Below, one piece after another: positions 1 through 64,000 of a stretch of 64,000 nt of DNA. The stretch covers positions 1,302,001 through 1,366,000 of the forward strand of contig NZ_JAUSYH010000001.1 in the NCBI RefSeq assembly GCF_030816715.1, read 5' to 3'. Position 1 is the first letter of the stretch; every line of letters begins with the position of its first letter. A program made the translations under genes and the position numbers. The notes beneath the pieces were generated by a model. That model had not been told where the DNA came from. It was given only the letters and a program-made list of their open reading frames with translations, and searched no databases. This stretch comes from Streptomyces achromogenes. GTDB lineage: Bacteria > Actinomycetota > Actinomycetes > Streptomycetales > Streptomycetaceae.

Positions 1-3000
1 CTGCGCACCGGCGAGAGCGACACGGCGATCGCCGCCGGGGTCAACCTGCTCCTGTCACCCGTCGTCGGCGTGGCGTTCGGCCAGGCGGGCGCCCTCGCGC
101 CGGACGGGCGCTGCAAGCCGTTCTCCGCGGCGGCCGACGGCATCGGCCGGGGCGAGGGCTGCGCGGCCGTGCTCCTGAAGCGGCTCTCCGACGCCGAGCG
201 GGACGGCGACCGCGTCCTCGCCGTCGTGCGGGCCACCGCCGTCAACTCCGACGGCCGCTCCAACGGGCTGCTGGCCCCCAACCCCGCAGCGCAGCAAGCC
301 CTGTTGACGACCGCGTACGGGCGGGCCGGGCTGGTCGCCGCGCACGTCGACTACGTCGAGGCGCACGGCACGGGCACCCCGCTCGGCGACCCGATCGAGG
401 CCGGCGCGCTGGACGCGGTGCTGGGAGCGGGCCGCGACCCCGAACAGCCGCTGCTGCTCGGCTCGGTCAAGGGAAACCTCGGCCATCTGGAGGCCGCGGC
501 GGGCCTCGCCGGGCTGGTGAAGACGGTTCTCGCGCTGCACCACGACCTGATCCCGCCCTCCCTGCACTGCACGCGCGGAAGCGCCGTGGGCGAGGCGCGG
601 CTGCGGGTGGTGACCGAGCCCGAGCCGTGGCCCCGCTACGGCGGCACGGCCACCGCCGGCGTGTCGGGTTTCGGCTTCAGCGGCGCCAACGCCCACGCGG
701 TGCTGGAGGAATGGCGGCCCGACGTCCTCCCGCCGCCGGTCGAGGAGCCGGTCGCCCGGCTGCATCTGCTGTCCGACGTCGACGCCGAGCGGGTCCGGGA
801 CACCGCCGGCCGGCTGGCCGCGTGGCTCCGCACGCCCGAGGGGAGGGCGGCCCGCCCGGCCGACGTGGCGCGGACGCTCGCCGGACGCACCGGCCGCGGT
901 CCCGTGCGCGCCGCCGTGGTCGCCCACGACGGCGACGAACTGGCCGACTCCATGGGCGCGTTGGCGCAGGGCCGCCCGCATCCGTGCGCGGTGACCGGTG
1001 ACCGTGATCTCGTCGGGCGCGGCCCGGTGTGGGTGTTCTCCGGATACGGCAGCCAGTGGCCGGGCATGGGACGCCGGCTGCTGGCCGAGGAACCGGTGTT
1101 CGCCGCCGCCGTGGAGAAACTCGACGCGCAGCTCGCCGGGGAATGCGGGTTCTCCCTGCACGACCGGCTGACCTCCGAAGACCCCCTGGACTGCCTGGAG
1201 ATCGCGCAGCCCGTGCTGTTCGGGGTGCAGGTGGCGCTCGCCGAGACGTGGCGCGCGTACGGGGTGGAACCGGCCGCGGTGATCGGCCACTCGATGGGCG
1301 AGGTGGCCGCCGCCGTCTGTGCGGGCGCGCTGGAAGTGCCGGAGGCCGCCCGGGTCATCGCCGTACGCGCCCGTCTGCTGGGCGGGCTGCGGGGCGGCGC
1401 GATGGCCGTGGTCGAGGTGGACGACGCCGAACTCGCCGCCCTTCAGAGGGACTTCCCCGGCGTTCAGGTCGCCGTCCACTCCTCGCCCGGGCAGAAGGTG
1501 GTCACCGGGGAGGGGTCGGCGGTCGCGGGGCTCGTGCGCCGGCTCGAGGAGGAGGGACGCGCCGCGCGGGTGATGCGGGTGGCCGGCGCCGGGCACTCGT
1601 CCCAGGTCGATCCGCTGCTGCCGGAGCTGACCGCGGCCCTGGCCGAGGTCCGGGGGCGGCGTCCGCAGGTGCCGGTGTACTCCACCGTCCTCGACGACCC
1701 GCGCGGTGACTGCGCGTTCGACGCCGCCCACTGGGCCGCCAACCTGCGTCGGCCGGTGCGTCTGGACCGGGCCGTCGCTGCGGCGGCGGCCGACGGCCAC
1801 ACCGTGTTCGTGGAGATCTCGCCGCATCCGGTCCTGGCGGGGCCGATCGCCGACACCGTGCCCGGCGCGCTCGCGGTGGGCTCCCTGCGTCGCGACGCGG
1901 ACGGCGGCGCCGCGTTCCTCACGCAGGTGGGCGCCCTGTACGCGGCGGGGCTGCCCCTGCCGCCGCCGGCGGGCCGCGTCGTCGACGTGCCCGCACCGCG
2001 CTGGCGGCACACCCGGCACTGGTGGACGGACGGCCGGCCCCGCGCCCCGCGTCCCGCGGCGAGCCGCCCGGCCGGGCACCCCGGACCGGCTCACGGCCCC
2101 ACGGCCGTCGCCGCTCCCGTCACGTGGGCCGACCCTGCGGCGCGGGTTCCCGCCCTTGCCACTGCCTCTGCCCAGGAGGCCGAACCGGCCGGGCACGCGG
2201 ACACCGTCGGGGAGGCGGCACCCGTCGCGGAGGCCGGCGGCGCCGCATCGGTCGCCACCCGTCTCGGCCGTCACATCGCGGACGTCACGGGTCACCCGGC
2301 GGCCCGGATCACGCCCTCCACCGCGCTGGCCGACCTCGGTCTGGACTCGCTGATGGCGGTCCGCATCCGCACCGCCGTGGAGCGCGAGTTCGCCGTCGCA
2401 CTGCCGCTGCGCGACCTGCTCGGCGCCGCCACGGTCGCCGAAGCGGCCGAACGCATCCGGCGGGCCCTGCCCACCCCGGAGGACGGCCCGGACGGCCCCT
2501 CACCGCAGCGCCTCCTGCGCCCCTTGCGCCCCGGCGGCGCGCGCCCGCCGCTGTTCCTCTTCCACGCGGCCGGGGGCGCCCCCGACGTCTACCGCACCCT
2601 CGCCGAACGGCTGGGGGACGTCCGCCCCGTGCTGGGCGTGGAACGGCTGGAGGAGGCCGGCACCGTGCCGGAGAAGGCGCGCCGCTACGCCGAGGCGATC
2701 GACGCAGCCCACCCCGCCGGGCCCCTGCTGCTGGGTGGCTGGTCGTTCGGCGGCTTCCTGGCGCAGGAGACGGCACGGCTGCTCACGGACGCCGGGCGGG
2801 CCGTACCGCTGGTCGTGCTCATCGACTCGGTGCGCCCGCTGCTCCCCCGGCCCGGTCCGGCTCGGGCCGACCGCGTCCGCGCGCACTTCGAGGGGTTCGC
2901 CCGGCACGTCGCGGACGTGTACGGGGTCCGTCTTCGGCTGCCCTACGACGAGCTCGCGGCGACGGACGACGACCGCGAGCGCATCGACCTCGTCCTGCGG

Positions 3001-3336
3001 GCCCTGCGCGCCGCAGCGGACGTGCCGTCCGCCGCGCTGGAGCACCAGCGGGCCTCCTACCTGGATCTGAGGATCGGCGAGGCCCACCGCCCGAGCCGTT
3101 ATGACGGTCGTGTGGTGCTGTACCGGGCGACCGAGCCGGCTCCGCACACCGTGCGCGACCCGGCCTACGAACGCGACGACGAGCACCTCGGCTGGGACGC
3201 CGTGTGCCCGGATCTGACAGTGGTGCCGGTCCCGGGGCACCACCTGTCACTGCTCGACCCCCCGCACGTCGACGAGATCGCCGCCCACCTGCGGCAGTCG
3301 CTCGCCGCGCCGGGCGGAACCGCCGAACCGCACTGA
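1..3336 (+). CDS. Type I polyketide synthase, 3' part (KS-AT-ACP-TE), Pks13-like thioesterase
   Basis: The gene is open from base 1, so its 5' end, including the KS active-site Cys, lies outside the window. Numbering from the first codon, the C-terminal KS half covers about 1-240, with the catalytic histidines in EAHGTGT (His122) and KGNLGH (His162). An acyltransferase follows at about 345-640 (GHSMGE, Ser431), then an ACP (LGLDSL, Ser783 as phosphopantetheine site) and a thioesterase at about 845-1105 (GGWSFGG, Ser915; GHH near 1080). There are no reductive domains. The TE carries stretches such as EHQRASYLD, YDGRVVLYR and VLIDSVR that match what I recall of the Pks13 TE, which releases alpha-alkyl beta-keto acids. 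The AT has GAGH where HAFH or YASH is usual, so extender choice is unclear. The next gene starts 9 nt downstream, suggesting an operon. PKS identity is certain; a Pks13-like function is inference. Confidence 0.9.
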   Translation: MRTGESDTAIAAGVNLLLSPVVGVAFGQAGALAPDGRCKPFSAAADGIGRGEGCAAVLLKRLSDAERDGDRVLAVVRATAVNSDGRSNGLLAPNPAAQQALLTTAYGRAGLVAAHVDYVEAHGTGTPLGDPIEAGALDAVLGAGRDPEQPLLLGSVKGNLGHLEAAAGLAGLVKTVLALHHDLIPPSLHCTRGSAVGEARLRVVTEPEPWPRYGGTATAGVSGFGFSGANAHAVLEEWRPDVLPPPVEEPVARLHLLSDVDAERVRDTAGRLAAWLRTPEGRAARPADVARTLAGRTGRGPVRAAVVAHDGDELADSMGALAQGRPHPCAVTGDRDLVGRGPVWVFSGYGSQWPGMGRRLLAEEPVFAAAVEKLDAQLAGECGFSLHDRLTSEDPLDCLEIAQPVLFGVQVALAETWRAYGVEPAAVIGHSMGEVAAAVCAGALEVPEAARVIAVRARLLGGLRGGAMAVVEVDDAELAALQRDFPGVQVAVHSSPGQKVVTGEGSAVAGLVRRLEEEGRAARVMRVAGAGHSSQVDPLLPELTAALAEVRGRRPQVPVYSTVLDDPRGDCAFDAAHWAANLRRPVRLDRAVAAAAADGHTVFVEISPHPVLAGPIADTVPGALAVGSLRRDADGGAAFLTQVGALYAAGLPLPPPAGRVVDVPAPRWRHTRHWWTDGRPRAPRPAASRPAGHPGPAHGPTAVAAPVTWADPAARVPALATASAQEAEPAGHADTVGEAAPVAEAGGAASVATRLGRHIADVTGHPAARITPSTALADLGLDSLMAVRIRTAVEREFAVALPLRDLLGAATVAEAAERIRRALPTPEDGPDGPSPQRLLRPLRPGGARPPLFLFHAAGGAPDVYRTLAERLGDVRPVLGVERLEEAGTVPEKARRYAEAIDAAHPAGPLLLGGWSFGGFLAQETARLLTDAGRAVPLVVLIDSVRPLLPRPGPARADRVRAHFEGFARHVADVYGVRLRLPYDELAATDDDRERIDLVLRALRAAADVPSAALEHQRASYLDLRIGEAHRPSRYDGRVVLYRATEPAPHTVRDPAYERDDEHLGWDAVCPDLTVVPVPGHHLSLLDPPHVDEIAAHLRQSLAAPGGTAEPH

Positions 3337-3345
3337 GGAGCCGCC

Positions 3346-4323
3346 ATGCCGCACCGCACCGCCGCAACGTCCCGACGCGCCGTCACCAAAGCCGCCGCGG
3401 CCACAGGGCTGGCCGCCCTGTTCGGTGCCCGCGCCACCACGACGGCCGGCGCCACCACGACAGACCGGGCCACGGCGACGGCCCGGACCGCGACCCGGCT
3501 GGGACCGCGCACCGTCGACGTCTCCGTCGCCTCCCCCGCGCTGGGCCGCCGCGCGCCGTTGCGGCTGATCCTGCCCACCGGCTTCGACGCCCGGCCCGAG
3601 CGGACCTACCCCGTGCTGTATCTGCTGCACGGCGCCCACGACGACCACACGTCCTGGACCCGGGAGACCGACATCGAGGCCTTCACCGAGGGCCGCGACC
3701 TGATCGTGGCCATGCCCGACGCCGGCCCCACCGGCATCCCGTCCGCGTGGCGCGGCGGCCCCGACTACGAGACCTTCCAGGTGCGGGAGGTCCCGGCGCT
3801 CCTCGCCCGCGACTACCGGGCCTCCGGGGTGCGGGCCGTCGCCGGGGTCTCCACCGGCGGCTACGGGGCGATGGCGCACGCCGCCCGGCACCCGGGCACG
3901 TTCGCCGCCGCGGCCTCCTACAGCGGCATCCTCGACACCACCGCCCCCGGGGTGCCGCCCCTCGTGGACGCCATCGTGGCCCGCGAGAACCTGCTCCCCC
4001 CGTCGCTGTGGGGCAACCCGATCCTCAACGCCCCGACCTGGCGCGACTTCAATCCGCGGGCCCGCGCGGCCGGACTGCGGGGCACTCCCCTGTACGTGTC
4101 GAGCGGCAGCGGGGTGGTCGGCGGCGCCGGCGACTGGCTGCCGGAGGCGCTGGAGAGCGCGCTGTGGCCCTCGGCGCACGGTTTCACCGGCGCGCTGGCG
4201 CTCCTCGGCGTCGCGGTCACCACCCACTTCTACACGGGAGGAGGACACAGCTGGACCTACTGGCGACGGGAGTTCACCGCCTCCTGGCCGATGCTCGCCC
4301 GTGCGCTGGGGGTGCCGGAATGA
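3346..4323 (+). CDS. Secreted antigen-85/esterase-D family acyltransferase or esterase
   Basis: This is a 325-residue alpha/beta hydrolase. The N-terminus has a twin-arginine pattern (SRRAVTK) followed by a hydrophobic Ala-rich stretch, so Tat export is likely. The core shows YLLHGAHDDHTSW, the nucleophile elbow GVSTGGYGAM (Ser169) and GGGHSWTYW (His301). The G-HSW-YW signature is typical of the esterase family that includes mycobacterial antigen 85 mycolyltransferases. The ATG is preceded by GAGGAG and lies 9 nt after the PKS stop, so the two genes are probably cotranscribed. That position suggests the protein transfers or hydrolyses the PKS product at the cell surface. Many streptomycete esterases share this fold, so transferase activity is not proven. 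Confidence 0.8.
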   Translation: MPHRTAATSRRAVTKAAAATGLAALFGARATTTAGATTTDRATATARTATRLGPRTVDVSVASPALGRRAPLRLILPTGFDARPERTYPVLYLLHGAHDDHTSWTRETDIEAFTEGRDLIVAMPDAGPTGIPSAWRGGPDYETFQVREVPALLARDYRASGVRAVAGVSTGGYGAMAHAARHPGTFAAAASYSGILDTTAPGVPPLVDAIVARENLLPPSLWGNPILNAPTWRDFNPRARAAGLRGTPLYVSSGSGVVGGAGDWLPEALESALWPSAHGFTGALALLGVAVTTHFYTGGGHSWTYWRREFTASWPMLARALGVPE

Positions 4324-4445
4324 TGTCGGTGCCGCCGGGGCACGGAACGGAGCGCAGGGGTCGCCCGTCCAACACAGGACGGCCCTCTCGTCCCACGGGC
4401 ACCGGTGCGTGGGCGAGCCGTCTCCGGGTGAAAGGAGTGTCCGTC

Positions 4446-5687
4446 GTGGCTGTCCCCGCTCCGCGCGGCGAACCCGTCGGCCCCCGAACCGCTCCGGTTC
4501 CGCCGGACCTGGCCGAGCTGCTTCGCTCCGACCTCGAAGGCGTGGCCGACGAAGTGGAGGAAGAGGTCCGCAGACAGGTCCCCGAGTACGGGGGGCCCGC
4601 CGCCGCGGTCCAGGGCCGCCACATCAGGTCCGGCGTGGTCCAGGCGCTCACCCTGTTCGTCGACCACATCGCCGACCCGCGGGGCCAGGACGCCGCTATC
4701 GCCGCGACGTACTACGAACTCGGCCGCGGTGAAGCCCTCGAGGGACGCAGCCTCGACGCGCTGCAGTCGGCGTTGCGCGTGGGCGGCCTGCACGCCTGGC
4801 GGCGGCTGAGCCGCACGGCCGAGGAGGTCGGGCTGGACTCGACGGCCGTGGCCGCCCTCGGCGAACTGGCCTTCAGGACGGTGCACGAGGTCGCGGAGGC
4901 GGCCGCCGCCGGATACGCCGAAGCCCGGTCCCGCAGCGCCGACGAGCTGGAGCGGCGTCGCCGGCGCCTGCTCGACCTCCTGCTGGGCGAGGGGCCGGTG
5001 TCCCCTGAGGCGGTGCAGGAGCTGGCGCACGCCGCACGCTGGCGGGTGCCCTCGCAGGTCGCGGTCGTCGTGCTCGCGGCAAGCGCCGACCCCAACGCAC
5101 AGGACCCGCCGCCGGCGACGCCCGGGGCGCTGGTGGACATGGGGTCACGGCCGCCGCGGGTGCTGGTCCCGGACCCGGAGGGCGCGGGCCGGTTCGGCGG
5201 CCGGGCGTTCGTCCTCGGTCTGCAGGGACGCCCGGCGGCGATCGGCCCGACGGTCCCGGTCGCCGAGGCCGCGCACTCGCTGCGCTGGGCCACCCGCGCG
5301 CTCGGGCTGATGGGCCGCGGGGTGCTGCCCCGGCAGGGCGTGGTGCGCTGCGCCGACCATCTGTCGACGCTGCTCCTGCACAGCGACGAACCGCTGCTCG
5401 GCCACCTCGCGGAGCGCACCCTCTCACCCCTGGACGCCGTCTCCGAGGGGCAGCGGGCCAGGCTTGCCGAGACGCTGCTGGCCTGGCTGCTGAGCGGCAG
5501 CAACGTGCCCGACGTGGCCGCCCGGCTGCACATCCACCCGCAGACGGTCCGCTACCGGCTGCGTCAACTGGAGAAGCTGTTCGGCGACGCCCTGCACGAC
5601 CCCGGCGCCCGGCTGGACCTGATCCTCGCCCTGCGCTCCACGGCCGCACACGGCGACACAAGGCGGACACTAACTTCGGAACAATAA
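4446..5687 (+). CDS. PucR/CdaR-type transcriptional regulator with C-terminal HTH
   Basis: The protein is 413 residues. The C-terminus (about 340-400) has the PucR-family helix-turn-helix: LLAWLLSGSNVPDVAARLHIHPQTVRYRLRQ in two consecutive blocks followed by LEKLFG. The N-terminal 150 residues are helical and resemble the RsbRD-like sensor region found in such proteins. I chose GTG at 4446 because AAAGGAG lies 8 nt upstream at 4431-4437. An ATG at 4320 overlapping the previous stop would extend the product but has no comparable site. The gene sits between the antigen-85-like gene and the cutinase on the same strand, so it may control this lipid or ester module. The ligand is unknown. Confidence 0.85.
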   Translation: MAVPAPRGEPVGPRTAPVPPDLAELLRSDLEGVADEVEEEVRRQVPEYGGPAAAVQGRHIRSGVVQALTLFVDHIADPRGQDAAIAATYYELGRGEALEGRSLDALQSALRVGGLHAWRRLSRTAEEVGLDSTAVAALGELAFRTVHEVAEAAAAGYAEARSRSADELERRRRRLLDLLLGEGPVSPEAVQELAHAARWRVPSQVAVVVLAASADPNAQDPPPATPGALVDMGSRPPRVLVPDPEGAGRFGGRAFVLGLQGRPAAIGPTVPVAEAAHSLRWATRALGLMGRGVLPRQGVVRCADHLSTLLLHSDEPLLGHLAERTLSPLDAVSEGQRARLAETLLAWLLSGSNVPDVAARLHIHPQTVRYRLRQLEKLFGDALHDPGARLDLILALRSTAAHGDTRRTLTSEQ

Positions 5688-5798
5688 AACGCGGGATTTC
5701 TGAATTCCCGTCCATAACACCTGCCCGGGAAACGCGAATACCTTCGGGACTGTCCTTTTCCGTAGGCGCACAACGCGCCGCACCCCCAAAGGATCCCC

Positions 5799-6440
5799 AT
5801 GCGTATTCGCCTGTGCCTCGCCGCGCTCTCCCTCGTCGGCGGGGTCGGACTGACCGCCCTCTCGGCACCCGCGGCATCCGCCGCCGCCTGCTCGGACATC
5901 GACGTCGTGGCAGCTCGCGGCACCTTCGAGCCGGGCACGCTCGGCCTGATCGTCGGCGACCCGGTGTATTCCGCCCTGCAGAGGAAACTGACGGGAAAGA
6001 AACTCTCCAGCTATGCGGTGAACTATCCCGCCGACCTTTCCCTGACGTCCGCCGCGCAGGGAAACGCCGATCTCGTGAACCACGTCAAGGCGCAGGCCGC
6101 AGCCTGTCCCGCCCAGCGTTTCCTGCTCGTCGGATATTCGCAGGGCGCGAACGTCGTCGACAACTCCCTCGGCATCAGCAGCGCCGGCGCGGTGGTGGGC
6201 AGCCCCATCGTGGCGACCCTCCCCGCGGCCGTCGAGCCGAAGGTCGCCGCGGTCCTGCTGTTCGGCAACCCGATCCGGGCGCTCGGCAAGAGCGTCACCG
6301 GCGTCTACCAGAGCCGCACCATCGACTTCTGCGCCGACGGCGACCCCATCTGCGAGAACGGCGGGGACGACGTGCTGGCGCACCTCGGCTACACCTCCGA
6401 CGCCGGCGCGGCGGCCACGTTCGCCGCGAGCAGGGTCTGA
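5799..6440 (+). CDS. Secreted cutinase-family esterase
   Basis: The product has 213 residues with a clear Sec signal peptide (MRIRLCLAALSLVGGVGLTA, cleavage near ASAAAC). The mature part begins with the cutinase-typical CSDIDVVAARGTFEPG. It has the nucleophile elbow GYSQG (Ser114) and a late DGDPIC then HLGY, which supply Asp and His of the triad. Cutinase-family enzymes hydrolyse cutin, polyesters or triglycerides; in mycobacteria one member (Rv3802c) lies next to pks13 and the antigen 85 genes. AAAGGA lies about 8 nt before the ATG. A strong hairpin terminator follows at 6512-6545. Family assignment is secure; the substrate is not. Confidence 0.9.
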   Translation: MRIRLCLAALSLVGGVGLTALSAPAASAAACSDIDVVAARGTFEPGTLGLIVGDPVYSALQRKLTGKKLSSYAVNYPADLSLTSAAQGNADLVNHVKAQAAACPAQRFLLVGYSQGANVVDNSLGISSAGAVVGSPIVATLPAAVEPKVAAVLLFGNPIRALGKSVTGVYQSRTIDFCADGDPICENGGDDVLAHLGYTSDAGAAATFAASRV

Positions 6441-6502
6441 CACGCGGAACACGCGGAACACGCGAACACTCGGAACACTCGGAACACTCGGAATACTCGG
6501 AA
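6432..6502 (+). repeat. Short tandem repeat, 9-bp GGAACACTC-like units
   Basis: Immediately after the cutinase stop there are several imperfect copies of a 9-bp unit, GGAACACGC changing to GGAACACTC and GAATACTCG. It lies between the stop codon and the terminator hairpin and has no coding role. It may vary in copy number between strains. Confidence 0.7.
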
Positions 6503-6511
6503 AGACGCACT

Positions 6512-6545
6512 GACGGGCCCGGGAGGTTCTCCTCCCGGGCCCGTC
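6512..6545 (+). terminator. Perfect 15-bp hairpin downstream of the cutinase gene
   Basis: The arm GACGGGCCCGGGAGG (6512-6526) and its exact complement (6531-6545) flank a TTCT loop. It lies between the cutinase gene and the convergent hydrolase gene, so it could stop transcription from both sides. There is no U-run, as is common in streptomycetes. Confidence 0.8.
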
Positions 6546-6618
6546 GTGTGTGCGGGGGACGGTGGCTGCCACCGGGCTCGACCGGCCCCGGCGGCAGCCA
6601 CCTGTACCCCGCCGCCCG

Positions 6619-8394
6619 TTATCGCGGAGCGCGGGCGAACGCGGCGAGGCCGGCGGACACCGGCTCGGGCCGGCCGTCGTTCTGCACCGGGGCCGCGGTC
6701 AGCACGTCGAGATGCTGGTAGCCGGCCGCCACCACGGGATGCAGGTCGGCCGGGATGCGGCCGGCGAGCAGTCCGTCGCCCGCGAGCACCGTGAGCGTCG
6801 GGTTGGCCGTCAGCCCGCCGGGATGGACGACGAGCCTCTTCACCTGAGGCGACGTGCCCAACTGGATGTCGGTGAGGAGCTTGGTGGGGAAGTACTGCTC
6901 GGTGAAGTCCAGCGGCTGCTCCGCCAGACTGCGGGCCAGTTCCCGGATGTCGGTGACCTCCTTGCCGGCCGTGGTGAACGGCGTGCCGTCGGCCGACCGG
7001 TACCCGGGGTCGTCGGCGTCACCGACGCGGTCGTAGTTCCGCCAGGTGTACAGCGGCCCGTGGGGTTGCCCGGGGATGGCCTTGTACTCGACGCCGAACA
7101 ACTGCGTCGGCTGCGCACTGCCGTTGGCGGCGGGGAAGTCCTTGTCCACGACCGGCCCGCCGTCGAAGAAGCCCACACTGCTCTGCAGAAACGCCAGCGG
7201 TACGGACTGGTCGTCCATCAGCGCCCCGAGCACGGCGGCGTTGGTGAGCCGGAAGTCCTTCACCGCGGGTGAGCCGGTGAGGAAGGCCGCGGCGTCCTTC
7301 GAGAACAGGAACCGGTTGGTGGCCTCGATGTTGAGGCCGGAGGGCAGGTAGGCGGGCAGGTCCGCCTCGGCGTCCGGGTCGTGCACGGCTCCGAGGCCGG
7401 CGATGGCGAGCAAAGTCATGGTCTCCGGGTTGAGCAGGACCGGCGCGGACAGTGAGCGCGGGAGCGCCCCGGTGTCGAGCCCCGCCTGCACCGCCGCGTA
7501 GCCGAGCCCGATGTCCGGCAGGCCGGTGTCGTCGGGGATGCTGCCGCTCAGGTCGTCCAGGGAGGTGGAGACCGTCGTGTCCAGGGCGAAGTAGCCGGCG
7601 CACTGGTTCTGCCCGGCGTCCGCCGTGGTGGCGGGGTTGCCGTCGAAGTCGGCGGCGGCGAAGTACCCGGTGATCACGCCGCCCAGCGAGTGCCCGCCGC
7701 ACAGCAGCCTGCTCCTGCGCAGGCCGGGATCGGGCAACTCGGCGACGAGCAGGTCGTACTGGTCCCGCACGGTCTGCTCGATGCCGAGCTTCGCCAGCCA
7801 CCCGAGCCGGCCGTTGCCGGCGAACCCGTCGAAGGTGCGGCCGCCGACCGGCCGGCCGCGGTAGTAGTAGTCGACGGCCGCGTGCTGGTCGCCGGAGGCG
7901 ATGCCGGTGCGGTCCTCCAGGCAGTTGGAGCGCCTGTCCAGCGCCCAGAACTCGATGTGCCGCCCTTGGGCCGCGGCCTTGGCGACGGTGCCGCGGGCGA
8001 CGCTGTCGAAAGCTCCCGCGCCCTCCAGGATGCCCGGCTGGGCCACGAGGATCCGGTCGGCGTCGGCGGACGCGGCCGGCCCCTCCGCGGAGCGGTAGCG
8101 CAGATACGACAGCCAGTCGCACGCCGCCGGACGGCTGCCGAACGCCGACGGCAACGGCGCCTTCACCCGCACCACCGACTCGGTCACCCCGTCGGCCGGA
8201 TGCGTCGACGCCACGGGCGTCTCGGTGCGCGTGCCGGCTCCCTGGGCGGTCGGGACGGCTCCGGTGAGGGCCCCGGCGGTCAGCAGCGCCGCCAGCGCGG
8301 CGCCGCGCCATGTCCTTCCTCTGCCGGAACTCGTCTTCACGGTCTTCAGCGACGTCATGGACGTCATGGGCTTCAGGGACGTCATGGACTTCAT
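6619..8394 (-). CDS. Large secreted alpha/beta hydrolase (esterase/lipase-like)
   Basis: The product is 591 residues. The N-terminus begins with a repetitive MKSMTSLKPMTSMTSLK segment and then a hydrophobic signal (AALAALLTAGALTGAV). The nucleophile elbow is GGHSLGG near residue 228. The rest resembles actinobacterial secreted hydrolases of unknown substrate. Several in-frame ATGs fall in the repeated leader and none has a good ribosome site, so the start is uncertain. The gene is convergent with the cutinase gene. It may belong with the neighbouring ester/lipid genes, but nothing in the sequence proves this. Confidence 0.7.
   Translation of the reverse strand: MKSMTSLKPMTSMTSLKTVKTSSGRGRTWRGAALAALLTAGALTGAVPTAQGAGTRTETPVASTHPADGVTESVVRVKAPLPSAFGSRPAACDWLSYLRYRSAEGPAASADADRILVAQPGILEGAGAFDSVARGTVAKAAAQGRHIEFWALDRRSNCLEDRTGIASGDQHAAVDYYYRGRPVGGRTFDGFAGNGRLGWLAKLGIEQTVRDQYDLLVAELPDPGLRRSRLLCGGHSLGGVITGYFAAADFDGNPATTADAGQNQCAGYFALDTTVSTSLDDLSGSIPDDTGLPDIGLGYAAVQAGLDTGALPRSLSAPVLLNPETMTLLAIAGLGAVHDPDAEADLPAYLPSGLNIEATNRFLFSKDAAAFLTGSPAVKDFRLTNAAVLGALMDDQSVPLAFLQSSVGFFDGGPVVDKDFPAANGSAQPTQLFGVEYKAIPGQPHGPLYTWRNYDRVGDADDPGYRSADGTPFTTAGKEVTDIRELARSLAEQPLDFTEQYFPTKLLTDIQLGTSPQVKRLVVHPGGLTANPTLTVLAGDGLLAGRIPADLHPVVAAGYQHLDVLTAAPVQNDGRPEPVSAGLAAFARAPR
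8337..8394. repeat. GACGTCATGG-type microrepeat encoding the hydrolase leader
   Basis: Four imperfect copies of a GACGTCATGG-like unit encode the MTSLK/MTSM leader of the minus-strand hydrolase. They provide four in-frame ATG codons. Repeat slippage here would change the length of the signal-peptide n-region without breaking the frame only when the change is a multiple of three. Confidence 0.6.
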
Positions 8395-8601
8395 GGGCGG
8401 ACCGTAGGACGGCGGGAAGCGCCCCGTCGGGGAGTGCTCACAACAACGCAGTGCTCCACGGCGTCCTTGTCACCGGCCCGCAGTCGCCGGCGTCACCCGG
8501 CCGAGGGAACGGCAGCCGCACCCCGCCGTGGCCGGTGACGCCGACCGGTGATTGGCTGGTCCCGTTCCGGCAGCCAGTCCATCCGCAGGAAGGCCCCCGC
8601 C

Positions 8602-8817
8602 ATGAGCAACCCGCACGCACTCGAGTACAAGGTCGTCACCTTCCGGGAGTCGCTGATCGGCGACGCGCTGGACAGCGACAAGCTGGAGAAGGTGCTCAAC
8701 AAGCACGCCGAGGACGGCTGGGCCCTGAAGGCGATCACCTCCGCCGACGTCAAGGGCCGCATCGGTCCCGGCGCGGTCGAGGGCCTGCTCCTCACCCTGG
8801 AGCGTCCGCGGCGCTGA
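8602..8817 (+). CDS. DUF4177-family small protein
   Basis: A 71-residue protein with the DUF4177 pattern: LEYKVVTFRESL, then DKLEKVLNKHAEDGWALKAI and a C-terminal strand LLLTLER. I used the ATG at 8602 because AGGA lies upstream at about 8588; an in-frame ATG at 8548 is less likely. It is transcribed divergently from the secreted hydrolase across a 207-bp gap. The function of the family is unknown. The stop codon lies inside the first unit of a 30-bp triplicate repeat. Confidence 0.85.
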   Translation: MSNPHALEYKVVTFRESLIGDALDSDKLEKVLNKHAEDGWALKAITSADVKGRIGPGAVEGLLLTLERPRR

Positions 8818-8900
8818 CGACCACGGACCGGCCCGTCGTGCCGCTGACGACCACGGACCGGCCCGTCGTGCCGCTGACGACCACGGACCGGCCCGTCGTG
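8811..8900. repeat. Three near-perfect tandem copies of a 30-bp unit
   Basis: Three consecutive 30-bp units each contain GCTGACGACCACGGACCGG followed by CCCGTCGTG. The first overlaps the DUF4177 stop codon. Each unit can fold into a small hairpin through ACGAC and GTCGT, so the array might act as a multi-hairpin terminator. Confidence 0.85.
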
Positions 8901-8944
8901 GTGCACGGCGGCCCGGCCGGCCTCTCGCTTAAGTCGAGAACCGG

Positions 8945-8967
8945 GGGCGGCCGGTCCGGGGCCGCCC
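8945..8967. terminator. Hairpin between convergent DUF4177 and DEAD-box genes
   Basis: GGGCGGCC (8945-8952) pairs with GGCCGCCC (8960-8967) around a 7-nt loop. It lies 18 bp beyond the helicase stop and downstream of the DUF4177 repeat, so it can serve both genes. Confidence 0.6.
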
Positions 8968-8984
8968 GTGCCGGTCCGCGTGTC

Positions 8985-10463
8985 CTATGCGCCGCGGCGG
9001 ATCCGGGCCGCCTTGCGCGCCTCGGCGATCTGGCGTGCCTCGGCGGACCGGCGGGAGTCGCCGCCGGCCCTCCCGGGCCGGGCGCCCATGCCGCGGAAGG
9101 GGGCCCCGCCCCGCTTCGGTCGCTCGGCGGCCGATCCGCTGCCGGGGAGCGGGACGCCGGAGGGAGCCTGGGCGCCGGTGATGCGGCTGAGCTCGGCCTC
9201 GCCCGAACGGACCTGCGTGACCTGCGGCCTGATGCCCGCGTCGGACAGGAGGCGGGCCATGTCCCGGCGCTGGTTGGGCAGCACCAGCGTGACCACGCTG
9301 CCCGACTCGCCGGCGCGGGCGGTGCGTCCGCCGCGGTGCAGATAGTCCTTGTGGTCGGCGGGCGGGTCCACGTTGACGACGAGGTCGAGATCGTCGATGT
9401 GGATGCCCCGGGCCGCGACGTTGGTGGCCACCAGCACCGTCACATGACCGGTCTTGAACTGGGCCAGGGTGCGGGTGCGCTGGGGCTGGGACTTGCCGCC
9501 GTGCAGTGCCGCGGCCTTCACGCCGCTGCCCAGCAGGTGCCTGGTGAACTGGTCCACCGCGTGCTTGGTGTCCAGGAACATGAGCACGCGTCCGTCGCGC
9601 GCGGCGATCTCGGTGGCGGCGGCGTACTTGTCGGCGCCGTGCACGTGCAGCACGTGGTGCTCCATCGTGGTGACCGCACCCGCCGAGGGGTCGACCGAGT
9701 GCACGACCGGGTCATGGAGGTACTGGCGGACCAGGAGGTCGATGTTGCGGTCCAGAGTGGCCGAGAACAGCATGCGCTGGCCGTCGGGGCGTACCTGGTC
9801 CAGAAGTTCGGTGACCTGGGGCATGAAGCCCATGTCGGCCATCTGGTCGGCCTCGTCGAGGACGGTGATCTTCACCCGGTCCAGACGGCAGTCCTTGCGC
9901 TCGACGAGGTCCGCGAGGCGGCCCGGCGTAGCGACGACGACCTCGGCCCCGGCGCGCAGCGCACCGGCCTGCCGGCCGATCGACATGCCGCCGACCACCG
10001 TGGCGAGCCGCAGCTTCAGCAACCGGGCGTACGGGGTGAGCGCGTCGGTGACCTGCTGGGCCAGTTCGCGCGTCGGGACGAGGACCAGGGCCAGCGGCTT
10101 GCGCGCCTCGGCACGCTGTCCCGCCGTGCGCACCAGAAGCGCCAGGCCGAAGGCGAGCGTCTTGCCGGACCCGGTCCGCCCGCGGCCCAGGACGTCGCGC
10201 CCCGCGAGGGAGTTGGGCAGGGTGGCGGCCTGGATGGGGAACGGCTCGTGCACACCGAGTTCGGTGAGCGTGCTCAGCAATTCGGCGGGCAGGTCCAGTT
10301 CGCCGAAGGTCGCGACGGCGGGAAGTGCCGGGGTGAGGGTGTCCGGCGGCGCGAACTCCCCCTGCTGCACGGCGGGACGACGTCCGCCGCCACCCGGAGC
10401 GGCGCCGGGGCGCCCGCGGCCCTGCGGCCGGAAACGGTCGTTCGTGCGAGCTGAACGGCTCAC
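8985..10463 (-). CDS. DEAD-box ATP-dependent RNA helicase
   Basis: The product has 492 residues. All helicase motifs are present in order: Q motif (FGELDL...PFPIQ), Walker A GRTGSGKT near residue 98, PTRELAQQV, ATPGRL, the DEAD box LDEADQM near 200, LFSATL, HGGKSQPQR, VATNVAARGI and the arginine-finger motif HRGGRTARAG. Basic Arg/Gly-rich ends probably bind RNA. GTG at 10463 is preferred because GAGGAAGG lies about 6 nt upstream. The gene follows a cold-shock protein gene on the same strand, with a terminator between, as in the cold-adaptation pair seen in streptomycetes. It probably unwinds structured RNA at low temperature or in ribosome assembly. Confidence 0.93.
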   Translation of the reverse strand: MSRSARTNDRFRPQGRGRPGAAPGGGGRRPAVQQGEFAPPDTLTPALPAVATFGELDLPAELLSTLTELGVHEPFPIQAATLPNSLAGRDVLGRGRTGSGKTLAFGLALLVRTAGQRAEARKPLALVLVPTRELAQQVTDALTPYARLLKLRLATVVGGMSIGRQAGALRAGAEVVVATPGRLADLVERKDCRLDRVKITVLDEADQMADMGFMPQVTELLDQVRPDGQRMLFSATLDRNIDLLVRQYLHDPVVHSVDPSAGAVTTMEHHVLHVHGADKYAAATEIAARDGRVLMFLDTKHAVDQFTRHLLGSGVKAAALHGGKSQPQRTRTLAQFKTGHVTVLVATNVAARGIHIDDLDLVVNVDPPADHKDYLHRGGRTARAGESGSVVTLVLPNQRRDMARLLSDAGIRPQVTQVRSGEAELSRITGAQAPSGVPLPGSGSAAERPKRGGAPFRGMGARPGRAGGDSRRSAEARQIAEARKAARIRRGA

Positions 10464-10582
10464 GGAGAACCTTCCTCGAGGGGCACGCATCGAGGAATTC
10501 CCGACAGGCTTGAGCCGGATGAATTGCAAGTACGAGCCGAATACAAGAATGACAGCATTCCAACGGAACGCAGAAAGCAGGA

Positions 10583-10616
10583 AGCTGGGGTCCCACCGAA
10601 CGGTGGGACCCCAGCT
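10583..10616 (-). terminator. Strong terminator after the cold-shock gene
   Basis: AGCTGGGGTCCCACC (10583-10597) pairs perfectly with its complement (10602-10616) around GAAC. On the minus strand it lies just after the cold-shock stop and before the helicase leader, and is followed by a pyrimidine-rich stretch. Confidence 0.85.
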
Positions 10617-10634
10617 ATCGCGCGCGCTTCGGCA

Positions 10635-10838
10635 TCAGGCGGGAGTGATGTTCTCCGCCTGCGGGCCCTTCTGGCCCTGCGTGACGTCGAAGTTCACCTT
10701 CTGGCCTTCCTGGAGCTCACGGAAGCCCTGGGTGGCGATGTTCGAGTAGTGGGCGAAGACGTCGGGGCCGCCGCCGTCCTGCTCGATGAAGCCGAAGCCC
10801 TTTTCCGAGTTGAACCACTTGACGGTGCCAGTAGCCAT
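10635..10838 (-). CDS. Cold-shock protein, CspA family
   Basis: A 67-residue single cold-shock domain: [20 protein letters not shown] then GPDVFAHYS, which contain the RNP1 (KGFGFI) and RNP2 (VFAHY) RNA-binding motifs. The protein binds single-stranded nucleic acid and acts as an RNA chaperone. The start at 10838 has GAAGGAGA about 7 nt upstream. The 5' leader has an exact inverted repeat at 10865-10889 and, farther upstream, a minus-strand intrinsic terminator. The helicase gene follows downstream. Confidence 0.96.
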
Positions 10839-10864
10839 GTCACATCTCCTTCGGGGCAGTGCCC

Positions 10865-10889
10865 AGAGGTTCACACCGTGTGAACCTCT
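10865..10889. promoter_or_regulatory. Perfect inverted repeat in the cold-shock 5' region
   Basis: AGAGGTTCACAC (10865-10876), one spacer base, then its exact complement (10878-10889). It sits 27-51 bp upstream of the cold-shock start codon. It could be a repressor operator over the promoter or, if transcribed, a hairpin controlling translation. Confidence 0.75.
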
Positions 10890-10934
10890 TGTGTTGCCAC
10901 AAATGAACCCCGTCCGGATAAGCACCGGAGATAC

Positions 10935-10966
10935 AAAAAACGCCCCACGGCTACGGCCGTAGAGGC
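10935..10966 (-). terminator. Minus-strand intrinsic terminator upstream of the cold-shock gene
   Basis: Reading the minus strand, GCCTC-T-ACGGC pairs with GCCGT-GGGGC around a CGTA loop with one bulged U, followed by G and six T residues (forward A-run 10935-10940). This is the only classical U-run terminator I noticed. It ends about 97 nt before the cold-shock start, so it either closes a small RNA or YjbQ transcript or is an attenuator in a long cold-shock leader. Confidence 0.75.
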
Positions 10967-11205
10967 ACTTGAAGATTCGGGAACCACAACTGCAACTAGG
11001 TCCAGACTACCACGGCATGCACAGGCGCACTACCTTTCACCGCGCGTGCCGCGCGTGCCCCATGGGCCGCGGGGACTGCACGGACCGCAGAGACCGCGCG
11101 CATCACACGGGCCGCACGATTCGCAGCGGCCGCACTAACCCCCGGGCACTCCTTCGGCCGATCGGCTCGGGGCGCCACTCCGCCCGGGAGGCCGTCCGCG
11201 GCGGC

Positions 11206-11229
11206 TCGGTGAGCCAGGAAGCTCACCGA
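11206..11229. terminator. Hairpin overlapping the YjbQ stop codon
   Basis: TCGGTGAG (11206-11213) and CTCACCGA (11222-11229) pair around an 8-nt loop. The structure overlaps the minus-strand YjbQ stop. The sequence CCAGGAAGCTCA is repeated next to it. Confidence 0.5.
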
Positions 11230-11648
11230 CCCAGGAAGCTCAGACGCACCTGGCGGTCCGCGTTGTCACGGTTCGTGTCCACCAGGCACACGGACTGCCA
11301 GGTGCCGAGTTCCAGCCTCCCGTCCACGACCGGCAGGGTCGCATGGGGCGGGACCAGGGCCGGCAGCACGTGGTCGCGGCCGTGGCCGGGGCTTCCGTGC
11401 CGGTGTTGCCAACGGTCGTCGGCCGGCAGGAGTGTGTGCAGGGCGGTCAGCAGGTCGTCGTCGCTGCCGGCGCCCGTCTCCATGATCGCGACGCCGGCCG
11501 TGGCGTGCGGCACGAAGACGTTCAGGAGGCCGTCGCGACCGTCGGCCGCCTCACGCAGGAACTCCTCACAGTCACCGGTGAGGTCGACGACCCTCTCCCG
11601 GGAGCCGGAGGACACATGGAGGACTCGGGTGGTGAACGCGTCTGACAT
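11223..11648 (-). CDS. YjbQ/UPF0047 family protein
   Basis: A 141-residue protein matching the secondary thiamine-phosphate synthase-like YjbQ fold: VFVPHATAGVAIMETGAGSDDDLL, then HRHGSPGHGRDHVLPALVPP, and a C-terminal LGTWQSVCLVDTN. The conserved His and Glu cluster is present. The family has weak thiamine-phosphate synthase activity in vitro and an otherwise unclear role. The ATG at 11648 has GGAGGG just upstream. It is divergent from the FAD oxidoreductase gene. Confidence 0.88.
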   Translation of the reverse strand: MSDAFTTRVLHVSSGSRERVVDLTGDCEEFLREAADGRDGLLNVFVPHATAGVAIMETGAGSDDDLLTALHTLLPADDRWQHRHGSPGHGRDHVLPALVPPHATLPVVDGRLELGTWQSVCLVDTNRDNADRQVRLSFLGR

Positions 11649-11745
11649 GCCCTCCATCCTGGCGCATGAGCCGGCCGCGCACGCACCTGACGGAGGCCGT
11701 CGGCGCTCGGGGAAGATCCACGCCCGTCGCGCCGTTGGTAGAAAC

Positions 11746-12825
11746 GTGAACAACGTGCGTGAGGTCGAGGTGGTCGTCATCGGGGCGGGTCAGGCCGGTC
11801 TGGCCGGGGCCTACCACCTACGGCGCAGCGGTTTCGAGCCGGAGCGCGACTTCGTGGTGCTCGACCACGCCCCCGCGCCGGGCGGCGCGTGGCAGTTCCG
11901 GTGGCCGTCGCTGACCTACGGCAAGGTGCACGGGATGCACGCACTGCCCGGCATGGAGCTGACCGGCGCCGACCCGTCCCGGCCGTCCTCCGAGGTGGTC
12001 GCCGAGTACTTCGACGCCTATGAGCGCGCCTTCGGCCTGCGCGTGCGGCGGCCCGTCGACGTGCGGGCCGTACGGGACGGCGCCGACGGGCGGCTGCTGG
12101 TCGAGACCTCCGACGGCGCATGGTCCACGCGGGCGCTGATCAACGCGACCGGCACCTGGGACCGGCCGTTCTGGCCGCGCTATCCGGGTCAGGAGACCTT
12201 CCGCGGACGGCAGTTGCACACCGCTCGCTACCCGGGCCCCGAGCCGTTCGCCGGACGGCGGGTGGTCGTGGTGGGCGGCGGCGCGTCCGGCACGCAGCAC
12301 CTCCTGGAGCTCGCGCCGTACGCGGCGGCCACCACGTGGGTGACGCGGCGGCCTCCGGTCTTCCGTGAGGGACCCTTCGACGAGGGCGCGGGCCGCGCCG
12401 CCGTCGCGCTCGTGGAGGAGCGGGTGCGGCAGGGGCTGCCGCCGAAGAGCGTGGTCTCGGTGACCGGGCTGCCGCTGAACGACGCGATCAGGCAGGGGCT
12501 GGCCGACGGGGTGCTGGACCGGCTGCCCATGTTCGACCGGATCACCCCGGACGGCGTGATCTGGGACGACGGCCGGCAGGTCGCCGCCGACGTGATCGTC
12601 TGGGCGACCGGCTTCCGCGCCGCCGTCGACCATCTCGCGCCGTTGCGGCTGCGGGAGCCGGGCGGCGGGATCCGCCTCGAGGGCACGCGCGCGGTCGCCG
12701 ATCCACGCGTCCACCTCGTCGGCTACGGACCGTCGGCCAGCACCATCGGCGCCAACCGGGCCGGGCGCTCCGCCGTACGGGACATCCGGCGGCTGCTGGC
12801 GCGGGAGCCGGTCGCTGCTGCCTGA
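11746..12825 (+). CDS. FAD/NAD(P)-dependent oxidoreductase, flavin monooxygenase-like
   Basis: About 359 residues. An N-terminal FAD-binding Rossmann motif, VVVIGAGQAGLAGAYHL, is followed by PGGAWQFRW. A second dinucleotide motif, VVVVGGGASGTQHLLEL, lies near residue 170, and the monooxygenase-type ATGF motif (IVWATGFRAAV) near 285. The protein ends with a GYGPSASTIGANRAGR segment. It probably uses NADPH and FAD to oxidise a small molecule that I cannot identify. The start is either GTG 11746 or GTG 11755; neither has a strong ribosome site. It stands alone between YjbQ and the convergent MltG-like gene. Confidence 0.85.
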   Translation: MNNVREVEVVVIGAGQAGLAGAYHLRRSGFEPERDFVVLDHAPAPGGAWQFRWPSLTYGKVHGMHALPGMELTGADPSRPSSEVVAEYFDAYERAFGLRVRRPVDVRAVRDGADGRLLVETSDGAWSTRALINATGTWDRPFWPRYPGQETFRGRQLHTARYPGPEPFAGRRVVVVGGGASGTQHLLELAPYAAATTWVTRRPPVFREGPFDEGAGRAAVALVEERVRQGLPPKSVVSVTGLPLNDAIRQGLADGVLDRLPMFDRITPDGVIWDDGRQVAADVIVWATGFRAAVDHLAPLRLREPGGGIRLEGTRAVADPRVHLVGYGPSASTIGANRAGRSAVRDIRRLLAREPVAAA

Positions 12826-12865
12826 CGGCCCGCCGGGCCGCCCGGCAGCAGCGGCTCCGATCAGC

Positions 12866-13759
12866 TCATCGCGCCGCCGCCGAAGTGCTCCTCGGAGTCT
12901 TCGCAGGGCTCATTTGCGGAGTCGCCCGAGGGCTCTGCCGGCGGTTGAACTCGGCGACGTTGCGCTGGTGCTCCACGAAGCTCGACGTGAAACGCGTGTC
13001 ACCGGGCCTCACCGTGACGAAGTACAGCCAGTCGCCCGGCGTCGGACTGAGGGCGGCGCGCATCGCCTCCTCGCCGGGGTTGTCGATCGGGGTGGGCGGC
13101 AGACCCATGCGCTGGTAGGAGTTGTAGGGGCTCTCGATGCGGGTGTCGCTCTCGGTCGTCTTCAGGGTGGAGCGGTTCAGCGCGTAGTTGATGGTCGAGT
13201 CCATCTGCAACGGCATGCCGCGTTCGAGGCGGTTGTAGACGACCCGGGCCACCTTGCCCATGTCCGCCTTGGTGGCGGCCTCGGCCTGGACGAGGCTGGC
13301 GACGATGACCGCCTGATAGACGTTCAGGGCGTTGCGCTGGGCGCCGGCCGCGACGGGCGCTCCGCTGAACCTCTTGTTCGCGGTGGCGACCATGTACGTG
13401 AGCAGCGTCTGCGGCGTCGAGTTCTTGTCCAGGGGGTACGTCGCCGGGAAGAGATAGCCCTCGGGGTTGCCCGCGGCATCGTTCGGCAGCTTCAGACCGG
13501 CTCCCGGCAGCGCCTTTCTGGTGGTGCCAGGGGTCAGCGCGAGCGCCTTGTCCACGGCCTCGTAGACCTGGCTCGCCCGCCAGCCCTCGGGGACGACCAG
13601 GGTGGGCGGCGCCTCGGCCGCCTTCTCCTGCGGCGTCTCGACGCTCAGCAGCGGCACCGCCACGGCGGCGCCGGCCACGACGGCTCCGGTCGCGATGAGG
13701 ACGAGACGGCCCCGGCGCGTCAGTCGAATCGTGCTCCGTGGCGGAGTGTTCATGTGCAT
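12866..13759 (-). CDS. Short MltG/YceG-like endolytic transglycosylase
   Basis: The product has 297 residues. One N-terminal membrane segment (LVLIATGAVVAGAAVAVPLL) is followed by a YceG domain: VVPEGWRASQVYEAV, EGYLFPATY, the catalytic-Glu region IVASLVQAEA, LQMDSTINYAL, SPYNSY and GLPPTPIDNPG. MltG cuts nascent glycan strands at the outer face of the membrane. The protein lacks the long N-terminal cytoplasmic region of the main streptomycete MltG, so it is probably a second, smaller paralogue. It lies downstream of an ABC exporter gene on the same strand with a 53-bp gap. Confidence 0.87.
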   Translation of the reverse strand: MHMNTPPRSTIRLTRRGRLVLIATGAVVAGAAVAVPLLSVETPQEKAAEAPPTLVVPEGWRASQVYEAVDKALALTPGTTRKALPGAGLKLPNDAAGNPEGYLFPATYPLDKNSTPQTLLTYMVATANKRFSGAPVAAGAQRNALNVYQAVIVASLVQAEAATKADMGKVARVVYNRLERGMPLQMDSTINYALNRSTLKTTESDTRIESPYNSYQRMGLPPTPIDNPGEEAMRAALSPTPGDWLYFVTVRPGDTRFTSSFVEHQRNVAEFNRRQSPRATPQMSPAKTPRSTSAAAR

Positions 13760-13812
13760 GCGGGCACGGTAACCCCGATAACCTCACAAATCTGGCATAA
13801 CCGGGCATATTT

Positions 13813-15615
13813 TCATCTTGTCGGCTCCAGTCGTGCGTCTCGGCGCACCAGGGCCGCGTACCGGCCGGCCAGCGCCAACAGCTCCTCGTGCGTGCCCCGT
13901 TCGGCCACCTGGCCCGAGTCGAGGACGACGATCTGGTCGGCGCCCCGAATGGTGGACAGGCGGTGGGCGATGGTGAGCGTGGTGCGGTTGGCCGAGAGCG
14001 CGTCGATGGCCTCCTGGACGGCGCGCTCCGTGCGGGTGTCCAGGGCGCTGGTCGCCTCGTCGAGGATCAGCACCGGCGGATCGCGCAGGATCGTGCGGGC
14101 GATCGCCAGGCGCTGCTTCTCGCCCCCGGAGAACCGGTGACCGCGTTCGCCGACGACCGTGTCGTAGCCGTCGGGCAGCGCCGAGATGTGGTCGTGGATC
14201 TGCGCCGCTCGCGCCGCCGCGTACAGCTCCTCGTCGGTGGCGTCCGGCTTCGCGAAGCGCAGGTTGTCGCCGACCGTCGCGTGGAAGAGGTACGTCTCCT
14301 GCGAGACGACGCCGACCGCGCGGGCGAGCGTGTCGAAGTCGAGGTCGCGCACGTCGACGCCGTCGAGGGTGACCCGGCCCCCGGTCACGTCGTACAGACG
14401 CGGCACCAGATAGCCGAGCGTCGACTTGCCGGCGCCGGTCGGACCCACGACGGCGAGGCTGCCGCCGGCCGGGACGGTGACGTCGACGCCGTCGAGGACG
14501 GGCTCGCCCTTGTCGTCGTACCGGAAGGTGACGTCCTCGAAGCGGAGTTCGCCCTTGACGTGGTCGAGGCGGACCGGTTCCTCGCGCTCGGTGATGTCTA
14601 TGGGCAGGTCGAGGTATTCGAAGATGCGCTGGAAGAGCGCCAGGGAGGTCTGGATCTGCACGCCGGTCGACAGCAGGCTGACGGCGGGCCGGAACAGGCC
14701 CTGCTGGAGCGAGACGAAGGCGACGATGGTGCCCAGCGACACGTCGGGGCCGCCGACCTGGAGCGTCATGCCCGCCGTCCAGTAGATGACGGCCGGCATG
14801 GCGGACATGACGATCCCGATCACGGCCATGCGCCAGCGGCCGGCCATGTTCGACCGCACCTCGAGGTCGACGAGCTGCTCCGACTCCGCCGCGAAGGACC
14901 GGGTGAGGGAGTCGGCGCGGCCCATGGTGCGGCCCAGCAGGATGCCGCTGACCGACAGCGACTCGGTGACCGTGGCGGCCATCGCGGCCATCTGCTTCTG
15001 CCGCTGGGTGGTGATCTTCTTGCGTTCGTTGCCGACGCGGCGGCTGATCCACACGAAGACGGGCAGCAGGACCAGGGAGACGACCGTCAGCCGCCAGTCG
15101 AGCGCGACCATCGCGATGATCGTGGCGACCACGCTGGTGAAGTTGGATACCAGGGACGTGGCGGTGGAGGTGACGGTGGCCTGCATGCCGCCGATGTCGT
15201 TGGCGATGCGGGACTGCACCTCGCCGGTACGCGTACGCGTGAAGAAGGCGAGGGACATGCGCTGCAGACGCCCGTAGACGGCGGTGCGCAGATCGTGCAT
15301 GACGCGCTGGCCCACGGTCGTGGAGATCAGCGTCTGCAGGACGCCGAAGACTCCGCTGAGGAGGGCGCTGAAGATCATGCCGAGGGCGAGCAGACTGAGC
15401 AGGCCGGTGCGCCCCTGGGGGATGGCGACGTCGAGCGTCTCCTTCAGCAGGAACGGGGTGGCCACGGCGACCAGCGACGAGGCGGCGACCAGGAGGCCGA
15501 CCACCGCGAGGCGGGCGCGGTAGGGCTTGAAGAGTCTGAGGATGCGGCGCACCTGCCGGGGCTGGTCGGGCGCGGCGCCGGGCGAGGGGGTCCAGTCGAT
15601 GTGGTCGCGGGGCAT
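13813..15615 (-). CDS. ABC exporter, fused membrane and ATPase domains (homodimer type)
   Basis: A 600-residue half-transporter. Six membrane helices occupy about 20-310, and the nucleotide-binding domain about 350-590. The NBD has Walker A GPTGAGKST, Q-loop VVSQETYLFHATV, signature FSGGEKQR, Walker B PVLILDEATSALD and switch AHRLST, all canonical, so a homodimer would have two working sites. Start at 15615 follows AGGAG. The divergent MarR gene, with an operator between them, suggests drug or toxic-metabolite export under MarR repression. Confidence 0.93.
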   Translation of the reverse strand: MPRDHIDWTPSPGAAPDQPRQVRRILRLFKPYRARLAVVGLLVAASSLVAVATPFLLKETLDVAIPQGRTGLLSLLALGMIFSALLSGVFGVLQTLISTTVGQRVMHDLRTAVYGRLQRMSLAFFTRTRTGEVQSRIANDIGGMQATVTSTATSLVSNFTSVVATIIAMVALDWRLTVVSLVLLPVFVWISRRVGNERKKITTQRQKQMAAMAATVTESLSVSGILLGRTMGRADSLTRSFAAESEQLVDLEVRSNMAGRWRMAVIGIVMSAMPAVIYWTAGMTLQVGGPDVSLGTIVAFVSLQQGLFRPAVSLLSTGVQIQTSLALFQRIFEYLDLPIDITEREEPVRLDHVKGELRFEDVTFRYDDKGEPVLDGVDVTVPAGGSLAVVGPTGAGKSTLGYLVPRLYDVTGGRVTLDGVDVRDLDFDTLARAVGVVSQETYLFHATVGDNLRFAKPDATDEELYAAARAAQIHDHISALPDGYDTVVGERGHRFSGGEKQRLAIARTILRDPPVLILDEATSALDTRTERAVQEAIDALSANRTTLTIAHRLSTIRGADQIVVLDSGQVAERGTHEELLALAGRYAALVRRDARLEPTR

Positions 15616-15659
15616 GGCTCCTACGGAGGGTGAGACGGTGAGAACGGACGGAGCATAGC

Positions 15660-15684
15660 TCATTGTTACCTATACTCACAATGA
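15660..15684. promoter_or_regulatory. Candidate MarR operator
   Basis: TCATTGT (15660-15666) and its exact complement ACAATGA (15678-15684) are separated by 11 bp in an AT-rich island between the divergent ABC exporter and MarR genes. Size and position fit a MarR-dimer site controlling both promoters. Confidence 0.7.
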
Positions 15685-15708
15685 ACGGCATCCTGATATT
15701 GTTCCCCC

Positions 15709-16203
15709 ATGACCACCCCCGATTCCGACGGCCTGCTAGCCGAGCAGCTGCTGCGGCTCACGCGTCGGGTGCACCGCATCCAGAAGCGCCATCTGCAGCA
15801 GAGCGGGCTCGGCGTCACCCCGGCCCAGTCCCGGTTGCTGCGCACGCTGGCGCACTGCGACGCGCCGCCGCGCATGGCCGACCTCGCCGCGCGGCTGGAG
15901 GTGGTGCCCCGGGCCGTCACGACACTGGTCGACGGGCTGGAGGCGAGCGGCAAGGTGCGGCGGGCGCCCGACCCCACCAACCGCCGGGTCATCAGGATCG
16001 AGCTCACCGACGACGGCCGCGCGGCCCTGCGGGAGTTGCAGGGCGCGAAGAGGTCCGCCGCGGAGGAGATCCTGGATCCGCTGACGGACCTCGAGCGCCA
16101 GGTCCTGAGCGGACTGCTGGACGCCCTGGTGGGCGTGGGCGACCCGGCGGAACCGGGGCGCGGGGCGCCCCACGCGGAGCGGCCCCCGGGCCCGAACTGC
16201 TGA
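15709..16203 (+). CDS. MarR-family transcriptional regulator
   Basis: A 164-residue winged-helix protein: TPAQSRLLRTLAHCDAPPRMADLAARLEVVPRAVTTLVDGLEASG contains the HTH (spread over about 45-90), followed by the wing DPTNRRVIRIELTDDGR. It is divergent from the ABC exporter, 93 bp away, with an inverted repeat between. The likely role is ligand-relieved repression of the exporter and itself. Confidence 0.93.
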   Translation: MTTPDSDGLLAEQLLRLTRRVHRIQKRHLQQSGLGVTPAQSRLLRTLAHCDAPPRMADLAARLEVVPRAVTTLVDGLEASGKVRRAPDPTNRRVIRIELTDDGRAALRELQGAKRSAAEEILDPLTDLERQVLSGLLDALVGVGDPAEPGRGAPHAERPPGPNC

Positions 16204-16210
16204 ACGACGC

Positions 16211-16265
16211 GCGACGGGCCGCGGCGCTTCTCCGGCAGTGCCGGGGAAGCGCCGCGGCCCGTCGC
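16211..16265. terminator. Bidirectional terminator, 20-bp perfect stem
   Basis: GCGACGGGCCGCGGCGCTTC (16211-16230) pairs fully with 16246-16265. The loop itself contains a CCGGC/GCCGG mini-stem. It lies between the convergent MarR and DctA genes. Confidence 0.88.
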
Positions 16266-16279
16266 GGAGCCGCCGTGCG

Positions 16280-17764
16280 TCACCTGTTCTCGGAGGCGGC
16301 TTCCTTGCCGAGCGGCGGGGGGACGACCACGACCGGGACGCCGTCGGACGCCTCCGGGCTCACGGAACCCGACGGGCCCGCAGAAGACGCCGGGCTCACC
16401 GGACCCGCCGGGCTCGCGGCTCCCTCCGTCGTCTCCGGCTCCGCCGGCTCCTCTTCGGCCTCGGCGACGACCTCGCCGTCCAGGACCTTCTTCGCCCGCT
16501 CCACGTCCAGCGCGCCCTCCCAGCGGGAGACGGCGAAGACCGCCACGCAGTTGCCGAGCAGGTTGGTGACGACGCGCATCGAGTCCATGATGCGGTCGAC
16601 GCCCAGCAACAGGGCCACGGCGCCGGCGGGGATGGCCCCCAGCGAGGAGGCGGTCGCGGACAGGGCGAGGAAGGCCGACCCGGGGATGCCGGCCATGCCC
16701 TTGCTGGTGAGCATGAGGACCAGGACCACGGTGATCTGCTGGCTCATACTGAGGTCCACGCCGACGGCCTGGGCGATGAACAGCGTCCCGATGGACAGGT
16801 AGAGCGACGCGCCGTCGAGGTTGAAGGAGTACCCCGTGGGCAGCACCAGGCCCACGGCGTCCTCGCGGGCGCCCGCCTTACGCAGCTTCTGCATCACGCG
16901 CGGCATGACGGACTCGGTGGAGGCCGTGCCGAGCGCGAGCAGCAGCTCCTCGCGGATGTAGCGCAGGAACTTCCACAGGCTCAGCCCCGTGACCAGGCGC
17001 AGGGCGACCGCCAGCAGCGTGACGAACAGGGCCGCGGCCGCGTAGCACAGGATGATCAGCTTGCCGTAGGTCTCGATCACGCCGAGGCCGTAGTTGCCGA
17101 TCAGGACGGCCATCGCACCGAACACGGCGATCGGCGCGAGCCGCATGACGAAGCCGACGATCGCGAAGATGATCTCCTGGGCCTGTTCGACGGCCGGCAG
17201 CACCTTGGGCACCTTGGTGTGGCCGAGGTGCAGCAGCGCGGCACCCACCAGGCAGGCCAGGATGAGCACTTGGAGCAGAGAGTTCTCCGCGAAGGCGCCG
17301 ACGAAACTGGTGGGCAGCGAGTGCACGATGAACTCGGTGGTCGTGGGCAGCGACCCGCCGCCCGTCTTGGCGTCCACCGCCGAGGCGTCGAGCGTGGCCG
17401 GGTCGACGTTCATCCCCGAACCCGGCCGGACGACATTGGCGGCCAGCAGTCCGATCAGCAGGGCGAGCGTGCTCGCGACCTCGAACCAGATCAGGGCCTT
17501 GAGCCCGATACGGCCGAACGCCTTCAGGTCTCCGGCCTTGGCGATGCCGACGACGACCACGCAGAACACCAGAGGCGAGATGATCGTCTTGATCAGCCGC
17601 GTGAAGCCGTCGCCGAGCGGCTGCAGATCCGTGGCCACGTCGGGCCACAGCTTTCCGACGACGACGCCGAGCACGAGCGCGCAGGCGACCTGCGCGAAGA
17701 GTGAGGTACGCAGTATGCGTGCGACGCGTCGCGGCGGGGACGGGACGGACGACGGCACGGGCAC
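16280..17764 (-). CDS. dctA: C4-dicarboxylate:cation symporter DctA
   Basis: A 494-residue membrane protein of the DAACS family with 8-9 helices and re-entrant loops. Typical blocks are TRLIKTIISPLVFCVVVVGIA, GTASTESVMPR (substrate loop), LPTGYSFNLDGASLYLS and the GIPGSAFLALSATAS motif. It imports succinate, fumarate and malate with protons or sodium. The C-terminal 70 residues are an unusual Pro/Ser/Glu-rich low-complexity tail ending in VVVVPPPLGKEA. Upstream, an inverted repeat TACGGAA-N6-TTCCGTA at 17813-17832 may be its operator. Confidence 0.93.
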   Translation of the reverse strand: MPVPSSVPSPPRRVARILRTSLFAQVACALVLGVVVGKLWPDVATDLQPLGDGFTRLIKTIISPLVFCVVVVGIAKAGDLKAFGRIGLKALIWFEVASTLALLIGLLAANVVRPGSGMNVDPATLDASAVDAKTGGGSLPTTTEFIVHSLPTSFVGAFAENSLLQVLILACLVGAALLHLGHTKVPKVLPAVEQAQEIIFAIVGFVMRLAPIAVFGAMAVLIGNYGLGVIETYGKLIILCYAAAALFVTLLAVALRLVTGLSLWKFLRYIREELLLALGTASTESVMPRVMQKLRKAGAREDAVGLVLPTGYSFNLDGASLYLSIGTLFIAQAVGVDLSMSQQITVVLVLMLTSKGMAGIPGSAFLALSATASSLGAIPAGAVALLLGVDRIMDSMRVVTNLLGNCVAVFAVSRWEGALDVERAKKVLDGEVVAEAEEEPAEPETTEGAASPAGPVSPASSAGPSGSVSPEASDGVPVVVVPPPLGKEAASENR

Positions 17765-17812
17765 TCCTAGGGGCGCGGTGGCACACAGAAGCGAGGAGGG
17801 GTACTTCTGCGA

Positions 17813-17832
17813 TACGGAAAGCGAATTCCGTA
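17813..17832. promoter_or_regulatory. Candidate operator upstream of dctA
   Basis: TACGGAA (17813-17819), a 6-bp spacer, and TTCCGTA (17826-17832), lying 49-68 bp before the dctA start. The GGAA/TTCC half-site arrangement resembles IclR-family operators. No IclR gene is in the window. Confidence 0.6.
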
Positions 17833-18032
17833 GCGATCACTTTGGAGGCCATGACGACAGCGCACAAGACCCCCGTGTTGCCAATCTGTAAATCCCGTCG
17901 CCCGAGACTCATCGCTCGCACCACCGTCCGGGACACCCGACGATCCCCCGTCTGCGCCCCCTCCCCCGCCGCCGGTCGGGGGCCGCGGCAGCTCGTGGAG
18001 CCGTACGGCCGGCCCTGTCTCCACCGCAAGCA

Positions 18033-18791
18033 CTAGGTCTTCAACGCGGCCCTGTCACCCATGGCCACCACCGGATGCCGCTCCGGGTCGAGCGTGCGCA
18101 ACAGGTACTCCATCGCGGCCCCGGACAGGCTGACGCAGGCCGACGTGCCGCTTCCGTGGTCCATGTGCAGCCAGATGCCGCCGCCCTTCTCCTCACCCTC
18201 GGGCCGCGTCGGATCGTCCGGCGGGGCGCCCTTGACGCGGTTGTAGTCGATGGCGATGACGTAGTCGAAGTCGTGCCAGTGCGAACGCGCCCACCAGCGT
18301 GGCGCCGCGAAGGCGGCGGACCGCGTGTAGGGGAGCCTGCTCCCCGGGTCGGCCAGGACGCCGCCCGCGTCGGTGAGGGTGAACACGCCGACCGGACTGC
18401 GGTTGTCGCCGGCCCGGTGCCCTGGCGTCCACCCCTTCTTGCCGTTGTGCCCCGGCCAGCTTCGGACGCGCACCCAGTTCGGGCCACGCTTGACGTAGAG
18501 GACGACGGTGGAGCCGGCCGCGTCCTTCCCGTCGCCGTAGACCGCCACGACCTGACGTGTATCCGTGGGAATCCGCCGCTGCCACCGGGTCCCTACGCCC
18601 GGGATCCGGGGAGCGGCGGTCACTTTCGGCGGGACGTCACCGCCACCGCCGCCACCGCCGCCGCTTCCGTCGCCCCCATTGCCGCCCGTCGGGTCGCCAC
18701 CGGTCGCGTCGCCGCAGGCGAACGACGCCGCGAACAGGAGAGCGAACACCGCCAAGGCGGTTCCCGCGCTCCGCACTTCACCATGTCGCAT
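18033..18791 (-). CDS. Secreted L,D-transpeptidase-like (YkuD) protein
   Basis: A 252-residue exported protein. The N-terminus has a hydrophobic signal (ALAVFALLFAASFAC) whose Cys could be lipidated, although the lipobox is not canonical, then a Gly-rich linker. The catalytic domain has NRSPVGVFTL, HWHDFDYVIAIDYN and the YkuD-type active site IWLHMDHGSGTSACVSLS, with the His and nucleophilic Cys. It probably remodels or anchors to peptidoglycan. An ABC exporter gene lies divergently 253 bp away, past a C-rich tract. Confidence 0.85.
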   Translation of the reverse strand: MRHGEVRSAGTALAVFALLFAASFACGDATGGDPTGGNGGDGSGGGGGGGGDVPPKVTAAPRIPGVGTRWQRRIPTDTRQVVAVYGDGKDAAGSTVVLYVKRGPNWVRVRSWPGHNGKKGWTPGHRAGDNRSPVGVFTLTDAGGVLADPGSRLPYTRSAAFAAPRWWARSHWHDFDYVIAIDYNRVKGAPPDDPTRPEGEEKGGGIWLHMDHGSGTSACVSLSGAAMEYLLRTLDPERHPVVAMGDRAALKT

Positions 18792-18974
18792 CGGGTCAGG
18801 CTCGCATCACTTTCCGGACTTTCGGGGAAGGTTACGGACATCATGACTCCATCGGACGGCTGCCGGATTCCGCCGCCGCGATGGAAAACCGGTTGATTCT
18901 GACCACCCTGCGCCGTCAACCTTGCACGGTTTGCTGCCGCTTCCCGCAAAGCCGTCCGTCGCCATTCCGGTTGT

Positions 18975-19020
18975 CCCTCCCCTCCCCCCTCCCCCCTCCC
19001 CGCCCCCTCCCCATCCCCCC
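18975..19020. repeat. 46-nt polypyrimidine tract (G-quadruplex-capable on the minus strand)
   Basis: Runs of 3-6 C separated by single T, A or G residues. The minus strand therefore has at least six G-runs of three or more with one-base loops, which satisfies the usual G-quadruplex pattern. It lies 25 bp before the start codon of the plus-strand exporter and 184 bp upstream of the minus-strand transpeptidase. Confidence 0.8.
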
Positions 19021-19044
19021 TCTGACTCGAGCCACTGGGACGTC

Positions 19045-20919
19045 ATGCAGATCCAAGACCTTCCGTATCCCGACCCTGGTGTGCCGGACGTACGCTCGGG
19101 CCCCCGCTTCCTGTGGTGGCTCGGCCGCAACCAGCTGGGCGGCCAGCTCAAGGCCCTCGCCTGGGGTCTGCTGCACTTCGTCGCCGTCTCCGCGCAGCCG
19201 TTCTGCGTCGGGTTCGCCATCGAGGCCGTCGTCGACCGCTCCGGAACCCGACTGGCCCTCACCGGCGGCGTGATGGCTCTGTGCGGTGCCGCGACCGCGA
19301 TCGGCGACACCTTCCTGCACCGCGCCGCCGTCACCAACTGGATCACCGCCGCCGCACGGGTCCAGCAGCTGCTCGCCCGCAAGGCCTCGCACCTCGGCTC
19401 CGCGCTGACCCGGCGCGTCGCGGCCGGCGAGGTCGTGGCGGTCTCCACGGGCGACGTCGAGAAGATCGGCTGGTTCGTGGAGGCCGTGTCCCGCTTCACC
19501 GCCGCCGCGATCACGGTGCTGCTGGTCTGCGTCGGCCTGGTCGTGTACCAGCCGGCGCTCGGCGTCGTGGTCGCCGTGGGCCTGCCCGCTCTGGCCCTGG
19601 CGGTCCTGCCCCTGCTGCCCAGGGCGACCCAGCGGGCCGACCACCAGCGCGAGAAGGCCGGACGCGCCACCGAACTCGCCTCGGACACCGTGGCCGGCCT
19701 GCGGGTGCTGCGTGGCATCGGCGGCGAGGAACTCTTCCTCGAGCGCTACCGCAGCGCCTCGCAGGAGGTCCGGCACGCGGCCGTGCGCAGCGCACGCATG
19801 TGGTCGCTGATCAGCGCCATCCAGGTACTGATGCCGGGCCTGCTCCTGATCGCGGTCGTCGTCTACGGCGTCCACCTGGCCCGCGAGGGTCGTATCTCCG
19901 TCGGCGAACTCGTCACGGTCTACAGCTCCGTGATGGTCCTGACCTACCCGCTCAGGCACTTCGAGGAGATCGCGATGGCCTACTCGTTCTCCCGCCCGTC
20001 GGCGACCCGGGCCGCCGGCGTGCTGTCCCTCGAGCGGGCCAAGGACATCGGCGGGTCGCGGCCGGCCGACGCCCCCTCGGGCGACCTGTACGACCCGGCG
20101 ACCGGTCTCCTCGCCCCGGCCTCGCAGCTGACCGCCGTGGTGTGCGGCGACCCGGACGCGGCCGGACGGCTGGCGGAACGCCTCGGCGGACACCCCTCGG
20201 AGAACGGCCCGTCGGTCCTGCTCGGCGGCGTCCCGCTGGACGAACTGCCGCTGGACTCGGCGCGATCGGCCGTCCTCGTCCAGGACAAGGACCCCGTGCT
20301 GCTGTCCGGTTCGCTGCGCGACCTGCTCGACGTACCCGCCTCCGGCGCGGTCGACACGCAGGCCGCGCTGGCCGCCGCCCAGTGCGGCGACGTCCTCGAC
20401 GCGCTCGTCCAGGGCTCGTTCGACGCCGACGACCCGATGGACGCCCGCATCACCGAACGCGGCCGGTCCCTGTCCGGCGGGCAGCGCCAACGCCTCGCAC
20501 TGGCACGCTCGTTGTACACGGACCCCGAGGTTCTCGTCCTCGACGAGCCGACCTCCGCCGTCGACTCGCACACCGAGGCCCGCATCGCCGAGAGCATGCG
20601 CGACCTGCGCGAGGGACGCACGACCGTCGTGTTCACGTCCTCTCCGCTGCTGCTGGACCGTGCCGACCGCGTCGTGCTCGTGCACGAGGGCGAGGCCGTC
20701 GCGATCGGCGCACACCGCGAGTTGCTGCACTCCGAGCCCCGGTACCGGGCCGTGGTGACCCGGGAGACCGACGAGGAGGCCGCCCGGGGAACGGGCCCCG
20801 TATCCGTGGCGGGCGGAGCACCGGACACCGGGCAGGCGCCCCTGAACGATGTGTTGAAGAACCTGGAAGCCGACGAACTCGCACGCGACGAGCTCGAAGA
20901 GATCGAGGAGACGGCATGA
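19045..20919 (+). CDS. ABC exporter subunit with degenerate Walker A, heterodimer partner 1
   Basis: A 624-residue half-transporter, six helices then an NBD. The Walker A position (about 365) reads TAVVCGDPDAAGRLAERL, lacking the G-K-S/T of a P-loop. The signature LSGGQRQRLALARSL and Walker B VLVLDEPTSAVD are intact. The H-loop position reads VVFTSSPLLL with no His. ATP should therefore be hydrolysed only at the site formed by this subunit's signature and the partner's P-loop. ATG 19045 is the likely start, although the leader is a C-rich tract with only GGGA before it. The stop overlaps the next start (ATGA), so the genes are translationally coupled. Confidence 0.9.
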   Translation: MQIQDLPYPDPGVPDVRSGPRFLWWLGRNQLGGQLKALAWGLLHFVAVSAQPFCVGFAIEAVVDRSGTRLALTGGVMALCGAATAIGDTFLHRAAVTNWITAAARVQQLLARKASHLGSALTRRVAAGEVVAVSTGDVEKIGWFVEAVSRFTAAAITVLLVCVGLVVYQPALGVVVAVGLPALALAVLPLLPRATQRADHQREKAGRATELASDTVAGLRVLRGIGGEELFLERYRSASQEVRHAAVRSARMWSLISAIQVLMPGLLLIAVVVYGVHLAREGRISVGELVTVYSSVMVLTYPLRHFEEIAMAYSFSRPSATRAAGVLSLERAKDIGGSRPADAPSGDLYDPATGLLAPASQLTAVVCGDPDAAGRLAERLGGHPSENGPSVLLGGVPLDELPLDSARSAVLVQDKDPVLLSGSLRDLLDVPASGAVDTQAALAAAQCGDVLDALVQGSFDADDPMDARITERGRSLSGGQRQRLALARSLYTDPEVLVLDEPTSAVDSHTEARIAESMRDLREGRTTVVFTSSPLLLDRADRVVLVHEGEAVAIGAHRELLHSEPRYRAVVTRETDEEAARGTGPVSVAGGAPDTGQAPLNDVLKNLEADELARDELEEIEETA

Positions 20920-22697
20920 TCGGCGTGGCGCCGCCCGCCTACGACCCGGCAGCACCGACGACGGCGAACACCCTGCCCGTCGGAGCCCCCGCGACCGTAC
21001 GCGCCTACGTGGCCGAACTCCTGCGTCGGCACCGGCGCGCCTTCCTGCTCCTCCTGCTCGTCAACACCGTCGCGACGGTCGCCTCCATGGTGGGCCCCTG
21101 GCTGCTCGGCGACACGGTGGAACGGCTGTCGGAAGGAGCACCGGAACTGCACCTCGGGCTCACCGCGACGCTGTTCGTGCTCGCCCTGGCCGTCCAGGCC
21201 GCCTTCGTACGGCAGGTACGGCTGCGCGGCGCGATGCTCGGCGAACGGATGCTGGCCGACCTGCGCGAGGACTTCCTCGTCCGGTCGGTCCGGCTGCCGC
21301 CCGGCGTGCTCGAGCGGGCGGGAACGGGCGACCTGCTGTCCCGCATCACCACGGACATCGACCGGCTGGCCAACGCGATGCGGGAGGCCGTGCCCCAGCT
21401 CACGATCGGCGTGATGTGGGCCCTGCTGCTGCTCGGCGGACTCGTGATCACCTCGCCTCCGCTGGCACCCGCGGTGCTCATCGCGGTGCCGCTGCTGGTG
21501 GTCGGATGCCGCTGGTACTACAGGCGGGCGCCGGCAGGGTACCGCTCCGAGGCCGCCGGCTACGCGGCTGTGGCCGCCGCCCTCGCCGAGACCGTGGACG
21601 CGGGCCGCACCGTCGAGGCCCACCGTCTCGGCGAGCGCCGCATCGCGCTTTCGGAGCAGCGCATCCAGCAGTGGACGGCGTGGGAGCGCTACACCCTGTG
21701 GCTGCGGTCCGTGCTCTTCCCGGTGATCAACATGGTGCACGTCACCGTGCTCGGCTCGGTCCTCATGCTCGGCGGGGCGTTCGTGCTGCAGGGCTGGATC
21801 GACGTCGGTCAGCTCACGACCGGCGCACTGCTGGCGCAGATGCTCGTCGACCCGGTGAACCTCATCCTGCGCTGGTACGACGAGCTCCAGGTGGCCCAGG
21901 TGTCGCTGGCGCGCCTCGTCGGTGTGCGCGACATCGAGCCGGACGCCGGGGACACCGGGGTGGCGCCGGACGGTCGCGACGTACTCGCGGACCAGGTCCA
22001 CTTCGGCTACCGCGAGGGCGTCGACGTGCTGCGCAAGGTGTCCCTCGAAGTGTCCCCCGGCACCCGGCTGGCGCTGGTCGGCCCGTCCGGCGCGGGCAAG
22101 TCCACCCTGGGTCGGCTGCTCGCCGGGATCTACGCGCCCCGCGACGGCCGGGTCACCCTGGGCGGGGCCGAGCTGTCGCAGATGACCGCCGAACGGGTTC
22201 GCTCGCACGTGGCGCTCGTCAACCAGGAGCACCACGTCTTCGTCGGCGCCCTGCGCGACAACCTCCGGCTCGCCCGCACCGACGCCGAGGACGCCGAACT
22301 GTGGGCGGCCCTGGGCGCCGTCGACGCGGACGGCTGGGCGCGGGCCCTGGACAACGGTCTCGACACCGAGGTCGGCTCCGGCGGCGTGCTGCTCACACCG
22401 GCGCAGGCCCAGCAGATCGCACTGGCCCGGTTGGTGCTGGCCGACCCGCACACGCTGGTCCTGGACGAGGCGACCTCGCTGCTCGACCCCCGCGCCGCAC
22501 GCCACCTCGAACGGTCCCTGGCCCGCGTCCTGGAGGGCCGCACCGTGGTCGCCATCGCCCACCGTCTGCACACCGCGCACGACGCCGACGTCATCGCCGT
22601 CGTCGAGAACGGCAGGATCAGCGAGCTCGGCAGCCATACGGAGCTGGTCGCGGCGGACGGGGCCTACGCGGCCCTCTGGCGTTCGTGGCACGGATGA
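20916..22697 (+). CDS. ABC exporter subunit with degenerate signature motif, heterodimer partner 2
   Basis: A 593-residue half-transporter. Walker A GPSGAGKST, Q-loop ALVNQEHHVFVGAL, Walker B TLVLDEATSLLD and H-loop AIAHRLHTAHD are canonical. The signature, however, is LTPAQAQQIALARL instead of LSGGQ. It complements the upstream subunit, which has a good signature but no P-loop. The start overlaps the previous stop by ATGA. The substrate is unknown; there is no toxin or peptide gene next to it. Confidence 0.92.
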   Translation: MIGVAPPAYDPAAPTTANTLPVGAPATVRAYVAELLRRHRRAFLLLLLVNTVATVASMVGPWLLGDTVERLSEGAPELHLGLTATLFVLALAVQAAFVRQVRLRGAMLGERMLADLREDFLVRSVRLPPGVLERAGTGDLLSRITTDIDRLANAMREAVPQLTIGVMWALLLLGGLVITSPPLAPAVLIAVPLLVVGCRWYYRRAPAGYRSEAAGYAAVAAALAETVDAGRTVEAHRLGERRIALSEQRIQQWTAWERYTLWLRSVLFPVINMVHVTVLGSVLMLGGAFVLQGWIDVGQLTTGALLAQMLVDPVNLILRWYDELQVAQVSLARLVGVRDIEPDAGDTGVAPDGRDVLADQVHFGYREGVDVLRKVSLEVSPGTRLALVGPSGAGKSTLGRLLAGIYAPRDGRVTLGGAELSQMTAERVRSHVALVNQEHHVFVGALRDNLRLARTDAEDAELWAALGAVDADGWARALDNGLDTEVGSGGVLLTPAQAQQIALARLVLADPHTLVLDEATSLLDPRAARHLERSLARVLEGRTVVAIAHRLHTAHDADVIAVVENGRISELGSHTELVAADGAYAALWRSWHG

Positions 22698-23057
22698 GGA
22701 GGTACGCGCCTCGCCCGGAAACCCGCCGCCGCGGTACGTGAACCGGCAGGCGCCCGTGGTGTCCCCGGCGCGGGTGCCACCCGCGCCGGTTCCGGGGGCA
22801 CCGAAGGAGCGGGGCTCGGCGCGAGCACTCGCTGGTCGCGGCCGCGCCGCCGCCGAGCGGGCGCGGTGGCGGCGCCGCGCCGAGCGGTCTGGCGTTGCGG
22901 GGAACCGATCAGGGGTGGAACGCTGGATATCGGCACCCGTGCGGGCGACCGTCGGGATCCATCCGGAAAGACACGACGAGACCGGCCGGTGCCCCGTGCG
23001 GCGGCAGCCCGTCGCCGACCGCGGTGAGATCGGGCCAGTCACCCCCTGGAGGTAGCC
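22698..23057. other. Intergenic region between exporter and DUF5709 genes
   Basis: Apart from the hairpin at 22758-22802 and a ribosome site (GGAGG) just before 23058, I see nothing I can support. A 105-codon plus-strand frame here is Arg/Pro-rich with no recognisable domain. Confidence 0.5.
22758..22802 (+). terminator. Hairpin after the heterodimeric exporter
   Basis: CCGGCGCGGG (22765-22774) pairs perfectly with 22780-22789 around TGCCA; outer GGTG/CACC can extend the stem. It starts about 60 bp after the exporter stop. Confidence 0.7.
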
Positions 23058-23528
23058 GTGACCAGCGCCGACGGATGGGGAGACGATGTCTACCAGCCCG
23101 ACTCCTCCGACATCCAGGACGACGCGGGGCTGCTCGACGCGGAGGACACCCTGGAGGACGACGGCGTCGACGACCCGCTCGACCGCGGCTGGTCCCCTCC
23201 GGACCGGCCCTGGGCCGTGGAACACGACGGGGTGACCGCCGCGGAGCGCCACCGGGGAGAGACTCTGGACCAGCGGCTCGCGGAGGAACGCCCCGACCTC
23301 GCAGTACCCGACGGTGACGGTCTGGGCGACTGCGACGGCACCGACGGGGAACTCCTCGACAACGAGGTCGGAGCCGCACGCTCCGGCCGGCTCGTGGCGC
23401 CCGACGAGGGGGCCCACGAGGACGAGGAGAGCGCGCTGGTCGCCACGGACGTGGGCATCGACGGGGCGGCCGCGTCGGCGGAGGAGGCCGCCATGCACAT
23501 CGTCGACGAGGACGCCCTGTCCGGTTGA
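23058..23528 (+). CDS. DUF5709-family acidic protein
   Basis: A 156-residue, very acidic soluble protein with no signal or membrane segment. Typical phrases are DDVYQPDSSDIQDDAGLLDAEDTLEDD, the DPLDRGWSPPDRPW block, and a C-terminal SAEEAAMHIVDED. The family is common in actinobacteria and has no known function. The GTG start has GGAGG about 7 nt upstream. The L31 gene follows 84 bp later on the same strand. Confidence 0.85.
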   Translation: MTSADGWGDDVYQPDSSDIQDDAGLLDAEDTLEDDGVDDPLDRGWSPPDRPWAVEHDGVTAAERHRGETLDQRLAEERPDLAVPDGDGLGDCDGTDGELLDNEVGAARSGRLVAPDEGAHEDEESALVATDVGIDGAAASAEEAAMHIVDEDALSG

Positions 23529-23612
23529 CCCCCGCCGGGTCGACCGGCCCGTTCGCGGCGGGCCGCCGCGACCGCCATCGCCACCGCCACCGCCACCGCA
23601 CGAGGAGCGCGC

Positions 23613-23870
23613 ATGCAGCAGGACCAGCAGCCCGACTACCACCCGGTCGTCTTCCGCGACCGCACCGCCGGCTACGCCTTCCTGACCCGGTCCACCGCGA
23701 CCAGCGAACAGACGATCGAGTGGGACGACGGCGAGACCTACCCGGTGGTGGACGTGGAGATCTCCTCGGAGAGCCACCCCTTCTTCACCGGCAAGTCGCG
23801 CACCGTGGACACCGAGGGGCGCGTCGCCCGCTTCGAGCGCCGCTACGGCGACGGTGGGGCGATGACCTGA
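23613..23870 (+). CDS. rpmE2: 50S ribosomal protein L31 type B
   Basis: An 85-residue protein: [13 protein letters not shown] start, [13 protein letters not shown], a [33 protein letters not shown] block. It lacks the CxxC zinc ligands of type A L31, so it is the zinc-independent form normally used under zinc starvation. GAGGAG lies just upstream of the ATG. I do not see an AT-rich Zur box in front of it. A short (CGCCAC)n tract precedes it at about 23573-23600. Confidence 0.94.
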
Positions 23871-24001
23871 GCCGCGGCGGCCGCCGGGTCCACGGACGGT
23901 GTCGCAGCCGGGTGGACGGACGGTCCCGCCGCCGGGCCGCCGGACGATGCCGCGGCCGGCCGCCCCGGCGGAGCCACCGGTCGGATGTACGGCGTTACGG
24001 G

Positions 24002-24796
24002 TCAGATGTAGTTGAGGGCGGCTGCCCCGCCCACTCCCCCGAGCACCATGAACACGGGCATCAGCACCTTCAGCTCGACCCAGCTGCCCGCCCGGAACCG
24101 CATCACCTTGGGCGGGCCGATCGGGTACCAGCGCTTGCGCCCGATCGGGATGGGCCACAGCACCGGACAACCCGAGACGGTCAGGGCGTCCCCGATGTCG
24201 TGCACCAGGGCGCCGAGCACGATGGGCAGCCCCAGCCACAGGTACTCCTGGCCGGGCTGGGTGAACAGCCAGGCCGAGCCGTTTCCGGGCTTGTCCAGAA
24301 CGCCGGCCAGGATCCACGCGCTGGTCGCGGCGAGCAGCCACACCAGGACGTCGCTGCTGGAGCCCCGGGCGGCCCGCCACAGCAGGCCCTCGATCGCCAG
24401 CACCATGTGCACGAAGAGGAGACCCAGCACCGCCCAGCGGCCACCGGTGATCGCCAGCGCCGAGGCGCCCGCGCCGATCATGACCGCCCACAGCCAGGTG
24501 TGCGTGAGCGTGCGGTGCCCGCCGGAGCGGCGCGGGTCGCCCTGCTTCCTGGTGGACTTGTAGACGGCGTAGGAGAGCTTGTCGACGATCTCGCACAGCC
24601 AGCGTGAGACGGGACCGAAGGACCGGGAGATGGTGGCGGCCTTGTGGTCGAGATCCGGCGCGAGCGCGGCGCCGGCGCAGATCAGCGCACCGGCGAGCAG
24701 GACCGGCCACGGCATGGTGTGTCCGGCCGCGGCCGCGGCCGCACCGACGCCGAGCCAGGCGGCGGCGCCCGACAGTGAGTGTGCTGGTCCCATCAT
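24002..24796 (-). CDS. YdjM-like membrane-bound metal-dependent hydrolase family protein
   Basis: A 264-residue membrane protein. The N-terminal MMGPAHSLSGAAAWLG has the conserved HS; then LAPDLDHKAATISRSFGPVSR and GGHRTLTHTWLWA carry the DxDH and HRxxTH motifs of the family. Several helices follow, with LGALVHDIGDALT providing another His-Asp pair. The family is annotated as membrane-bound metal-dependent hydrolase with no defined substrate. It is divergent from the Ski2-like helicase gene across a 145-bp gap. Confidence 0.87.
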   Translation of the reverse strand: MMGPAHSLSGAAAWLGVGAAAAAAGHTMPWPVLLAGALICAGAALAPDLDHKAATISRSFGPVSRWLCEIVDKLSYAVYKSTRKQGDPRRSGGHRTLTHTWLWAVMIGAGASALAITGGRWAVLGLLFVHMVLAIEGLLWRAARGSSSDVLVWLLAATSAWILAGVLDKPGNGSAWLFTQPGQEYLWLGLPIVLGALVHDIGDALTVSGCPVLWPIPIGRKRWYPIGPPKVMRFRAGSWVELKVLMPVFMVLGGVGGAAALNYI

Positions 24797-24941
24797 GGCC
24801 CTTGCCCGCCCTATCCCTCATGTACCGCTGTCCAGTTGACCGGGCGCGATGACGCTCCGTCGGCGACACAGCGTAGCTGCCATGATCTTCTCGTCGGGAT
24901 CCGATTCCCCTCTCCGGACCGGGGGCAGGCAAGATGGGGTC

Positions 24942-27455
24942 GTGACCCTCATCGATCAGCTCCCGCCGACCGCGGATCCCGACGCCCTGTACGAAGCCTT
25001 CCAGTCCTGGGCGCAGGAGCGCGGTCTGACGCTCTACCCCCATCAGGAGGAGGCGCTGATCGAGGTGGTCTCCGGGGCGAACGTGATCGTCTCGACGCCC
25101 ACCGGCTCCGGCAAGAGCATGATCGCCGCGGCCGCGCACTTCGCGGCCCTCGCCCGCGACGAGGTCACCTTCTACACGGCTCCGATCAAGGCGCTCGTGT
25201 CGGAGAAGTTCTTCGAGCTGTGCAAGATCTTCGGCACGGAGAACGTCGGCATGCTGACCGGCGACGCGTCCGTGAACTCCGACGCCCCGGTCATCTGCTG
25301 CACCGCCGAGGTGCTCGCCTCGATCGCGCTGCGCGACGGCAAGCAGGCGGACGTCGGCCAGGTCGTCATGGACGAGTTCCACTTCTACGCCGAGGGCGAC
25401 CGCGGCTGGGCCTGGCAGATCCCCATTCTGGAGCTGCCTCAGGCACAGTTCGTGCTCATGTCGGCGACCCTGGGCGACGTGTCCTTCTTCGAGAAGGACC
25501 TCGCCCGGCGCACCGGCCGCCCCACGGCGGTGGTCCGCTCGGCGACCCGGCCCGTGCCGCTGTCCTACGAGTACCGGTACACCCCGATGACGGAGACCCT
25601 CACCGACCTGCTGGACACCCGGCAGGCCCCCGTCTACATCGTGCACTTCACCCAGGCGCAGGCGGTGGAGCGGGCACAGGCACTGATGAGCATCAACATG
25701 TGCTCGCGTGAGGAGAAGGACCGGATCGCCGACCTGATCGGCAACTTCCGCTTCAGCACCAAGTTCGGCCAGAACCTCTCCCGCTACGTGCGGCACGGCA
25801 TCGGCGTCCACCACGCCGGCATGCTGCCGAAGTACCGGCGGCTGGTGGAGAAGCTCGCCCAGGCCGGTCTGCTGAAGGTCATCTGCGGCACGGACACGCT
25901 CGGCGTCGGCGTCAACGTGCCCATCCGGACGGTGCTGTTCACCGCGCTCACCAAGTACGACGGCAACCGGGTGCGCACCCTGCGGGCCCGTGAGTTCCAC
26001 CAGATCGCGGGCCGGGCCGGCCGCGCCGGGTTCGACACGGCGGGACTGGTGGTCGCGCAGGCGCCCGAGCACGTCATCGAGAACGAGAAGGCCCTCAGCA
26101 AGGCCGGCGACGACCCGAAGAAGCGCCGCAAGGTGGTGCGCAAGAAGGCGCCGGAAGGATTCGTGGGCTGGACGGAGAGCACCTTCGACAAGCTCATCGA
26201 GTCCGATCCGGAGCCTCTGACGTCCCGCTTCCGGGTCACGCACACGATGCTGCTGTCCGTGATCGCCCGCCCCGGGAACGCCTTCGCGGCGATGCGGCAC
26301 CTGCTGGAGGACAACCACGAGCCGCGCAGGCAGCAACTGCGGCACATCCGGCGTGCCATCGCGATCTACCGGTCGTTGCTGGACGGCGGCGTCGTGGAGA
26401 AGCTCGACGAGCCGGACGCCTCCGGCCGTGTCGTGCGCCTCACCGTGGATCTGCAGCAGGACTTCGCACTGAACCAGCCGCTGTCCACCTTCGCGCTGGC
26501 CGCGTTCGAGCTGCTGGACCCCGAGTCGCCCTCCTACGCCCTCGACATGGTCTCCGTCGTGGAGTCCACCCTGGACGACCCGCGCCAGATCCTGGCCGCC
26601 CAGCAGAACAAGGCGCGCGGCGAGGCGGTGGCCGCGATGAAGGCGGACGGCGTCGAGTACGAGGAGCGCATGGAACGCCTCCAGGACGTCTCGTACCCGA
26701 AGCCGTTGGAGGAGCTGCTCTTCCACGCGTACGACACCTACCGCAAGAGCCATCCGTGGGTGGGCGACCATCCGCTGTCGCCGAAGTCCGTCATCCGTGA
26801 CATGTACGAGCGGGCGATGTCGTTCACCGAGCTGGTCTCCCACTACGAGCTGGCCCGTACCGAGGGCATCGTGCTGCGGTACCTGGCCGGCGCCTACAAG
26901 GCGCTCGACCACACCGTCCCGGACGATCTGAAGTCCGAGGACCTGCAGGATCTGATCGCGTGGCTGGGCGAGATGGTGCGCCAGGTGGACTCGAGTCTGC
27001 TGGACGAGTGGGAGCAGCTCGCCAACCCGGAGGAGATGACCGCCGAGGAGGCGCAGGAGAAGGCCGACGAGGTCAAGCCGGTCACGGCGAACGCGCGTGC
27101 CTTCCGGGTCCTGGTCCGCAACGCGATGTTCCGCCGTGTCGAGCTCGCCGCACTCGACCACGTCGCCCAACTCGGCGAGCTGGACGCGGACGCCGGCTGG
27201 GACGCCGACGCCTGGGGCGAGGCGATGGACAAGTACTGGGACGAGTACGACGACCTCGGCACCGGCCCCGACGCGCGGGGTCCCAAGCTGCTCGTCATCC
27301 AGGAGGAGCCGCAGAACGCGCTGTGGCGCGTCCGTCAGATCTTCGACGACCCGAACGACGACCACGACTGGGGCATCAGCGCGGAGGTAGACCTCACGGC
27401 CTCCGACGCCGAGGGCCGCGCGGTCGTCCGCGTCACGTCCGTCGGCCAGTTGTGA
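24942..27455 (+). CDS. Ski2-like DExH RNA helicase with C-terminal DUF3516
   Basis: The product is 837 residues. Motifs include PHQEEALIEV, Walker A STPTGSGKS near residue 54, the DExH box DEFHFYAEGD near 143, LMSATLGD, a second RecA domain with HHAGMLPKYRR, CGTDTLGVGVNVP and QIAGRAGRAG. The C-terminal 400 residues match the actinobacterial DUF3516 extension. Such enzymes are thought to act on RNA, but their role in streptomycetes is undefined. GTG 24942 was chosen over an upstream ATG because family members begin near TLIDQLPP. TesB follows 67 bp downstream. Confidence 0.9.
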   Translation: MTLIDQLPPTADPDALYEAFQSWAQERGLTLYPHQEEALIEVVSGANVIVSTPTGSGKSMIAAAAHFAALARDEVTFYTAPIKALVSEKFFELCKIFGTENVGMLTGDASVNSDAPVICCTAEVLASIALRDGKQADVGQVVMDEFHFYAEGDRGWAWQIPILELPQAQFVLMSATLGDVSFFEKDLARRTGRPTAVVRSATRPVPLSYEYRYTPMTETLTDLLDTRQAPVYIVHFTQAQAVERAQALMSINMCSREEKDRIADLIGNFRFSTKFGQNLSRYVRHGIGVHHAGMLPKYRRLVEKLAQAGLLKVICGTDTLGVGVNVPIRTVLFTALTKYDGNRVRTLRAREFHQIAGRAGRAGFDTAGLVVAQAPEHVIENEKALSKAGDDPKKRRKVVRKKAPEGFVGWTESTFDKLIESDPEPLTSRFRVTHTMLLSVIARPGNAFAAMRHLLEDNHEPRRQQLRHIRRAIAIYRSLLDGGVVEKLDEPDASGRVVRLTVDLQQDFALNQPLSTFALAAFELLDPESPSYALDMVSVVESTLDDPRQILAAQQNKARGEAVAAMKADGVEYEERMERLQDVSYPKPLEELLFHAYDTYRKSHPWVGDHPLSPKSVIRDMYERAMSFTELVSHYELARTEGIVLRYLAGAYKALDHTVPDDLKSEDLQDLIAWLGEMVRQVDSSLLDEWEQLANPEEMTAEEAQEKADEVKPVTANARAFRVLVRNAMFRRVELAALDHVAQLGELDADAGWDADAWGEAMDKYWDEYDDLGTGPDARGPKLLVIQEEPQNALWRVRQIFDDPNDDHDWGISAEVDLTASDAEGRAVVRVTSVGQL

Positions 27456-27522
27456 GCGCAGCGGCGGCCGCGGCCGCCGGAATGGGACCAGGCACAGCAG
27501 AGGGCACAGGAGAAGCGCACCG

Positions 27523-28389
27523 ATGACGAATCCGGCCGAGAGACTCGTCGACCTGCTCGACCTGGAGCAGATCGAGGTCAACATCTTCCGGGGCCGCAGC
27601 CCGCACGAGTCGCTGCAGCGGGTCTTCGGCGGCCAGGTGGCCGGCCAGGCGCTCGTCGCGGCCGGCCGGACCACCGAGGGCGACCGGCCCGTGCACTCGC
27701 TGCACGCGTACTTCCTGCGCCCGGGGCGGCCGGGCGTCCCCATCGTGTACCAGGTGGAACGGGTGCGCGACGGCCGGTCGTTCACGACCCGCCGGGTCAC
27801 CGCCGTGCAGCAAGGGCGGACGATCTTCAATCTCACCGCCTCCTTTCATCAGCCTGAGGAAGGTCCTTTCGAGCACCAGCTGCCGCCGGCGCGTGAGGTG
27901 CCGGACCCGGAGTCCCTGCCGACCGTCACGGACGAGATCCGGGCTCATCTGGGGGCGCTGCCCGAGCAGTTGGAGCGGATGGCGCGCCGTCAACCCTTCG
28001 ACATCCGGTACGCGGACCGGCTGCGCTGGACCGCCGAGGACGTCAAGGACGCCGAGCCGCGCAGCGCGGTGTGGATGCGTGCCGTCGGGCCGCTCGGCGA
28101 CGATCCGCTCGTCCACACCTGCGCGCTCACCTACGCCAGCGACATGACGCTTCTGGACGCGGTCCGCCTCCCGGTGGAGCCGCTGTGGGGTCCGCGCAAC
28201 TTCGACATGGCGTCGCTGGACCACGCGATGTGGTTCCACCGGCCGTTCCGCGCGGACGAGTGGTTCCTGTACGACCAGGAGTCGCCGATCGCCACGGGCG
28301 GGCGTGGGCTGGCCCGGGGCCGCATCTACGACCTGGAGGGGCGGCTGCTGGTGTCCGTCGTCCAGGAAGGTCTTTTCCGCGCGCTGTAG
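27523..28389 (+). CDS. tesB: Acyl-CoA thioesterase II (TesB)
   Basis: A 288-residue double-hotdog thioesterase. Conserved blocks are RVFGGQVAGQALVAA, the active-site segment TYASDMTLLD, and SLDHAMWFHRPFRADEW followed by LYDQESP. It hydrolyses acyl-CoA in the cytoplasm, probably in fatty-acid turnover. AGGAG lies about 12 nt before the ATG. It ends 8 bp from the stop of the convergent DUF6397 gene. Confidence 0.94.
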   Translation: MTNPAERLVDLLDLEQIEVNIFRGRSPHESLQRVFGGQVAGQALVAAGRTTEGDRPVHSLHAYFLRPGRPGVPIVYQVERVRDGRSFTTRRVTAVQQGRTIFNLTASFHQPEEGPFEHQLPPAREVPDPESLPTVTDEIRAHLGALPEQLERMARRQPFDIRYADRLRWTAEDVKDAEPRSAVWMRAVGPLGDDPLVHTCALTYASDMTLLDAVRLPVEPLWGPRNFDMASLDHAMWFHRPFRADEWFLYDQESPIATGGRGLARGRIYDLEGRLLVSVVQEGLFRAL

Positions 28390-28397
28390 GCCGCGCG

Positions 28398-29348
28398 TCA
28401 GCCGTTGCGGCGGCGCAGCCAGCCGAACAGGCCGCGCGTCGACGGGCTCGGCTCATCGGACGCAACGGACCCGTCGGACCCGCCGTATGCGTATGACCGG
28501 TCCCGCGTGTCCGGTGCGTCAGGCCGGCCGTAGCGCGGTGACGGACCCTGCCGGGCGGGTTTCGGGAGGGGGCGCGGCGCGGGCTGCCCGGTACGGGCCT
28601 CGGCCAGGGTGTTCGCCAGGTCGGAGCTCAGCCAGTCGATCTCGTCGCGGTCCTGTGCGGTCATGATCTTCTCGATCAGCTGGGCGGCGGGAGAACCCGG
28701 GGCTCCGTACGCCGGCGGCACCGGCCGGAACCTGTTCAGGTGCGAGCGCTCGTAGGGGTCGTCGACGATCTCCGCGACATGCGGCGGGCCGAGGAAGGCC
28801 GCCAGCACTCCGGCACGCTGCCAGGGGTCGTCCGTCTGCCGGAGCAGGAAGCCCAGGTGGCGTCCCCGCCAGTTCCGGGGCCGCAGGTCGACGCCTGCGG
28901 CCAGCTGGCTGCGCAGCACCTCGGGCGTCCGGCCCGTGAGCAGGAACGCGTTCGTCCGGTCGGCCGCGAACTGCCGCAGTTCTTCGGCGAGATACAGCCA
29001 TACGACGGCCCGGTACCTGTTGAGGTAGAACTTGACGGGCACCACCAGCCCCACCCGTGCGAGACGGGTGAACCGGGTGGGCGGCACCTCCAGGACGGCG
29101 GCGCCCTCGCCGGTGCCCACAGCCTGCACCCGCCGGCGCAGTGTCTCGGGAAAGCCCGGTTCCGCCCGCAGGCGGTCGATCTCGGCGCGGGCCACCCGTC
29201 GGCCCCCTCCTCCTTCGTCGGGTGTCGTCCTGATGCGCCCGAGGTGCACGCCGAGGTCGAACTCGCTGCGCTTCAGGCCCAGTTCGCGTGCCGCCCGACC
29301 GGGCGCGAGGGTTGTGGGGTGCAGACGTGCGACGGTGTTTCCGGACAT
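28398..29348 (-). CDS. DUF6397-family protein, HTH-like N-terminus
   Basis: A 316-residue soluble protein typical of streptomycetes. The N-terminus (LAPGRAARELGLKRSEFDLGVHLGRIRT, read as two blocks) looks like a MerR-like helix-turn-helix. The middle contains FLLTGRTPEVLRSQL and the C-terminus is Pro/Arg-rich, ending LFGWLRRRNG. ATG 29348 is used because the sequence upstream is Arg-rich noise. Function is unknown; it may bind DNA. It lies downstream of the conservon's second roadblock gene on the same strand. Confidence 0.75.
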   Translation of the reverse strand: MSGNTVARLHPTTLAPGRAARELGLKRSEFDLGVHLGRIRTTPDEGGGGRRVARAEIDRLRAEPGFPETLRRRVQAVGTGEGAAVLEVPPTRFTRLARVGLVVPVKFYLNRYRAVVWLYLAEELRQFAADRTNAFLLTGRTPEVLRSQLAAGVDLRPRNWRGRHLGFLLRQTDDPWQRAGVLAAFLGPPHVAEIVDDPYERSHLNRFRPVPPAYGAPGSPAAQLIEKIMTAQDRDEIDWLSSDLANTLAEARTGQPAPRPLPKPARQGPSPRYGRPDAPDTRDRSYAYGGSDGSVASDEPSPSTRGLFGWLRRRNG

Positions 29349-29485
29349 GGTCGATCTCCCCGTGGAGTGAGTGGAGTGAAGCAGGCCCGCGTCGTCCGCG
29401 GCGGCCTCGGAAAAAAACCGTACCCGCGATCGCCGAATTCGTGGCGGCCTGTGGATAACTCCGGAGGGGAGGGTGAAAGCGCAGG

Positions 29486-29899
29486 TCAGATGTCTGTCAG
29501 CGGGGCGCGGTCGGGGTGCCTGGCGTCCACGGTGAGGTGTTCGCCGACCCGGTTGACGAGCAGGGTCATCTCGTAGGCGATGCGTCCCATGTCGGCGTCC
29601 ACCCCGCTCAGCACGCACAGGCAACTGCCGGCGCCCGCCGCGGTGACGAACAGCACCGCGTCATCGAACTCGATCATCGTCTGACGTACCCGGCCCGCCC
29701 CGAAGTGACGCCCCGAGCCCTTCGCGAGGCTGTGGAGGCCGGACGCGACGGCGGCGAGGTGTTCGGCGTCCTCCCGGCGCATTCCGGTGCTCGCGCCCGC
29801 CACCAGCCCGTCGTCGGACAGGACGAGCGCGTGCCGTACGTGGTCGACGCGCTCGGTCAGATCGTCCAACAGCCGGCCCATTCCCTGGTTGCCCGCCAT
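29486..29899 (-). CDS. Second roadblock/LC7-domain protein of the conservon
   Basis: A 137-residue roadblock protein: GRLLDDLTERVDHVRHALVLSDDGL, DAEHLAAVASGLHSLAKG and RQTMIEFDDAVLFVTAAG. It is clearly a paralogue of the CvnB protein at 31350-31787. ATG 29899 has GGGGAG about 6 nt upstream; an ATG seven codons earlier is possible. It follows the GTPase gene cvnD on the same strand, 220 bp away. A second roadblock at this end of a conservon is not part of the standard four-gene core. It may form homodimers or swap with CvnB on the GTPase. Confidence 0.88.
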   Translation of the reverse strand: MAGNQGMGRLLDDLTERVDHVRHALVLSDDGLVAGASTGMRREDAEHLAAVASGLHSLAKGSGRHFGAGRVRQTMIEFDDAVLFVTAAGAGSCLCVLSGVDADMGRIAYEMTLLVNRVGEHLTVDARHPDRAPLTDI

Positions 29900-30118
29900 G
29901 CCCCGCTCCCCGTGTGACATTCCCCGTATGCCGTCCCCGTGCGATCGCCCGGCTCACCGGAGGATCCGCCCATCAGCCTTCCCCAGGGACGGCCGCCGGA
30001 GCAAGGAGCACGGCGGCATGGCGAGAAGTCGGCTGTCTCCACCCTGTGCACCGGCCGGATTCCGACGGTCCGTGCCGGCGCAGGGCATCGCGAGCCGATG
30101 TCGCAGCCGACGGGGAGG

Positions 30119-30724
30119 TCAGCCGACCGAGTCCAGTAAGCGGGCCGTGTGCATCCGCCCGGCGTACTCGACCAGCCGGATCAGCACCTCCTTCCCCGAG
30201 TCGCGGTCTCGGGCGTCGCACAGGACCACCGGGGTGCCCGCGTCGAGGTCGAGCGCGCGCGACACGTCCGGGGCGCCGTACGTCCGCGTGCCCGTGAAGC
30301 AGTTGACGGCCACCACGAACGGAATGTGGCGGTGCTCGAAGTAGTCGACCGCGGGGAAGCAGTCCTCGAGCCGCCGGGTGTCGGCCAGAACCACCGCGCC
30401 CAGCGCCCCCTGGGACAGTTCGTCCCACAGGAACCAGAAGCGGTCCTGCCCCGGAGTGCCGAACAGGTAGAGGGAGAGCCCGGAACGGATGGTGATGCGG
30501 CCGAAGTCCATCGCGACGGTGGTCGTGACCTTCTGGTCCACGCCGTCGGTGTCGTCCACCGACTGGCCTGCCTGGCTGAGCAGTTCCTCGGTGCGCAGCG
30601 GTTTGATCTCACTGACCGCGCCCACCATGGTGGTCTTGCCCACGCCGAACCCGCCGGCGACCAGAATCTTCAACGCCATGGGGGCCGATTCGCCGTCGGC
30701 GGCGTGGGAGTGCTCGGAGACCAT
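30119..30724 (-). CDS. cvnD: Conservon Ras-like GTP-binding protein CvnD
   Basis: A 201-residue small GTPase. P-loop VAGGFGVGKTTMVG near residues 22-35, switch-II region LFGTPGQDRFWFLW, and VVAVNCF at the base-recognition position (N without the usual NKxD). CvnD proteins act as molecular switches with CvnA-C at the membrane. Unusually, a 197-bp gap with GGGTTCGGG-type repeats separates it from cvnC, where conservons normally have overlaps. GAGAGAAG precedes the ATG. Confidence 0.94.
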   Translation of the reverse strand: MVSEHSHAADGESAPMALKILVAGGFGVGKTTMVGAVSEIKPLRTEELLSQAGQSVDDTDGVDQKVTTTVAMDFGRITIRSGLSLYLFGTPGQDRFWFLWDELSQGALGAVVLADTRRLEDCFPAVDYFEHRHIPFVVAVNCFTGTRTYGAPDVSRALDLDAGTPVVLCDARDRDSGKEVLIRLVEYAGRMHTARLLDSVG

Positions 30725-30727
30725 GGA

Positions 30728-30801
30728 TCACTTCTCTCGGGTTCGGGTCGGGTTCGGGTTTCGGGTTGGGGTTTCGGGTTCGCGGATCGGGTTCGGGGCG
30801 T
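30728..30801. repeat. Degenerate GGGTTCGGG repeat tract upstream of cvnD
   Basis: About eight imperfect copies of a TCGGGTT-like 6-7 bp unit in the gap between cvnC and cvnD, ending just before the cvnD ribosome site. It interrupts the usual tight cvnC-cvnD spacing. Confidence 0.65.
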
Positions 30802-30921
30802 CGGCCATGGCCGACGTGGAACGGAGGAGACTCCGTACGGAGCAGGCTCGGTAGGAGCAGGTTCGGTACGGAGGAGGCGCCGTGGGTTCCGTGCGCCTCC
30901 GGGGCGGTCGGAGAGGTTCGT

Positions 30922-31332
30922 CTACAGGGCTCTCAGCCCCGCGATCACCTCGCGCAGGATCCGCTCGTCGGGCAGCTGCGCGGGCGGGACCGGGCGGCTG
31001 ACGGTGACGCATCCCAGTTCCAGCAGATCGCCGAGGAGCACCCTGACCACGCCCACGGGCAGGTCGGCGCCGGCCGCGAGTTCCGCGACGGACTGGGTGT
31101 CCTCGCTGCAGAGACCGACGAGGGTACGGTGCTCCGGTCCGATCGCCATGCCTTCCGTGCCGGGCGCACCCGGATCCAGGGTGACCAGGGCGATCAGGTC
31201 GAAGCGCACTCCCGTGGGGCCGGGTTTCGTCCGGCCCCCCGTCATGGCGTACGGGCGGACGAGTGGGCCGGCCTCGGTGTCGAACCACTGGCTGCCCGCT
31301 TCGTGCGGGGCGCCGGTCATGTCCTCGGTCAT
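30922..31332 (-). CDS. cvnC: Conservon DUF742 protein CvnC
   Basis: A 136-residue DUF742 protein: GPLVRPYAMTGGRTKP, FDLIALVTLDP, ALCSEDTQSVAELAAGADLPVGVVRVLLGDLLE with a winged-HTH-like pattern, and a C-terminal REVIAGLRAL, which matches the family ending. ATG 31332 follows GAGGCGAG. An ATG at 31353 overlaps the cvnB stop (ATGA) and would add seven residues, which fits translational coupling. It belongs with CvnA, B and D in a membrane signalling complex. Confidence 0.92.
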   Translation of the reverse strand: MTEDMTGAPHEAGSQWFDTEAGPLVRPYAMTGGRTKPGPTGVRFDLIALVTLDPGAPGTEGMAIGPEHRTLVGLCSEDTQSVAELAAGADLPVGVVRVLLGDLLELGCVTVSRPVPPAQLPDERILREVIAGLRAL

Positions 31333-31349
31333 CAGCGCGGACTCTCGCC

Positions 31350-31787
31350 TCATCCGACGGCGGGCGGCCGCGCGGCGAGGCGCGGAGGCGTGTAGAGGTG
31401 CTCGCCGACGCGCTTGACCAGGCGTGCCATCTCGTACGCGACCAGGCCGATGTCGGCGGTCACGGCGGTGAGCACGGCCAGGCAGGAGCCGTCGCCCGCG
31501 GCGGCCACGAACAGGAAGCCGTCGTCCATCTCCACCATGGTCTGGCGTACGCCGCCGGCGCCGAAATGGCGGCCCGCGCCCTTGGCGAGGCTGTGGAAGC
31601 CGGAGGCGACGGCGGCGAGGTGTTCGGCGTCCTCGCGTCTGAGGTCGGTGGAGGCGCCGACTGCGAGGCCGTCGTTGGACAGCACCACCGCGTGCCGTAC
31701 CTCGCTCACACGCATCACCAAGTCGTCCAGCAGCCAGTCGAGTTCGCCGGACCGCTGGGCCGACCTCGTGCTCGGGTCGTGGATCAT
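31350..31787 (-). CDS. cvnB: Conservon roadblock/LC7 protein CvnB
   Basis: A 145-residue roadblock-fold protein: ELDWLLDDLVMRVSEVRHAVV, DAEHLAAVASGFHSLAKGAG, RQTMVEMDDGFLFVAAAG. CvnB proteins are thought to regulate the GTPase partner. Its start overlaps the cvnA stop by ATGA, and GAAGGAGA lies upstream. A paralogue lies after cvnD. Confidence 0.94.
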   Translation of the reverse strand: MIHDPSTRSAQRSGELDWLLDDLVMRVSEVRHAVVLSNDGLAVGASTDLRREDAEHLAAVASGFHSLAKGAGRHFGAGGVRQTMVEMDDGFLFVAAAGDGSCLAVLTAVTADIGLVAYEMARLVKRVGEHLYTPPRLAARPPAVG

Positions 31788-34492
31788 GCGTGGTCTCCTT
31801 CACTGCTTTCGCTGCCCGGTACGGAATCCGGGGCCGCGGCGCGGCCGGGTTGTCTTCCGCCGCCTCGGGCCCAGCCCTCCCGGTACGCGGCCATGCGGTT
31901 CCGTACGAGCTCGGGAGTGCGTCCTTCGTCGGCGCGCGGGGCGGGCGTCCGGGCCTGTTCCTCCGAGTGCGAACGGCGCAGTTGCGGGGCGAGACTGGCC
32001 TGACGGACCCGGCGTGGAAGGTCGTCCGTGTCTTGAGCGTGTCCGGCGTCTTCGGCGTTCTCGCCGTCGTCCGGGGGACGGTGCAGGCGCAAGGCTGTCA
32101 CTCCGGGAGGCGGTGGACCGGCGGCGGCCGGTTCAGCGGCGCTCTGCGAGGGTGCCGCGAGTGCGGGACGTTCGACGGGCGCGGGGACGGACTCGCGGCG
32201 CCGGCCGGAAGGGCTCGGGTCGACCGCCTGCCGGTGGTCGAGCGGTCGCTCGGGCGCATCGTGCGGTCCGAAGGCGTACACGTCGGCAGTGCGGACGTCG
32301 GACGCGTGAAGGTGGGACGCATGGGTGTCGGACGCGTGGTCGCCGGACGGGTGCCGGTCGCCTGCGGTCACGCGCGCGTAGGCGCGTTCCGTCGGCTGCC
32401 CCGCCGTCACCTCTGGGGCGGAGATCTCCGGCGTGCCGCTGTGCAGCAGGGTCGTCGGCAGCAGGACGACCGCCGTGGTGCCGCCGTAGGGCGAGGTCCG
32501 CAGATGCACCCTGACGCCGTGCCGGGCGGCGAGCCTGCTCACCACGAACAGGCCGAGCCGGTCGCTGTCGAACAGGTCGAGGGCCTCGGACTGCGCGATG
32601 CGCCGGTTGGCCTCGTCGAGGGTCTCCCTGCCCATGCCCAGGCCGCGGTCCTCGACCTCCACTGCGTAGCCGTTGCCGACGGGTTCGCCGGTGACGCGCA
32701 CACGCGTGTGAGGGGGCGAGAACTGCGCCGCGTTCTCGACGAGCTCGGCGAGCAGGTGGGTGAGGTCGGCCACGGCCGTGCCGATGACGGCGGTTTCCGG
32801 GAGTTGCCGTACCTCCACGCGCGCGTAGTCCTCGACTTCGGAGACGGCGGCGCGGATGACGTTGGTGAGGGAGACCGGCATCCGCCAGGCCCGGCCCGGC
32901 GCCGCGCCGGAGAGGATGATCAGGCTTTCCGCGTGGCGTCGCATGCGGGTGGTGAGGTGGTCGAGCCGGAAGAGGTCGCTGAGTTCGTCCGGGTCGTCGG
33001 AGCGGCGCTCCATGCTGTCCAGGAGGCTCAGCTGGCGGTGGACGAGGACCTGGCTGCGGCGGGCCAGATTGACGAACACCCCGGAGATGCCGCTGGCGAG
33101 TTCGGCGCGCTCCACGGCGGCGCGCAGAGCGGCCTGGTGCACGGTGTTCAGGGCCTCGGCGACCTGGCCGGTCTCGTCTTCGGCGGGTGGCCCGGGCGGA
33201 GCTTCCGTGTGGACGTCGATCTGCTCCCCGGCGCGCAGTTTCCCCATCGCCTCGGGGAGTTTGCGCCGGGCGATCTCCAGAGCGCTGTTGCGCAGGCCGA
33301 CCAGTTCGACGACGAGCCCGCGACCGATGCGCACGGAGATGACGAGCGAGGCGACGACGGCGGCGAGGCCCAGCAGGACCGCGGCTCCGGCTGCGGTGAG
33401 CAGACCGCGGGTGAGCGGGTCGGCGCGGCCGGCGACGTCGCTGCCGGCGTCCGCCTCGATGGTCCGCATCCCGTTCTGCACGCGGGCGTGGGCCGAGTCC
33501 CAGGTGCTCGCCGGAGCAGCCGCGATCGCCTTCGCGCCCGGCCGCCCGGCGAGCACCCCGTCCTCGGAGGCCCTCAGGGCCGCGTAGGCGCTGCCGGCGG
33601 CGAGACGACGCCAGGCGGTGTGCTCGGGTCCGCGCAGGTCCGCGGTGGACGATCCGGTGAGGGCGCGACGCGTGTCGACGGCGCCGGTGAACAGCCGTAG
33701 GCGGGTTCCGTCGAGGCGCCCGTGCACACGTGCGCCGGCGAGCACGGCGTCCTCCTGGGCCAGTGCCTCTCCTGCGCGGGAGAACTCGAGCAGCACGCGC
33801 GCGTCGGAGCCGAGTTCGGCGTCCTGGATGCCGGAGAGGGCGCCGCCGACCGCGAAGGCGGAGGAGATGACGCCGGTGTACCGGCTGTAGGCCGCCTCCC
33901 AGCCGGCGCTGCCGTCCAGCACCGCGGTTCGCAGCGAGGACAGCCGTTCGGCGTCGGAGACGAACGTCTCGAGACGCCGGGCCACGCCTGTGGGCAGGTC
34001 CTGGCCGTCGGCGACGGTGCTGTCGTCGCCGAGCCGCAGGCCGGACACGGCCCGGTCGGTGCGTTCGGCGAGCGTCCTCAGGCCGGCGTCCTGCCCGGGT
34101 GCGGGACGGGTCGCATACCGCACGGCAGCCGTCCGTTCGGTCTGCAGGGCGGCCACGGCGGCTGCGACCGGGGCGCGGACCTGGGAGTCGACGCGCTGCA
34201 ACTGGCGCAGCCGGGAGACGTCCTGCGCGGTGCTGACCGTGGCGTAGGCCCACAGGGCGAGCAGGGACACGACCGGCACCATCAGCAGGCAGACGATCTT
34301 GGCTCGTACGGTGCGCGGACGAAGGCGCCAGCCTTCCGCGCGCAGGATCGGCGCGTCCACGGACGGGTCCGTCGACGGGTCCGTCCGTTCGTCCGGCCCT
34401 TCGTCTGCCGGGGGTCCGGCGTGGGCGCGCCGCCCGCGCGCGGGGGGCGGCGCGTCGGCGCCGGCCGTCGGGGTCCTGCGGGGTGTGCGCAT
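31784..34492 (-). CDS. cvnA: Conservon sensor histidine kinase CvnA
   Basis: A 902-residue membrane protein. A cytoplasmic N-terminus (about 65 residues) leads to helix 1 (IVCLLMVPVVSLLALWAY), an extracytoplasmic nitrate-sensor-like helical domain, helix 2 near 365 and a HAMP-like linker. The ATPase domain has the N-box LAELVENAAQF near 585 and DRGLGMG. A phospho-acceptor region with SQVLVHRQLSLLDSMERR replaces a standard H-box, as usual for conservon kinases. The last 250 residues are low-complexity, rich in Pro, Ala and His-Ala-Ser repeats. GAGGAGG precedes the ATG at 34492. Confidence 0.94.
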   Translation of the reverse strand: MRTPRRTPTAGADAPPPARGRRAHAGPPADEGPDERTDPSTDPSVDAPILRAEGWRLRPRTVRAKIVCLLMVPVVSLLALWAYATVSTAQDVSRLRQLQRVDSQVRAPVAAAVAALQTERTAAVRYATRPAPGQDAGLRTLAERTDRAVSGLRLGDDSTVADGQDLPTGVARRLETFVSDAERLSSLRTAVLDGSAGWEAAYSRYTGVISSAFAVGGALSGIQDAELGSDARVLLEFSRAGEALAQEDAVLAGARVHGRLDGTRLRLFTGAVDTRRALTGSSTADLRGPEHTAWRRLAAGSAYAALRASEDGVLAGRPGAKAIAAAPASTWDSAHARVQNGMRTIEADAGSDVAGRADPLTRGLLTAAGAAVLLGLAAVVASLVISVRIGRGLVVELVGLRNSALEIARRKLPEAMGKLRAGEQIDVHTEAPPGPPAEDETGQVAEALNTVHQAALRAAVERAELASGISGVFVNLARRSQVLVHRQLSLLDSMERRSDDPDELSDLFRLDHLTTRMRRHAESLIILSGAAPGRAWRMPVSLTNVIRAAVSEVEDYARVEVRQLPETAVIGTAVADLTHLLAELVENAAQFSPPHTRVRVTGEPVGNGYAVEVEDRGLGMGRETLDEANRRIAQSEALDLFDSDRLGLFVVSRLAARHGVRVHLRTSPYGGTTAVVLLPTTLLHSGTPEISAPEVTAGQPTERAYARVTAGDRHPSGDHASDTHASHLHASDVRTADVYAFGPHDAPERPLDHRQAVDPSPSGRRRESVPAPVERPALAAPSQSAAEPAAAGPPPPGVTALRLHRPPDDGENAEDAGHAQDTDDLPRRVRQASLAPQLRRSHSEEQARTPAPRADEGRTPELVRNRMAAYREGWARGGGRQPGRAAAPDSVPGSESSEGDHA

Positions 34493-34536
34493 GGCCTCCT
34501 CGCTCGGAAGGGGGGACTGGGGCGGGTGTGTGCCGG

Positions 34537-35343
34537 TCAGACGGTCCGTGCCTGTTGTCGTCCCGGAAGGCCCTGTGCGTTCTCCGCCTGCTGTGCCGAA
34601 GCGGAGGCCGCGCGCTCCCCCGTGGTGGGCGACAGCGCGACGAAGGCCGAGGTCAGGAAGAGGTAGGACCCGAGGCCGACGGCGAGGGGGAAGATGAACT
34701 GCATCGCCGTGGCCCCGGGCAGCGCCTCGCCCGAGGGAGTGACGTGCACCCGCACCGCGAACATGCCGGTGTAGTGCATGCTGCTCACCGCCAGGCCCAT
34801 GACGAGAGAGGCGAGGGTGACGGCGATCGGCGACTTGATGTTGAGCGCCGCCCAGAGTGCCGCGGTCGCCGCGACGACGGCGATCAGGACGGAGAGTCCC
34901 ACCCGTACCGCGTCGTAGGTGACCTCGCCGTGCAGCCGGACCGCTGCCATGCCCAGGTAGTGCATGCTCGCCACGCCCAGGCCGGTGGTGAGCCCGCCGA
35001 TCAGCAACGCGCGCGTGCGGTCGGCGCCGTAGCCGACGGCGAAGACGCCGGCGCAGACCACGACCATGGCCACGAGAAGGCTGAGGACGGTCAGGGGGAC
35101 GTCGTAGCGGATGTCGGTGCCGGTGACGCCGAATCCGAGCATGGCCACGAAGTGCATGGTCCAGATGCCGGTGCCGATCGCCGACGCGGCGGTGATCAGC
35201 CAGTTGCGGCGTGAGCGCCCGGAGGCGCCGAGCGCGCGCATGGTGCAGCGCAGCCCGAGGGCGGCGCCGATGCAGGCCATCGCGTACGACAGCACGGGGG
35301 TCAGCCAGCCGAAGGCGGCGTGGTCCAGGTGTCCCATGGCCAA
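34537..35343 (-). CDS. MHYT-domain integral membrane sensor
   Basis: A 268-residue protein with seven predicted helices. Three MHYT motifs are present: WTMHFVAMLGF, ASMHYLGMAAV and SSMHYTGMFAV. MHYT domains are proposed to bind a metal and sense O2, CO or NO. Unlike many family members it has no cytoplasmic GGDEF or EAL domain, only a short Ala/Gln tail. It lies 44 bp upstream of cvnA on the same strand, so it probably signals with the conservon. The start is ATG 35343 or 35337. Confidence 0.92.
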   Translation of the reverse strand: MAMGHLDHAAFGWLTPVLSYAMACIGAALGLRCTMRALGASGRSRRNWLITAASAIGTGIWTMHFVAMLGFGVTGTDIRYDVPLTVLSLLVAMVVVCAGVFAVGYGADRTRALLIGGLTTGLGVASMHYLGMAAVRLHGEVTYDAVRVGLSVLIAVVAATAALWAALNIKSPIAVTLASLVMGLAVSSMHYTGMFAVRVHVTPSGEALPGATAMQFIFPLAVGLGSYLFLTSAFVALSPTTGERAASASAQQAENAQGLPGRQQARTV

Positions 35344-35480
35344 GGGACGCTAGCCGGGGCACGGGAGCACAAGGGCGGCGCATTTCGAAAGCTGTTGGAA
35401 TATGACCCAGAGATGCGCCTGAACGATCGGGTCACGCTCGAACATGTGCGCCGAGGCGTCCTCCGGACAGGTGAGGGATC

Positions 35481-36089
35481 ATGCGGGGAATGAGCGACCA
35501 TCACACACACGTTCAGGAGTTCTTCGGTGCCCGTGCCGCCGGTTGGGACGACCGGTTCCCCGACGACGGTCCCGCCTACGCGGCCGCGGTCGAAGGCCTC
35601 GGGTTGCGCGAGGGGGACCGCGTGCTGGACGCCGGCTGCGGCACCGGGCGGGCTCTGACGCCGCTGCGTGCCGCCGTGGGGCGTTCGGGAGTGGTCGTCG
35701 GGGTCGATCTGACGCCGGCCATGCTGGAGGCCGCCGTACGGGCCGGACGCGACCGCGACGGGCGGCTGGTGCTCGCGGACGTCACGGCCCTCCCACTGCG
35801 CTCCGGGGCCCTGGACGCCGTCTTCGGCGCGGGCCTCGTCGCCCATCTGCCCCGGCCGGCGGAGAACCTGCGCGAGTTGGCGCGTGTGGTGCGTCCGGGC
35901 GGCACACTGGCGCTGTTCCACCCCATCGGCCGGGCAGCGCTCGCCGCCCGCCAGGGCCGGCGGATCACTCCGGAGGATCTGCGGGCGGAACCCAGCCTCC
36001 GCCCTCTGCTGGCGGGATCGGGGTGGCGCATGACGTCCTACGTCGACGAGGACGCGCGGTTCCTGGCAGTGGCCGTACGCGGGGACTGA
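35481..36089 (+). CDS. Class I SAM-dependent methyltransferase
   Basis: A 202-residue methyltransferase. Motif I is VLDAGCGTGRAL near residue 50, followed by VVGVDLTPAML, the acidic LADVTALPL and RELARVVRPGGTLALFHP. The fold is that of small Methyltransf_11-type enzymes; the substrate is unknown. The start is ATG 35481 or 35490. It is convergent with the hydrolase gene, 4 bp between stops. Confidence 0.9.
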   Translation: MRGMSDHHTHVQEFFGARAAGWDDRFPDDGPAYAAAVEGLGLREGDRVLDAGCGTGRALTPLRAAVGRSGVVVGVDLTPAMLEAAVRAGRDRDGRLVLADVTALPLRSGALDAVFGAGLVAHLPRPAENLRELARVVRPGGTLALFHPIGRAALAARQGRRITPEDLRAEPSLRPLLAGSGWRMTSYVDEDARFLAVAVRGD

Positions 36090-36093
36090 GGGG

Positions 36094-36852
36094 TCACTCG
36101 CCGCCGGTGATCGCCCGGACGAACGCGTCGGGGTTGTCGAACATGACGTTGTGGCCGGCACCCGGCACCGTGACCACGCGCACCCCCGCGGCCTCCAGCG
36201 CGTCCGCTCCGTCGAGCGGGCCGGTGAGCTCACCCTGCAGGTAGACGCGTTCCACCGAGTGGAGCCCAGTCAGGATCTCGCGCATGACCGGATCGGATCC
36301 GCGCCGCAGACCGACGGCGCTGCGGTGCAGTGCGCGCGGGTCGGCGAGCCGCATCGTCGCGGCCCACAGGGGTCCGACCTCGTCCAGCACGCGCGCGTAC
36401 CCGCCGGCGACGAACTCGTCCTCCGGGTACGCGGCGATGCCGCTGCTGCCTGCGGCGGGCGGCGGGGAGGCGTCGAGGTTGGCCTCGGTCAGCACCAGCC
36501 GGGCGACCAGGTCGGGCCGGCGGTGGGCCAGGACGACGGCCACGGAGCCGCCCATGCTGTGGGCGACCAGTTCGGCGCCGCTCACTTCCGCCGCGTCCAG
36601 TGCGGCCGCCAGGGCGTCGGCGTGTTCCTCGAGCGTGTAGCCGAAGTCCGCGGGGCGGTCGCTGATGCCGTGACCCGGCAGGTCGACGAACATGCTCCGA
36701 CGGCCGGCCAGCTCCGGCCGCGCCGCCACGTGTGCGTGATACACGGTCGAGGCCGCGCCCAGTCCGTGCACGTACACCCGCGCCGGCCCGCCGCCCCCGG
36801 CCTCCGTCCAGCGCACTCGGCTGCCCCGGTCGTCGAACTCGGTCTGCTGCAT
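36094..36852 (-). CDS. Alpha/beta hydrolase
   Basis: A 252-residue cytoplasmic hydrolase. The oxyanion region is YVHGLGAASTVYH, the nucleophile elbow is AHSMGGSVAV, and the C-terminal His is in VPGAGHNVMFDNP. GGGGGAGCG lies just before ATG 36852. It is divergent from a PadR regulator with a perfect operator in between, so PadR probably represses it. The substrate is unknown. Confidence 0.9.
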   Translation of the reverse strand: MQQTEFDDRGSRVRWTEAGGGGPARVYVHGLGAASTVYHAHVAARPELAGRRSMFVDLPGHGISDRPADFGYTLEEHADALAAALDAAEVSGAELVAHSMGGSVAVVLAHRRPDLVARLVLTEANLDASPPPAAGSSGIAAYPEDEFVAGGYARVLDEVGPLWAATMRLADPRALHRSAVGLRRGSDPVMREILTGLHSVERVYLQGELTGPLDGADALEAAGVRVVTVPGAGHNVMFDNPDAFVRAITGGE

Positions 36853-36917
36853 CGCTCCCCCTCGGGTCCTCGTCGTCGTCCGTCCGTCCGGATCGATCAC
36901 CATGAGGATCGCGACGA

Positions 36918-36941
36918 CAATACATCGGCTACGATGTATTG
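36918..36941. promoter_or_regulatory. Perfect PadR-type operator
   Basis: CAATACATCG (36918-36927), GCTA, then its exact complement CGATGTATTG (36932-36941). It lies between the hydrolase and PadR genes, 66 bp from the hydrolase start and 71 bp from the PadR start. The ATAC/GTAT dyad matches the usual PadR half-sites. Confidence 0.85.
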
Positions 36942-37012
36942 CGTCAACAGGGTATTAATAACTCGGGGTACCCAGTCGGCGAGGTACACCTGGCCTGCGG
37001 CAGAATGCGGGC

Positions 37013-37546
37013 ATGCTGGAGCTCGCCGTCCTCGGCTTCCTGTTCGACGCCCCGTTGCACGGCTACGAGCTGCGCAAGCGCATCACCGCGCTCACCGGCC
37101 ACGTACGCCCCGTGGCGGAGAGCACCCTGTACCCGGCGATCAAGCGCCTGGAGAAGGCGGGCCTCCTGGTGCGCGCCACGGAGCCCGGCGCGGTAGCCGC
37201 TCCACGGCACGTCCTGCGCCTCTCCGCCGACGGCCGGGGCGAGCTGCGCAGGCGGCTCGCCGAACCCGACCCGCGCGACATCACCGACGAGAACCGATGG
37301 TTCACGGTGCTGGCCTTCCTGCGGCACCTGGACGACTCCGCCGCCCAGGCCGCGGTGCTGCGCCGCCGGCTGGCCTTCCTCGAGGAACCTGCGAGCTTCT
37401 TCTACGACGGCGACCGGCCGGTGCGGGCCGAGGAGCTGACGGACCCGTTCCGGCGCGGCATCCTGACCATCGCCCGGGCCACCTCACAGGCCGAGCTCAC
37501 CTGGCTGCGCGACACGCTCGACGCGCTCGACGCGCTCGACGCCTGA
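37013..37546 (+). CDS. PadR-family transcriptional regulator
   Basis: A 177-residue protein: LELAVLGFLFDAPLHGYELRKRI then STLYPAIKRLEKAGLL, the PadR winged-helix signature, and a C-terminal helical dimerisation domain (AVLRRRLAFLEE). The ATG is at 37013. The C-terminus ends in a DALDALDA run encoded by three copies of GACGCGCTC. It should bind the inverted repeat at 36918-36941 and control itself and the divergent hydrolase. Confidence 0.94.
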   Translation: MLELAVLGFLFDAPLHGYELRKRITALTGHVRPVAESTLYPAIKRLEKAGLLVRATEPGAVAAPRHVLRLSADGRGELRRRLAEPDPRDITDENRWFTVLAFLRHLDDSAAQAAVLRRRLAFLEEPASFFYDGDRPVRAEELTDPFRRGILTIARATSQAELTWLRDTLDALDALDA

Positions 37547-37655
37547 ACCGTGACCGCAACTCCGTTCCCTTCGGCCGCCGGACGGGCAACTCCAGGGTGA
37601 GCAGCGGGAGATAAACGGCCCGTCGACGCATTGAGGCACTGGGAAGGCGGTCGGC

Positions 37656-37985
37656 ATGTTCGGTGCGATACGCAAGGCCTACGGAGGATTCCTCGGCGCG
37701 AGGCGCGCGCGGTCCGGTCCGGGTGACGCGGGAGGTCCGGGCGGGACGGCGCGCACGGGCGGAAAGCGCACGCACAATCTGTTCGAGGCAGCCGCCGTGT
37801 ACGTCTCGGCCTGCGCGGAGGACGATCAGGACAGAATCGACGAGGCGGCGGACTGGGTGTCGCCGGAGGCGCTGTCCTTCGGGGTCAACGAACTGGCCTG
37901 TCGCGCCGTGATCGCCCTGGCGCGGGAACGCGACGAATCGCCGCAGACCGTGGCACGCGAACTCCTCGGACTGCCGGCAGCGTGA
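37656..37985 (+). CDS. Small conserved streptomycete protein, unknown function
   Basis: A 109-residue soluble protein. The N-terminal 40 residues are Gly/Arg-rich; the C-terminus from AAAVYVSACAEDDQDRIDEA to VARELLGLPAA is all-helical and looks like a folded domain. GGAAGG lies before the ATG. I recognise no function. It follows the PadR gene by 109 bp, and a further unknown gene follows it. Confidence 0.7.
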   Translation: MFGAIRKAYGGFLGARRARSGPGDAGGPGGTARTGGKRTHNLFEAAAVYVSACAEDDQDRIDEAADWVSPEALSFGVNELACRAVIALARERDESPQTVARELLGLPAA

Positions 37986-38124
37986 CGCATCCGACGGTCG
38001 CCCGTGGTCGATTCGCCCCGTCCGGTCGGAAACCTGCAGCTCCGGGTATGTCGGCCGGTCGTGACAAGCGCCTTCTCGCCGCACTAGGGTGCGCGCGGTT
38101 GGACGAACCGATGGGGAGGCTGGG

Positions 38125-39108
38125 ATGGCCGGGACGGACGAGGACACCGTCGCCGCCGCGGACGACGCGCTCTATGTGCTCACGGCGGTGCTGTTGACGC
38201 CGGCGAAGTTCCCGAGCGCGCTGGGCGACGACTATCCGGAGGCCTGCGCGGCGCTCGGCATGCCGCCGCTCGCCGACGGGTACGGCCTGGTGCTGGGCCA
38301 GGACGGCGGAGGGGCACGGTGGACCGTCGTCATCGACGACGTGTCCTTGGTGGCCGTCGCCATCGCCTCGTGGGACTGCGGCATGGAGTACGACCTGTCG
38401 CCCGACGAGCGGACGGTCGTCGCCGCGCTGCCCGGCTGGCCGCTGGCGGTCGCCGTCGCGGCTCCGGGCGTGCCCGCGCCGCACGACCCCGCCCCGGACA
38501 TCGCGGACGGTCCCGCACTGACGCCTCCGGACACCAGCACCTGGGGTCCGGCGCAGCGCCGGCTGGGCGCAGACGAGATCGCGCTCCAGTGGGCCCTGTG
38601 GCGGGAGCAGATCGACGACGCGGAGTTCGCGCCGTCACGGGAGCGCGCGGAGGCAGCCGCAGGGGCCGCGGGCGAGGCCGGCCGCGACGGTGAGGCCGAC
38701 CTGGCCGGGACCGACTGGTCCAACCGGTCCGACCGGTCCGACGCCGAGGCCGGGCGGTCCGGACGGCTGACGGCGGAGACGGACCGGGCCGCGGAGGCCG
38801 CAGGGGCCGACGCGGCCGGCAAGGCCTCGCCGGGTGGCGGGCACAGCGGGATCCGGCGGGTCCTGGCCGAGGTGCGCGCCTACGTGGACAGCCCGCCTCC
38901 GCTCGGGCGGGTGCGGTCCTCGTTCGCTCCCGGTGACGCGCGGACACTGCGCGCCGACGGCCCCGGCTGGTCGCTCGTCGCCAGGACCGACGACATCGCG
39001 TTCGTGCTGCTCGACGATGAGCCCGGCGAGGTGCTGCCGGTCGGGCGCGGCCCCGAACTGCCCGGACTGCTGGAGGCGCTCGACAAGATGGCCGTACGAC
39101 CTCTGTGA
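38125..39108 (+). CDS. Hypothetical cytoplasmic protein, two globular halves with low-complexity linker
   Basis: A 327-residue protein with no membrane segment. Residues 1-150 form one domain (YVLTAVLLTPAKFPSAL, IASWDCGMEYDLSPDE), and the end (WSLVARTDDIAFVLLDDEPGEVLPV) another. They are joined by an Ala/Gly/Asp/Arg linker containing SNRSDRSDAEAGRSGR. ATG 38125 has GGGGAGG 6 nt upstream. It is not assignable to a family I know. Confidence 0.65.
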   Translation: MAGTDEDTVAAADDALYVLTAVLLTPAKFPSALGDDYPEACAALGMPPLADGYGLVLGQDGGGARWTVVIDDVSLVAVAIASWDCGMEYDLSPDERTVVAALPGWPLAVAVAAPGVPAPHDPAPDIADGPALTPPDTSTWGPAQRRLGADEIALQWALWREQIDDAEFAPSRERAEAAAGAAGEAGRDGEADLAGTDWSNRSDRSDAEAGRSGRLTAETDRAAEAAGADAAGKASPGGGHSGIRRVLAEVRAYVDSPPPLGRVRSSFAPGDARTLRADGPGWSLVARTDDIAFVLLDDEPGEVLPVGRGPELPGLLEALDKMAVRPL

Positions 39109-39163
39109 GGGCGGTCGAGCCTTCCCGACCGGACGACGGGGACCGCCGCGCGGTCCCCGTCGC

Positions 39164-39346
39164 TCAGCGGCCGAGCTCCTTGCGCGTGACACGGCGTAGT
39201 CTGCGCCGTTGCGACGGATCCAGCGTGAGGTAGGCCGCCGCGGGAACCCCCACCACGATCAGCAGGGCGGCCCACCAGGGCAGCCAGATCAGCAGGAGGA
39301 GCCCTACCGCCACACCCCCTGCGGCGATCTTCGCGTTCTTCGACAT
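39164..39346 (-). CDS. Small membrane protein, 60 residues
   Basis: MSKNAKIAAGGVAVG begins a hydrophobic stretch (LLLLIWLPWWAALLIVVGV) forming one or two helices, followed by a basic C-terminus SQRRRLRRVTRKELGR. AAGGAGG lies about 11 nt upstream of ATG 39346. Function is unknown. It is divergent from the SNF2 gene and convergent with the preceding unknown gene. Confidence 0.7.
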   Translation of the reverse strand: MSKNAKIAAGGVAVGLLLLIWLPWWAALLIVVGVPAAAYLTLDPSQRRRLRRVTRKELGR

Positions 39347-39609
39347 GTATGCGTCGCCTCCTTGCGCGGCCGTTGCCGCTCTCTGCCATGAAAACGGCTC
39401 CGCGCCGCCCGCGGTTCCGGAAGGGACCCTGAGACGTCCCTGAACTGCGCCCCCGAGACGCCCCCGAGGCGCCTGAGAGTCCCTCGACTCCGGACGTGCC
39501 GCGGGGGCCCCGGCCGGCCCGCCGGAATACCGTGCGCGCTCCCCTCCCGAGTGCTGTACCCTCGACGACTCCGCCCCGGTAGTCAAACTTGAGGAGCAGG
39601 CTCATCACC

Positions 39610-42600
39610 GTGCAGAGGGTTCCCACGGAAGTATCACCTCGGACCTCCGAACTGGTCCGCTGCTGCGCCCTGTTCGTGCCCTGCGCCCAGGGCCGGCCCG
39701 GCAGCGTCGCGTTCTGGCGATCCGACGGCGAGACCCCTCCCGTTCCAGGGTCGCGGGGGGCGCAGGATCCGTCCGCGAGCCTGGCCGTCGTCCGCCCGAC
39801 CGACTCCGGCGTGGCGGTCACCCGCGTACCCGTCCTGCTGCTGCCGGTGCCGGACGCCCTTCCCGTCCTCGTCCACGCGCGTGCCGCCCCGGACGCCCAC
39901 CGCTCCACCGCGTTCTGGGGTGCGGCCGCCCTGCTGTCCCTGGCTCTCACGGCACGCGGTCTGTTGCTGCCCGGCCTGTCCGCGCAGGATCACGACGCCT
40001 GGCGGGCCGGTCCCCTGGGCCCGGACGACGTCGAGCAGGTACGCCGACTGGCCGCCTCCATGCCGCCCGAGGCGCACGCCGTACCGGTCGACGACGCCCT
40101 GCCGCCGCGGCTCCCCGGCCCCGAGCGGCTGCTGCGCGCCTTTCTGGACGCCGTCGCGGACGCGCTGCCCCGTACGCCCGCCGCGGAGTTCGTGACCGGC
40201 GGACCCGCGTATGCGGCGCGGGAGCCGCGGGCCGTGCCGGAGCTGCGCGGCTGGGCGGCCGACGTCGCCGCGGGCCACGACGCCGGCGTACGGGTCTCGC
40301 TGCGGATCGAGGTGTCGGGCATCGGGGCGTCGGGGGTCACCGGACACGAACCGCCGGTCGGCGAACCGGCCGTCGGCGAAAGCGGCGCGGCCGAGTCCGG
40401 AACCGGCGTCCGCGGAACCGGTGCGCCGACATCCGCCACCGCCGACCTCGGCCCCGGCCTCGACCTCGACCTCGGGGGAGCAGCGCCCGGCTTCCGGGCT
40501 GTGCCGCAGGTGCACAGCGTCGGCGATCCCGCGCTCGTCGCCGACGCCGCCGCGCTCTGGGGCGGCCCCGAGGTGACGCGCGAGGCGTTCGGACCCCGCG
40601 CGCGGACGGACGCCCTGCTCGCCCTGCGCCGTGCCGCGCGGGCCTGGCCCGCGCTCACCCCACTGCTGTCGACCACGGTCCCCGAGGCCGTCGATCTCGT
40701 CGACGAGGAGATGATCGATCTCCTGGGAGACGGTTCTCGCGCGCTGGCGAAGGCAGGGGTCGACGTGCACTGGCCCCGGGAACTGGTCCGCACGCTGACC
40801 ACCCGTGCGGTCGTGGGCCCCCCGGAGGAGGGCCCGGCGTCGCCACGCACGGGGTCGGACACGCCGTCGTTCCTGTCCGCGGACGCACTCCTGACGTTCA
40901 CCTGGCGGTTCGGGCTCGGCGGACAGCAGCTCACGCGTGAGGAGCTGGACCGCCTGGCCGAGGCGAAGCGGCCCCTGGTGCGGCTGCATGACCGGTGGGT
41001 TCTGATCGACCCCGGGGAGCTGCGTCGGGCCGGCGCCCGGCAGGACCGCGAGTTGACGCCCGTGGACGCCCTGAGCGCGGCTCTCACGGGCTCCGCGGAG
41101 GTGGACGGCAGTCGGGTCGACGTGGAGCCCGCCGGGTGGCTGGCGGCCCTGCGGGAGCGGCTGACGCGGCCCGAGGGGCACCAGCCGGTGGCGCAGCCCG
41201 CCGCCCTCGACGCCACCCTGCGCGACTACCAGCGGCGCGGGCTGGACTGGCTGGCCCGGAACACGGCCCTCGGCCTGGGCTGCTGCCTGGCGGACGACAT
41301 GGGGCTGGGCAAGACCGTCACGCTGATCGCCCTGCACCTGCACCGCCAGACGGACGCCGCGGCCGCGGGCCCCACCCTCGTGGTCTGTCCGACGTCCCTG
41401 ATGGGCAATTGGCAGCGGGAGATCGAGAGGTTCGCCCCGGGCACACCGGTGCGCCGCTTCCACGGCCCCCGTCGTGACCTCGCGGAGCCGGCCGACGGGG
41501 AGTTCGTGCTCACGACCTACGGCACGCTGAGGATGGACGCGAAACGGCTCGGCGCGGTCCCCTGGGGCCTGGTCGTGGCGGACGAGGCCCAGCACGTGAA
41601 GAACCCGTACTCGGCGACCGCGCGGGCGCTGCGCACCATCGGCACACGCGCGCGGGTGGCCCTCACGGGCACCCCGGTGGAGAACAATCTGTCGGAGCTG
41701 TGGGCGATCCTGGACTGGACGACACCGGGCCTTCTGGGCCGGCTCGGCCCCTTCCGCGCGCGCTATGCGCGAGCCGTCGAGGGCGGCGGGGATCCGGCGG
41801 CGGCGGAGCGGCTCGCCCGGCTGGTCGGACCGTTCCTGCTCCGCCGACGTAAGTCGGACCCGGGTATCGCGCCGGAGCTGCCGCCGAAGACCGAGACCGA
41901 CCGGCCCGTCTCCCTCACCGACGAGCAGGCGGGCCTGTACGAGGCCGTGGTACGCGAGACCCTGGCGGCGATCGCCGAAGCCGACGCCATGGCGCGGCGC
42001 GGCCTGATCGTGAAACTGCTGACCGGTCTCAAGCAGATCTGCAACCATCCCGGGCAGTACCTCAAGGAGGACCGGCCGAGGACCGCCGGACGCTCCGGGA
42101 AGCTGGAGCTCCTCGACGAACTGCTCGACGTTCTCCTCGCCGAGGGGGCGAGCGTGCTGGTCTTCACGCAGTACGTGCGCCTGGCGCGGCTGCTGGAACA
42201 CCACCTTGCCGCGCGGGGCGTGCCCACCCTGTTCCTGCACGGCGGCACACCGGTCGCCGAGCGCGAGGCCATGGTCCGGCGCTTCCAGGACGGCGAGGTC
42301 CCCGTGTTCCTGCTGTCCCTGCGGGCTGCGGGCACCGGGCTCAACCTCACGCGCGCGGAGCACGTCGTGCACTACGACCGCTGGTGGAATCCGGCCGTCG
42401 AGGCACAGGCCACCGACCGCGCGTACCGCATCGGCCAGACCCGGCCCGTTCAGGTGCACCGGCTGATCGCCGAGGGGACGATCGAGGACCGCATCGCCGA
42501 CATGCTGCGACGCAAGCAGGCTGTCGCGGACGCCGTCCTCAAGGCCGGCGAGGCGGCATTCACGGAGCTGACGGACGCCGAACTGGCCGACCTGGTGGAG

Positions 42601-42621
42601 CTGCGAGGGAGCACGCGATGA
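39610..42621 (+). CDS. SNF2-family DNA-dependent ATPase
   Basis: About 1003 residues. The N-terminal 500 residues form the SNF2-associated region of actinobacterial members (SADALLTFTWRFGLGG, LTREELDRLAEAK). The motor has LRDYQRRGLDWL, Walker A ADDMGLGKT near 562, ADEAQHVKNP near 658, LTGTPVENNLSELWAI and the C-terminal domain YDRWWNPAVEAQATDRAYRIGQ. It should translocate on DNA or remodel nucleoprotein. The start is uncertain: GTG 39610 has GAGGAG 13 nt away. The next gene overlaps by ATGA. Confidence 0.92.
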   Translation: MQRVPTEVSPRTSELVRCCALFVPCAQGRPGSVAFWRSDGETPPVPGSRGAQDPSASLAVVRPTDSGVAVTRVPVLLLPVPDALPVLVHARAAPDAHRSTAFWGAAALLSLALTARGLLLPGLSAQDHDAWRAGPLGPDDVEQVRRLAASMPPEAHAVPVDDALPPRLPGPERLLRAFLDAVADALPRTPAAEFVTGGPAYAAREPRAVPELRGWAADVAAGHDAGVRVSLRIEVSGIGASGVTGHEPPVGEPAVGESGAAESGTGVRGTGAPTSATADLGPGLDLDLGGAAPGFRAVPQVHSVGDPALVADAAALWGGPEVTREAFGPRARTDALLALRRAARAWPALTPLLSTTVPEAVDLVDEEMIDLLGDGSRALAKAGVDVHWPRELVRTLTTRAVVGPPEEGPASPRTGSDTPSFLSADALLTFTWRFGLGGQQLTREELDRLAEAKRPLVRLHDRWVLIDPGELRRAGARQDRELTPVDALSAALTGSAEVDGSRVDVEPAGWLAALRERLTRPEGHQPVAQPAALDATLRDYQRRGLDWLARNTALGLGCCLADDMGLGKTVTLIALHLHRQTDAAAAGPTLVVCPTSLMGNWQREIERFAPGTPVRRFHGPRRDLAEPADGEFVLTTYGTLRMDAKRLGAVPWGLVVADEAQHVKNPYSATARALRTIGTRARVALTGTPVENNLSELWAILDWTTPGLLGRLGPFRARYARAVEGGGDPAAAERLARLVGPFLLRRRKSDPGIAPELPPKTETDRPVSLTDEQAGLYEAVVRETLAAIAEADAMARRGLIVKLLTGLKQICNHPGQYLKEDRPRTAGRSGKLELLDELLDVLLAEGASVLVFTQYVRLARLLEHHLAARGVPTLFLHGGTPVAEREAMVRRFQDGEVPVFLLSLRAAGTGLNLTRAEHVVHYDRWWNPAVEAQATDRAYRIGQTRPVQVHRLIAEGTIEDRIADMLRRKQAVADAVLKAGEAAFTELTDAELADLVELRGSTR

Positions 42622-44048
42622 ACCGGCACGACAGCGCCGGGCGGCGCGACGAGGGACACATCGAGGGAATCAAGGGAATCGAGGAGCGCACGTTCGCGGC
42701 CCTGCCTCCCGCGCACGGGACGGGGTTCGCGCAGACCTGGTGGGGCAGGGCGTGGCTCACGGCCCTCGAGGACGGGGCCATGGACGGGGAGCAGGTGAGG
42801 GCGGGCCGGCGACTCGCGCGCGCGGGCTCCGTGGGCGCGGTGACCGTGCGGCCGGGCCGCATCACGGCCGTCGTCCGCAGCCGTGACCGCACGCCGCACC
42901 GGGCGGACGTGCTGCTCGACACCCTTTCGGACGCGCAGTGGGACCGCTTCCTGGATCTGACGGCCGAACGGGCCGGCCACACGGCTGCGCTGCTCGACCG
43001 CGAGATGCCGCCCGATCTCGTCGAGGACGCCGGCGCCGCGGGTGTCCACCTGCTGCCGGGGCTCGGCGACCTGGAGGCGGAGTGCGACTGCGGCGCCTGG
43101 GACCACTGCGATCACACGGCGGCCGTCTGCTACCAGGTGGCAAGGCTGCTCGACCAGGATCCGTTCGTCCTGCTGCTGCTTCGGGGCCGGGCCGAACGGG
43201 TCCTCCTGGACGGCCTCCAGGACCGCGGCGCCGGCACTCCGGCGGCATCGGCGTCGGCGGAACCCCGAGCCGAAGGAGTGGACGCGGCGGAGGCGTACGC
43301 GGCCGGGGACATCCTGCCCGCGTTGCCCGCCGCGCCCGCACTCCCGCCGGAGCCGGGCGTTCCGCCCGCCTTGGACACGGACACGCCGCCCCCGCCCGGG
43401 GTGGAGCCCGCCGCTCTGGAGCACCTGGCCGCCAGGACCGCCGCCGCGGCACACCTGTTGCTCGCGCAGGCGCTGCACGAACCTCCGGGGCCGTGTGCGG
43501 ACGCGGGACGGTTGTCGGCCGGGCAGGACGCCGTACGTCTGGCGACCGGTGCCGTCGGCGGCCGTCCGGACGCGCATCGGCTCGCTGCCGTGGTCGGACG
43601 GCTCGCCGCCGGGTCGGGGCGCAGCCGTGAACAACTGGCCTCGGCCGTACGGGCCTGGCAGCACGGCGGGGCGGCGGCTCTGTCGGTGTGGGAGGAGGAG
43701 TGGGCCGTCGAAGGCGACGCGCTCGCCCGCGCGCGGGCCGCACTGGAAACCGCCTGGGAGGACGACGAGCGGCCGGCGCTGCGGGCGCGAGCCAACCGCT
43801 GGACGGTCGTCGGTGAGGCCTGCCAACTGCGGTGGGGACGGGACGGTCGCTGGTGGCCGTACCGCAAGGAGGGCGGTCGCTGGACACCGGCCGGGGACGC
43901 CGCCGACGACCCGGCGACGGCCCTGGCCGCAGCTCGCTCCGACGGCGAGGAAGCGCCTTCGCCGACGAAGACGCCTTCCCTCCTGGCAGGGTCTTCACCG
44001 GCGGAGGCGTCCTCCCCGGCGGAGGTGCCTCCCGCGGTCACACCGTAG
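42618..44048 (+). CDS. SWIM zinc-finger protein, partner of SNF2 ATPase
   Basis: A 476-residue protein. The N-terminal domain has FAQTWWGRAWLTALED, and the SWIM finger CDCGAWDHCDHTAAVCY lies near residues 155-171, with the CxC and CxH ligands. Long Ala/Pro-rich stretches follow, then a WTVVGEACQLRWGRDGRWWPY block. It overlaps the SNF2 gene by ATGA, so the two are coupled and probably form a complex. Such SNF2-SWIM pairs are widespread in actinobacteria and have no established role. Confidence 0.9.
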   Translation: MNRHDSAGRRDEGHIEGIKGIEERTFAALPPAHGTGFAQTWWGRAWLTALEDGAMDGEQVRAGRRLARAGSVGAVTVRPGRITAVVRSRDRTPHRADVLLDTLSDAQWDRFLDLTAERAGHTAALLDREMPPDLVEDAGAAGVHLLPGLGDLEAECDCGAWDHCDHTAAVCYQVARLLDQDPFVLLLLRGRAERVLLDGLQDRGAGTPAASASAEPRAEGVDAAEAYAAGDILPALPAAPALPPEPGVPPALDTDTPPPPGVEPAALEHLAARTAAAAHLLLAQALHEPPGPCADAGRLSAGQDAVRLATGAVGGRPDAHRLAAVVGRLAAGSGRSREQLASAVRAWQHGGAAALSVWEEEWAVEGDALARARAALETAWEDDERPALRARANRWTVVGEACQLRWGRDGRWWPYRKEGGRWTPAGDAADDPATALAAARSDGEEAPSPTKTPSLLAGSSPAEASSPAEVPPAVTP

Positions 44049-44098
44049 GCGCGCGGGCGTCGTGCCTCACGCGCGTCGGCCGCAGGGCGGGTGACGCC

Positions 44099-44151
44099 GA
44101 CGGCTACGGCTACGGCTACGGCTACGGCTACGGCTACGGCTACGGCTACGG
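44099..44151. repeat. Hexanucleotide microsatellite, about 8.5 copies of CGGCTA
   Basis: An uninterrupted run of CGGCTA units between the convergent SWIM and Pro-rich membrane-protein genes. On the minus strand each unit reads CCG TAG in the frame of the membrane-protein gene, so its stop codon lies in the array and is followed by further in-frame TAG codons. Confidence 0.95.
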
Positions 44152-44556
44152 CACAAGATCCCCCAGCGAGGGCAGCAGCGACTCCAGCTCGCTGGGCAGC
44201 TCGGTCGGCAGCGTGCTCGGCAGCGCGCTGGGGAGGTTGCTGGGGAAGTCGCTGGGCAGGCCCGACGGAAGGTCGGCGGACGGCTCGGGAGAGCTCGTGG
44301 CGCTGCCCCCCGTCGTCGGTTGGTCGTCCGGCGAGTCGCCGCCGCCCGAGGCCATCAGCACGACGGCGACGACGGCCGCGGCGAGGACCAGCAGGGCGAA
44401 CACCACGAAGAGCGGGCTCCTGCGGCGCCGGCCGGGGCCACCGGGATCACCGGCCGCACCGGTTCCGTAGGGGGCGGTGGGCGGTCCGAAGCCGCCGGGA
44501 GGCGGCATGTCACCCGGCGGTCCGGGCGGCTGAGGCGGTACGGGCGGCATGGCCAT
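44146..44556 (-). CDS. Single-pass membrane protein with Pro-rich N-terminus and Ser/Pro/Leu repeat tail
   Basis: A 136-residue protein. The cytoplasmic N-terminus is Pro/Gly-rich (MAMPPVPPQPPGPPGDMPPP). A basic stop GRRRRSP precedes the helix LFVVFALLVLAAAVVAVVLM, and the exported tail has repeats of LPSxLPS. The start may instead be ATG 44550 or 44622. Function is unknown; the layout resembles streptomycete wall-spanning proteins. The stop codon is inside the hexamer microsatellite. Confidence 0.7.
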   Translation of the reverse strand: MAMPPVPPQPPGPPGDMPPPGGFGPPTAPYGTGAAGDPGGPGRRRRSPLFVVFALLVLAAAVVAVVLMASGGGDSPDDQPTTGGSATSSPEPSADLPSGLPSDFPSNLPSALPSTLPTELPSELESLLPSLGDLVP

Positions 44557-44718
44557 ACCGCCCAGCGTGGCCGTGAACCCGCTCGGAGGGCGACCCCCGC
44601 ACGCGACTTGATACCGGTTCATGGCATGGAGGGCATGATTCCGGCGTATTGCGTACGGAGGCCGACCGGACGGGGAACACCGGGCGGAACGCGTGCGTGT
44701 GACCGCTCGGCGTTCGCA

Positions 44719-44770
44719 CACGCGCGTGTGTGGCCCCGAGTTGCGCCGCACAGCCACACACACGCGCGTG
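44719..44770 (-). terminator. Long imperfect hairpin downstream of xylA
   Basis: CACGCGCGTGTGTGGC (44719-44734) pairs with GCCACACACACGCGCGTG (44753-44770) with two unpaired bases. It starts 4 bp after the xylA stop on the minus strand. Confidence 0.75.
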
Positions 44771-44774
44771 CGGT

Positions 44775-46014
<1,240 letters not shown>

Positions 46015-46079
46015 TATGCGGACGCATCTCTGGGAAGACAGATCCCGCAGAGCCGCGGAAAAAGTTGAGGGAGAACCCG

Positions 46080-47525
46080 ATGTCAGCAGCCGAGGGTCCG
46101 CTCGTCGTCGGCGTGGACACGTCCACCCAGTCCACGAAGGTCCTGGTCGTGGACGCCGCCACCGGGGCCGTTGTGGCGAGCGGTCAGGCACCGCACACCG
46201 TGTCCTCGGGGGCCGGCCGCGAGAGCGACCCGCGCCAGTGGTGGGACGCCCTGCGCGAGGCGCTGCACCAGTGCGGCGACGCCGCGCGCGAAGCGGCGGC
46301 CGTGTCGATCGGCGGCCAGCAGCACGGACTCGTCTCGCTGGACGAGCGGGGCGAGCCGGTGCGCCCGGCGCTGCTGTGGAACGACGTCCGTTCGGCTCCG
46401 CAGGCGCATCGGCTGACCGAGGAGCTGGGCGGGGCGAAGTTCTGGGCGGAGCGCACCGGATCCGTGCCGGCTGCCTCCTTCACGGTGACGAAGTGGGCGT
46501 GGCTGGCGGAGAACGAGCCGGAGGCTCTGCGCGCGACCAAGGCCGTACGCCTCCCCCACGACTATCTCACCGAGCGCCTGACGGGCGAGGGGACCACCGA
46601 TCGCGGCGACGCGTCGGGCACCGGCTGGTGGGCTTCGGGGACCGAGGCGTACGACGAGGAGATCCTCGCCCATGTGGGGCTCGACCCGGCCCTGCTGCCC
46701 CGCGTGGTGCGGCCCGGGGAGGTGGCGGGCACCGTGCGCGACAGCCACGACCTGCCGTTCGCCAAGGGAACGCTGGTCGCTCCGGGCACCGGGGACAACG
46801 CGGCGGCGGCGCTCGGCCTCGGGCTGCGTCCCGGCACGCCTGTGCTGAGCCTCGGCACCTCGGGCACGGTGTACGCGGTGGCCAAGCGCCGCCCCACCGA
46901 CCCCACCGGCACCGTGGCCGGCTTCGCCGACGCCCACGGCGACTGGCTGCCGCTGGCCTGCACCCTGAACTGCACGCTCGCCGTCGACCGCGTCGCCGCT
47001 CTGCTGGGTCTGGGCCGCGAGGCCGTCGAGCCCGCCGCACACCTCACGCTCCTGCCCTATCTGGACGGGGAGCGCACCCCGAACCTGCCGAACGCGTCGG
47101 GCGTGCTGCACGGTCTGCGTCACGACACCACCGCCGGCCAACTGCTTCAGGCCGCCTACGACGGGGCCGTGCACTCCCTGCTCGGTGCGCTCGACCTCGT
47201 CCTCGACGAGGACGCGGACCGCTCGGCACCCCTGCTGCTGATCGGCGGCGGCGCCCGGGGAACGGCCTGGCAGCAGACCGTACGCCGGCTGTCGGGGCGT
47301 CCGGTGCAGGTTCCGGAGGCGAAGGAACTCGTCGCGCTGGGGGCCGCCGCGCAGGCGGCGGGGCTGCTGACCGGCGAGGACCCGGCCGCCGTCGCCCGTC
47401 GCTGGAACACCGCCCGGGGCCCGGTCCTCGATGCCGTCGAGCGGGACGAGGCGACGCTGACGAGAATCGCCGGGGTACTCTCCGACGCGTCCCCGCTGCT
47501 GGAGCGGAGCACGAACGCCCACTGA
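46080..47525 (+). CDS. xylB: Xylulokinase
   Basis: A 481-residue FGGY kinase. The N-terminal VVGVDTSTQSTKVLVVD is the phosphate-binding loop; GGQQHGLV and DASGTGWW follow. The C-terminal domain has LSLGTSGTVYAV and LLLIGGGARGTAWQQTVRRLSG. It phosphorylates D-xylulose with ATP. GAGGGAGA lies about 7 nt upstream of the ATG. It pairs with xylA, and the ROK regulator follows 79 bp downstream. Confidence 0.97.
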   Translation: MSAAEGPLVVGVDTSTQSTKVLVVDAATGAVVASGQAPHTVSSGAGRESDPRQWWDALREALHQCGDAAREAAAVSIGGQQHGLVSLDERGEPVRPALLWNDVRSAPQAHRLTEELGGAKFWAERTGSVPAASFTVTKWAWLAENEPEALRATKAVRLPHDYLTERLTGEGTTDRGDASGTGWWASGTEAYDEEILAHVGLDPALLPRVVRPGEVAGTVRDSHDLPFAKGTLVAPGTGDNAAAALGLGLRPGTPVLSLGTSGTVYAVAKRRPTDPTGTVAGFADAHGDWLPLACTLNCTLAVDRVAALLGLGREAVEPAAHLTLLPYLDGERTPNLPNASGVLHGLRHDTTAGQLLQAAYDGAVHSLLGALDLVLDEDADRSAPLLLIGGGARGTAWQQTVRRLSGRPVQVPEAKELVALGAAAQAAGLLTGEDPAAVARRWNTARGPVLDAVERDEATLTRIAGVLSDASPLLERSTNAH

Positions 47526-47604
47526 CCACCGAGGAAACCGACCCGCTCGACAATCCGACCCGTTCGACAGACCGGCATCGACGAATCGACGAATCGACGG
47601 AGGC

Positions 47605-48822
47605 ATGACCGCACCGCTGCACGAGGCCCGGCCGGCCGGCCGGGGGCGCGCGACTCCCGACACCCAGCAGGGCATGCGCCGCCGCAACCTGGCCCGGGTG
47701 ATGCACGCCGTCCGTGCCGAGGGCTCGCTCTCGCGGGCCGCGGTCGCCTCACGGATCGGTCTGACCCGGGCAGCGGTGTCGACCCTCGTCGACGAACTCA
47801 TACGCACCGGCCTGCTCGAGGAACTCGGCCCGGAACGCCCCGGCCGGGTGGGCCGGCCCGGTTCGGCGCTCGCGGTCAGCGGGCACGGTCCGGCGGGCAT
47901 AGGCGCCGAGATCGGAGTCGACCACCTCGCGGTCTGTGCCGTCGACCTGCGCGGCGAGGTGCGGGCGCGGGCCGTGCGACACGGCACGAACCGCGGCCGC
48001 TCCCCCGAGCCGGTCGTCGGGGAGCTGACTGAACTCCTGCACCAGGTCGTCGGGGCCGCGGAACGCGCGGGGCTGTGGCCTGCCGGGCTGTCCGTCGCCG
48101 TTCCGGGCCTCGTGGCCCGGGACGCCCGTACGGTCGTGCGCGCGCCGAACCTCGACTGGCAGGACGTCGATCTCGGCGCGCTGCTGCCCGGGGAGTACCC
48201 CTTGACCGTGGACAACGAGGCCAATTTCGGCGGCCTGGCCGAACTCTGGCTCGGCACGGACACGCCGAGGGACTTCCTGCACGTGTCGGCCGAGATCGGC
48301 ATCGGTGCCGCGCTCGTCGTGGACGGCGCCCTGCTGCGCGGCACCCGCGGTTTCGCGGGCGAGCTCGGCCATGTACCGGTGCACCCCGACGGCCCGGCGT
48401 GCGTGTGCGGCGGGCGCGGGTGTCTGGAACAGTACGCCGGCGAGGAGGCGGTGCTGCGCGCAGCCGGGCTGGAACCGGGCGAGGACCGCGTCGGTCTCCT
48501 CGCCGGACGGGCCGCGGAAGGCGATCCGGACGTACGGCGTGCCCTGCGGGAGGCCGGAACATCGCTCGGCATCGCCCTGACCGGAGCGCTCAACCTGCTG
48601 GACCCGGAGGGAGTCGTGCTGGGCGGCGCCCTGGCCGGCCTCGCGCCCTGGCTCCTCCCGTCGCTCGAGACCGAGCTCTCCCGGCGCACCGCGGGGCCCG
48701 CTCGTCCTGTCTCCGTCTCGCGTCTGGGTCCCGAAGGACCGCTGCTCGGCGCCGCGCACTCGGTGGTGCGGGCCGTGCTGGACGACCCGGCGGCGGTCGC
48801 GGAGCGGGTCCGAGCGGACTGA
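47605..48822 (+). CDS. ROK-family repressor, probable xylose regulator (XylR)
   Basis: A 405-residue protein. The N-terminal winged HTH is LSRAAVASRIGLTRAAVSTLVDEL (two blocks). The ROK sugar-kinase fold has AEIGIGAALVVDG, GELGHVPVHPDG and the zinc motif CVCGGRGCLEQY. The ATPase motifs are partly lost, as in repressor ROK proteins. It is located after xylB, so it probably represses xylA and xylB without xylose. Confidence 0.92.
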   Translation: MTAPLHEARPAGRGRATPDTQQGMRRRNLARVMHAVRAEGSLSRAAVASRIGLTRAAVSTLVDELIRTGLLEELGPERPGRVGRPGSALAVSGHGPAGIGAEIGVDHLAVCAVDLRGEVRARAVRHGTNRGRSPEPVVGELTELLHQVVGAAERAGLWPAGLSVAVPGLVARDARTVVRAPNLDWQDVDLGALLPGEYPLTVDNEANFGGLAELWLGTDTPRDFLHVSAEIGIGAALVVDGALLRGTRGFAGELGHVPVHPDGPACVCGGRGCLEQYAGEEAVLRAAGLEPGEDRVGLLAGRAAEGDPDVRRALREAGTSLGIALTGALNLLDPEGVVLGGALAGLAPWLLPSLETELSRRTAGPARPVSVSRLGPEGPLLGAAHSVVRAVLDDPAAVAERVRAD

Positions 48823-49365
48823 GGGCCGAACGGGCCGGCCGCCGATCGGGGCTGAGCGGCTCGGACCGCGGCCGTTGCGTGCGCGGTGTTCGTTCCCGCG
48901 AACCGATCGACCCGCCCTGCCGAACACACCGTGTCTGCTGGGCGTGCCGGGCGGCGCGCCGAGGAGGCCCTGTCTGCCGGCGTGCCGAGGACGCCCTCGC
49001 CACCGCACCGGACCGGTGAACCTGACGGAACCGGTGGACGCGCCGGACAGCGGAACTCCCCGTTCGCGTGAGGAGGTTGTCCACAAACGCGGGGCCGTCC
49101 ACGGATTCCGGACGCAGGGCACACGGCCGCGGGTGATGGGACACCATGAGGTGTCGGACGCCGATCGCCCCGATCCCGGTCCGGACCGACACCGGAGCAT
49201 TCCGGGCGGCTCCTCGGCCGCGCCAGCCCGGGCGACCCGGAACGCACGGGACCGGGACGGACGGGACCGGAGGAACTGGTTTCGGTGAGGGCCGTCCGGA
49301 CGGTTGTCGGCCCGCGTACCCGGCGTGACGATGTCTCCAGCCGTATCGCCTTCCAGGAGGACGAG
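48823..49365. other. Intergenic region before the GAF regulator
   Basis: No gene I can support. It contains a single exact streptomycete-type DnaA box, TTGTCCACA, at 49077-49085, and short GGGACCGGGACGG-type repeats at about 49244-49275. The plus-strand frames here have no recognisable domain. The upstream part of the regulator frame (49285-49365) may be untranslated. Confidence 0.5.
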
Positions 49366-50634
49366 TTGACCGATCCCTGGGTGGCCCTCGAACCGGGGGC
49401 CGACCCCGCCGAGCGGGTGCGGATTCTGCGCCGGGCCCATGAGACGTTCACGGAGGCCGGCACCGTGCCGCGTCCGGTGCGTGCCGTCGTGGCCGACTCG
49501 TGGCGGCGTTCGGCGCGGGCCGGCGTCGGCCCCGACGGCACCGCCGACGTGGAGCTGACCGACGGCGACCTCGGAACCTACCGGTCGGAGCATCCGCTGG
49601 CGCGGGTGATGCCGCTGTTCCGCGAGCTGATGGGCACGTTCGCCGCGGACGGCGAGCATCTTCTGGCGGTGTGTGACGCGCACGGACGGCTGTTGTGGGT
49701 GGAGGGCCACGCGGAGACCCGGCGGAACGCGGGGCGGATGAACTTCGTGCCCGGGGCTCGGTGGTCGGAGAACGCGGTCGGGACCAACGCCCCGGGCACG
49801 GCTGTCGCCCTGGACCGGCCGGTGCAGGTGTTCGCGGCCGAGCACTTCATACGACGGGTGCAACCGTGGACGTGCGCGGCCGCGCCGGTGCACGACCCCC
49901 GCACCGGTCGGGTGCTGGGAGCCGTGGACATCACGGGCGGCAACGGGCTGGCGCATCCGCACAGCCTGGGTTTCGTCCAGGCCGTCGCCCGGGCCGCCGA
50001 GGCCCATCTGGCCCTGCTCGCCCCGGCGCGGCCCGGTGCCGACACTCCGCGGCTGAGCGTGCTGGGCCGGGACGAGGCGCGACTGGTCACCGGCGACCGG
50101 GAGTTGCGGCTGAGTCGTCGGCACAGCGAGATCCTGCTGCTCCTGGCCCGGCACCCCGAAGGACTGACCGGCGACGAGCTGCTGTGCGCGCTGTACGAGG
50201 ACGAGTCGGTGACGCCGGTGACCCTGCGGGCCGAACTCGCCCGGCTGCGCGGAATCCTCGGCCCCGGTCTGCTCGCGTCGCGCCCCTACCGCCTCACGGT
50301 CGCCTGCGAGTCGGACCTGGCCGTCGTCGAGAGACGGCTCGCGACCGGCGCCGTGACGGCGGCGGCGACGGCGTATGCCGGACCACCGCTGCCGGGGTCG
50401 CAGGCGCCGGCGGTGGTCCGGCTCAGACGTCGGCTCACCGAGGGGCTGCGCGCCGCACTGATCGCCTGCGGCGACCCCGACCTGCTGGCGGACTGGGCGC
50501 ACGCGCCGTGGGGCGAGGACGACATCGACGTGTGGCGGGCACTCGCCAAGGCCCGTCCGACGGCGGCGACACGGACGCGCCTCGCCTCACTCGAGGCGGA
50601 GCTGACGACCCCACCGGGGTGGGCGCGCCCCTAG
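49366..50634 (+). CDS. GAF-domain regulator of the AcoR type without AAA+ domain
   Basis: About 422 residues from TTG 49366, chosen because AGGAGG lies 5 nt upstream; GTG 49285 is an alternative. The N-terminus has VADSWRRSARAGV, then a GAF-like sensor with GARWSENAVGTNAPGTAVAL and CAAAPVHDPRTGRVLGAVDITGG, as in AcoR-type activators. The central AAA+ sigma-54 ATPase is absent, and a SARP/winged-HTH-like region (LLARHPEGLTGDELLCALYEDE) replaces the Fis domain. It lies just upstream of an aldehyde dehydrogenase gene and probably activates it. Confidence 0.85.
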   Translation: MTDPWVALEPGADPAERVRILRRAHETFTEAGTVPRPVRAVVADSWRRSARAGVGPDGTADVELTDGDLGTYRSEHPLARVMPLFRELMGTFAADGEHLLAVCDAHGRLLWVEGHAETRRNAGRMNFVPGARWSENAVGTNAPGTAVALDRPVQVFAAEHFIRRVQPWTCAAAPVHDPRTGRVLGAVDITGGNGLAHPHSLGFVQAVARAAEAHLALLAPARPGADTPRLSVLGRDEARLVTGDRELRLSRRHSEILLLLARHPEGLTGDELLCALYEDESVTPVTLRAELARLRGILGPGLLASRPYRLTVACESDLAVVERRLATGAVTAAATAYAGPPLPGSQAPAVVRLRRRLTEGLRAALIACGDPDLLADWAHAPWGEDDIDVWRALAKARPTAATRTRLASLEAELTTPPGWARP

Positions 50635-50736
50635 GGACCACGGCCCATCGCACCATGCCGTCGACGCTCGGTACCGGGCGCTTTGCCCTGCCTGCCAGGT
50701 GCCTGCCTGCCACGTGCCTGCGTGCCCTGCTCGCGC

Positions 50737-50752
50737 GCAACGTGGTTGCAAC
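50737..50752. promoter_or_regulatory. GCAAC/GTTGC dyads upstream of the aldehyde dehydrogenase
   Basis: GCAAC-GTG-GTTGC (50737-50749) overlaps the palindrome GTTGCAAC (50745-50752), about 71-86 bp before the dehydrogenase start. This is a plausible binding site for the adjacent GAF regulator. Confidence 0.5.
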
Positions 50753-50822
50753 GTCCGCTTCCCTAGCCTCGCGCGAAGAGCTGTCCAACGGCGGGCAGCG
50801 CTGCTGAAGGAGGCAGAACAGG

Positions 50823-52346
<1,524 letters not shown>

Positions 52347-52372
52347 CCCTCGGACGCGGGACGGACATCGAC

Positions 52373-52405
52373 GGAGTGGAGCCAGGGTGATCCCGGCCCC
52401 ACTCC
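52373..52405. terminator. Hairpin between convergent dehydrogenase and esterase genes
   Basis: GGAGTGG-A-GCC-A-GGG pairs with CCC-GGC-C-CCACTCC around TGAT. It starts 26 bp after the dehydrogenase stop and ends 15 bp before the minus-strand esterase stop. Confidence 0.65.
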
Positions 52406-52419
52406 ATGGTGCGGGCGTG

Positions 52420-53805
52420 TCACTGGAACTGTGTGAAGAACCTCCAGATCTCTGCCTTGGTCCAGGTGGTGACGCCGCTTTCGCCGGAGGAGCCGTCGAC
52501 CGGGCCGGGCAGGTGGCCGCCGTCGAAGGCGGCCCACTGGACCGGGTAGCCGGCGCGGCAGCCCGAGTAGGCGGTGGTGATGTGCGTGCGGCTGCCCGGC
52601 GCGGGCTCGCGCGGGCTCTGTGCGGTGCAGCCGTTGTTGCGGACGAACCTGTCCCGCAGGGACCGTCCCTGCGCGATGTTGAGGACGGAGTCGCTGACGC
52701 CGTGGATCCCGAAGTACGCGATGGGCTGGGTACCGCCGCCGCACCCGCTGATCTCAGCGCCGGAGAAGACCGCTACGGCCCTGAAGACGTTCGCCCGGCT
52801 GCACGCGAGTGAGTAGCTCATGCCGCCGCCCCAGCTGAATCCCGTGGCGAAACGCTGTGCCGGGTTGACACAGAGACCGCCCTCGATACGCCGGATCATG
52901 TCGTCGACGAAGGTGACGTCCTCATTGCCGTTGTTGGCCCAGCCGTTGCCGAGGCCCTGGGGGGCGACGAGGATCGCGGAGTTGTTCGACTGTTCCTGCT
53001 GGCCGTAGTAGGACCAGGCGGCCCCGCTCGTGCCGCCGGAGGCGACGTCGCCGGCGGTTCCGCCCCGCCAGTGGAACGCGAAGATCAGCCGGTAGCGGTG
53101 GCTGTTGTCGTAGTTGGCGGGGACCCTGAGGATGAAGCTGCGGTTCTTGCCGCCGCTCTGGATCGTGTACGTACCGCTCGCCAGGGTCGGGGCGCTGCCG
53201 CATGCGCCGCTACCGCCACCGCCGCCGCCACCGGACGACAGTTTGATCATCTGCCACTGCTGATTGGCGCCGCCCCAGTCGGTGTACTGGACGACGCTGC
53301 CGCCGTCGGCCGTGGAGGCGCCCTGGACCTCCGCCGCCTTGCTGCTGGCGCGGTTGATCAGCCGTACGTATCCCGCGTCGGAGTCGGCCAGCCGGAACTG
53401 CTGGTTGGTCCCGTTGTGGTCGGTCCACTGCTGGATCGCGGTGCCGTCGGCACTCGAGGCGCCCGCCACGTCGAGGACCTTGCCCGAATGCCGGGCCTTG
53501 AGCCGGTAGAAGCCGCCGCCGGAGTCCACGAACTGCCACTGCTGGTCGGCCGCGTCGTTGCGCGTCCACTGGCTGACCCGCGCACCGTCGGCGGTGGGCG
53601 CGCCGTTGACGTCCAGCGCCTTGCCGCTGTTGCGGTTGACCAGGACGTACCAGGCGTTGGTGTCCACCGTCGCCGCCGCGGCGGGCGCCGGGTTGACCGC
53701 GGCGAGCATGCCGATCGCGAGGGCCGCCGCCACCACCCCGGCGACCCGGGACCACCAGCGTCGTCGTGGTGGAGGGGCTGGAGAATCCGCACCGTTGGTC
53801 TTCAT
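52420..53805 (-). CDS. Secreted RICIN-linked feruloyl-esterase/PHB-depolymerase-like protein
   Basis: The product has 461 residues. A signal peptide (VAGVVAAALAIGMLAAVNPAPAAAA) is followed by a RICIN-type lectin domain at about 45-185, with repeated Q-Q-W motifs, a poly-Gly linker, then a CE1/PHB-depolymerase-like esterase. The esterase has FAFHWRGGTAGD, nucleophile GFSWGGGMSYSLAC, and a late AFDGGHLPG with the His. It probably removes feruloyl or acetyl groups from arabinoxylan, with the lectin binding the polymer. It lies 31 bp downstream of the xylanase gene on the same strand. A paralogue with a different binding module lies at 59680-60957. Confidence 0.9.
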   Translation of the reverse strand: MKTNGADSPAPPPRRRWWSRVAGVVAAALAIGMLAAVNPAPAAAATVDTNAWYVLVNRNSGKALDVNGAPTADGARVSQWTRNDAADQQWQFVDSGGGFYRLKARHSGKVLDVAGASSADGTAIQQWTDHNGTNQQFRLADSDAGYVRLINRASSKAAEVQGASTADGGSVVQYTDWGGANQQWQMIKLSSGGGGGGGSGACGSAPTLASGTYTIQSGGKNRSFILRVPANYDNSHRYRLIFAFHWRGGTAGDVASGGTSGAAWSYYGQQEQSNNSAILVAPQGLGNGWANNGNEDVTFVDDMIRRIEGGLCVNPAQRFATGFSWGGGMSYSLACSRANVFRAVAVFSGAEISGCGGGTQPIAYFGIHGVSDSVLNIAQGRSLRDRFVRNNGCTAQSPREPAPGSRTHITTAYSGCRAGYPVQWAAFDGGHLPGPVDGSSGESGVTTWTKAEIWRFFTQFQ

Positions 53806-53836
53806 CGATTCACCCTTTCGGCCGTGACAGGTCCCA

Positions 53837-55387
<1,551 letters not shown>

Positions 55388-55586
55388 TCATGGGACCGGG
55401 ACGATCTCGACCCGGCACGCACGGCACCCGGCCGGTTGCCGGGGGACGTACGGCGGCGGTACTGACGGGGTGGCGCGGATCTGGTGCGCGGATCTGGCGT
55501 GCGGCCGTGCGTGGATCTGCCGTGCAGCACAGGCTTGGTTCGACATCTCGAACGGCGATCGGCTCCTAGGCTCGGATGATTGAGGC

Positions 55587-55606
55587 ATTGACGATGGCTC
55601 GTCAAT
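55587..55606. promoter_or_regulatory. Perfect ATTGACGA inverted repeat
   Basis: ATTGACGA (55587-55594), TGGC, and its exact complement TCGTCAAT (55599-55606). It contains TTGACG -35-like hexamers on both strands, so it could be an operator overlapping the xylanase promoter. Confidence 0.7.
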
Positions 55607-55614
55607 ACTCCCCG

Positions 55615-55648
55615 CAGAAAGTTTCTGATTCTCGTCCGAAACTTCCGG
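55615..55648. promoter_or_regulatory. GAAANTTTC-type xylan-response palindromes
   Basis: CAGAAAGTTTCTG (55615-55627) is a perfect dyad containing GAAAGTTTC. CCGAAACTTCCGG (55636-55648) is a one-mismatch relative of CGAAACTTTCG. Palindromes of this form have been reported upstream of streptomycete xylanase and arabinofuranosidase genes. Confidence 0.65.
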
Positions 55649-55894
55649 AATCCCGGCGGGCCGACCGTGCCGAACCGGTGCCGCCACCGATCGGATGCCG
55701 CAGGGCCGGGACCGGCACGGAACCCGTGGCCGACCGCCGCCCACTCCCGCATGCTCGACTTATCCGCACGTTCTCCGCTCGCGGAGGCCTCGGACCTGCG
55801 GGCCGCGTCGCGGACTTCGAGGTGCTCCGGCCGGATCGACAGCCGGCCGGACCCGAGAAGGAGGCGCTGTTTGTGGACAGATCGGCGACAGACC

Positions 55895-55923
55895 TTGACC
55901 AATGAGCGCCGGATTCCTAACTT
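55895..55923 (+). promoter_or_regulatory. Sigma-70-type promoter for the GH62 gene
   Basis: TTGACC (55895-55900), 17-bp spacer, TAACTT (55918-55923), on the plus strand. The predicted transcription start near 55930 lies about 110 bp before the GTG. Palindromes GAAGCTTC and CGAAATATTTCG sit just at and after it, in repressor positions. Confidence 0.7.
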
Positions 55924-55931
55924 GTGGCGTC

Positions 55932-55962
55932 GAAGCTTCCGGGAATTCTTCGAAATATTTCG
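55932..55962. promoter_or_regulatory. Operator-like palindromes at the GH62 transcription start
   Basis: GAAGCTTC (55932-55939) and CGAAATATTTCG (55951-55962), both perfect dyads. They share the GAA/TTC half-sites of the palindromes nearer the xylanase gene. Confidence 0.6.
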
Positions 55963-56038
55963 GAATCCCTCTCGCCGGCATGTCCGCTCCGTGGTTCTCG
56001 GGGGCACCTCACCCCCGCCCCCCGAAGGAGGCCCTCCT

Positions 56039-57505
56039 GTGCGGTTCCCCCACCCGTCCCCGGCCCACCTGAGACGGTTACTCACCGTTCTCGCGCCTCT
56101 GCTGCTCGTGGTCACCTTCCTCGGCGCCCAGCCCGCCGGCGCGGCGACCGTAGATCCCAACGCCTCGTATGTGCTGGTCAACCGCAACAGCGGCAAGGCC
56201 CTGGACGTCTACAACATGGCGACCGGCGACGGCGCCCGCATCACCCAGTGGACCAGGAACGATCAGAGCCAGCAGCAATGGCGGTTCGTCGATTCCGGGG
56301 GCGGCTACTACCGCATCCTGTCCCGCCACTCGGGCAAGGTCCTGGACGTCCAGAACCGGTCCACCGCGAACGGGGGCGCGATCGTCCAGTGGGCCGACCA
56401 GAACGCCACCAACCAGCAGTGGCGGCTGGCCGACAGCCCGGACGGCTACGTGAGGTTGATCGCACGCCACAGCAACAAGGCCCTCGAAGTGCAGGGCGCC
56501 TCCACCGCCGACAACGCGAACGTCGTCCAGTACGACGACTGGGGCGGCACCAACCAGCAGTGGCAGCTCGTCAAGGTCGGCGCCGACGGCTCCGGCACCT
56601 GTGATCTTCCGTCGTCCTACCGCTGGTCGTCCACAGGCGCTCTGGCCCAGCCCAAGTCGGGCTGGGTCTCGCTCAAGGACTTCACCGTCGTCCCCTACAA
56701 CGGCAAGCAGCTCGTCTACGCGACGACGCACGACACCGGGTCGAAGTGGGGTTCGATGAACTTCAGCCCGTTCACCAACTGGTCGGAGATGGCCTCGGCC
56801 GGCCAGAACGCGATGTCGAACTCCACTGTCGCACCCACGCTCTTCTACTTCGCACCGAAGAACATCTGGGTGCTCACGTACCAGTGGGGCGGGACCGCCT
56901 TCTCCTACCGGACCTCGAGCGACCCCACCAACCCGAACGGCTGGTCCTCCCAGCAGGTGCTCTTCTCCGGAAGCATCCCCGGCCCCGGAACCGGCCCCAT
57001 CGACCAGACGCTCATCGGTGACGGGACGAACATGTACCTGTTCTACGCCGGTGACAACGGCAAGATCTACCGGGCGAGCATGCCGATCGGGAACTTCCCG
57101 GGCAGCTTCGGCTCGACCTCGACAGTGGTCATGAGCGACACGACGAACAACCTGTTCGAAGCCCCGCAGGTCTACAAGCTGCAGGGCCAGAACCGCTACC
57201 TCATGATCGTCGAGGCGATCGGATCGCAGGGCCGCTACTTCCGCTCGTTCACGGCCACCAGCCTGAACGGCTCATGGACACCCCAGGCCGCGACCGAGAG
57301 CAATCCCTTCGCCGGCAAGGCCAACAGCGGCGCCACATGGACCAATGACATCAGCCATGGCGAACTGATCCGCACCGGCCCCGATCAGACCATGACCGTC
57401 GACCCCTGCCACCTCCAGTTGCTCTACCAGGGGCGCAACCCCAACTCCGGTGGCGACTACGGCCTTTGGCCCTATCGTCCGGGTCTGCTGACACTGCAGC
57501 GCTGA
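56039..57505 (+). CDS. Secreted RICIN-linked GH62 alpha-L-arabinofuranosidase
   Basis: The product is 488 residues. Signal peptide ([22 protein letters not shown]), RICIN lectin domain at about 40-175 with three QQW motifs, then a GH62 domain: [67 protein letters not shown] (in two blocks) and [11 protein letters not shown]. It removes arabinose side chains from arabinoxylan. GTG 56039 has AAGGAGG 8 nt upstream. Codon 14 (56078-56080) is TTA, so translation may depend on the bldA tRNA. The RICIN domain is strikingly like that of the esterase at 52420. Confidence 0.95.
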
Positions 57506-57544
57506 CGGTGTGAGGCGAGTCCGGCTCCGACAGGGAACCGGCGT

Positions 57545-57572
57545 GGCGGGCTCGGCGAAGGCCGGGCCCGCC
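57545..57572 (+). terminator. Terminator of the GH62 gene
   Basis: GGCGGGCTCGGC pairs with GCCGGGCCCGCC (one G-U) around GAAG. It begins 40 bp after the stop codon. Confidence 0.85.
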
Positions 57573-57667
57573 CTCGCCACGCGACGAGGCCGGCGCTCGT
57601 ACGGCGGGGAGGGCGGGGTCGGGCAGCCGGCCCCGTTTATTCGCGTGCGCGCTCCCACCGCACCCAC

Positions 57668-57673
57668 TAGCGT
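57668..57673 (+). promoter_or_regulatory. Possible -10 box for the Y-RNA-like transcript
   Basis: TAGCGT matches the streptomycete TAGNNT -10 form. A start about 8 nt downstream would fall at 57680-57682, the first base of the paired structure. I see no good -35 hexamer. Confidence 0.35.
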
Positions 57674-57680
57674 GCGTGTT

Positions 57681-57767
57681 CGACGCCTTCCGATGCGCTG
57701 TGCCCCGGTTACTTCATATCTGACGCGCAACACCGACCCGGTGCCACTACTGATCTCGGAAGGCGTC
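57681..57767 (+). ncRNA. Candidate Y-RNA-like structured RNA or leader upstream of rsr
   Basis: GACGCCTTCCGA (57682-57693) and its exact complement TCGGAAGGCGTC (57756-57767) would form a 12-bp closing stem. Inside, TGCGC (57694-57698) pairs with GCGCA (57725-57729), stacking directly on the first stem, and CACCG (57731-57735) pairs with CGGTG (57739-57743). The three helices form a three-way junction of about 86 nt. Ro60 binds Y RNAs, whose ends pair in a long stem, and bacterial Y RNAs are often encoded beside rsr. The ending lies 39 nt before the rsr start. It could instead be a regulatory leader. I found no clear tRNA-like T-arm. Confidence 0.4.
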
Positions 57768-57806
57768 CCCTCTACTTTCCGGAACGTCTCCCAAGGGACC
57801 TTCTGC

Positions 57807-59510
57807 ATGCCCCATTTCAACCGTCAGCGGGCCAAGTCCGAAGCCAGGAGAGAGATCCAGGCGGAAATACCGGGCCTGACCGCAGGCGGAGCGACGTCGT
57901 CGCTCTCCACCCACGGCCGGTGGCTGCTCCCGCCGTCCGCCACCACGCGAAACCTGCGGCACCCGGCCGCCCTCCGGCCTCACCACCGTACCCACCAGGG
58001 CGGCGCCGGCTACGCCCGCACCCCGAAGGCGGAACTCTTCCTGCTGGCCATGTCCCACATGGTCGGCCACCACAGCTTCTACGAGGACGCCGTCGCCCGC
58101 GACGAGCGCTTCGAGCAGTTGGTGCGCACCCTCGCCGTCAGCGACCCCGAGTGGACCCTCGGCCTGCTGGGCTGGCTGCGCACCGAGGCCCACATGCGCA
58201 CCGCCTCCCTCGTGGGCGCCGCCGAGTTCGTGCGCGCCAGGCTGGACGCCGGGGCCGTCGGCCACTCACGGCAGGCCGTGGCCGCCGTACTCCAACGGGC
58301 CGACGAGCCGGGCGAGTTGCTGGCCTACTGGACCTCCCGGTACGGCCGGCGGATTCCGCAGCCGCTCAAGCGCGGGATCGCCGACGCCGTACGGCGTCTC
58401 TACACCGGGCGCGCGCTCCTCAAGTACGACACCGCCTCGCGCGCCTACCGCTTCGGTGACGTCCTCGAACTCACCCACCCCACTCCCGACCCCCGACGTC
58501 CCTGGCAGGGCGACCTGTTCAGGCACGCGATCGACCGCCGCCACCGCGCCGACCGCGCCCTGCCCCCGCCCGGCCAGACGCTGCTCGCCGCACACCGGGA
58601 GCTGATGACCATGCCGGTCGCGGACCGGCGTGCCCTGGTGACCGCTCGGAACGGCGCGGAGCGTCTCCACGCGGCCGGGATGACCTGGGAGTCGGTGGCG
58701 GGCTGGCTTCAGGGGCCGCTCGACGCGGCGGTGTGGGAGGCCCTGGTCCCCTCGATGGGGCCGATGGCCCTCGTACGCAATCTGCGCAACCTCGACCAGG
58801 CCGGCGTGAGCGACGAGGTCGCCGCCGAGGTGGCCTCGCGGATCTCCGACCCGGACGAGGTGCGCCGTTCACGCCAGTTCCCGTTCCGCTACCTCGCCGC
58901 CCACCGCAACACCCCCTCACACCGCTGGGAGGAGCCTTTGGAGGCGGCCCTCGGGCACTCCCTCGCCAACGTCCCCGCACTGACCGGCCGCACGCTGGTC
59001 CTGGTGGACCGCTCGGGCTCGATGTTCGACCGGCCCAGCGAGCACACCCAGCTCAACCGGGCGGACACGGCGGCCGTGTTCGGCACGGCGCTGGCGCTGC
59101 GGGCCGAGCGGGCCGACCTGGTGGAGTTCGGGACCGACAGCCGCCGCGTGGCACTCACCCCGGGTGAGCCCGTGCTGCGCGTCCTGGACCGCTTCCACGA
59201 CCTCGGCGGCACGAACACGGCCGCGGCGCTCAAGCGGAACTACGACCGTCACGACCGGGTGGTCCTGGTGACCGACGAACAGACCGGGGCGACCCAGTGG
59301 GCCAACCCGCTGCTCACGATTCCCTTCCGCGTCCCCGTCTACACCTGGAACCTGGCGGGCTACGCCCCGGCTCACGCCCCGGCCGGCCCGCACCACCACA
59401 CCTTCGGCGGTCTGAGCGACGCCGCGTTCCGGCTGATCCCGCTCATCGAGGCCGGCCGGGACGCGCAGTGGCCGTGGGAGAGCGGTGCTTCCGAGCCCGA
59501 TCCCACGTGA
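57807..59510 (+). CDS. rsr: TROVE-domain Ro60 orthologue (Rsr)
   Basis: A 567-residue protein. The TROVE HEAT-repeat ring covers about 60-350 (TPKAELFLLAMSHMVGHHSFYED, DPEWTLGLLGWLRTEAHMRTAS in pieces). A vWA domain follows with a complete MIDAS: VDRSGSM (DxSxS), GGTNT and VTDEQTG. Bacterial Ro60 proteins bind Y RNAs and direct exonucleases such as PNPase to structured RNA, or act under stress. ATG 57807 has AAGGGA about 8 nt upstream. It is flanked by glycoside hydrolase genes, which look unrelated. A candidate partner RNA lies just upstream. Confidence 0.93.
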   Translation: MPHFNRQRAKSEARREIQAEIPGLTAGGATSSLSTHGRWLLPPSATTRNLRHPAALRPHHRTHQGGAGYARTPKAELFLLAMSHMVGHHSFYEDAVARDERFEQLVRTLAVSDPEWTLGLLGWLRTEAHMRTASLVGAAEFVRARLDAGAVGHSRQAVAAVLQRADEPGELLAYWTSRYGRRIPQPLKRGIADAVRRLYTGRALLKYDTASRAYRFGDVLELTHPTPDPRRPWQGDLFRHAIDRRHRADRALPPPGQTLLAAHRELMTMPVADRRALVTARNGAERLHAAGMTWESVAGWLQGPLDAAVWEALVPSMGPMALVRNLRNLDQAGVSDEVAAEVASRISDPDEVRRSRQFPFRYLAAHRNTPSHRWEEPLEAALGHSLANVPALTGRTLVLVDRSGSMFDRPSEHTQLNRADTAAVFGTALALRAERADLVEFGTDSRRVALTPGEPVLRVLDRFHDLGGTNTAAALKRNYDRHDRVVLVTDEQTGATQWANPLLTIPFRVPVYTWNLAGYAPAHAPAGPHHHTFGGLSDAAFRLIPLIEAGRDAQWPWESGASEPDPT

Positions 59511-59618
59511 CACGTCCGCCGGCATCGACGATCGACCGTCGGACAGCGGCCGTTCACGAGGTCACCCGCGCCCGGCACCCTGCACCCGCGCGCCTTGCGC
59601 CCGCGCTCCCTGCACCGG

Positions 59619-59656
59619 CGTCGGCGCCGGCCCCCGGGGAGGGGCCGGCGCCGACG
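59619..59656. terminator. 16-bp perfect hairpin between rsr and the convergent esterase
   Basis: CGTCGGCGCCGGCCCC (59619-59634) pairs fully with 59641-59656 around CGGGGA. It can end both transcripts. Confidence 0.85.
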
Positions 59657-59679
59657 GATCGCGGGTCACCTCCGCGCGT

Positions 59680-60957
59680 TCAGGTCGTCGTGCAGGCGGC
59701 GCCGTTGAGAGTGTAGGAGCTCGGCGGAGCGGTGTTGCCGGTGTGGGTCGCCTGGAATCCGATGTCCACGGACGCGCCCGGGGCGATCCTCGCGTTGTGG
59801 GCGACGTTCCTGGCGGTCACCTGTCCGGCGGCGGACGCATAGTCGGCGTTCCACCCGGAGGTGACGGTCTGGCCGGCCGGCAGGGTGAACAGCAGGGACC
59901 AGCCGTCGATCGCCGTCGTGCCGGTGTTGGCGATGGTGAGGCTCGACGTCAGGCCGGTGTTCCAGGCGTTGACGGTGGCGGTGACCCGGCAGGTCGCCGT
60001 CCCCGGCCCCGGCGACGGGTCGGAGGTCTGGAACTGGGTGAAGAACTTCCACACCTCCGCCGGCACCCAGGTCCTGGAGCCGCTGTCACCGGCGGCCCCG
60101 TCCTGCGGAGCGGCGATGTGTCCTTCGTCGAACGCGGCCCAGACGACCGGGTGCCCGGCCGAGCAGCCCGCGTAGGCGGTGACCCGGTGGGTCAGGCTGC
60201 CCTGGGCCGGCTCCGGCGGGTTCTGGGCGGCACAGCCGTTGTTCCTGACGAACCTGTCCCGCAGCGCCCGTCCGCCGGAGATGCCGAGGACGTTGTCCCT
60301 GAGGCCGTGCACCCCGAGGTAGGCGATGGGCTGCGTGCCGCCGCTGCATCCGCTGAGCTGCCCGCCGCTCTGCACCGCGACCGCGCGGAAGACCGTCGCC
60401 CGGGAACACGCGAGGGCGTACGACATCGCGGCGCCGTAGCTGAAGCCCAGGGCGAAGCGCTGTGTCGTGTCGACGCACAGGTCCGCCTCGATCCGCCGGA
60501 GGATGTCGTCGACGAGGGTGACGTCCTCGCCGCCTGCGTTGCCCCAGCCGTTGTTGAGGCCCTGGGGCGCGACGAAGACGGTGCTGTTGTTCGCCAGCCG
60601 CTGGAGTCCGTAGTAGGCCCAGGTGCCCGTCTCCACCGTCCGGCCCGTCGCGACGTCCGTGGAGGTGCCCCCCAGCCAGTGGAATCCGAGGACCAGACGG
60701 TACGGATGGTTGCGGTCGTAGCCGTCGGGGAGCTTCAGGATGAAGGTCCGGTTCTTGCCGTTGCTCTGGATCGTGTACGTGCCGCTCGTCAGGGTAGGGG
60801 CCTTGCCGCAGCCGGCGGTCGGGGCTGCGGCGCCGGCGTGCGCGGCGTCCGTGCCGGAGACCGCGCTCGGCGTGTCCGCGCCGTGGCCGTCCGCCAGTGC
60901 CGTTCCCCCCGTGGTCAGGATGAGCAGCACGGCCATGACGGCCCCCCATAAGCGCAC
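59680..60957 (-). CDS. Secreted feruloyl-esterase/PHB-depolymerase-like protein with CBM2
   Basis: The product is about 425 residues. A signal peptide (MAVLLILTTGGTALA region) leads to a CE1-like esterase with LGFHWLGGTSTD, nucleophile GFSYGAAMSYALAC and FDEGHIAAP. A Pro/Gly linker precedes a C-terminal CBM2: CRVTATVNAWNTGLTSSLTI, WSLLFTLPAGQTVTSGWNADY. GTG 60957 has GAGGG 5 nt upstream; ATG 60936 is an alternative. Its catalytic core is a paralogue of the esterase at 52420-53805, but the binding module differs in type and end. It follows the GH43 gene by 107 bp. Confidence 0.88.
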   Translation of the reverse strand: MRLWGAVMAVLLILTTGGTALADGHGADTPSAVSGTDAAHAGAAAPTAGCGKAPTLTSGTYTIQSNGKNRTFILKLPDGYDRNHPYRLVLGFHWLGGTSTDVATGRTVETGTWAYYGLQRLANNSTVFVAPQGLNNGWGNAGGEDVTLVDDILRRIEADLCVDTTQRFALGFSYGAAMSYALACSRATVFRAVAVQSGGQLSGCSGGTQPIAYLGVHGLRDNVLGISGGRALRDRFVRNNGCAAQNPPEPAQGSLTHRVTAYAGCSAGHPVVWAAFDEGHIAAPQDGAAGDSGSRTWVPAEVWKFFTQFQTSDPSPGPGTATCRVTATVNAWNTGLTSSLTIANTGTTAIDGWSLLFTLPAGQTVTSGWNADYASAAGQVTARNVAHNARIAPGASVDIGFQATHTGNTAPPSSYTLNGAACTTT

Positions 60958-61064
60958 GCCCGCCCTCGACGGTGGCCTCTCCCTCGCCGTTCCCACTGCC
61001 CTCGCTCGCCATGCCACTCCCTTTTCTCTGTCGGATCCTCGTCGTGCACGGACAGGGGTCGGGT

Positions 61065-62558
61065 TCACCGCGGTGCGGTCGCGGCGGCACCGGCGGCGAA
61101 CCGCCACCAGTCCATGTTGAGCAGATAGCCGCTGCCGCCGGTGAACCGCAGATAGAGATCCCGCGTTCCCGTGGCCCCGCTGACCGGGCAGGTCACCGTC
61201 GTCCACTTCTGCCAGCCGCCGGTGCCCGGCACGGCGCACCTGCCGACGACCGTGCCGTTCGTGGAGCCCAGGCGCAGTTCGACGGTCCCGCCGCCGTTGC
61301 CCGACGCCACGCGTGCGGTGAACGAGGACGCGCCCGCCCCGAATCCCACGCCCTTGACCTTGAGGTAGTCGCCGTTGTCGATCCAGCCGACGTTCATTCC
61401 GCCTTCCGCGGCCGGTTCGGTCTCGATCCCGGCCCCCCAGGCGATCGTCTCGGCTTCCTGGCGCGTATACGGATCGAGCGTGCCGGCCTGGGGCGCCCCG
61501 GCGTTCGTCATGTTGATCACCGGGATCGTGCCGTCGGCGTTGTAGGCGAACCGCTCCACCGCGACCGAGCGGGTGAAGCCGCCCCCGCCCGGCAGTGCGC
61601 CGTTGTGGTAGAAGAAGTACGAGTTGCCCTTGAAGTCGGCGATCCCGGGGTGGTTGGTGAAACTGCCGCCCTGGGTGGGCATGATCGTCCCGCGATAGGT
61701 CCACGGTCCGGTCGGGCCGGGCGCCGTGGAGTAGGCGATGAACTCCGAGCAGCACTTGGCCGCGAACACCAGGTAGTACAGGCCGTTGCGCTTGTGGACC
61801 CAGGGGCCCTCCTCGTACAGCGTGGGACGGTTGGCGTCGCCGGTGCGAGTGCCGAAGCCCGCGGTGGTGAGCGGGATCCTGGTGGCACTGCCGGCATAGG
61901 AGGTCATGTCGGCGTTCAGCCGCACGTACCACAGGTTGGGGTTGCCCCAGTACAGGTAGGCCTGGCCGTCGTCGTCGACGAAGACGGTCGGGTCGATCTC
62001 GCCGTTCTCCACCAGTGGACGGCCGAGGGCGTCCCGGAAGGGGCCGGTGGGGCTGTCCGACACCGCCACGCCGATGGCCATCCTGCCGGTCGCCCGGCTC
62101 TTGACCGGCACGTACCAGTAGAACCGGCCGTTGCGGTCGACCACCTGACCCGCCCACGCGTCGGCGGACGCCCAGCTGAAGGTCGTCAGGCTGAGCGGTG
62201 AGCCGTGGTCGGTCCAGTTGACCATGTCGGCGGAGGACCACACCCGCCAGTCCTTCATGGTGAAGTAGGTGGAGCCGTCCTCGTCGTGTCCCGTGTAGAG
62301 GTAGACCCGCCCGTTGTGGACGAGCGGGGCCGGGTCGGCGGTGTAGACGTGCTGCACGATCGGGTTGTCGGCCCTGGCCGCGGTGGGCTGCACGGCGGCG
62401 GGCACGACCGCGAACGCGAGCACGAGAGCCACGATCCAGGCGGCCGCCCGCGTGAGCCTCGCGCCTGCGGGCCCGGCCCCGGGCGTGGTCGTCGTCCCCG
62501 GTGGGCGACGGCCGGCAGGCGACCGCGGCAGGCCGGGCGACGGATGCCGCTCCCTCAT
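61065..62558 (-). CDS. Secreted GH43 arabinofuranosidase/xylosidase with CBM6
   Basis: A 497-residue protein. N-terminal signal (AAAWIVALVLAFAVVPAAV); five-bladed GH43 domain with base Asp in YTADPAPLVHNGRVYLYTG, pKa-modulating Asp in NGEIDPTVFVDDDG and acid Glu in LYEEGPWVHKRNG. The C-terminal CBM6 (RQEAETIAWGAGIE, WIDNGDYLKVKGVGFG, LLNMDWWRF) binds xylan. It should remove arabinose or xylose units. The start overlaps the upstream stop by ATGA. Confidence 0.92.
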   Translation of the reverse strand: MRERHPSPGLPRSPAGRRPPGTTTTPGAGPAGARLTRAAAWIVALVLAFAVVPAAVQPTAARADNPIVQHVYTADPAPLVHNGRVYLYTGHDEDGSTYFTMKDWRVWSSADMVNWTDHGSPLSLTTFSWASADAWAGQVVDRNGRFYWYVPVKSRATGRMAIGVAVSDSPTGPFRDALGRPLVENGEIDPTVFVDDDGQAYLYWGNPNLWYVRLNADMTSYAGSATRIPLTTAGFGTRTGDANRPTLYEEGPWVHKRNGLYYLVFAAKCCSEFIAYSTAPGPTGPWTYRGTIMPTQGGSFTNHPGIADFKGNSYFFYHNGALPGGGGFTRSVAVERFAYNADGTIPVINMTNAGAPQAGTLDPYTRQEAETIAWGAGIETEPAAEGGMNVGWIDNGDYLKVKGVGFGAGASSFTARVASGNGGGTVELRLGSTNGTVVGRCAVPGTGGWQKWTTVTCPVSGATGTRDLYLRFTGGSGYLLNMDWWRFAAGAAATAPR

Positions 62559-64000
62559 GTCCGGCTCCACTTCTGGCCGGCCCGGCCGTCGCACGTCCAC
62601 AGGACCAGCGGGGTGCCGTTGGACGTGCCGGCCCGGTCGACGTCGAGGCACAGTCCGGACAGGGCGTTGCGGACCGACCCGTCGGAGCCGACGGTCCACT
62701 TCTGGTTGCTCTGGTTGTTGCAGGGCCAGGTGACGACCCGGGTGCCGTTGGCGGTGCCCTGGTTGTAGGCGTCCAGGCACTTGTCGCCGAAGACGCGGAT
62801 CTCACCGCCGGCCCATGTGGTCCACAGCTGGTTGGCGGCCGTGTGGCAGTCCCAGAGCAGGACGGTGGCCCCGGCCGCGGTGGAGCCGTTGTCCACGTCC
62901 ACGCAGCGGCCGGAGCCGTTGCCGCGCAGCCGCGAGGTGGTGGCGGCGAGCGGGCTGCCGCCGGACACCCGGTACACCGCCACGCCGTGCGCGGGGACAC
63001 TCGCCGAGATCGCCCCGGACGTGCTCGACGTGGCGCCGGTCCACAGGTCCGTCAGGGTGAAGGACCCGCCGGCGAGCCCGACCCCGGCCGCCGTGGTGCT
63101 GACCGTCGCGGCGGCGCCGCCCCGGTTGAACAGGCCCACGGCGACCGAGCCGTCGGACAGGGGCTTGGCGAACACCTCGGTGCTGCCGTCGTCGCGCACG
63201 CGGCGCCCGCCCGCGCCCAGCCGGTCCTGGTTCACCGCCAGCAGCCGCGGGTTGCGCAGGATCGCGCTCACGTCGGCGGACATGGTGCGGATGTCGTTGC
63301 CGGCCATGAGCGGTGCCGCCAGCAGCGACCAGAGGGCGAAGTGCGAGCGGGACTCGGTCAGCGACAGACCGGGACGGCCGACGACCAGCATGTCGGGGTC
63401 GTTCCAGTGTCCCGGCCCGGACTGGGCCGCCAGCGGCGCGGTGACGTCGAGCACGTTGCCGACGCCCATGGGGTAGCTGTTGGTGTTCCCGTTCTGCCAG
63501 ATGTCGAGCAGGTCCTCGGTCGTCCGCCACAGGTCGGCGACCTCACCCCAGTTGTAGCCGGCGCCGGTGATGGCGTGAAAGCTGTTGGGGTTGATGCTGT
63601 AGACGATCGGGCGCCCGGTGGCGCGCAGGGCGTCGCGCATGAGCGTGAACCGTGCGACCTGCTCGTCACGGGTGCCGCTGGAGGAGCACCAGTCGTACTT
63701 GAGGTAGTCGACTCCCCACGAGGCGAACGCGGCGGCGTCCTGGGCCTCGTGCCCTCTGCTGCCCGTGGACCCCGGATAGGCGCCGGTGGTCTGCGCACAG
63801 GTGCGCTCGCCGGGCACCTGGTAGATGCCGAACTTCAGGCCCTTGCCATGGATGTAGTCCCCCAGCGCCTTCATGCCGCTCGGGAACTTGGCCGGACTGG
63901 CCCGCAGGTTGCCGGCCGCGTCGCGCTGCGGGTCGAACCAGCAGTCGTCGACCACGACGTACCGGTAGCCGGCGTCCCGCATGCCCGAGGACGCCATCGC
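62555..64000 (-). CDS. GH27 alpha-galactosidase-like enzyme with C-terminal RICIN/CBM13, partial
   Basis: The 5' end lies beyond the window; the visible part is about 482 residues. The GH27 barrel has YVVVDDCWFDPQRD, nucleophile Asp in YLKYDWCSSSG and acid/base Asp in GHWNDPDMLVVG. A beta-sandwich is followed by a CBM13 lectin domain with GRCVDVDNG, KCLDAYNQG and LCLDVDRAG repeats. GH27 enzymes release alpha-galactose or beta-L-arabinopyranose; the arabinoxylan neighbours make arabinopyranosidase activity possible. The ATG at 63997 is internal. Its stop overlaps the GH43 start, so they are coupled. Confidence 0.93.
   Translation of the reverse strand, partial: AMASSGMRDAGYRYVVVDDCWFDPQRDAAGNLRASPAKFPSGMKALGDYIHGKGLKFGIYQVPGERTCAQTTGAYPGSTGSRGHEAQDAAAFASWGVDYLKYDWCSSSGTRDEQVARFTLMRDALRATGRPIVYSINPNSFHAITGAGYNWGEVADLWRTTEDLLDIWQNGNTNSYPMGVGNVLDVTAPLAAQSGPGHWNDPDMLVVGRPGLSLTESRSHFALWSLLAAPLMAGNDIRTMSADVSAILRNPRLLAVNQDRLGAGGRRVRDDGSTEVFAKPLSDGSVAVGLFNRGGAAATVSTTAAGVGLAGGSFTLTDLWTGATSSTSGAISASVPAHGVAVYRVSGGSPLAATTSRLRGNGSGRCVDVDNGSTAAGATVLLWDCHTAANQLWTTWAGGEIRVFGDKCLDAYNQGTANGTRVVTWPCNNQSNQKWTVGSDGSVRNALSGLCLDVDRAGTSNGTPLVLWTCDGRAGQKWSRT

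Follow-up and report, generated by a model that had tools for sequence, protein, structure and literature searches.

Gene content and synthase architecture

The window (the whole stretch of DNA analyzed, 64,000 nucleotides of Streptomyces achromogenes) begins inside a gene for a polyketide synthase (PKS), downstream of which lie genes for an antigen-85 (Ag85)-like protein, a PucR-family regulator, a cutinase and a hydrolase-like protein (Table 1). This gene set had been noticed from the window sequence and likened to a mycolate locus, and the observation itself was confirmed. The PKS stop codon ends at 3336 and the Ag85-like ATG lies at 3346, leaving the 9-nt gap originally described, and the regulator and cutinase genes follow in the order given. 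Upstream of the window, where a fatty acyl-AMP ligase (FAAL) and a carboxylase subunit had been suggested as a check, both genes were found, with no PKS modules there. AccD, FAAL, PKS and Ag85 share one strand, with a 4-nt overlap between FAAL and PKS. A scan for sigma-70 promoters gave 0 sites.

Table 1. Features of the locus (window positions unless a contig position is given)
Feature	Coordinates	Strand	Remarks
AccD (carboxyltransferase) gene	G000:C1:1297735-1299303		Upstream of window, directly 5' of the FAAL-synthase pair
FAAL (fatty acyl-AMP ligase) gene	G000:C1:1299350-1301095		Upstream of window
Synthase, whole gene	G000:C1:1301092-1305336		Window starts inside gene
Pks13-type synthase, C-terminal 1,111 of 1,414 residues	1..3336	+	Rest of KS, AT, C-terminal ACP, TE
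AT domain	1027..1941	+	Nucleophile S734, R759
C-terminal ACP	2266..2457	+	GLDSL serine S1086
TE domain	2548..3297	+	S1218/D1245/H1383; lid block EHQRASYLD
Antigen-85/mycoloyltransferase-like protein, Tat-type N-terminus	3346..4323	+	PF00756
PucR-family regulator	4446..5687	+	PF13556
Secreted-type cutinase	5799..6440	+	PF01083, 139 bits
Hydrolase-like protein, convergent to cutinase	6619..8394	-	GGHSLGG motif, signal-like N-terminus

The synthase (1,414 aa) has the domain order ACP-KS-AT-ACP-TE, which is that of Pks13. The predicted KS-AT-ACP-TE arrangement without a reductive domain was correct for the part inside the window; the full protein adds an N-terminal ACP, located at the synthase start outside the window, whose SSRDAV motif aligned with Pks13. 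In an alignment with four mycolata Pks13 proteins and two relatives, the Pks13 catalytic residues were present in all five domains (S57 in the N-terminal ACP and C290/H425/H465 in the KS, in addition to those in Table 1). The proposed sharing of TE blocks with Pks13 also held, since the TE of a Williamsia Pks13 has EHQRTSFLD, FDGTVVLYR and ALIDAVR at the corresponding alignment positions. The AT site reads GAGH, as it does in one of three mycolata Pks13 proteins (GASH in the other two), while two modular ATs of the same genome read HAFH there.

No DH match was found in the synthase, which has about 110 residues between the AT and the C-terminal ACP, presumably the place of the DH* segment in Pks13. 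A ketoreductase (KR) was found neither in the synthase nor in the block, and no CmrA reductase was found in the block. The synthase scored 1173 bits with the NCBIfam model mycolic_Pks13, missing the equivalog cut-off of 2100, and it is shorter than the 120 Pks13 relatives listed (1,639 to 1,848 aa). Pks13 itself has been described as carrying a DH* segment (PMC11649247).

The Ag85-like protein matched PF00756 (99 bits) and has a twin-arginine N-terminus (SRRAVTK), and its best relative by sequence in the PDB was PS1 of 6sx4 (E = 1.5e-35), an entry entitled C. glutamicum mycoloyltransferase A; its assignment as an antigen-85-family Tat protein was thus upheld. Residues S169, E270 and H301, which we take to be the Ser-Glu-His triad, were invariant in 20 aligned sequences. 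With the structure model (pLDDT, 71.6), the best 25 PDB structure matches (ranks 1 to 25) all belonged to the mycoloyltransferase/Ag85 family, ahead of esterases; the mycoloyltransferase fold and the triad are both present.

Phylogenetic position of the core enzymes

In the KS-AT tree, nine Pks13 proteins, five Streptomyces synthases and five relatives formed a joint clade (support, 100/99), with four modular KS-ATs of the same genome falling outside it. The mycolata Pks13 proteins formed a clade of their own (100/100) that contained no Streptomyces synthase, which places the latter as a sister group and not inside. The FAAL joined mycolata FadD32 (100/99), and AccD joined the pks13-linked beta subunit of mycolata (94/92). 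The KS-AT and FAAL trees had 38 and 20 rows, respectively, with modest outgroups and no MAS, Pps or Pks2 rows, and the mycolata label of some rows stands for a Pks13-model match over the cut-off plus gene order. Of the KS and TE trees originally proposed, the KS part came out as expected, with Pks13 and away from the modular PKSs of the genome, whereas the TE tree had only one poor outside row. In the Ag85 tree, the deep branches did not settle which group the mycolata transferases join, and the genome's own paralogs sat on long branches.

With the FAAL, the FadD32 NCBIfam model gave 497 bits, missing its cut-off of 975, and was outscored by two general FAAL models (557 and 535 bits); in a PDB sequence search, FadD23 was level with the FadD32-named chains (402 versus 395).

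These results bear on whether the synthase is simply a macrolide-type PKS module whose neighbors are unrelated. KS and AT domains occur in PKSs generally, and the KS-AT region of this synthase is only 39 to 44% identical to two mycolata Pks13 proteins, while some Streptomyces plasmid PKSs reach 47 to 49%. However, the trees, the N-terminal ACP with its SSRDAV motif, the conserved neighbors (see below) and the lack of adjoining PKS modules upstream all argue against such a module, and we rejected it as very improbable.

The locus is sister to the mycolate system rather than part of it. In Mycobacteriales, the mycolate condensation locus (e.g., that of R. ruber) contains Ag85-type genes, a cutinase, fadD32, pks13 and a carboxylase beta subunit. 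The Streptomyces block shares with it four core enzyme kinds, the domain order, the catalytic residues and a nearby cutinase, in addition to the sister phylogeny. It differs in gene order (AccD first and Ag85 last), in its shorter synthase without the DH-like insert, in the presence of a PucR regulator, in its cutinase and in a patchy rather than general distribution within the genus. The mycolate-locus-like interpretation is supported, with a lipid ester as the presumed product.

Distribution and sister loci

All six genes (AccD, FAAL, synthase, Ag85, PucR and cutinase) were matched in 65 of 78 related Streptomyces-type loci, the 13 loci without the full set being cut by contig ends, and strict collinearity was observed in 63 of the 78. 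A TE-bearing synthase and an Ag85-type protein occurred together in every locus free of contig-end cuts (65/65). At the level of the genus the spread was patchy, with the Ag85-like protein found at no less than 79% identity in 21 of 199 genomes. A class search with the Pks13 model gave 14 of 197 over the cut-off, a tally that leaves out the window's type; it missed the window's own locus because only two candidates per genome were scored. Among open-access papers, judged by title or abstract start, none on such a Streptomyces locus was found.

Three further kinds of loci (types B, C and D; L153-L162, L091 and L136-L139), from Streptomyces and other actinomycetes, mostly combine a FAAL, a synthase and an Ag85-like protein; no description of them was found in the open-access papers searched. 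Their synthases are of the form ACP-KS-AT-(DH)(KR)-ACP-TE, and, depending on the type, the loci add an MFS transporter, KR and DH domains, or a glycosyltransferase. Gene presence in types B to D was scored by blastp at E = 1e-20. Of 79 type A loci, 76 carried AccD and none carried crotonyl-CoA carboxylase/reductase (CCR), while CCR was present in five of six type B loci. In the 15 sister loci, CCR took the place of AccD in nine, AccD was present in one, and five had neither (L136, L137, L156, L159 and L161). The two enzymes never occurred together in the 94 non-mycolata loci. This mutual replacement points to an alkylmalonyl-CoA extender and offers a direct way of probing the extender unit.

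Predicted product and role of the cutinase

We propose, with a probability of about 0.6, that the locus encodes a lipid cassette of Pks13 type, which would build an exported, mycolate-like sugar lipid by condensation and Ag85-type transfer; as judged from sequence, a secreted alpha-alkyl-beta-keto acyl glycolipid is the most likely product. In this scheme, AccD is predicted to make alkylmalonyl-CoA, and a second fatty acid would reach the N-terminal carrier of the synthase through the FAAL. The synthase would join the two acyl units into an alpha-alkyl-beta-keto chain. The TE would probably pass the chain to a sugar, and the exported-type Ag85-like enzyme is predicted to transfer it extracellularly to another acceptor. 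The cutinase might act on the ester, trimming or recycling it, or it might release plant fatty acids for use by the FAAL. Starting from the gene content, order and spacing, the domain order, the catalytic residues, the tree grouping, the conservation across 78 loci and the exchange of CCR for AccD, all read directly from the sequences, we infer which substrates are used, that they are condensed, that the acceptor is trehalose or another sugar and that export takes place.

As the synthase has no KR, the beta-keto group would stay unless a separate reductase acts. A free alpha-alkyl-beta-keto acid might then be released and lose CO2 to give a long-chain ketone, in which case the Ag85-like protein would be a plain esterase; such ketones, formed from beta-oxo precursors, build up in a reductase mutant of Mycobacterium smegmatis (PMC2568869). 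However, beta-oxo chains are still esterified to the wall in that mutant (PMC2568869), and the constant company of TE-bearing synthase and Ag85-type protein, together with a fold that matches mycoloyltransferases before esterases, makes this outcome unlikely.

The closest known homologues serve the cell envelope, and the mycoloyltransferase-type protein has a Tat-type N-terminus, both in keeping with a cassette that builds a covalently or tightly bound layer, such as a spore or hyphal coat resembling a mycomembrane. Nevertheless, the genome had no match to the Emb arabinosyltransferase family PF04602, which among 14 control genomes was matched only in C. glutamicum. A mycobacterial-type wall anchor is thus unlikely and a secreted or loosely bound glycolipid likelier; the patchy spread, too, fits a specialized lipid. 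The MFS transporters and glycosyltransferases of the sister loci are often seen with specialized metabolites, and we regard a bound layer as improbable, if slightly less so than the ketone. That the proposed sugar lipid would be a secreted or loosely bound specialized product and not a wall layer is the step that reaches furthest beyond the data. No dedicated exporter was found in the block, and of the 22 places in the genome that matched the MMPL family, none was linked to it.

Glucolypsin, fattiviracin and cycloviracin are known glycolipid dilactones; glucolypsin carries 2-methyl-3-hydroxy fatty acids in ester linkage to glucose C6, and the producers of such compounds belong to Streptomyces, Nocardia and Kibdelosporangium (PMC4365757). 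This is the chemistry that a FAAL, a KR-bearing synthase, a glycosyltransferase and an Ag85-type transferase would give. We conjecture that these dilactones match the type C loci, type A having neither KR nor glycosyltransferase; the passages available from PMC4365757 give no gene cluster for them.

The original prediction had also likened the cutinase of the gene set to the cutinase-like Rv3802c. A cutinase is indeed present, but it shares only 24 to 28% identity with the cutinase-like proteins from two mycolate loci, gave 24 bits with the NCBIfam Culp6 model and is nearer to CE5 esterases such as 4psc, so that a Culp6/Rv3802c counterpart was rejected. It is instead a Sub1-type polyester hydrolase, 82% identical to its counterpart Sub1 of S. 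scabiei; by primer matches, Sub1 is the cutinase of this block in S. scabiei (locus L041). In PMC7104285, Sub1 is reported to be suberin-induced and to degrade cutin, suberin and polyethylene terephthalate (PET), and it is treated alone, as a plant-polymer/PET hydrolase. The cutinase was present in 68 of 78 loci, and the remaining 10 end at a contig end before its position. Both observations would suit a block devoted to plant polyesters, in which cutin or suberin acids are freed, the FAAL and synthase doing no more than processing or storing them. Against this, no cutinase was found within the stretch examined in any of the 15 sister loci with Ag85-like genes (rechecked at E = 1e-3), compared with all four mycolata loci examined, which indicates that the core cassette does not need one, and a purely degradative system would have no evident use for an exported-type mycoloyltransferase. 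We consider plant-polyester use about as unlikely as the ketone.

According to PMC6194230, mycolic acids occur exclusively in the order Corynebacteriales. A wider reading, which we offer tentatively and with some doubt, is that mycolate-type condensation is one branch of actinomycete-wide lipid cassettes (FAAL, double-ACP synthase, alkylmalonyl-CoA maker and Ag85-type transferase) and not a mycobacterial invention; Streptomyces would secrete keto- or hydroxy-mycolate glycolipids, the DH* of Pks13 would be a remnant of the DH-KR region of its relatives, and Sub1 would be the lipid's own tailoring enzyme. With sister cassettes known from Streptomyces and other actinomycetes, the origin of the mycolate machinery would become traceable, and the cassette would offer a tractable, nonpathogenic system for mycolate-type chemistry while predicting a lipid class in well-known soil bacteria. 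With Sub1 located inside this block, one may ask what its native substrate is.

The hydrolase-like protein convergent to the cutinase matched nothing in Pfam at E = 0.001 or among PDB sequences at E = 1, and its structure model scored low (pLDDT, 37.7). Its family was present in 62 of 79 loci, and it is possibly an accessory to the cassette.

Gene set and layout

The window (G000:C1:1302001-1366000, from a complete 9.17 Mb genome) begins within the synthase gene, and the full gene set was recovered by reading upstream in L009, the stretch of the same genome that extends beyond the window start (L009 position minus 12000 gives the window position). The original prediction of a Pks13-like PKS, an antigen-85-like protein and a cutinase was right, and the genes, their order, domains, residues and kinship are shown from sequence; the expected carboxyltransferase (AccD) and fatty acyl-AMP ligase (FAAL) were found upstream. 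The FAAL and synthase genes overlap by 4 nt, and 9 nt separate the synthase from the Ag85-like gene. No PKS modules were seen upstream of the window in the 29 kb read.

Genes of the block and its two flanking genes
Feature	Coordinates	Strand	Length
P450-like gene	L009 6028-7623	-	
AccD	L009 7735-9303		522 aa
FAAL	L009 9350-11095		581 aa
Synthase	L009 11092-15336		1,414 aa
Ag85-like Tat-type protein	window 3346-4323		
PucR regulator	window 4446-5687		
Cutinase	window 5799-6440		
Flanking protein	window 6619-8394	-	591 aa

The P450-like gene (Pfam, 33 bits) lies directly upstream of AccD on the opposite strand, and a relative of it was present near the block in 9 of the 79 loci of this type (type A, own included). 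The flanking protein, convergent to the cutinase, carries GGHSLGG, a motif of the nucleophile type, and its N-terminus is signal-like; Pfam and PDB sequence searches yielded no match for it, and its family is present in 62/79 loci.

Kinship with the mycolate locus

In the synthase, Pfam placed two ACPs on either side of KS and AT, followed by a TE. Alignment showed a complete set of active residues in KS, AT, C-terminal ACP and TE, and the N-terminal ACP carries xSSRDAV, like Pks13, with S57 as its presumed carrier serine. R759 lies 25 residues past the AT serine, at the spacing of the Pks13 carboxylate-binding arginine. Pks13 was the best PDB sequence match (817 bits; mycocerosic acid synthase, 649). 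In a 38-row KS-AT tree, 9 Pks13 proteins, 5 Streptomyces-locus synthases and 5 relatives formed a single clade (100/99), while seven modular KS-ATs, four of them from the window's own genome, fell outside; a quick tree agreed. Within the clade, Pks13 (100/100) was sister to the remainder (98/97).

AccD grouped with the mycolata beta subunit adjoining pks13 (AccD4) and with the AccD of L139, a more distant locus (94/92), one own paralog coming next (93/97). FAAL grouped with FadD32 (100/99) in a tree with only four other FAAL rows; general NCBIfam FAAL models scored above the FadD32 model, and the top two PDB chains were named acyl-CoA synthase, followed by FadD23 and FadD32 almost level. For the Ag85-like protein, PS1 was the top PDB sequence match, and Foldseek with its structure model (pLDDT 71.6, pTM 0.75) returned mycoloyltransferase/Ag85-family entries, including MPT51 antigen, at all of ranks 1-25, the first plain esterase appearing at rank 26. 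S169, E270 and H301 were invariant in an alignment that included two mycolata sequences, and the genome's five further PF00756 matches were all weaker.

Judged by its sequence, the locus would work like the mycolate condensation locus, yet it is a sister to it: it lies outside the Pks13 clade, its synthase and FAAL fall below the NCBIfam curated cut-offs for Pks13 and FadD32, and the DH*-segment and arabinogalactan tests were negative.

Several outlying loci were also seen. L092, the 74 kb linear plasmid record pmega_4 of R. ruber, has a mycolate locus and two arabinosyltransferase genes annotated. Three Streptomyces plasmids (L093, L094, L095) encode synthases that share 48-49% identity with the window synthase over KS-AT and have a DUF5988 gene and a stand-alone KS-like gene in front of them; in the KS-AT tree, those of L093 and L094 belonged to a sister group of the clade that unites Pks13 with the Streptomyces synthases. 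An Ignavibacteriae MAG contig (L086) holds an open frame with FAAL-like and KS-AT-like parts.

Distribution, related loci and extender unit

Searching genome contigs with an alignment of 16 rows confirmed 116 relatives. The best 80 were retained: 78 loci of the window's type (77 with Streptomyces in the title and one named 'Actinobacteria bacterium'), together with a Williamsia locus and an Ignavibacteriae MAG. Among these 78, all six genes were matched in 65, and 63 of those were strictly collinear on one strand, the exceptions being L075, in which 2,735 bases are masked or unknown, and L079, with overlapping best frames; in the other 13, genes are missing solely because of contig ends. Compared with the window's proteins, median identity was 86% for AccD, 85% for cutinase, 80% for Ag85, 78% for PucR, 77% for FAAL and 73% for the PKS. 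Across 199 evenly sampled genomes of the genus, the window's own among them, the Ag85-like protein, used as proxy, had matches of at least 79% identity in 21, 54-59% in 6 and only 41-44% in 2; in the class sample, E 1e-40 was reached in 14/197 genomes (7/90 genera). The locus is therefore old, conserved and patchy, and not a single-strain oddity.

The surroundings of more distant matches, Ag85-like or Pks13-like, yielded fifteen further loci, in which genes were counted by blastp (E 1e-20). Type B, from six genomes of the genus (L153-L158), has FAAL, synthase and an MFS transporter in 6/6 and crotonyl-CoA carboxylase/reductase (CCR) in 5/6 (in L153, TIGR01751 at 538 bits against a cut-off of 379); KR and DH were absent from all three synthases scanned. 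Type C (L159-L162 of the genus, L159 being a shorter stretch; Nonomuraea L091, L138) has a glycosyltransferase in 6/6 and CCR in four, with KR in all four synthases scanned and a DH_N match above cut-off in L138, L160 and L162 but not L091. At the same threshold FAAL had no match in L091 and L138, and neither synthase nor FAAL was found within the 20 kb stretch of L161 (G299), in which a second Ag85-like gene adjoins a glycosyltransferase. Type D (L136, L137, L139; another family) has KR and DH in 3/3, and AccD in L139.

Across the 79 type A loci and these 15, AccD was present in 77 loci and CCR in 9, no locus had both, and 5 of the 15 had neither. AccD-type carboxylases and CCR are both established as makers of alpha-carboxylated acyl-CoA, and the fact that one stands in for the other is the strongest indication from sequence that the AT would take an alkylmalonyl extender. 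The AT specificity site reads GAGH in the window synthase, consistent with such an extender; it is GAGH in one and GASH in two of three mycolata Pks13, TAGH, AAGH or GGAH in some relatives, and HAFH in two own modular ATs.

Predicted product and cutinase

From the genes, their order, domains, residues and kinship, we infer the following enzyme steps. AccD, with biotin-carboxylase subunits encoded elsewhere, would carboxylate a fatty acyl-CoA, and FAAL would adenylate a second fatty acid and load it onto the first ACP. The AT would load the carboxyacyl unit onto S1086, the KS would condense the two acyl units, and the TE would release the alpha-alkyl-beta-keto chain, onto sugar by analogy with Pks13, for which such release is described (PMC11649247). 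The Tat-type transferase would then re-esterify the chain outside the cell. The keto group may persist, since there is no KR or known reductase; in an M. smegmatis reductase mutant, ketones are reported to build up, with keto esters still getting to the wall (PMC2568869). The genome has no Emb match and the locus is patchily distributed; both points speak for a specialised glycolipid that is secreted or held loosely, not wall-bound. Glucolypsin-type glycolipids are described as bearing 2-methyl-3-hydroxy acids at glucose C6 (PMC4365757), and we conjecture that type C loci hold much of what these would need.

The window cutinase is a CE5-type enzyme. At E 1e-3, no cutinase was found near the 15 type B-D loci and one was present in four mycolata loci, so in type A the cutinase seems to have joined the block independently. 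In S. scabiei 87.22 (L041), the cloning primers given for Sub1, described as a hydrolase of suberin, cutin and PET (PMC7104285), fit the two ends of the cutinase gene in this block, one exactly and the other with a single mismatch, at the stop codon; by this primer match, Sub1 is the sixth gene of the block.
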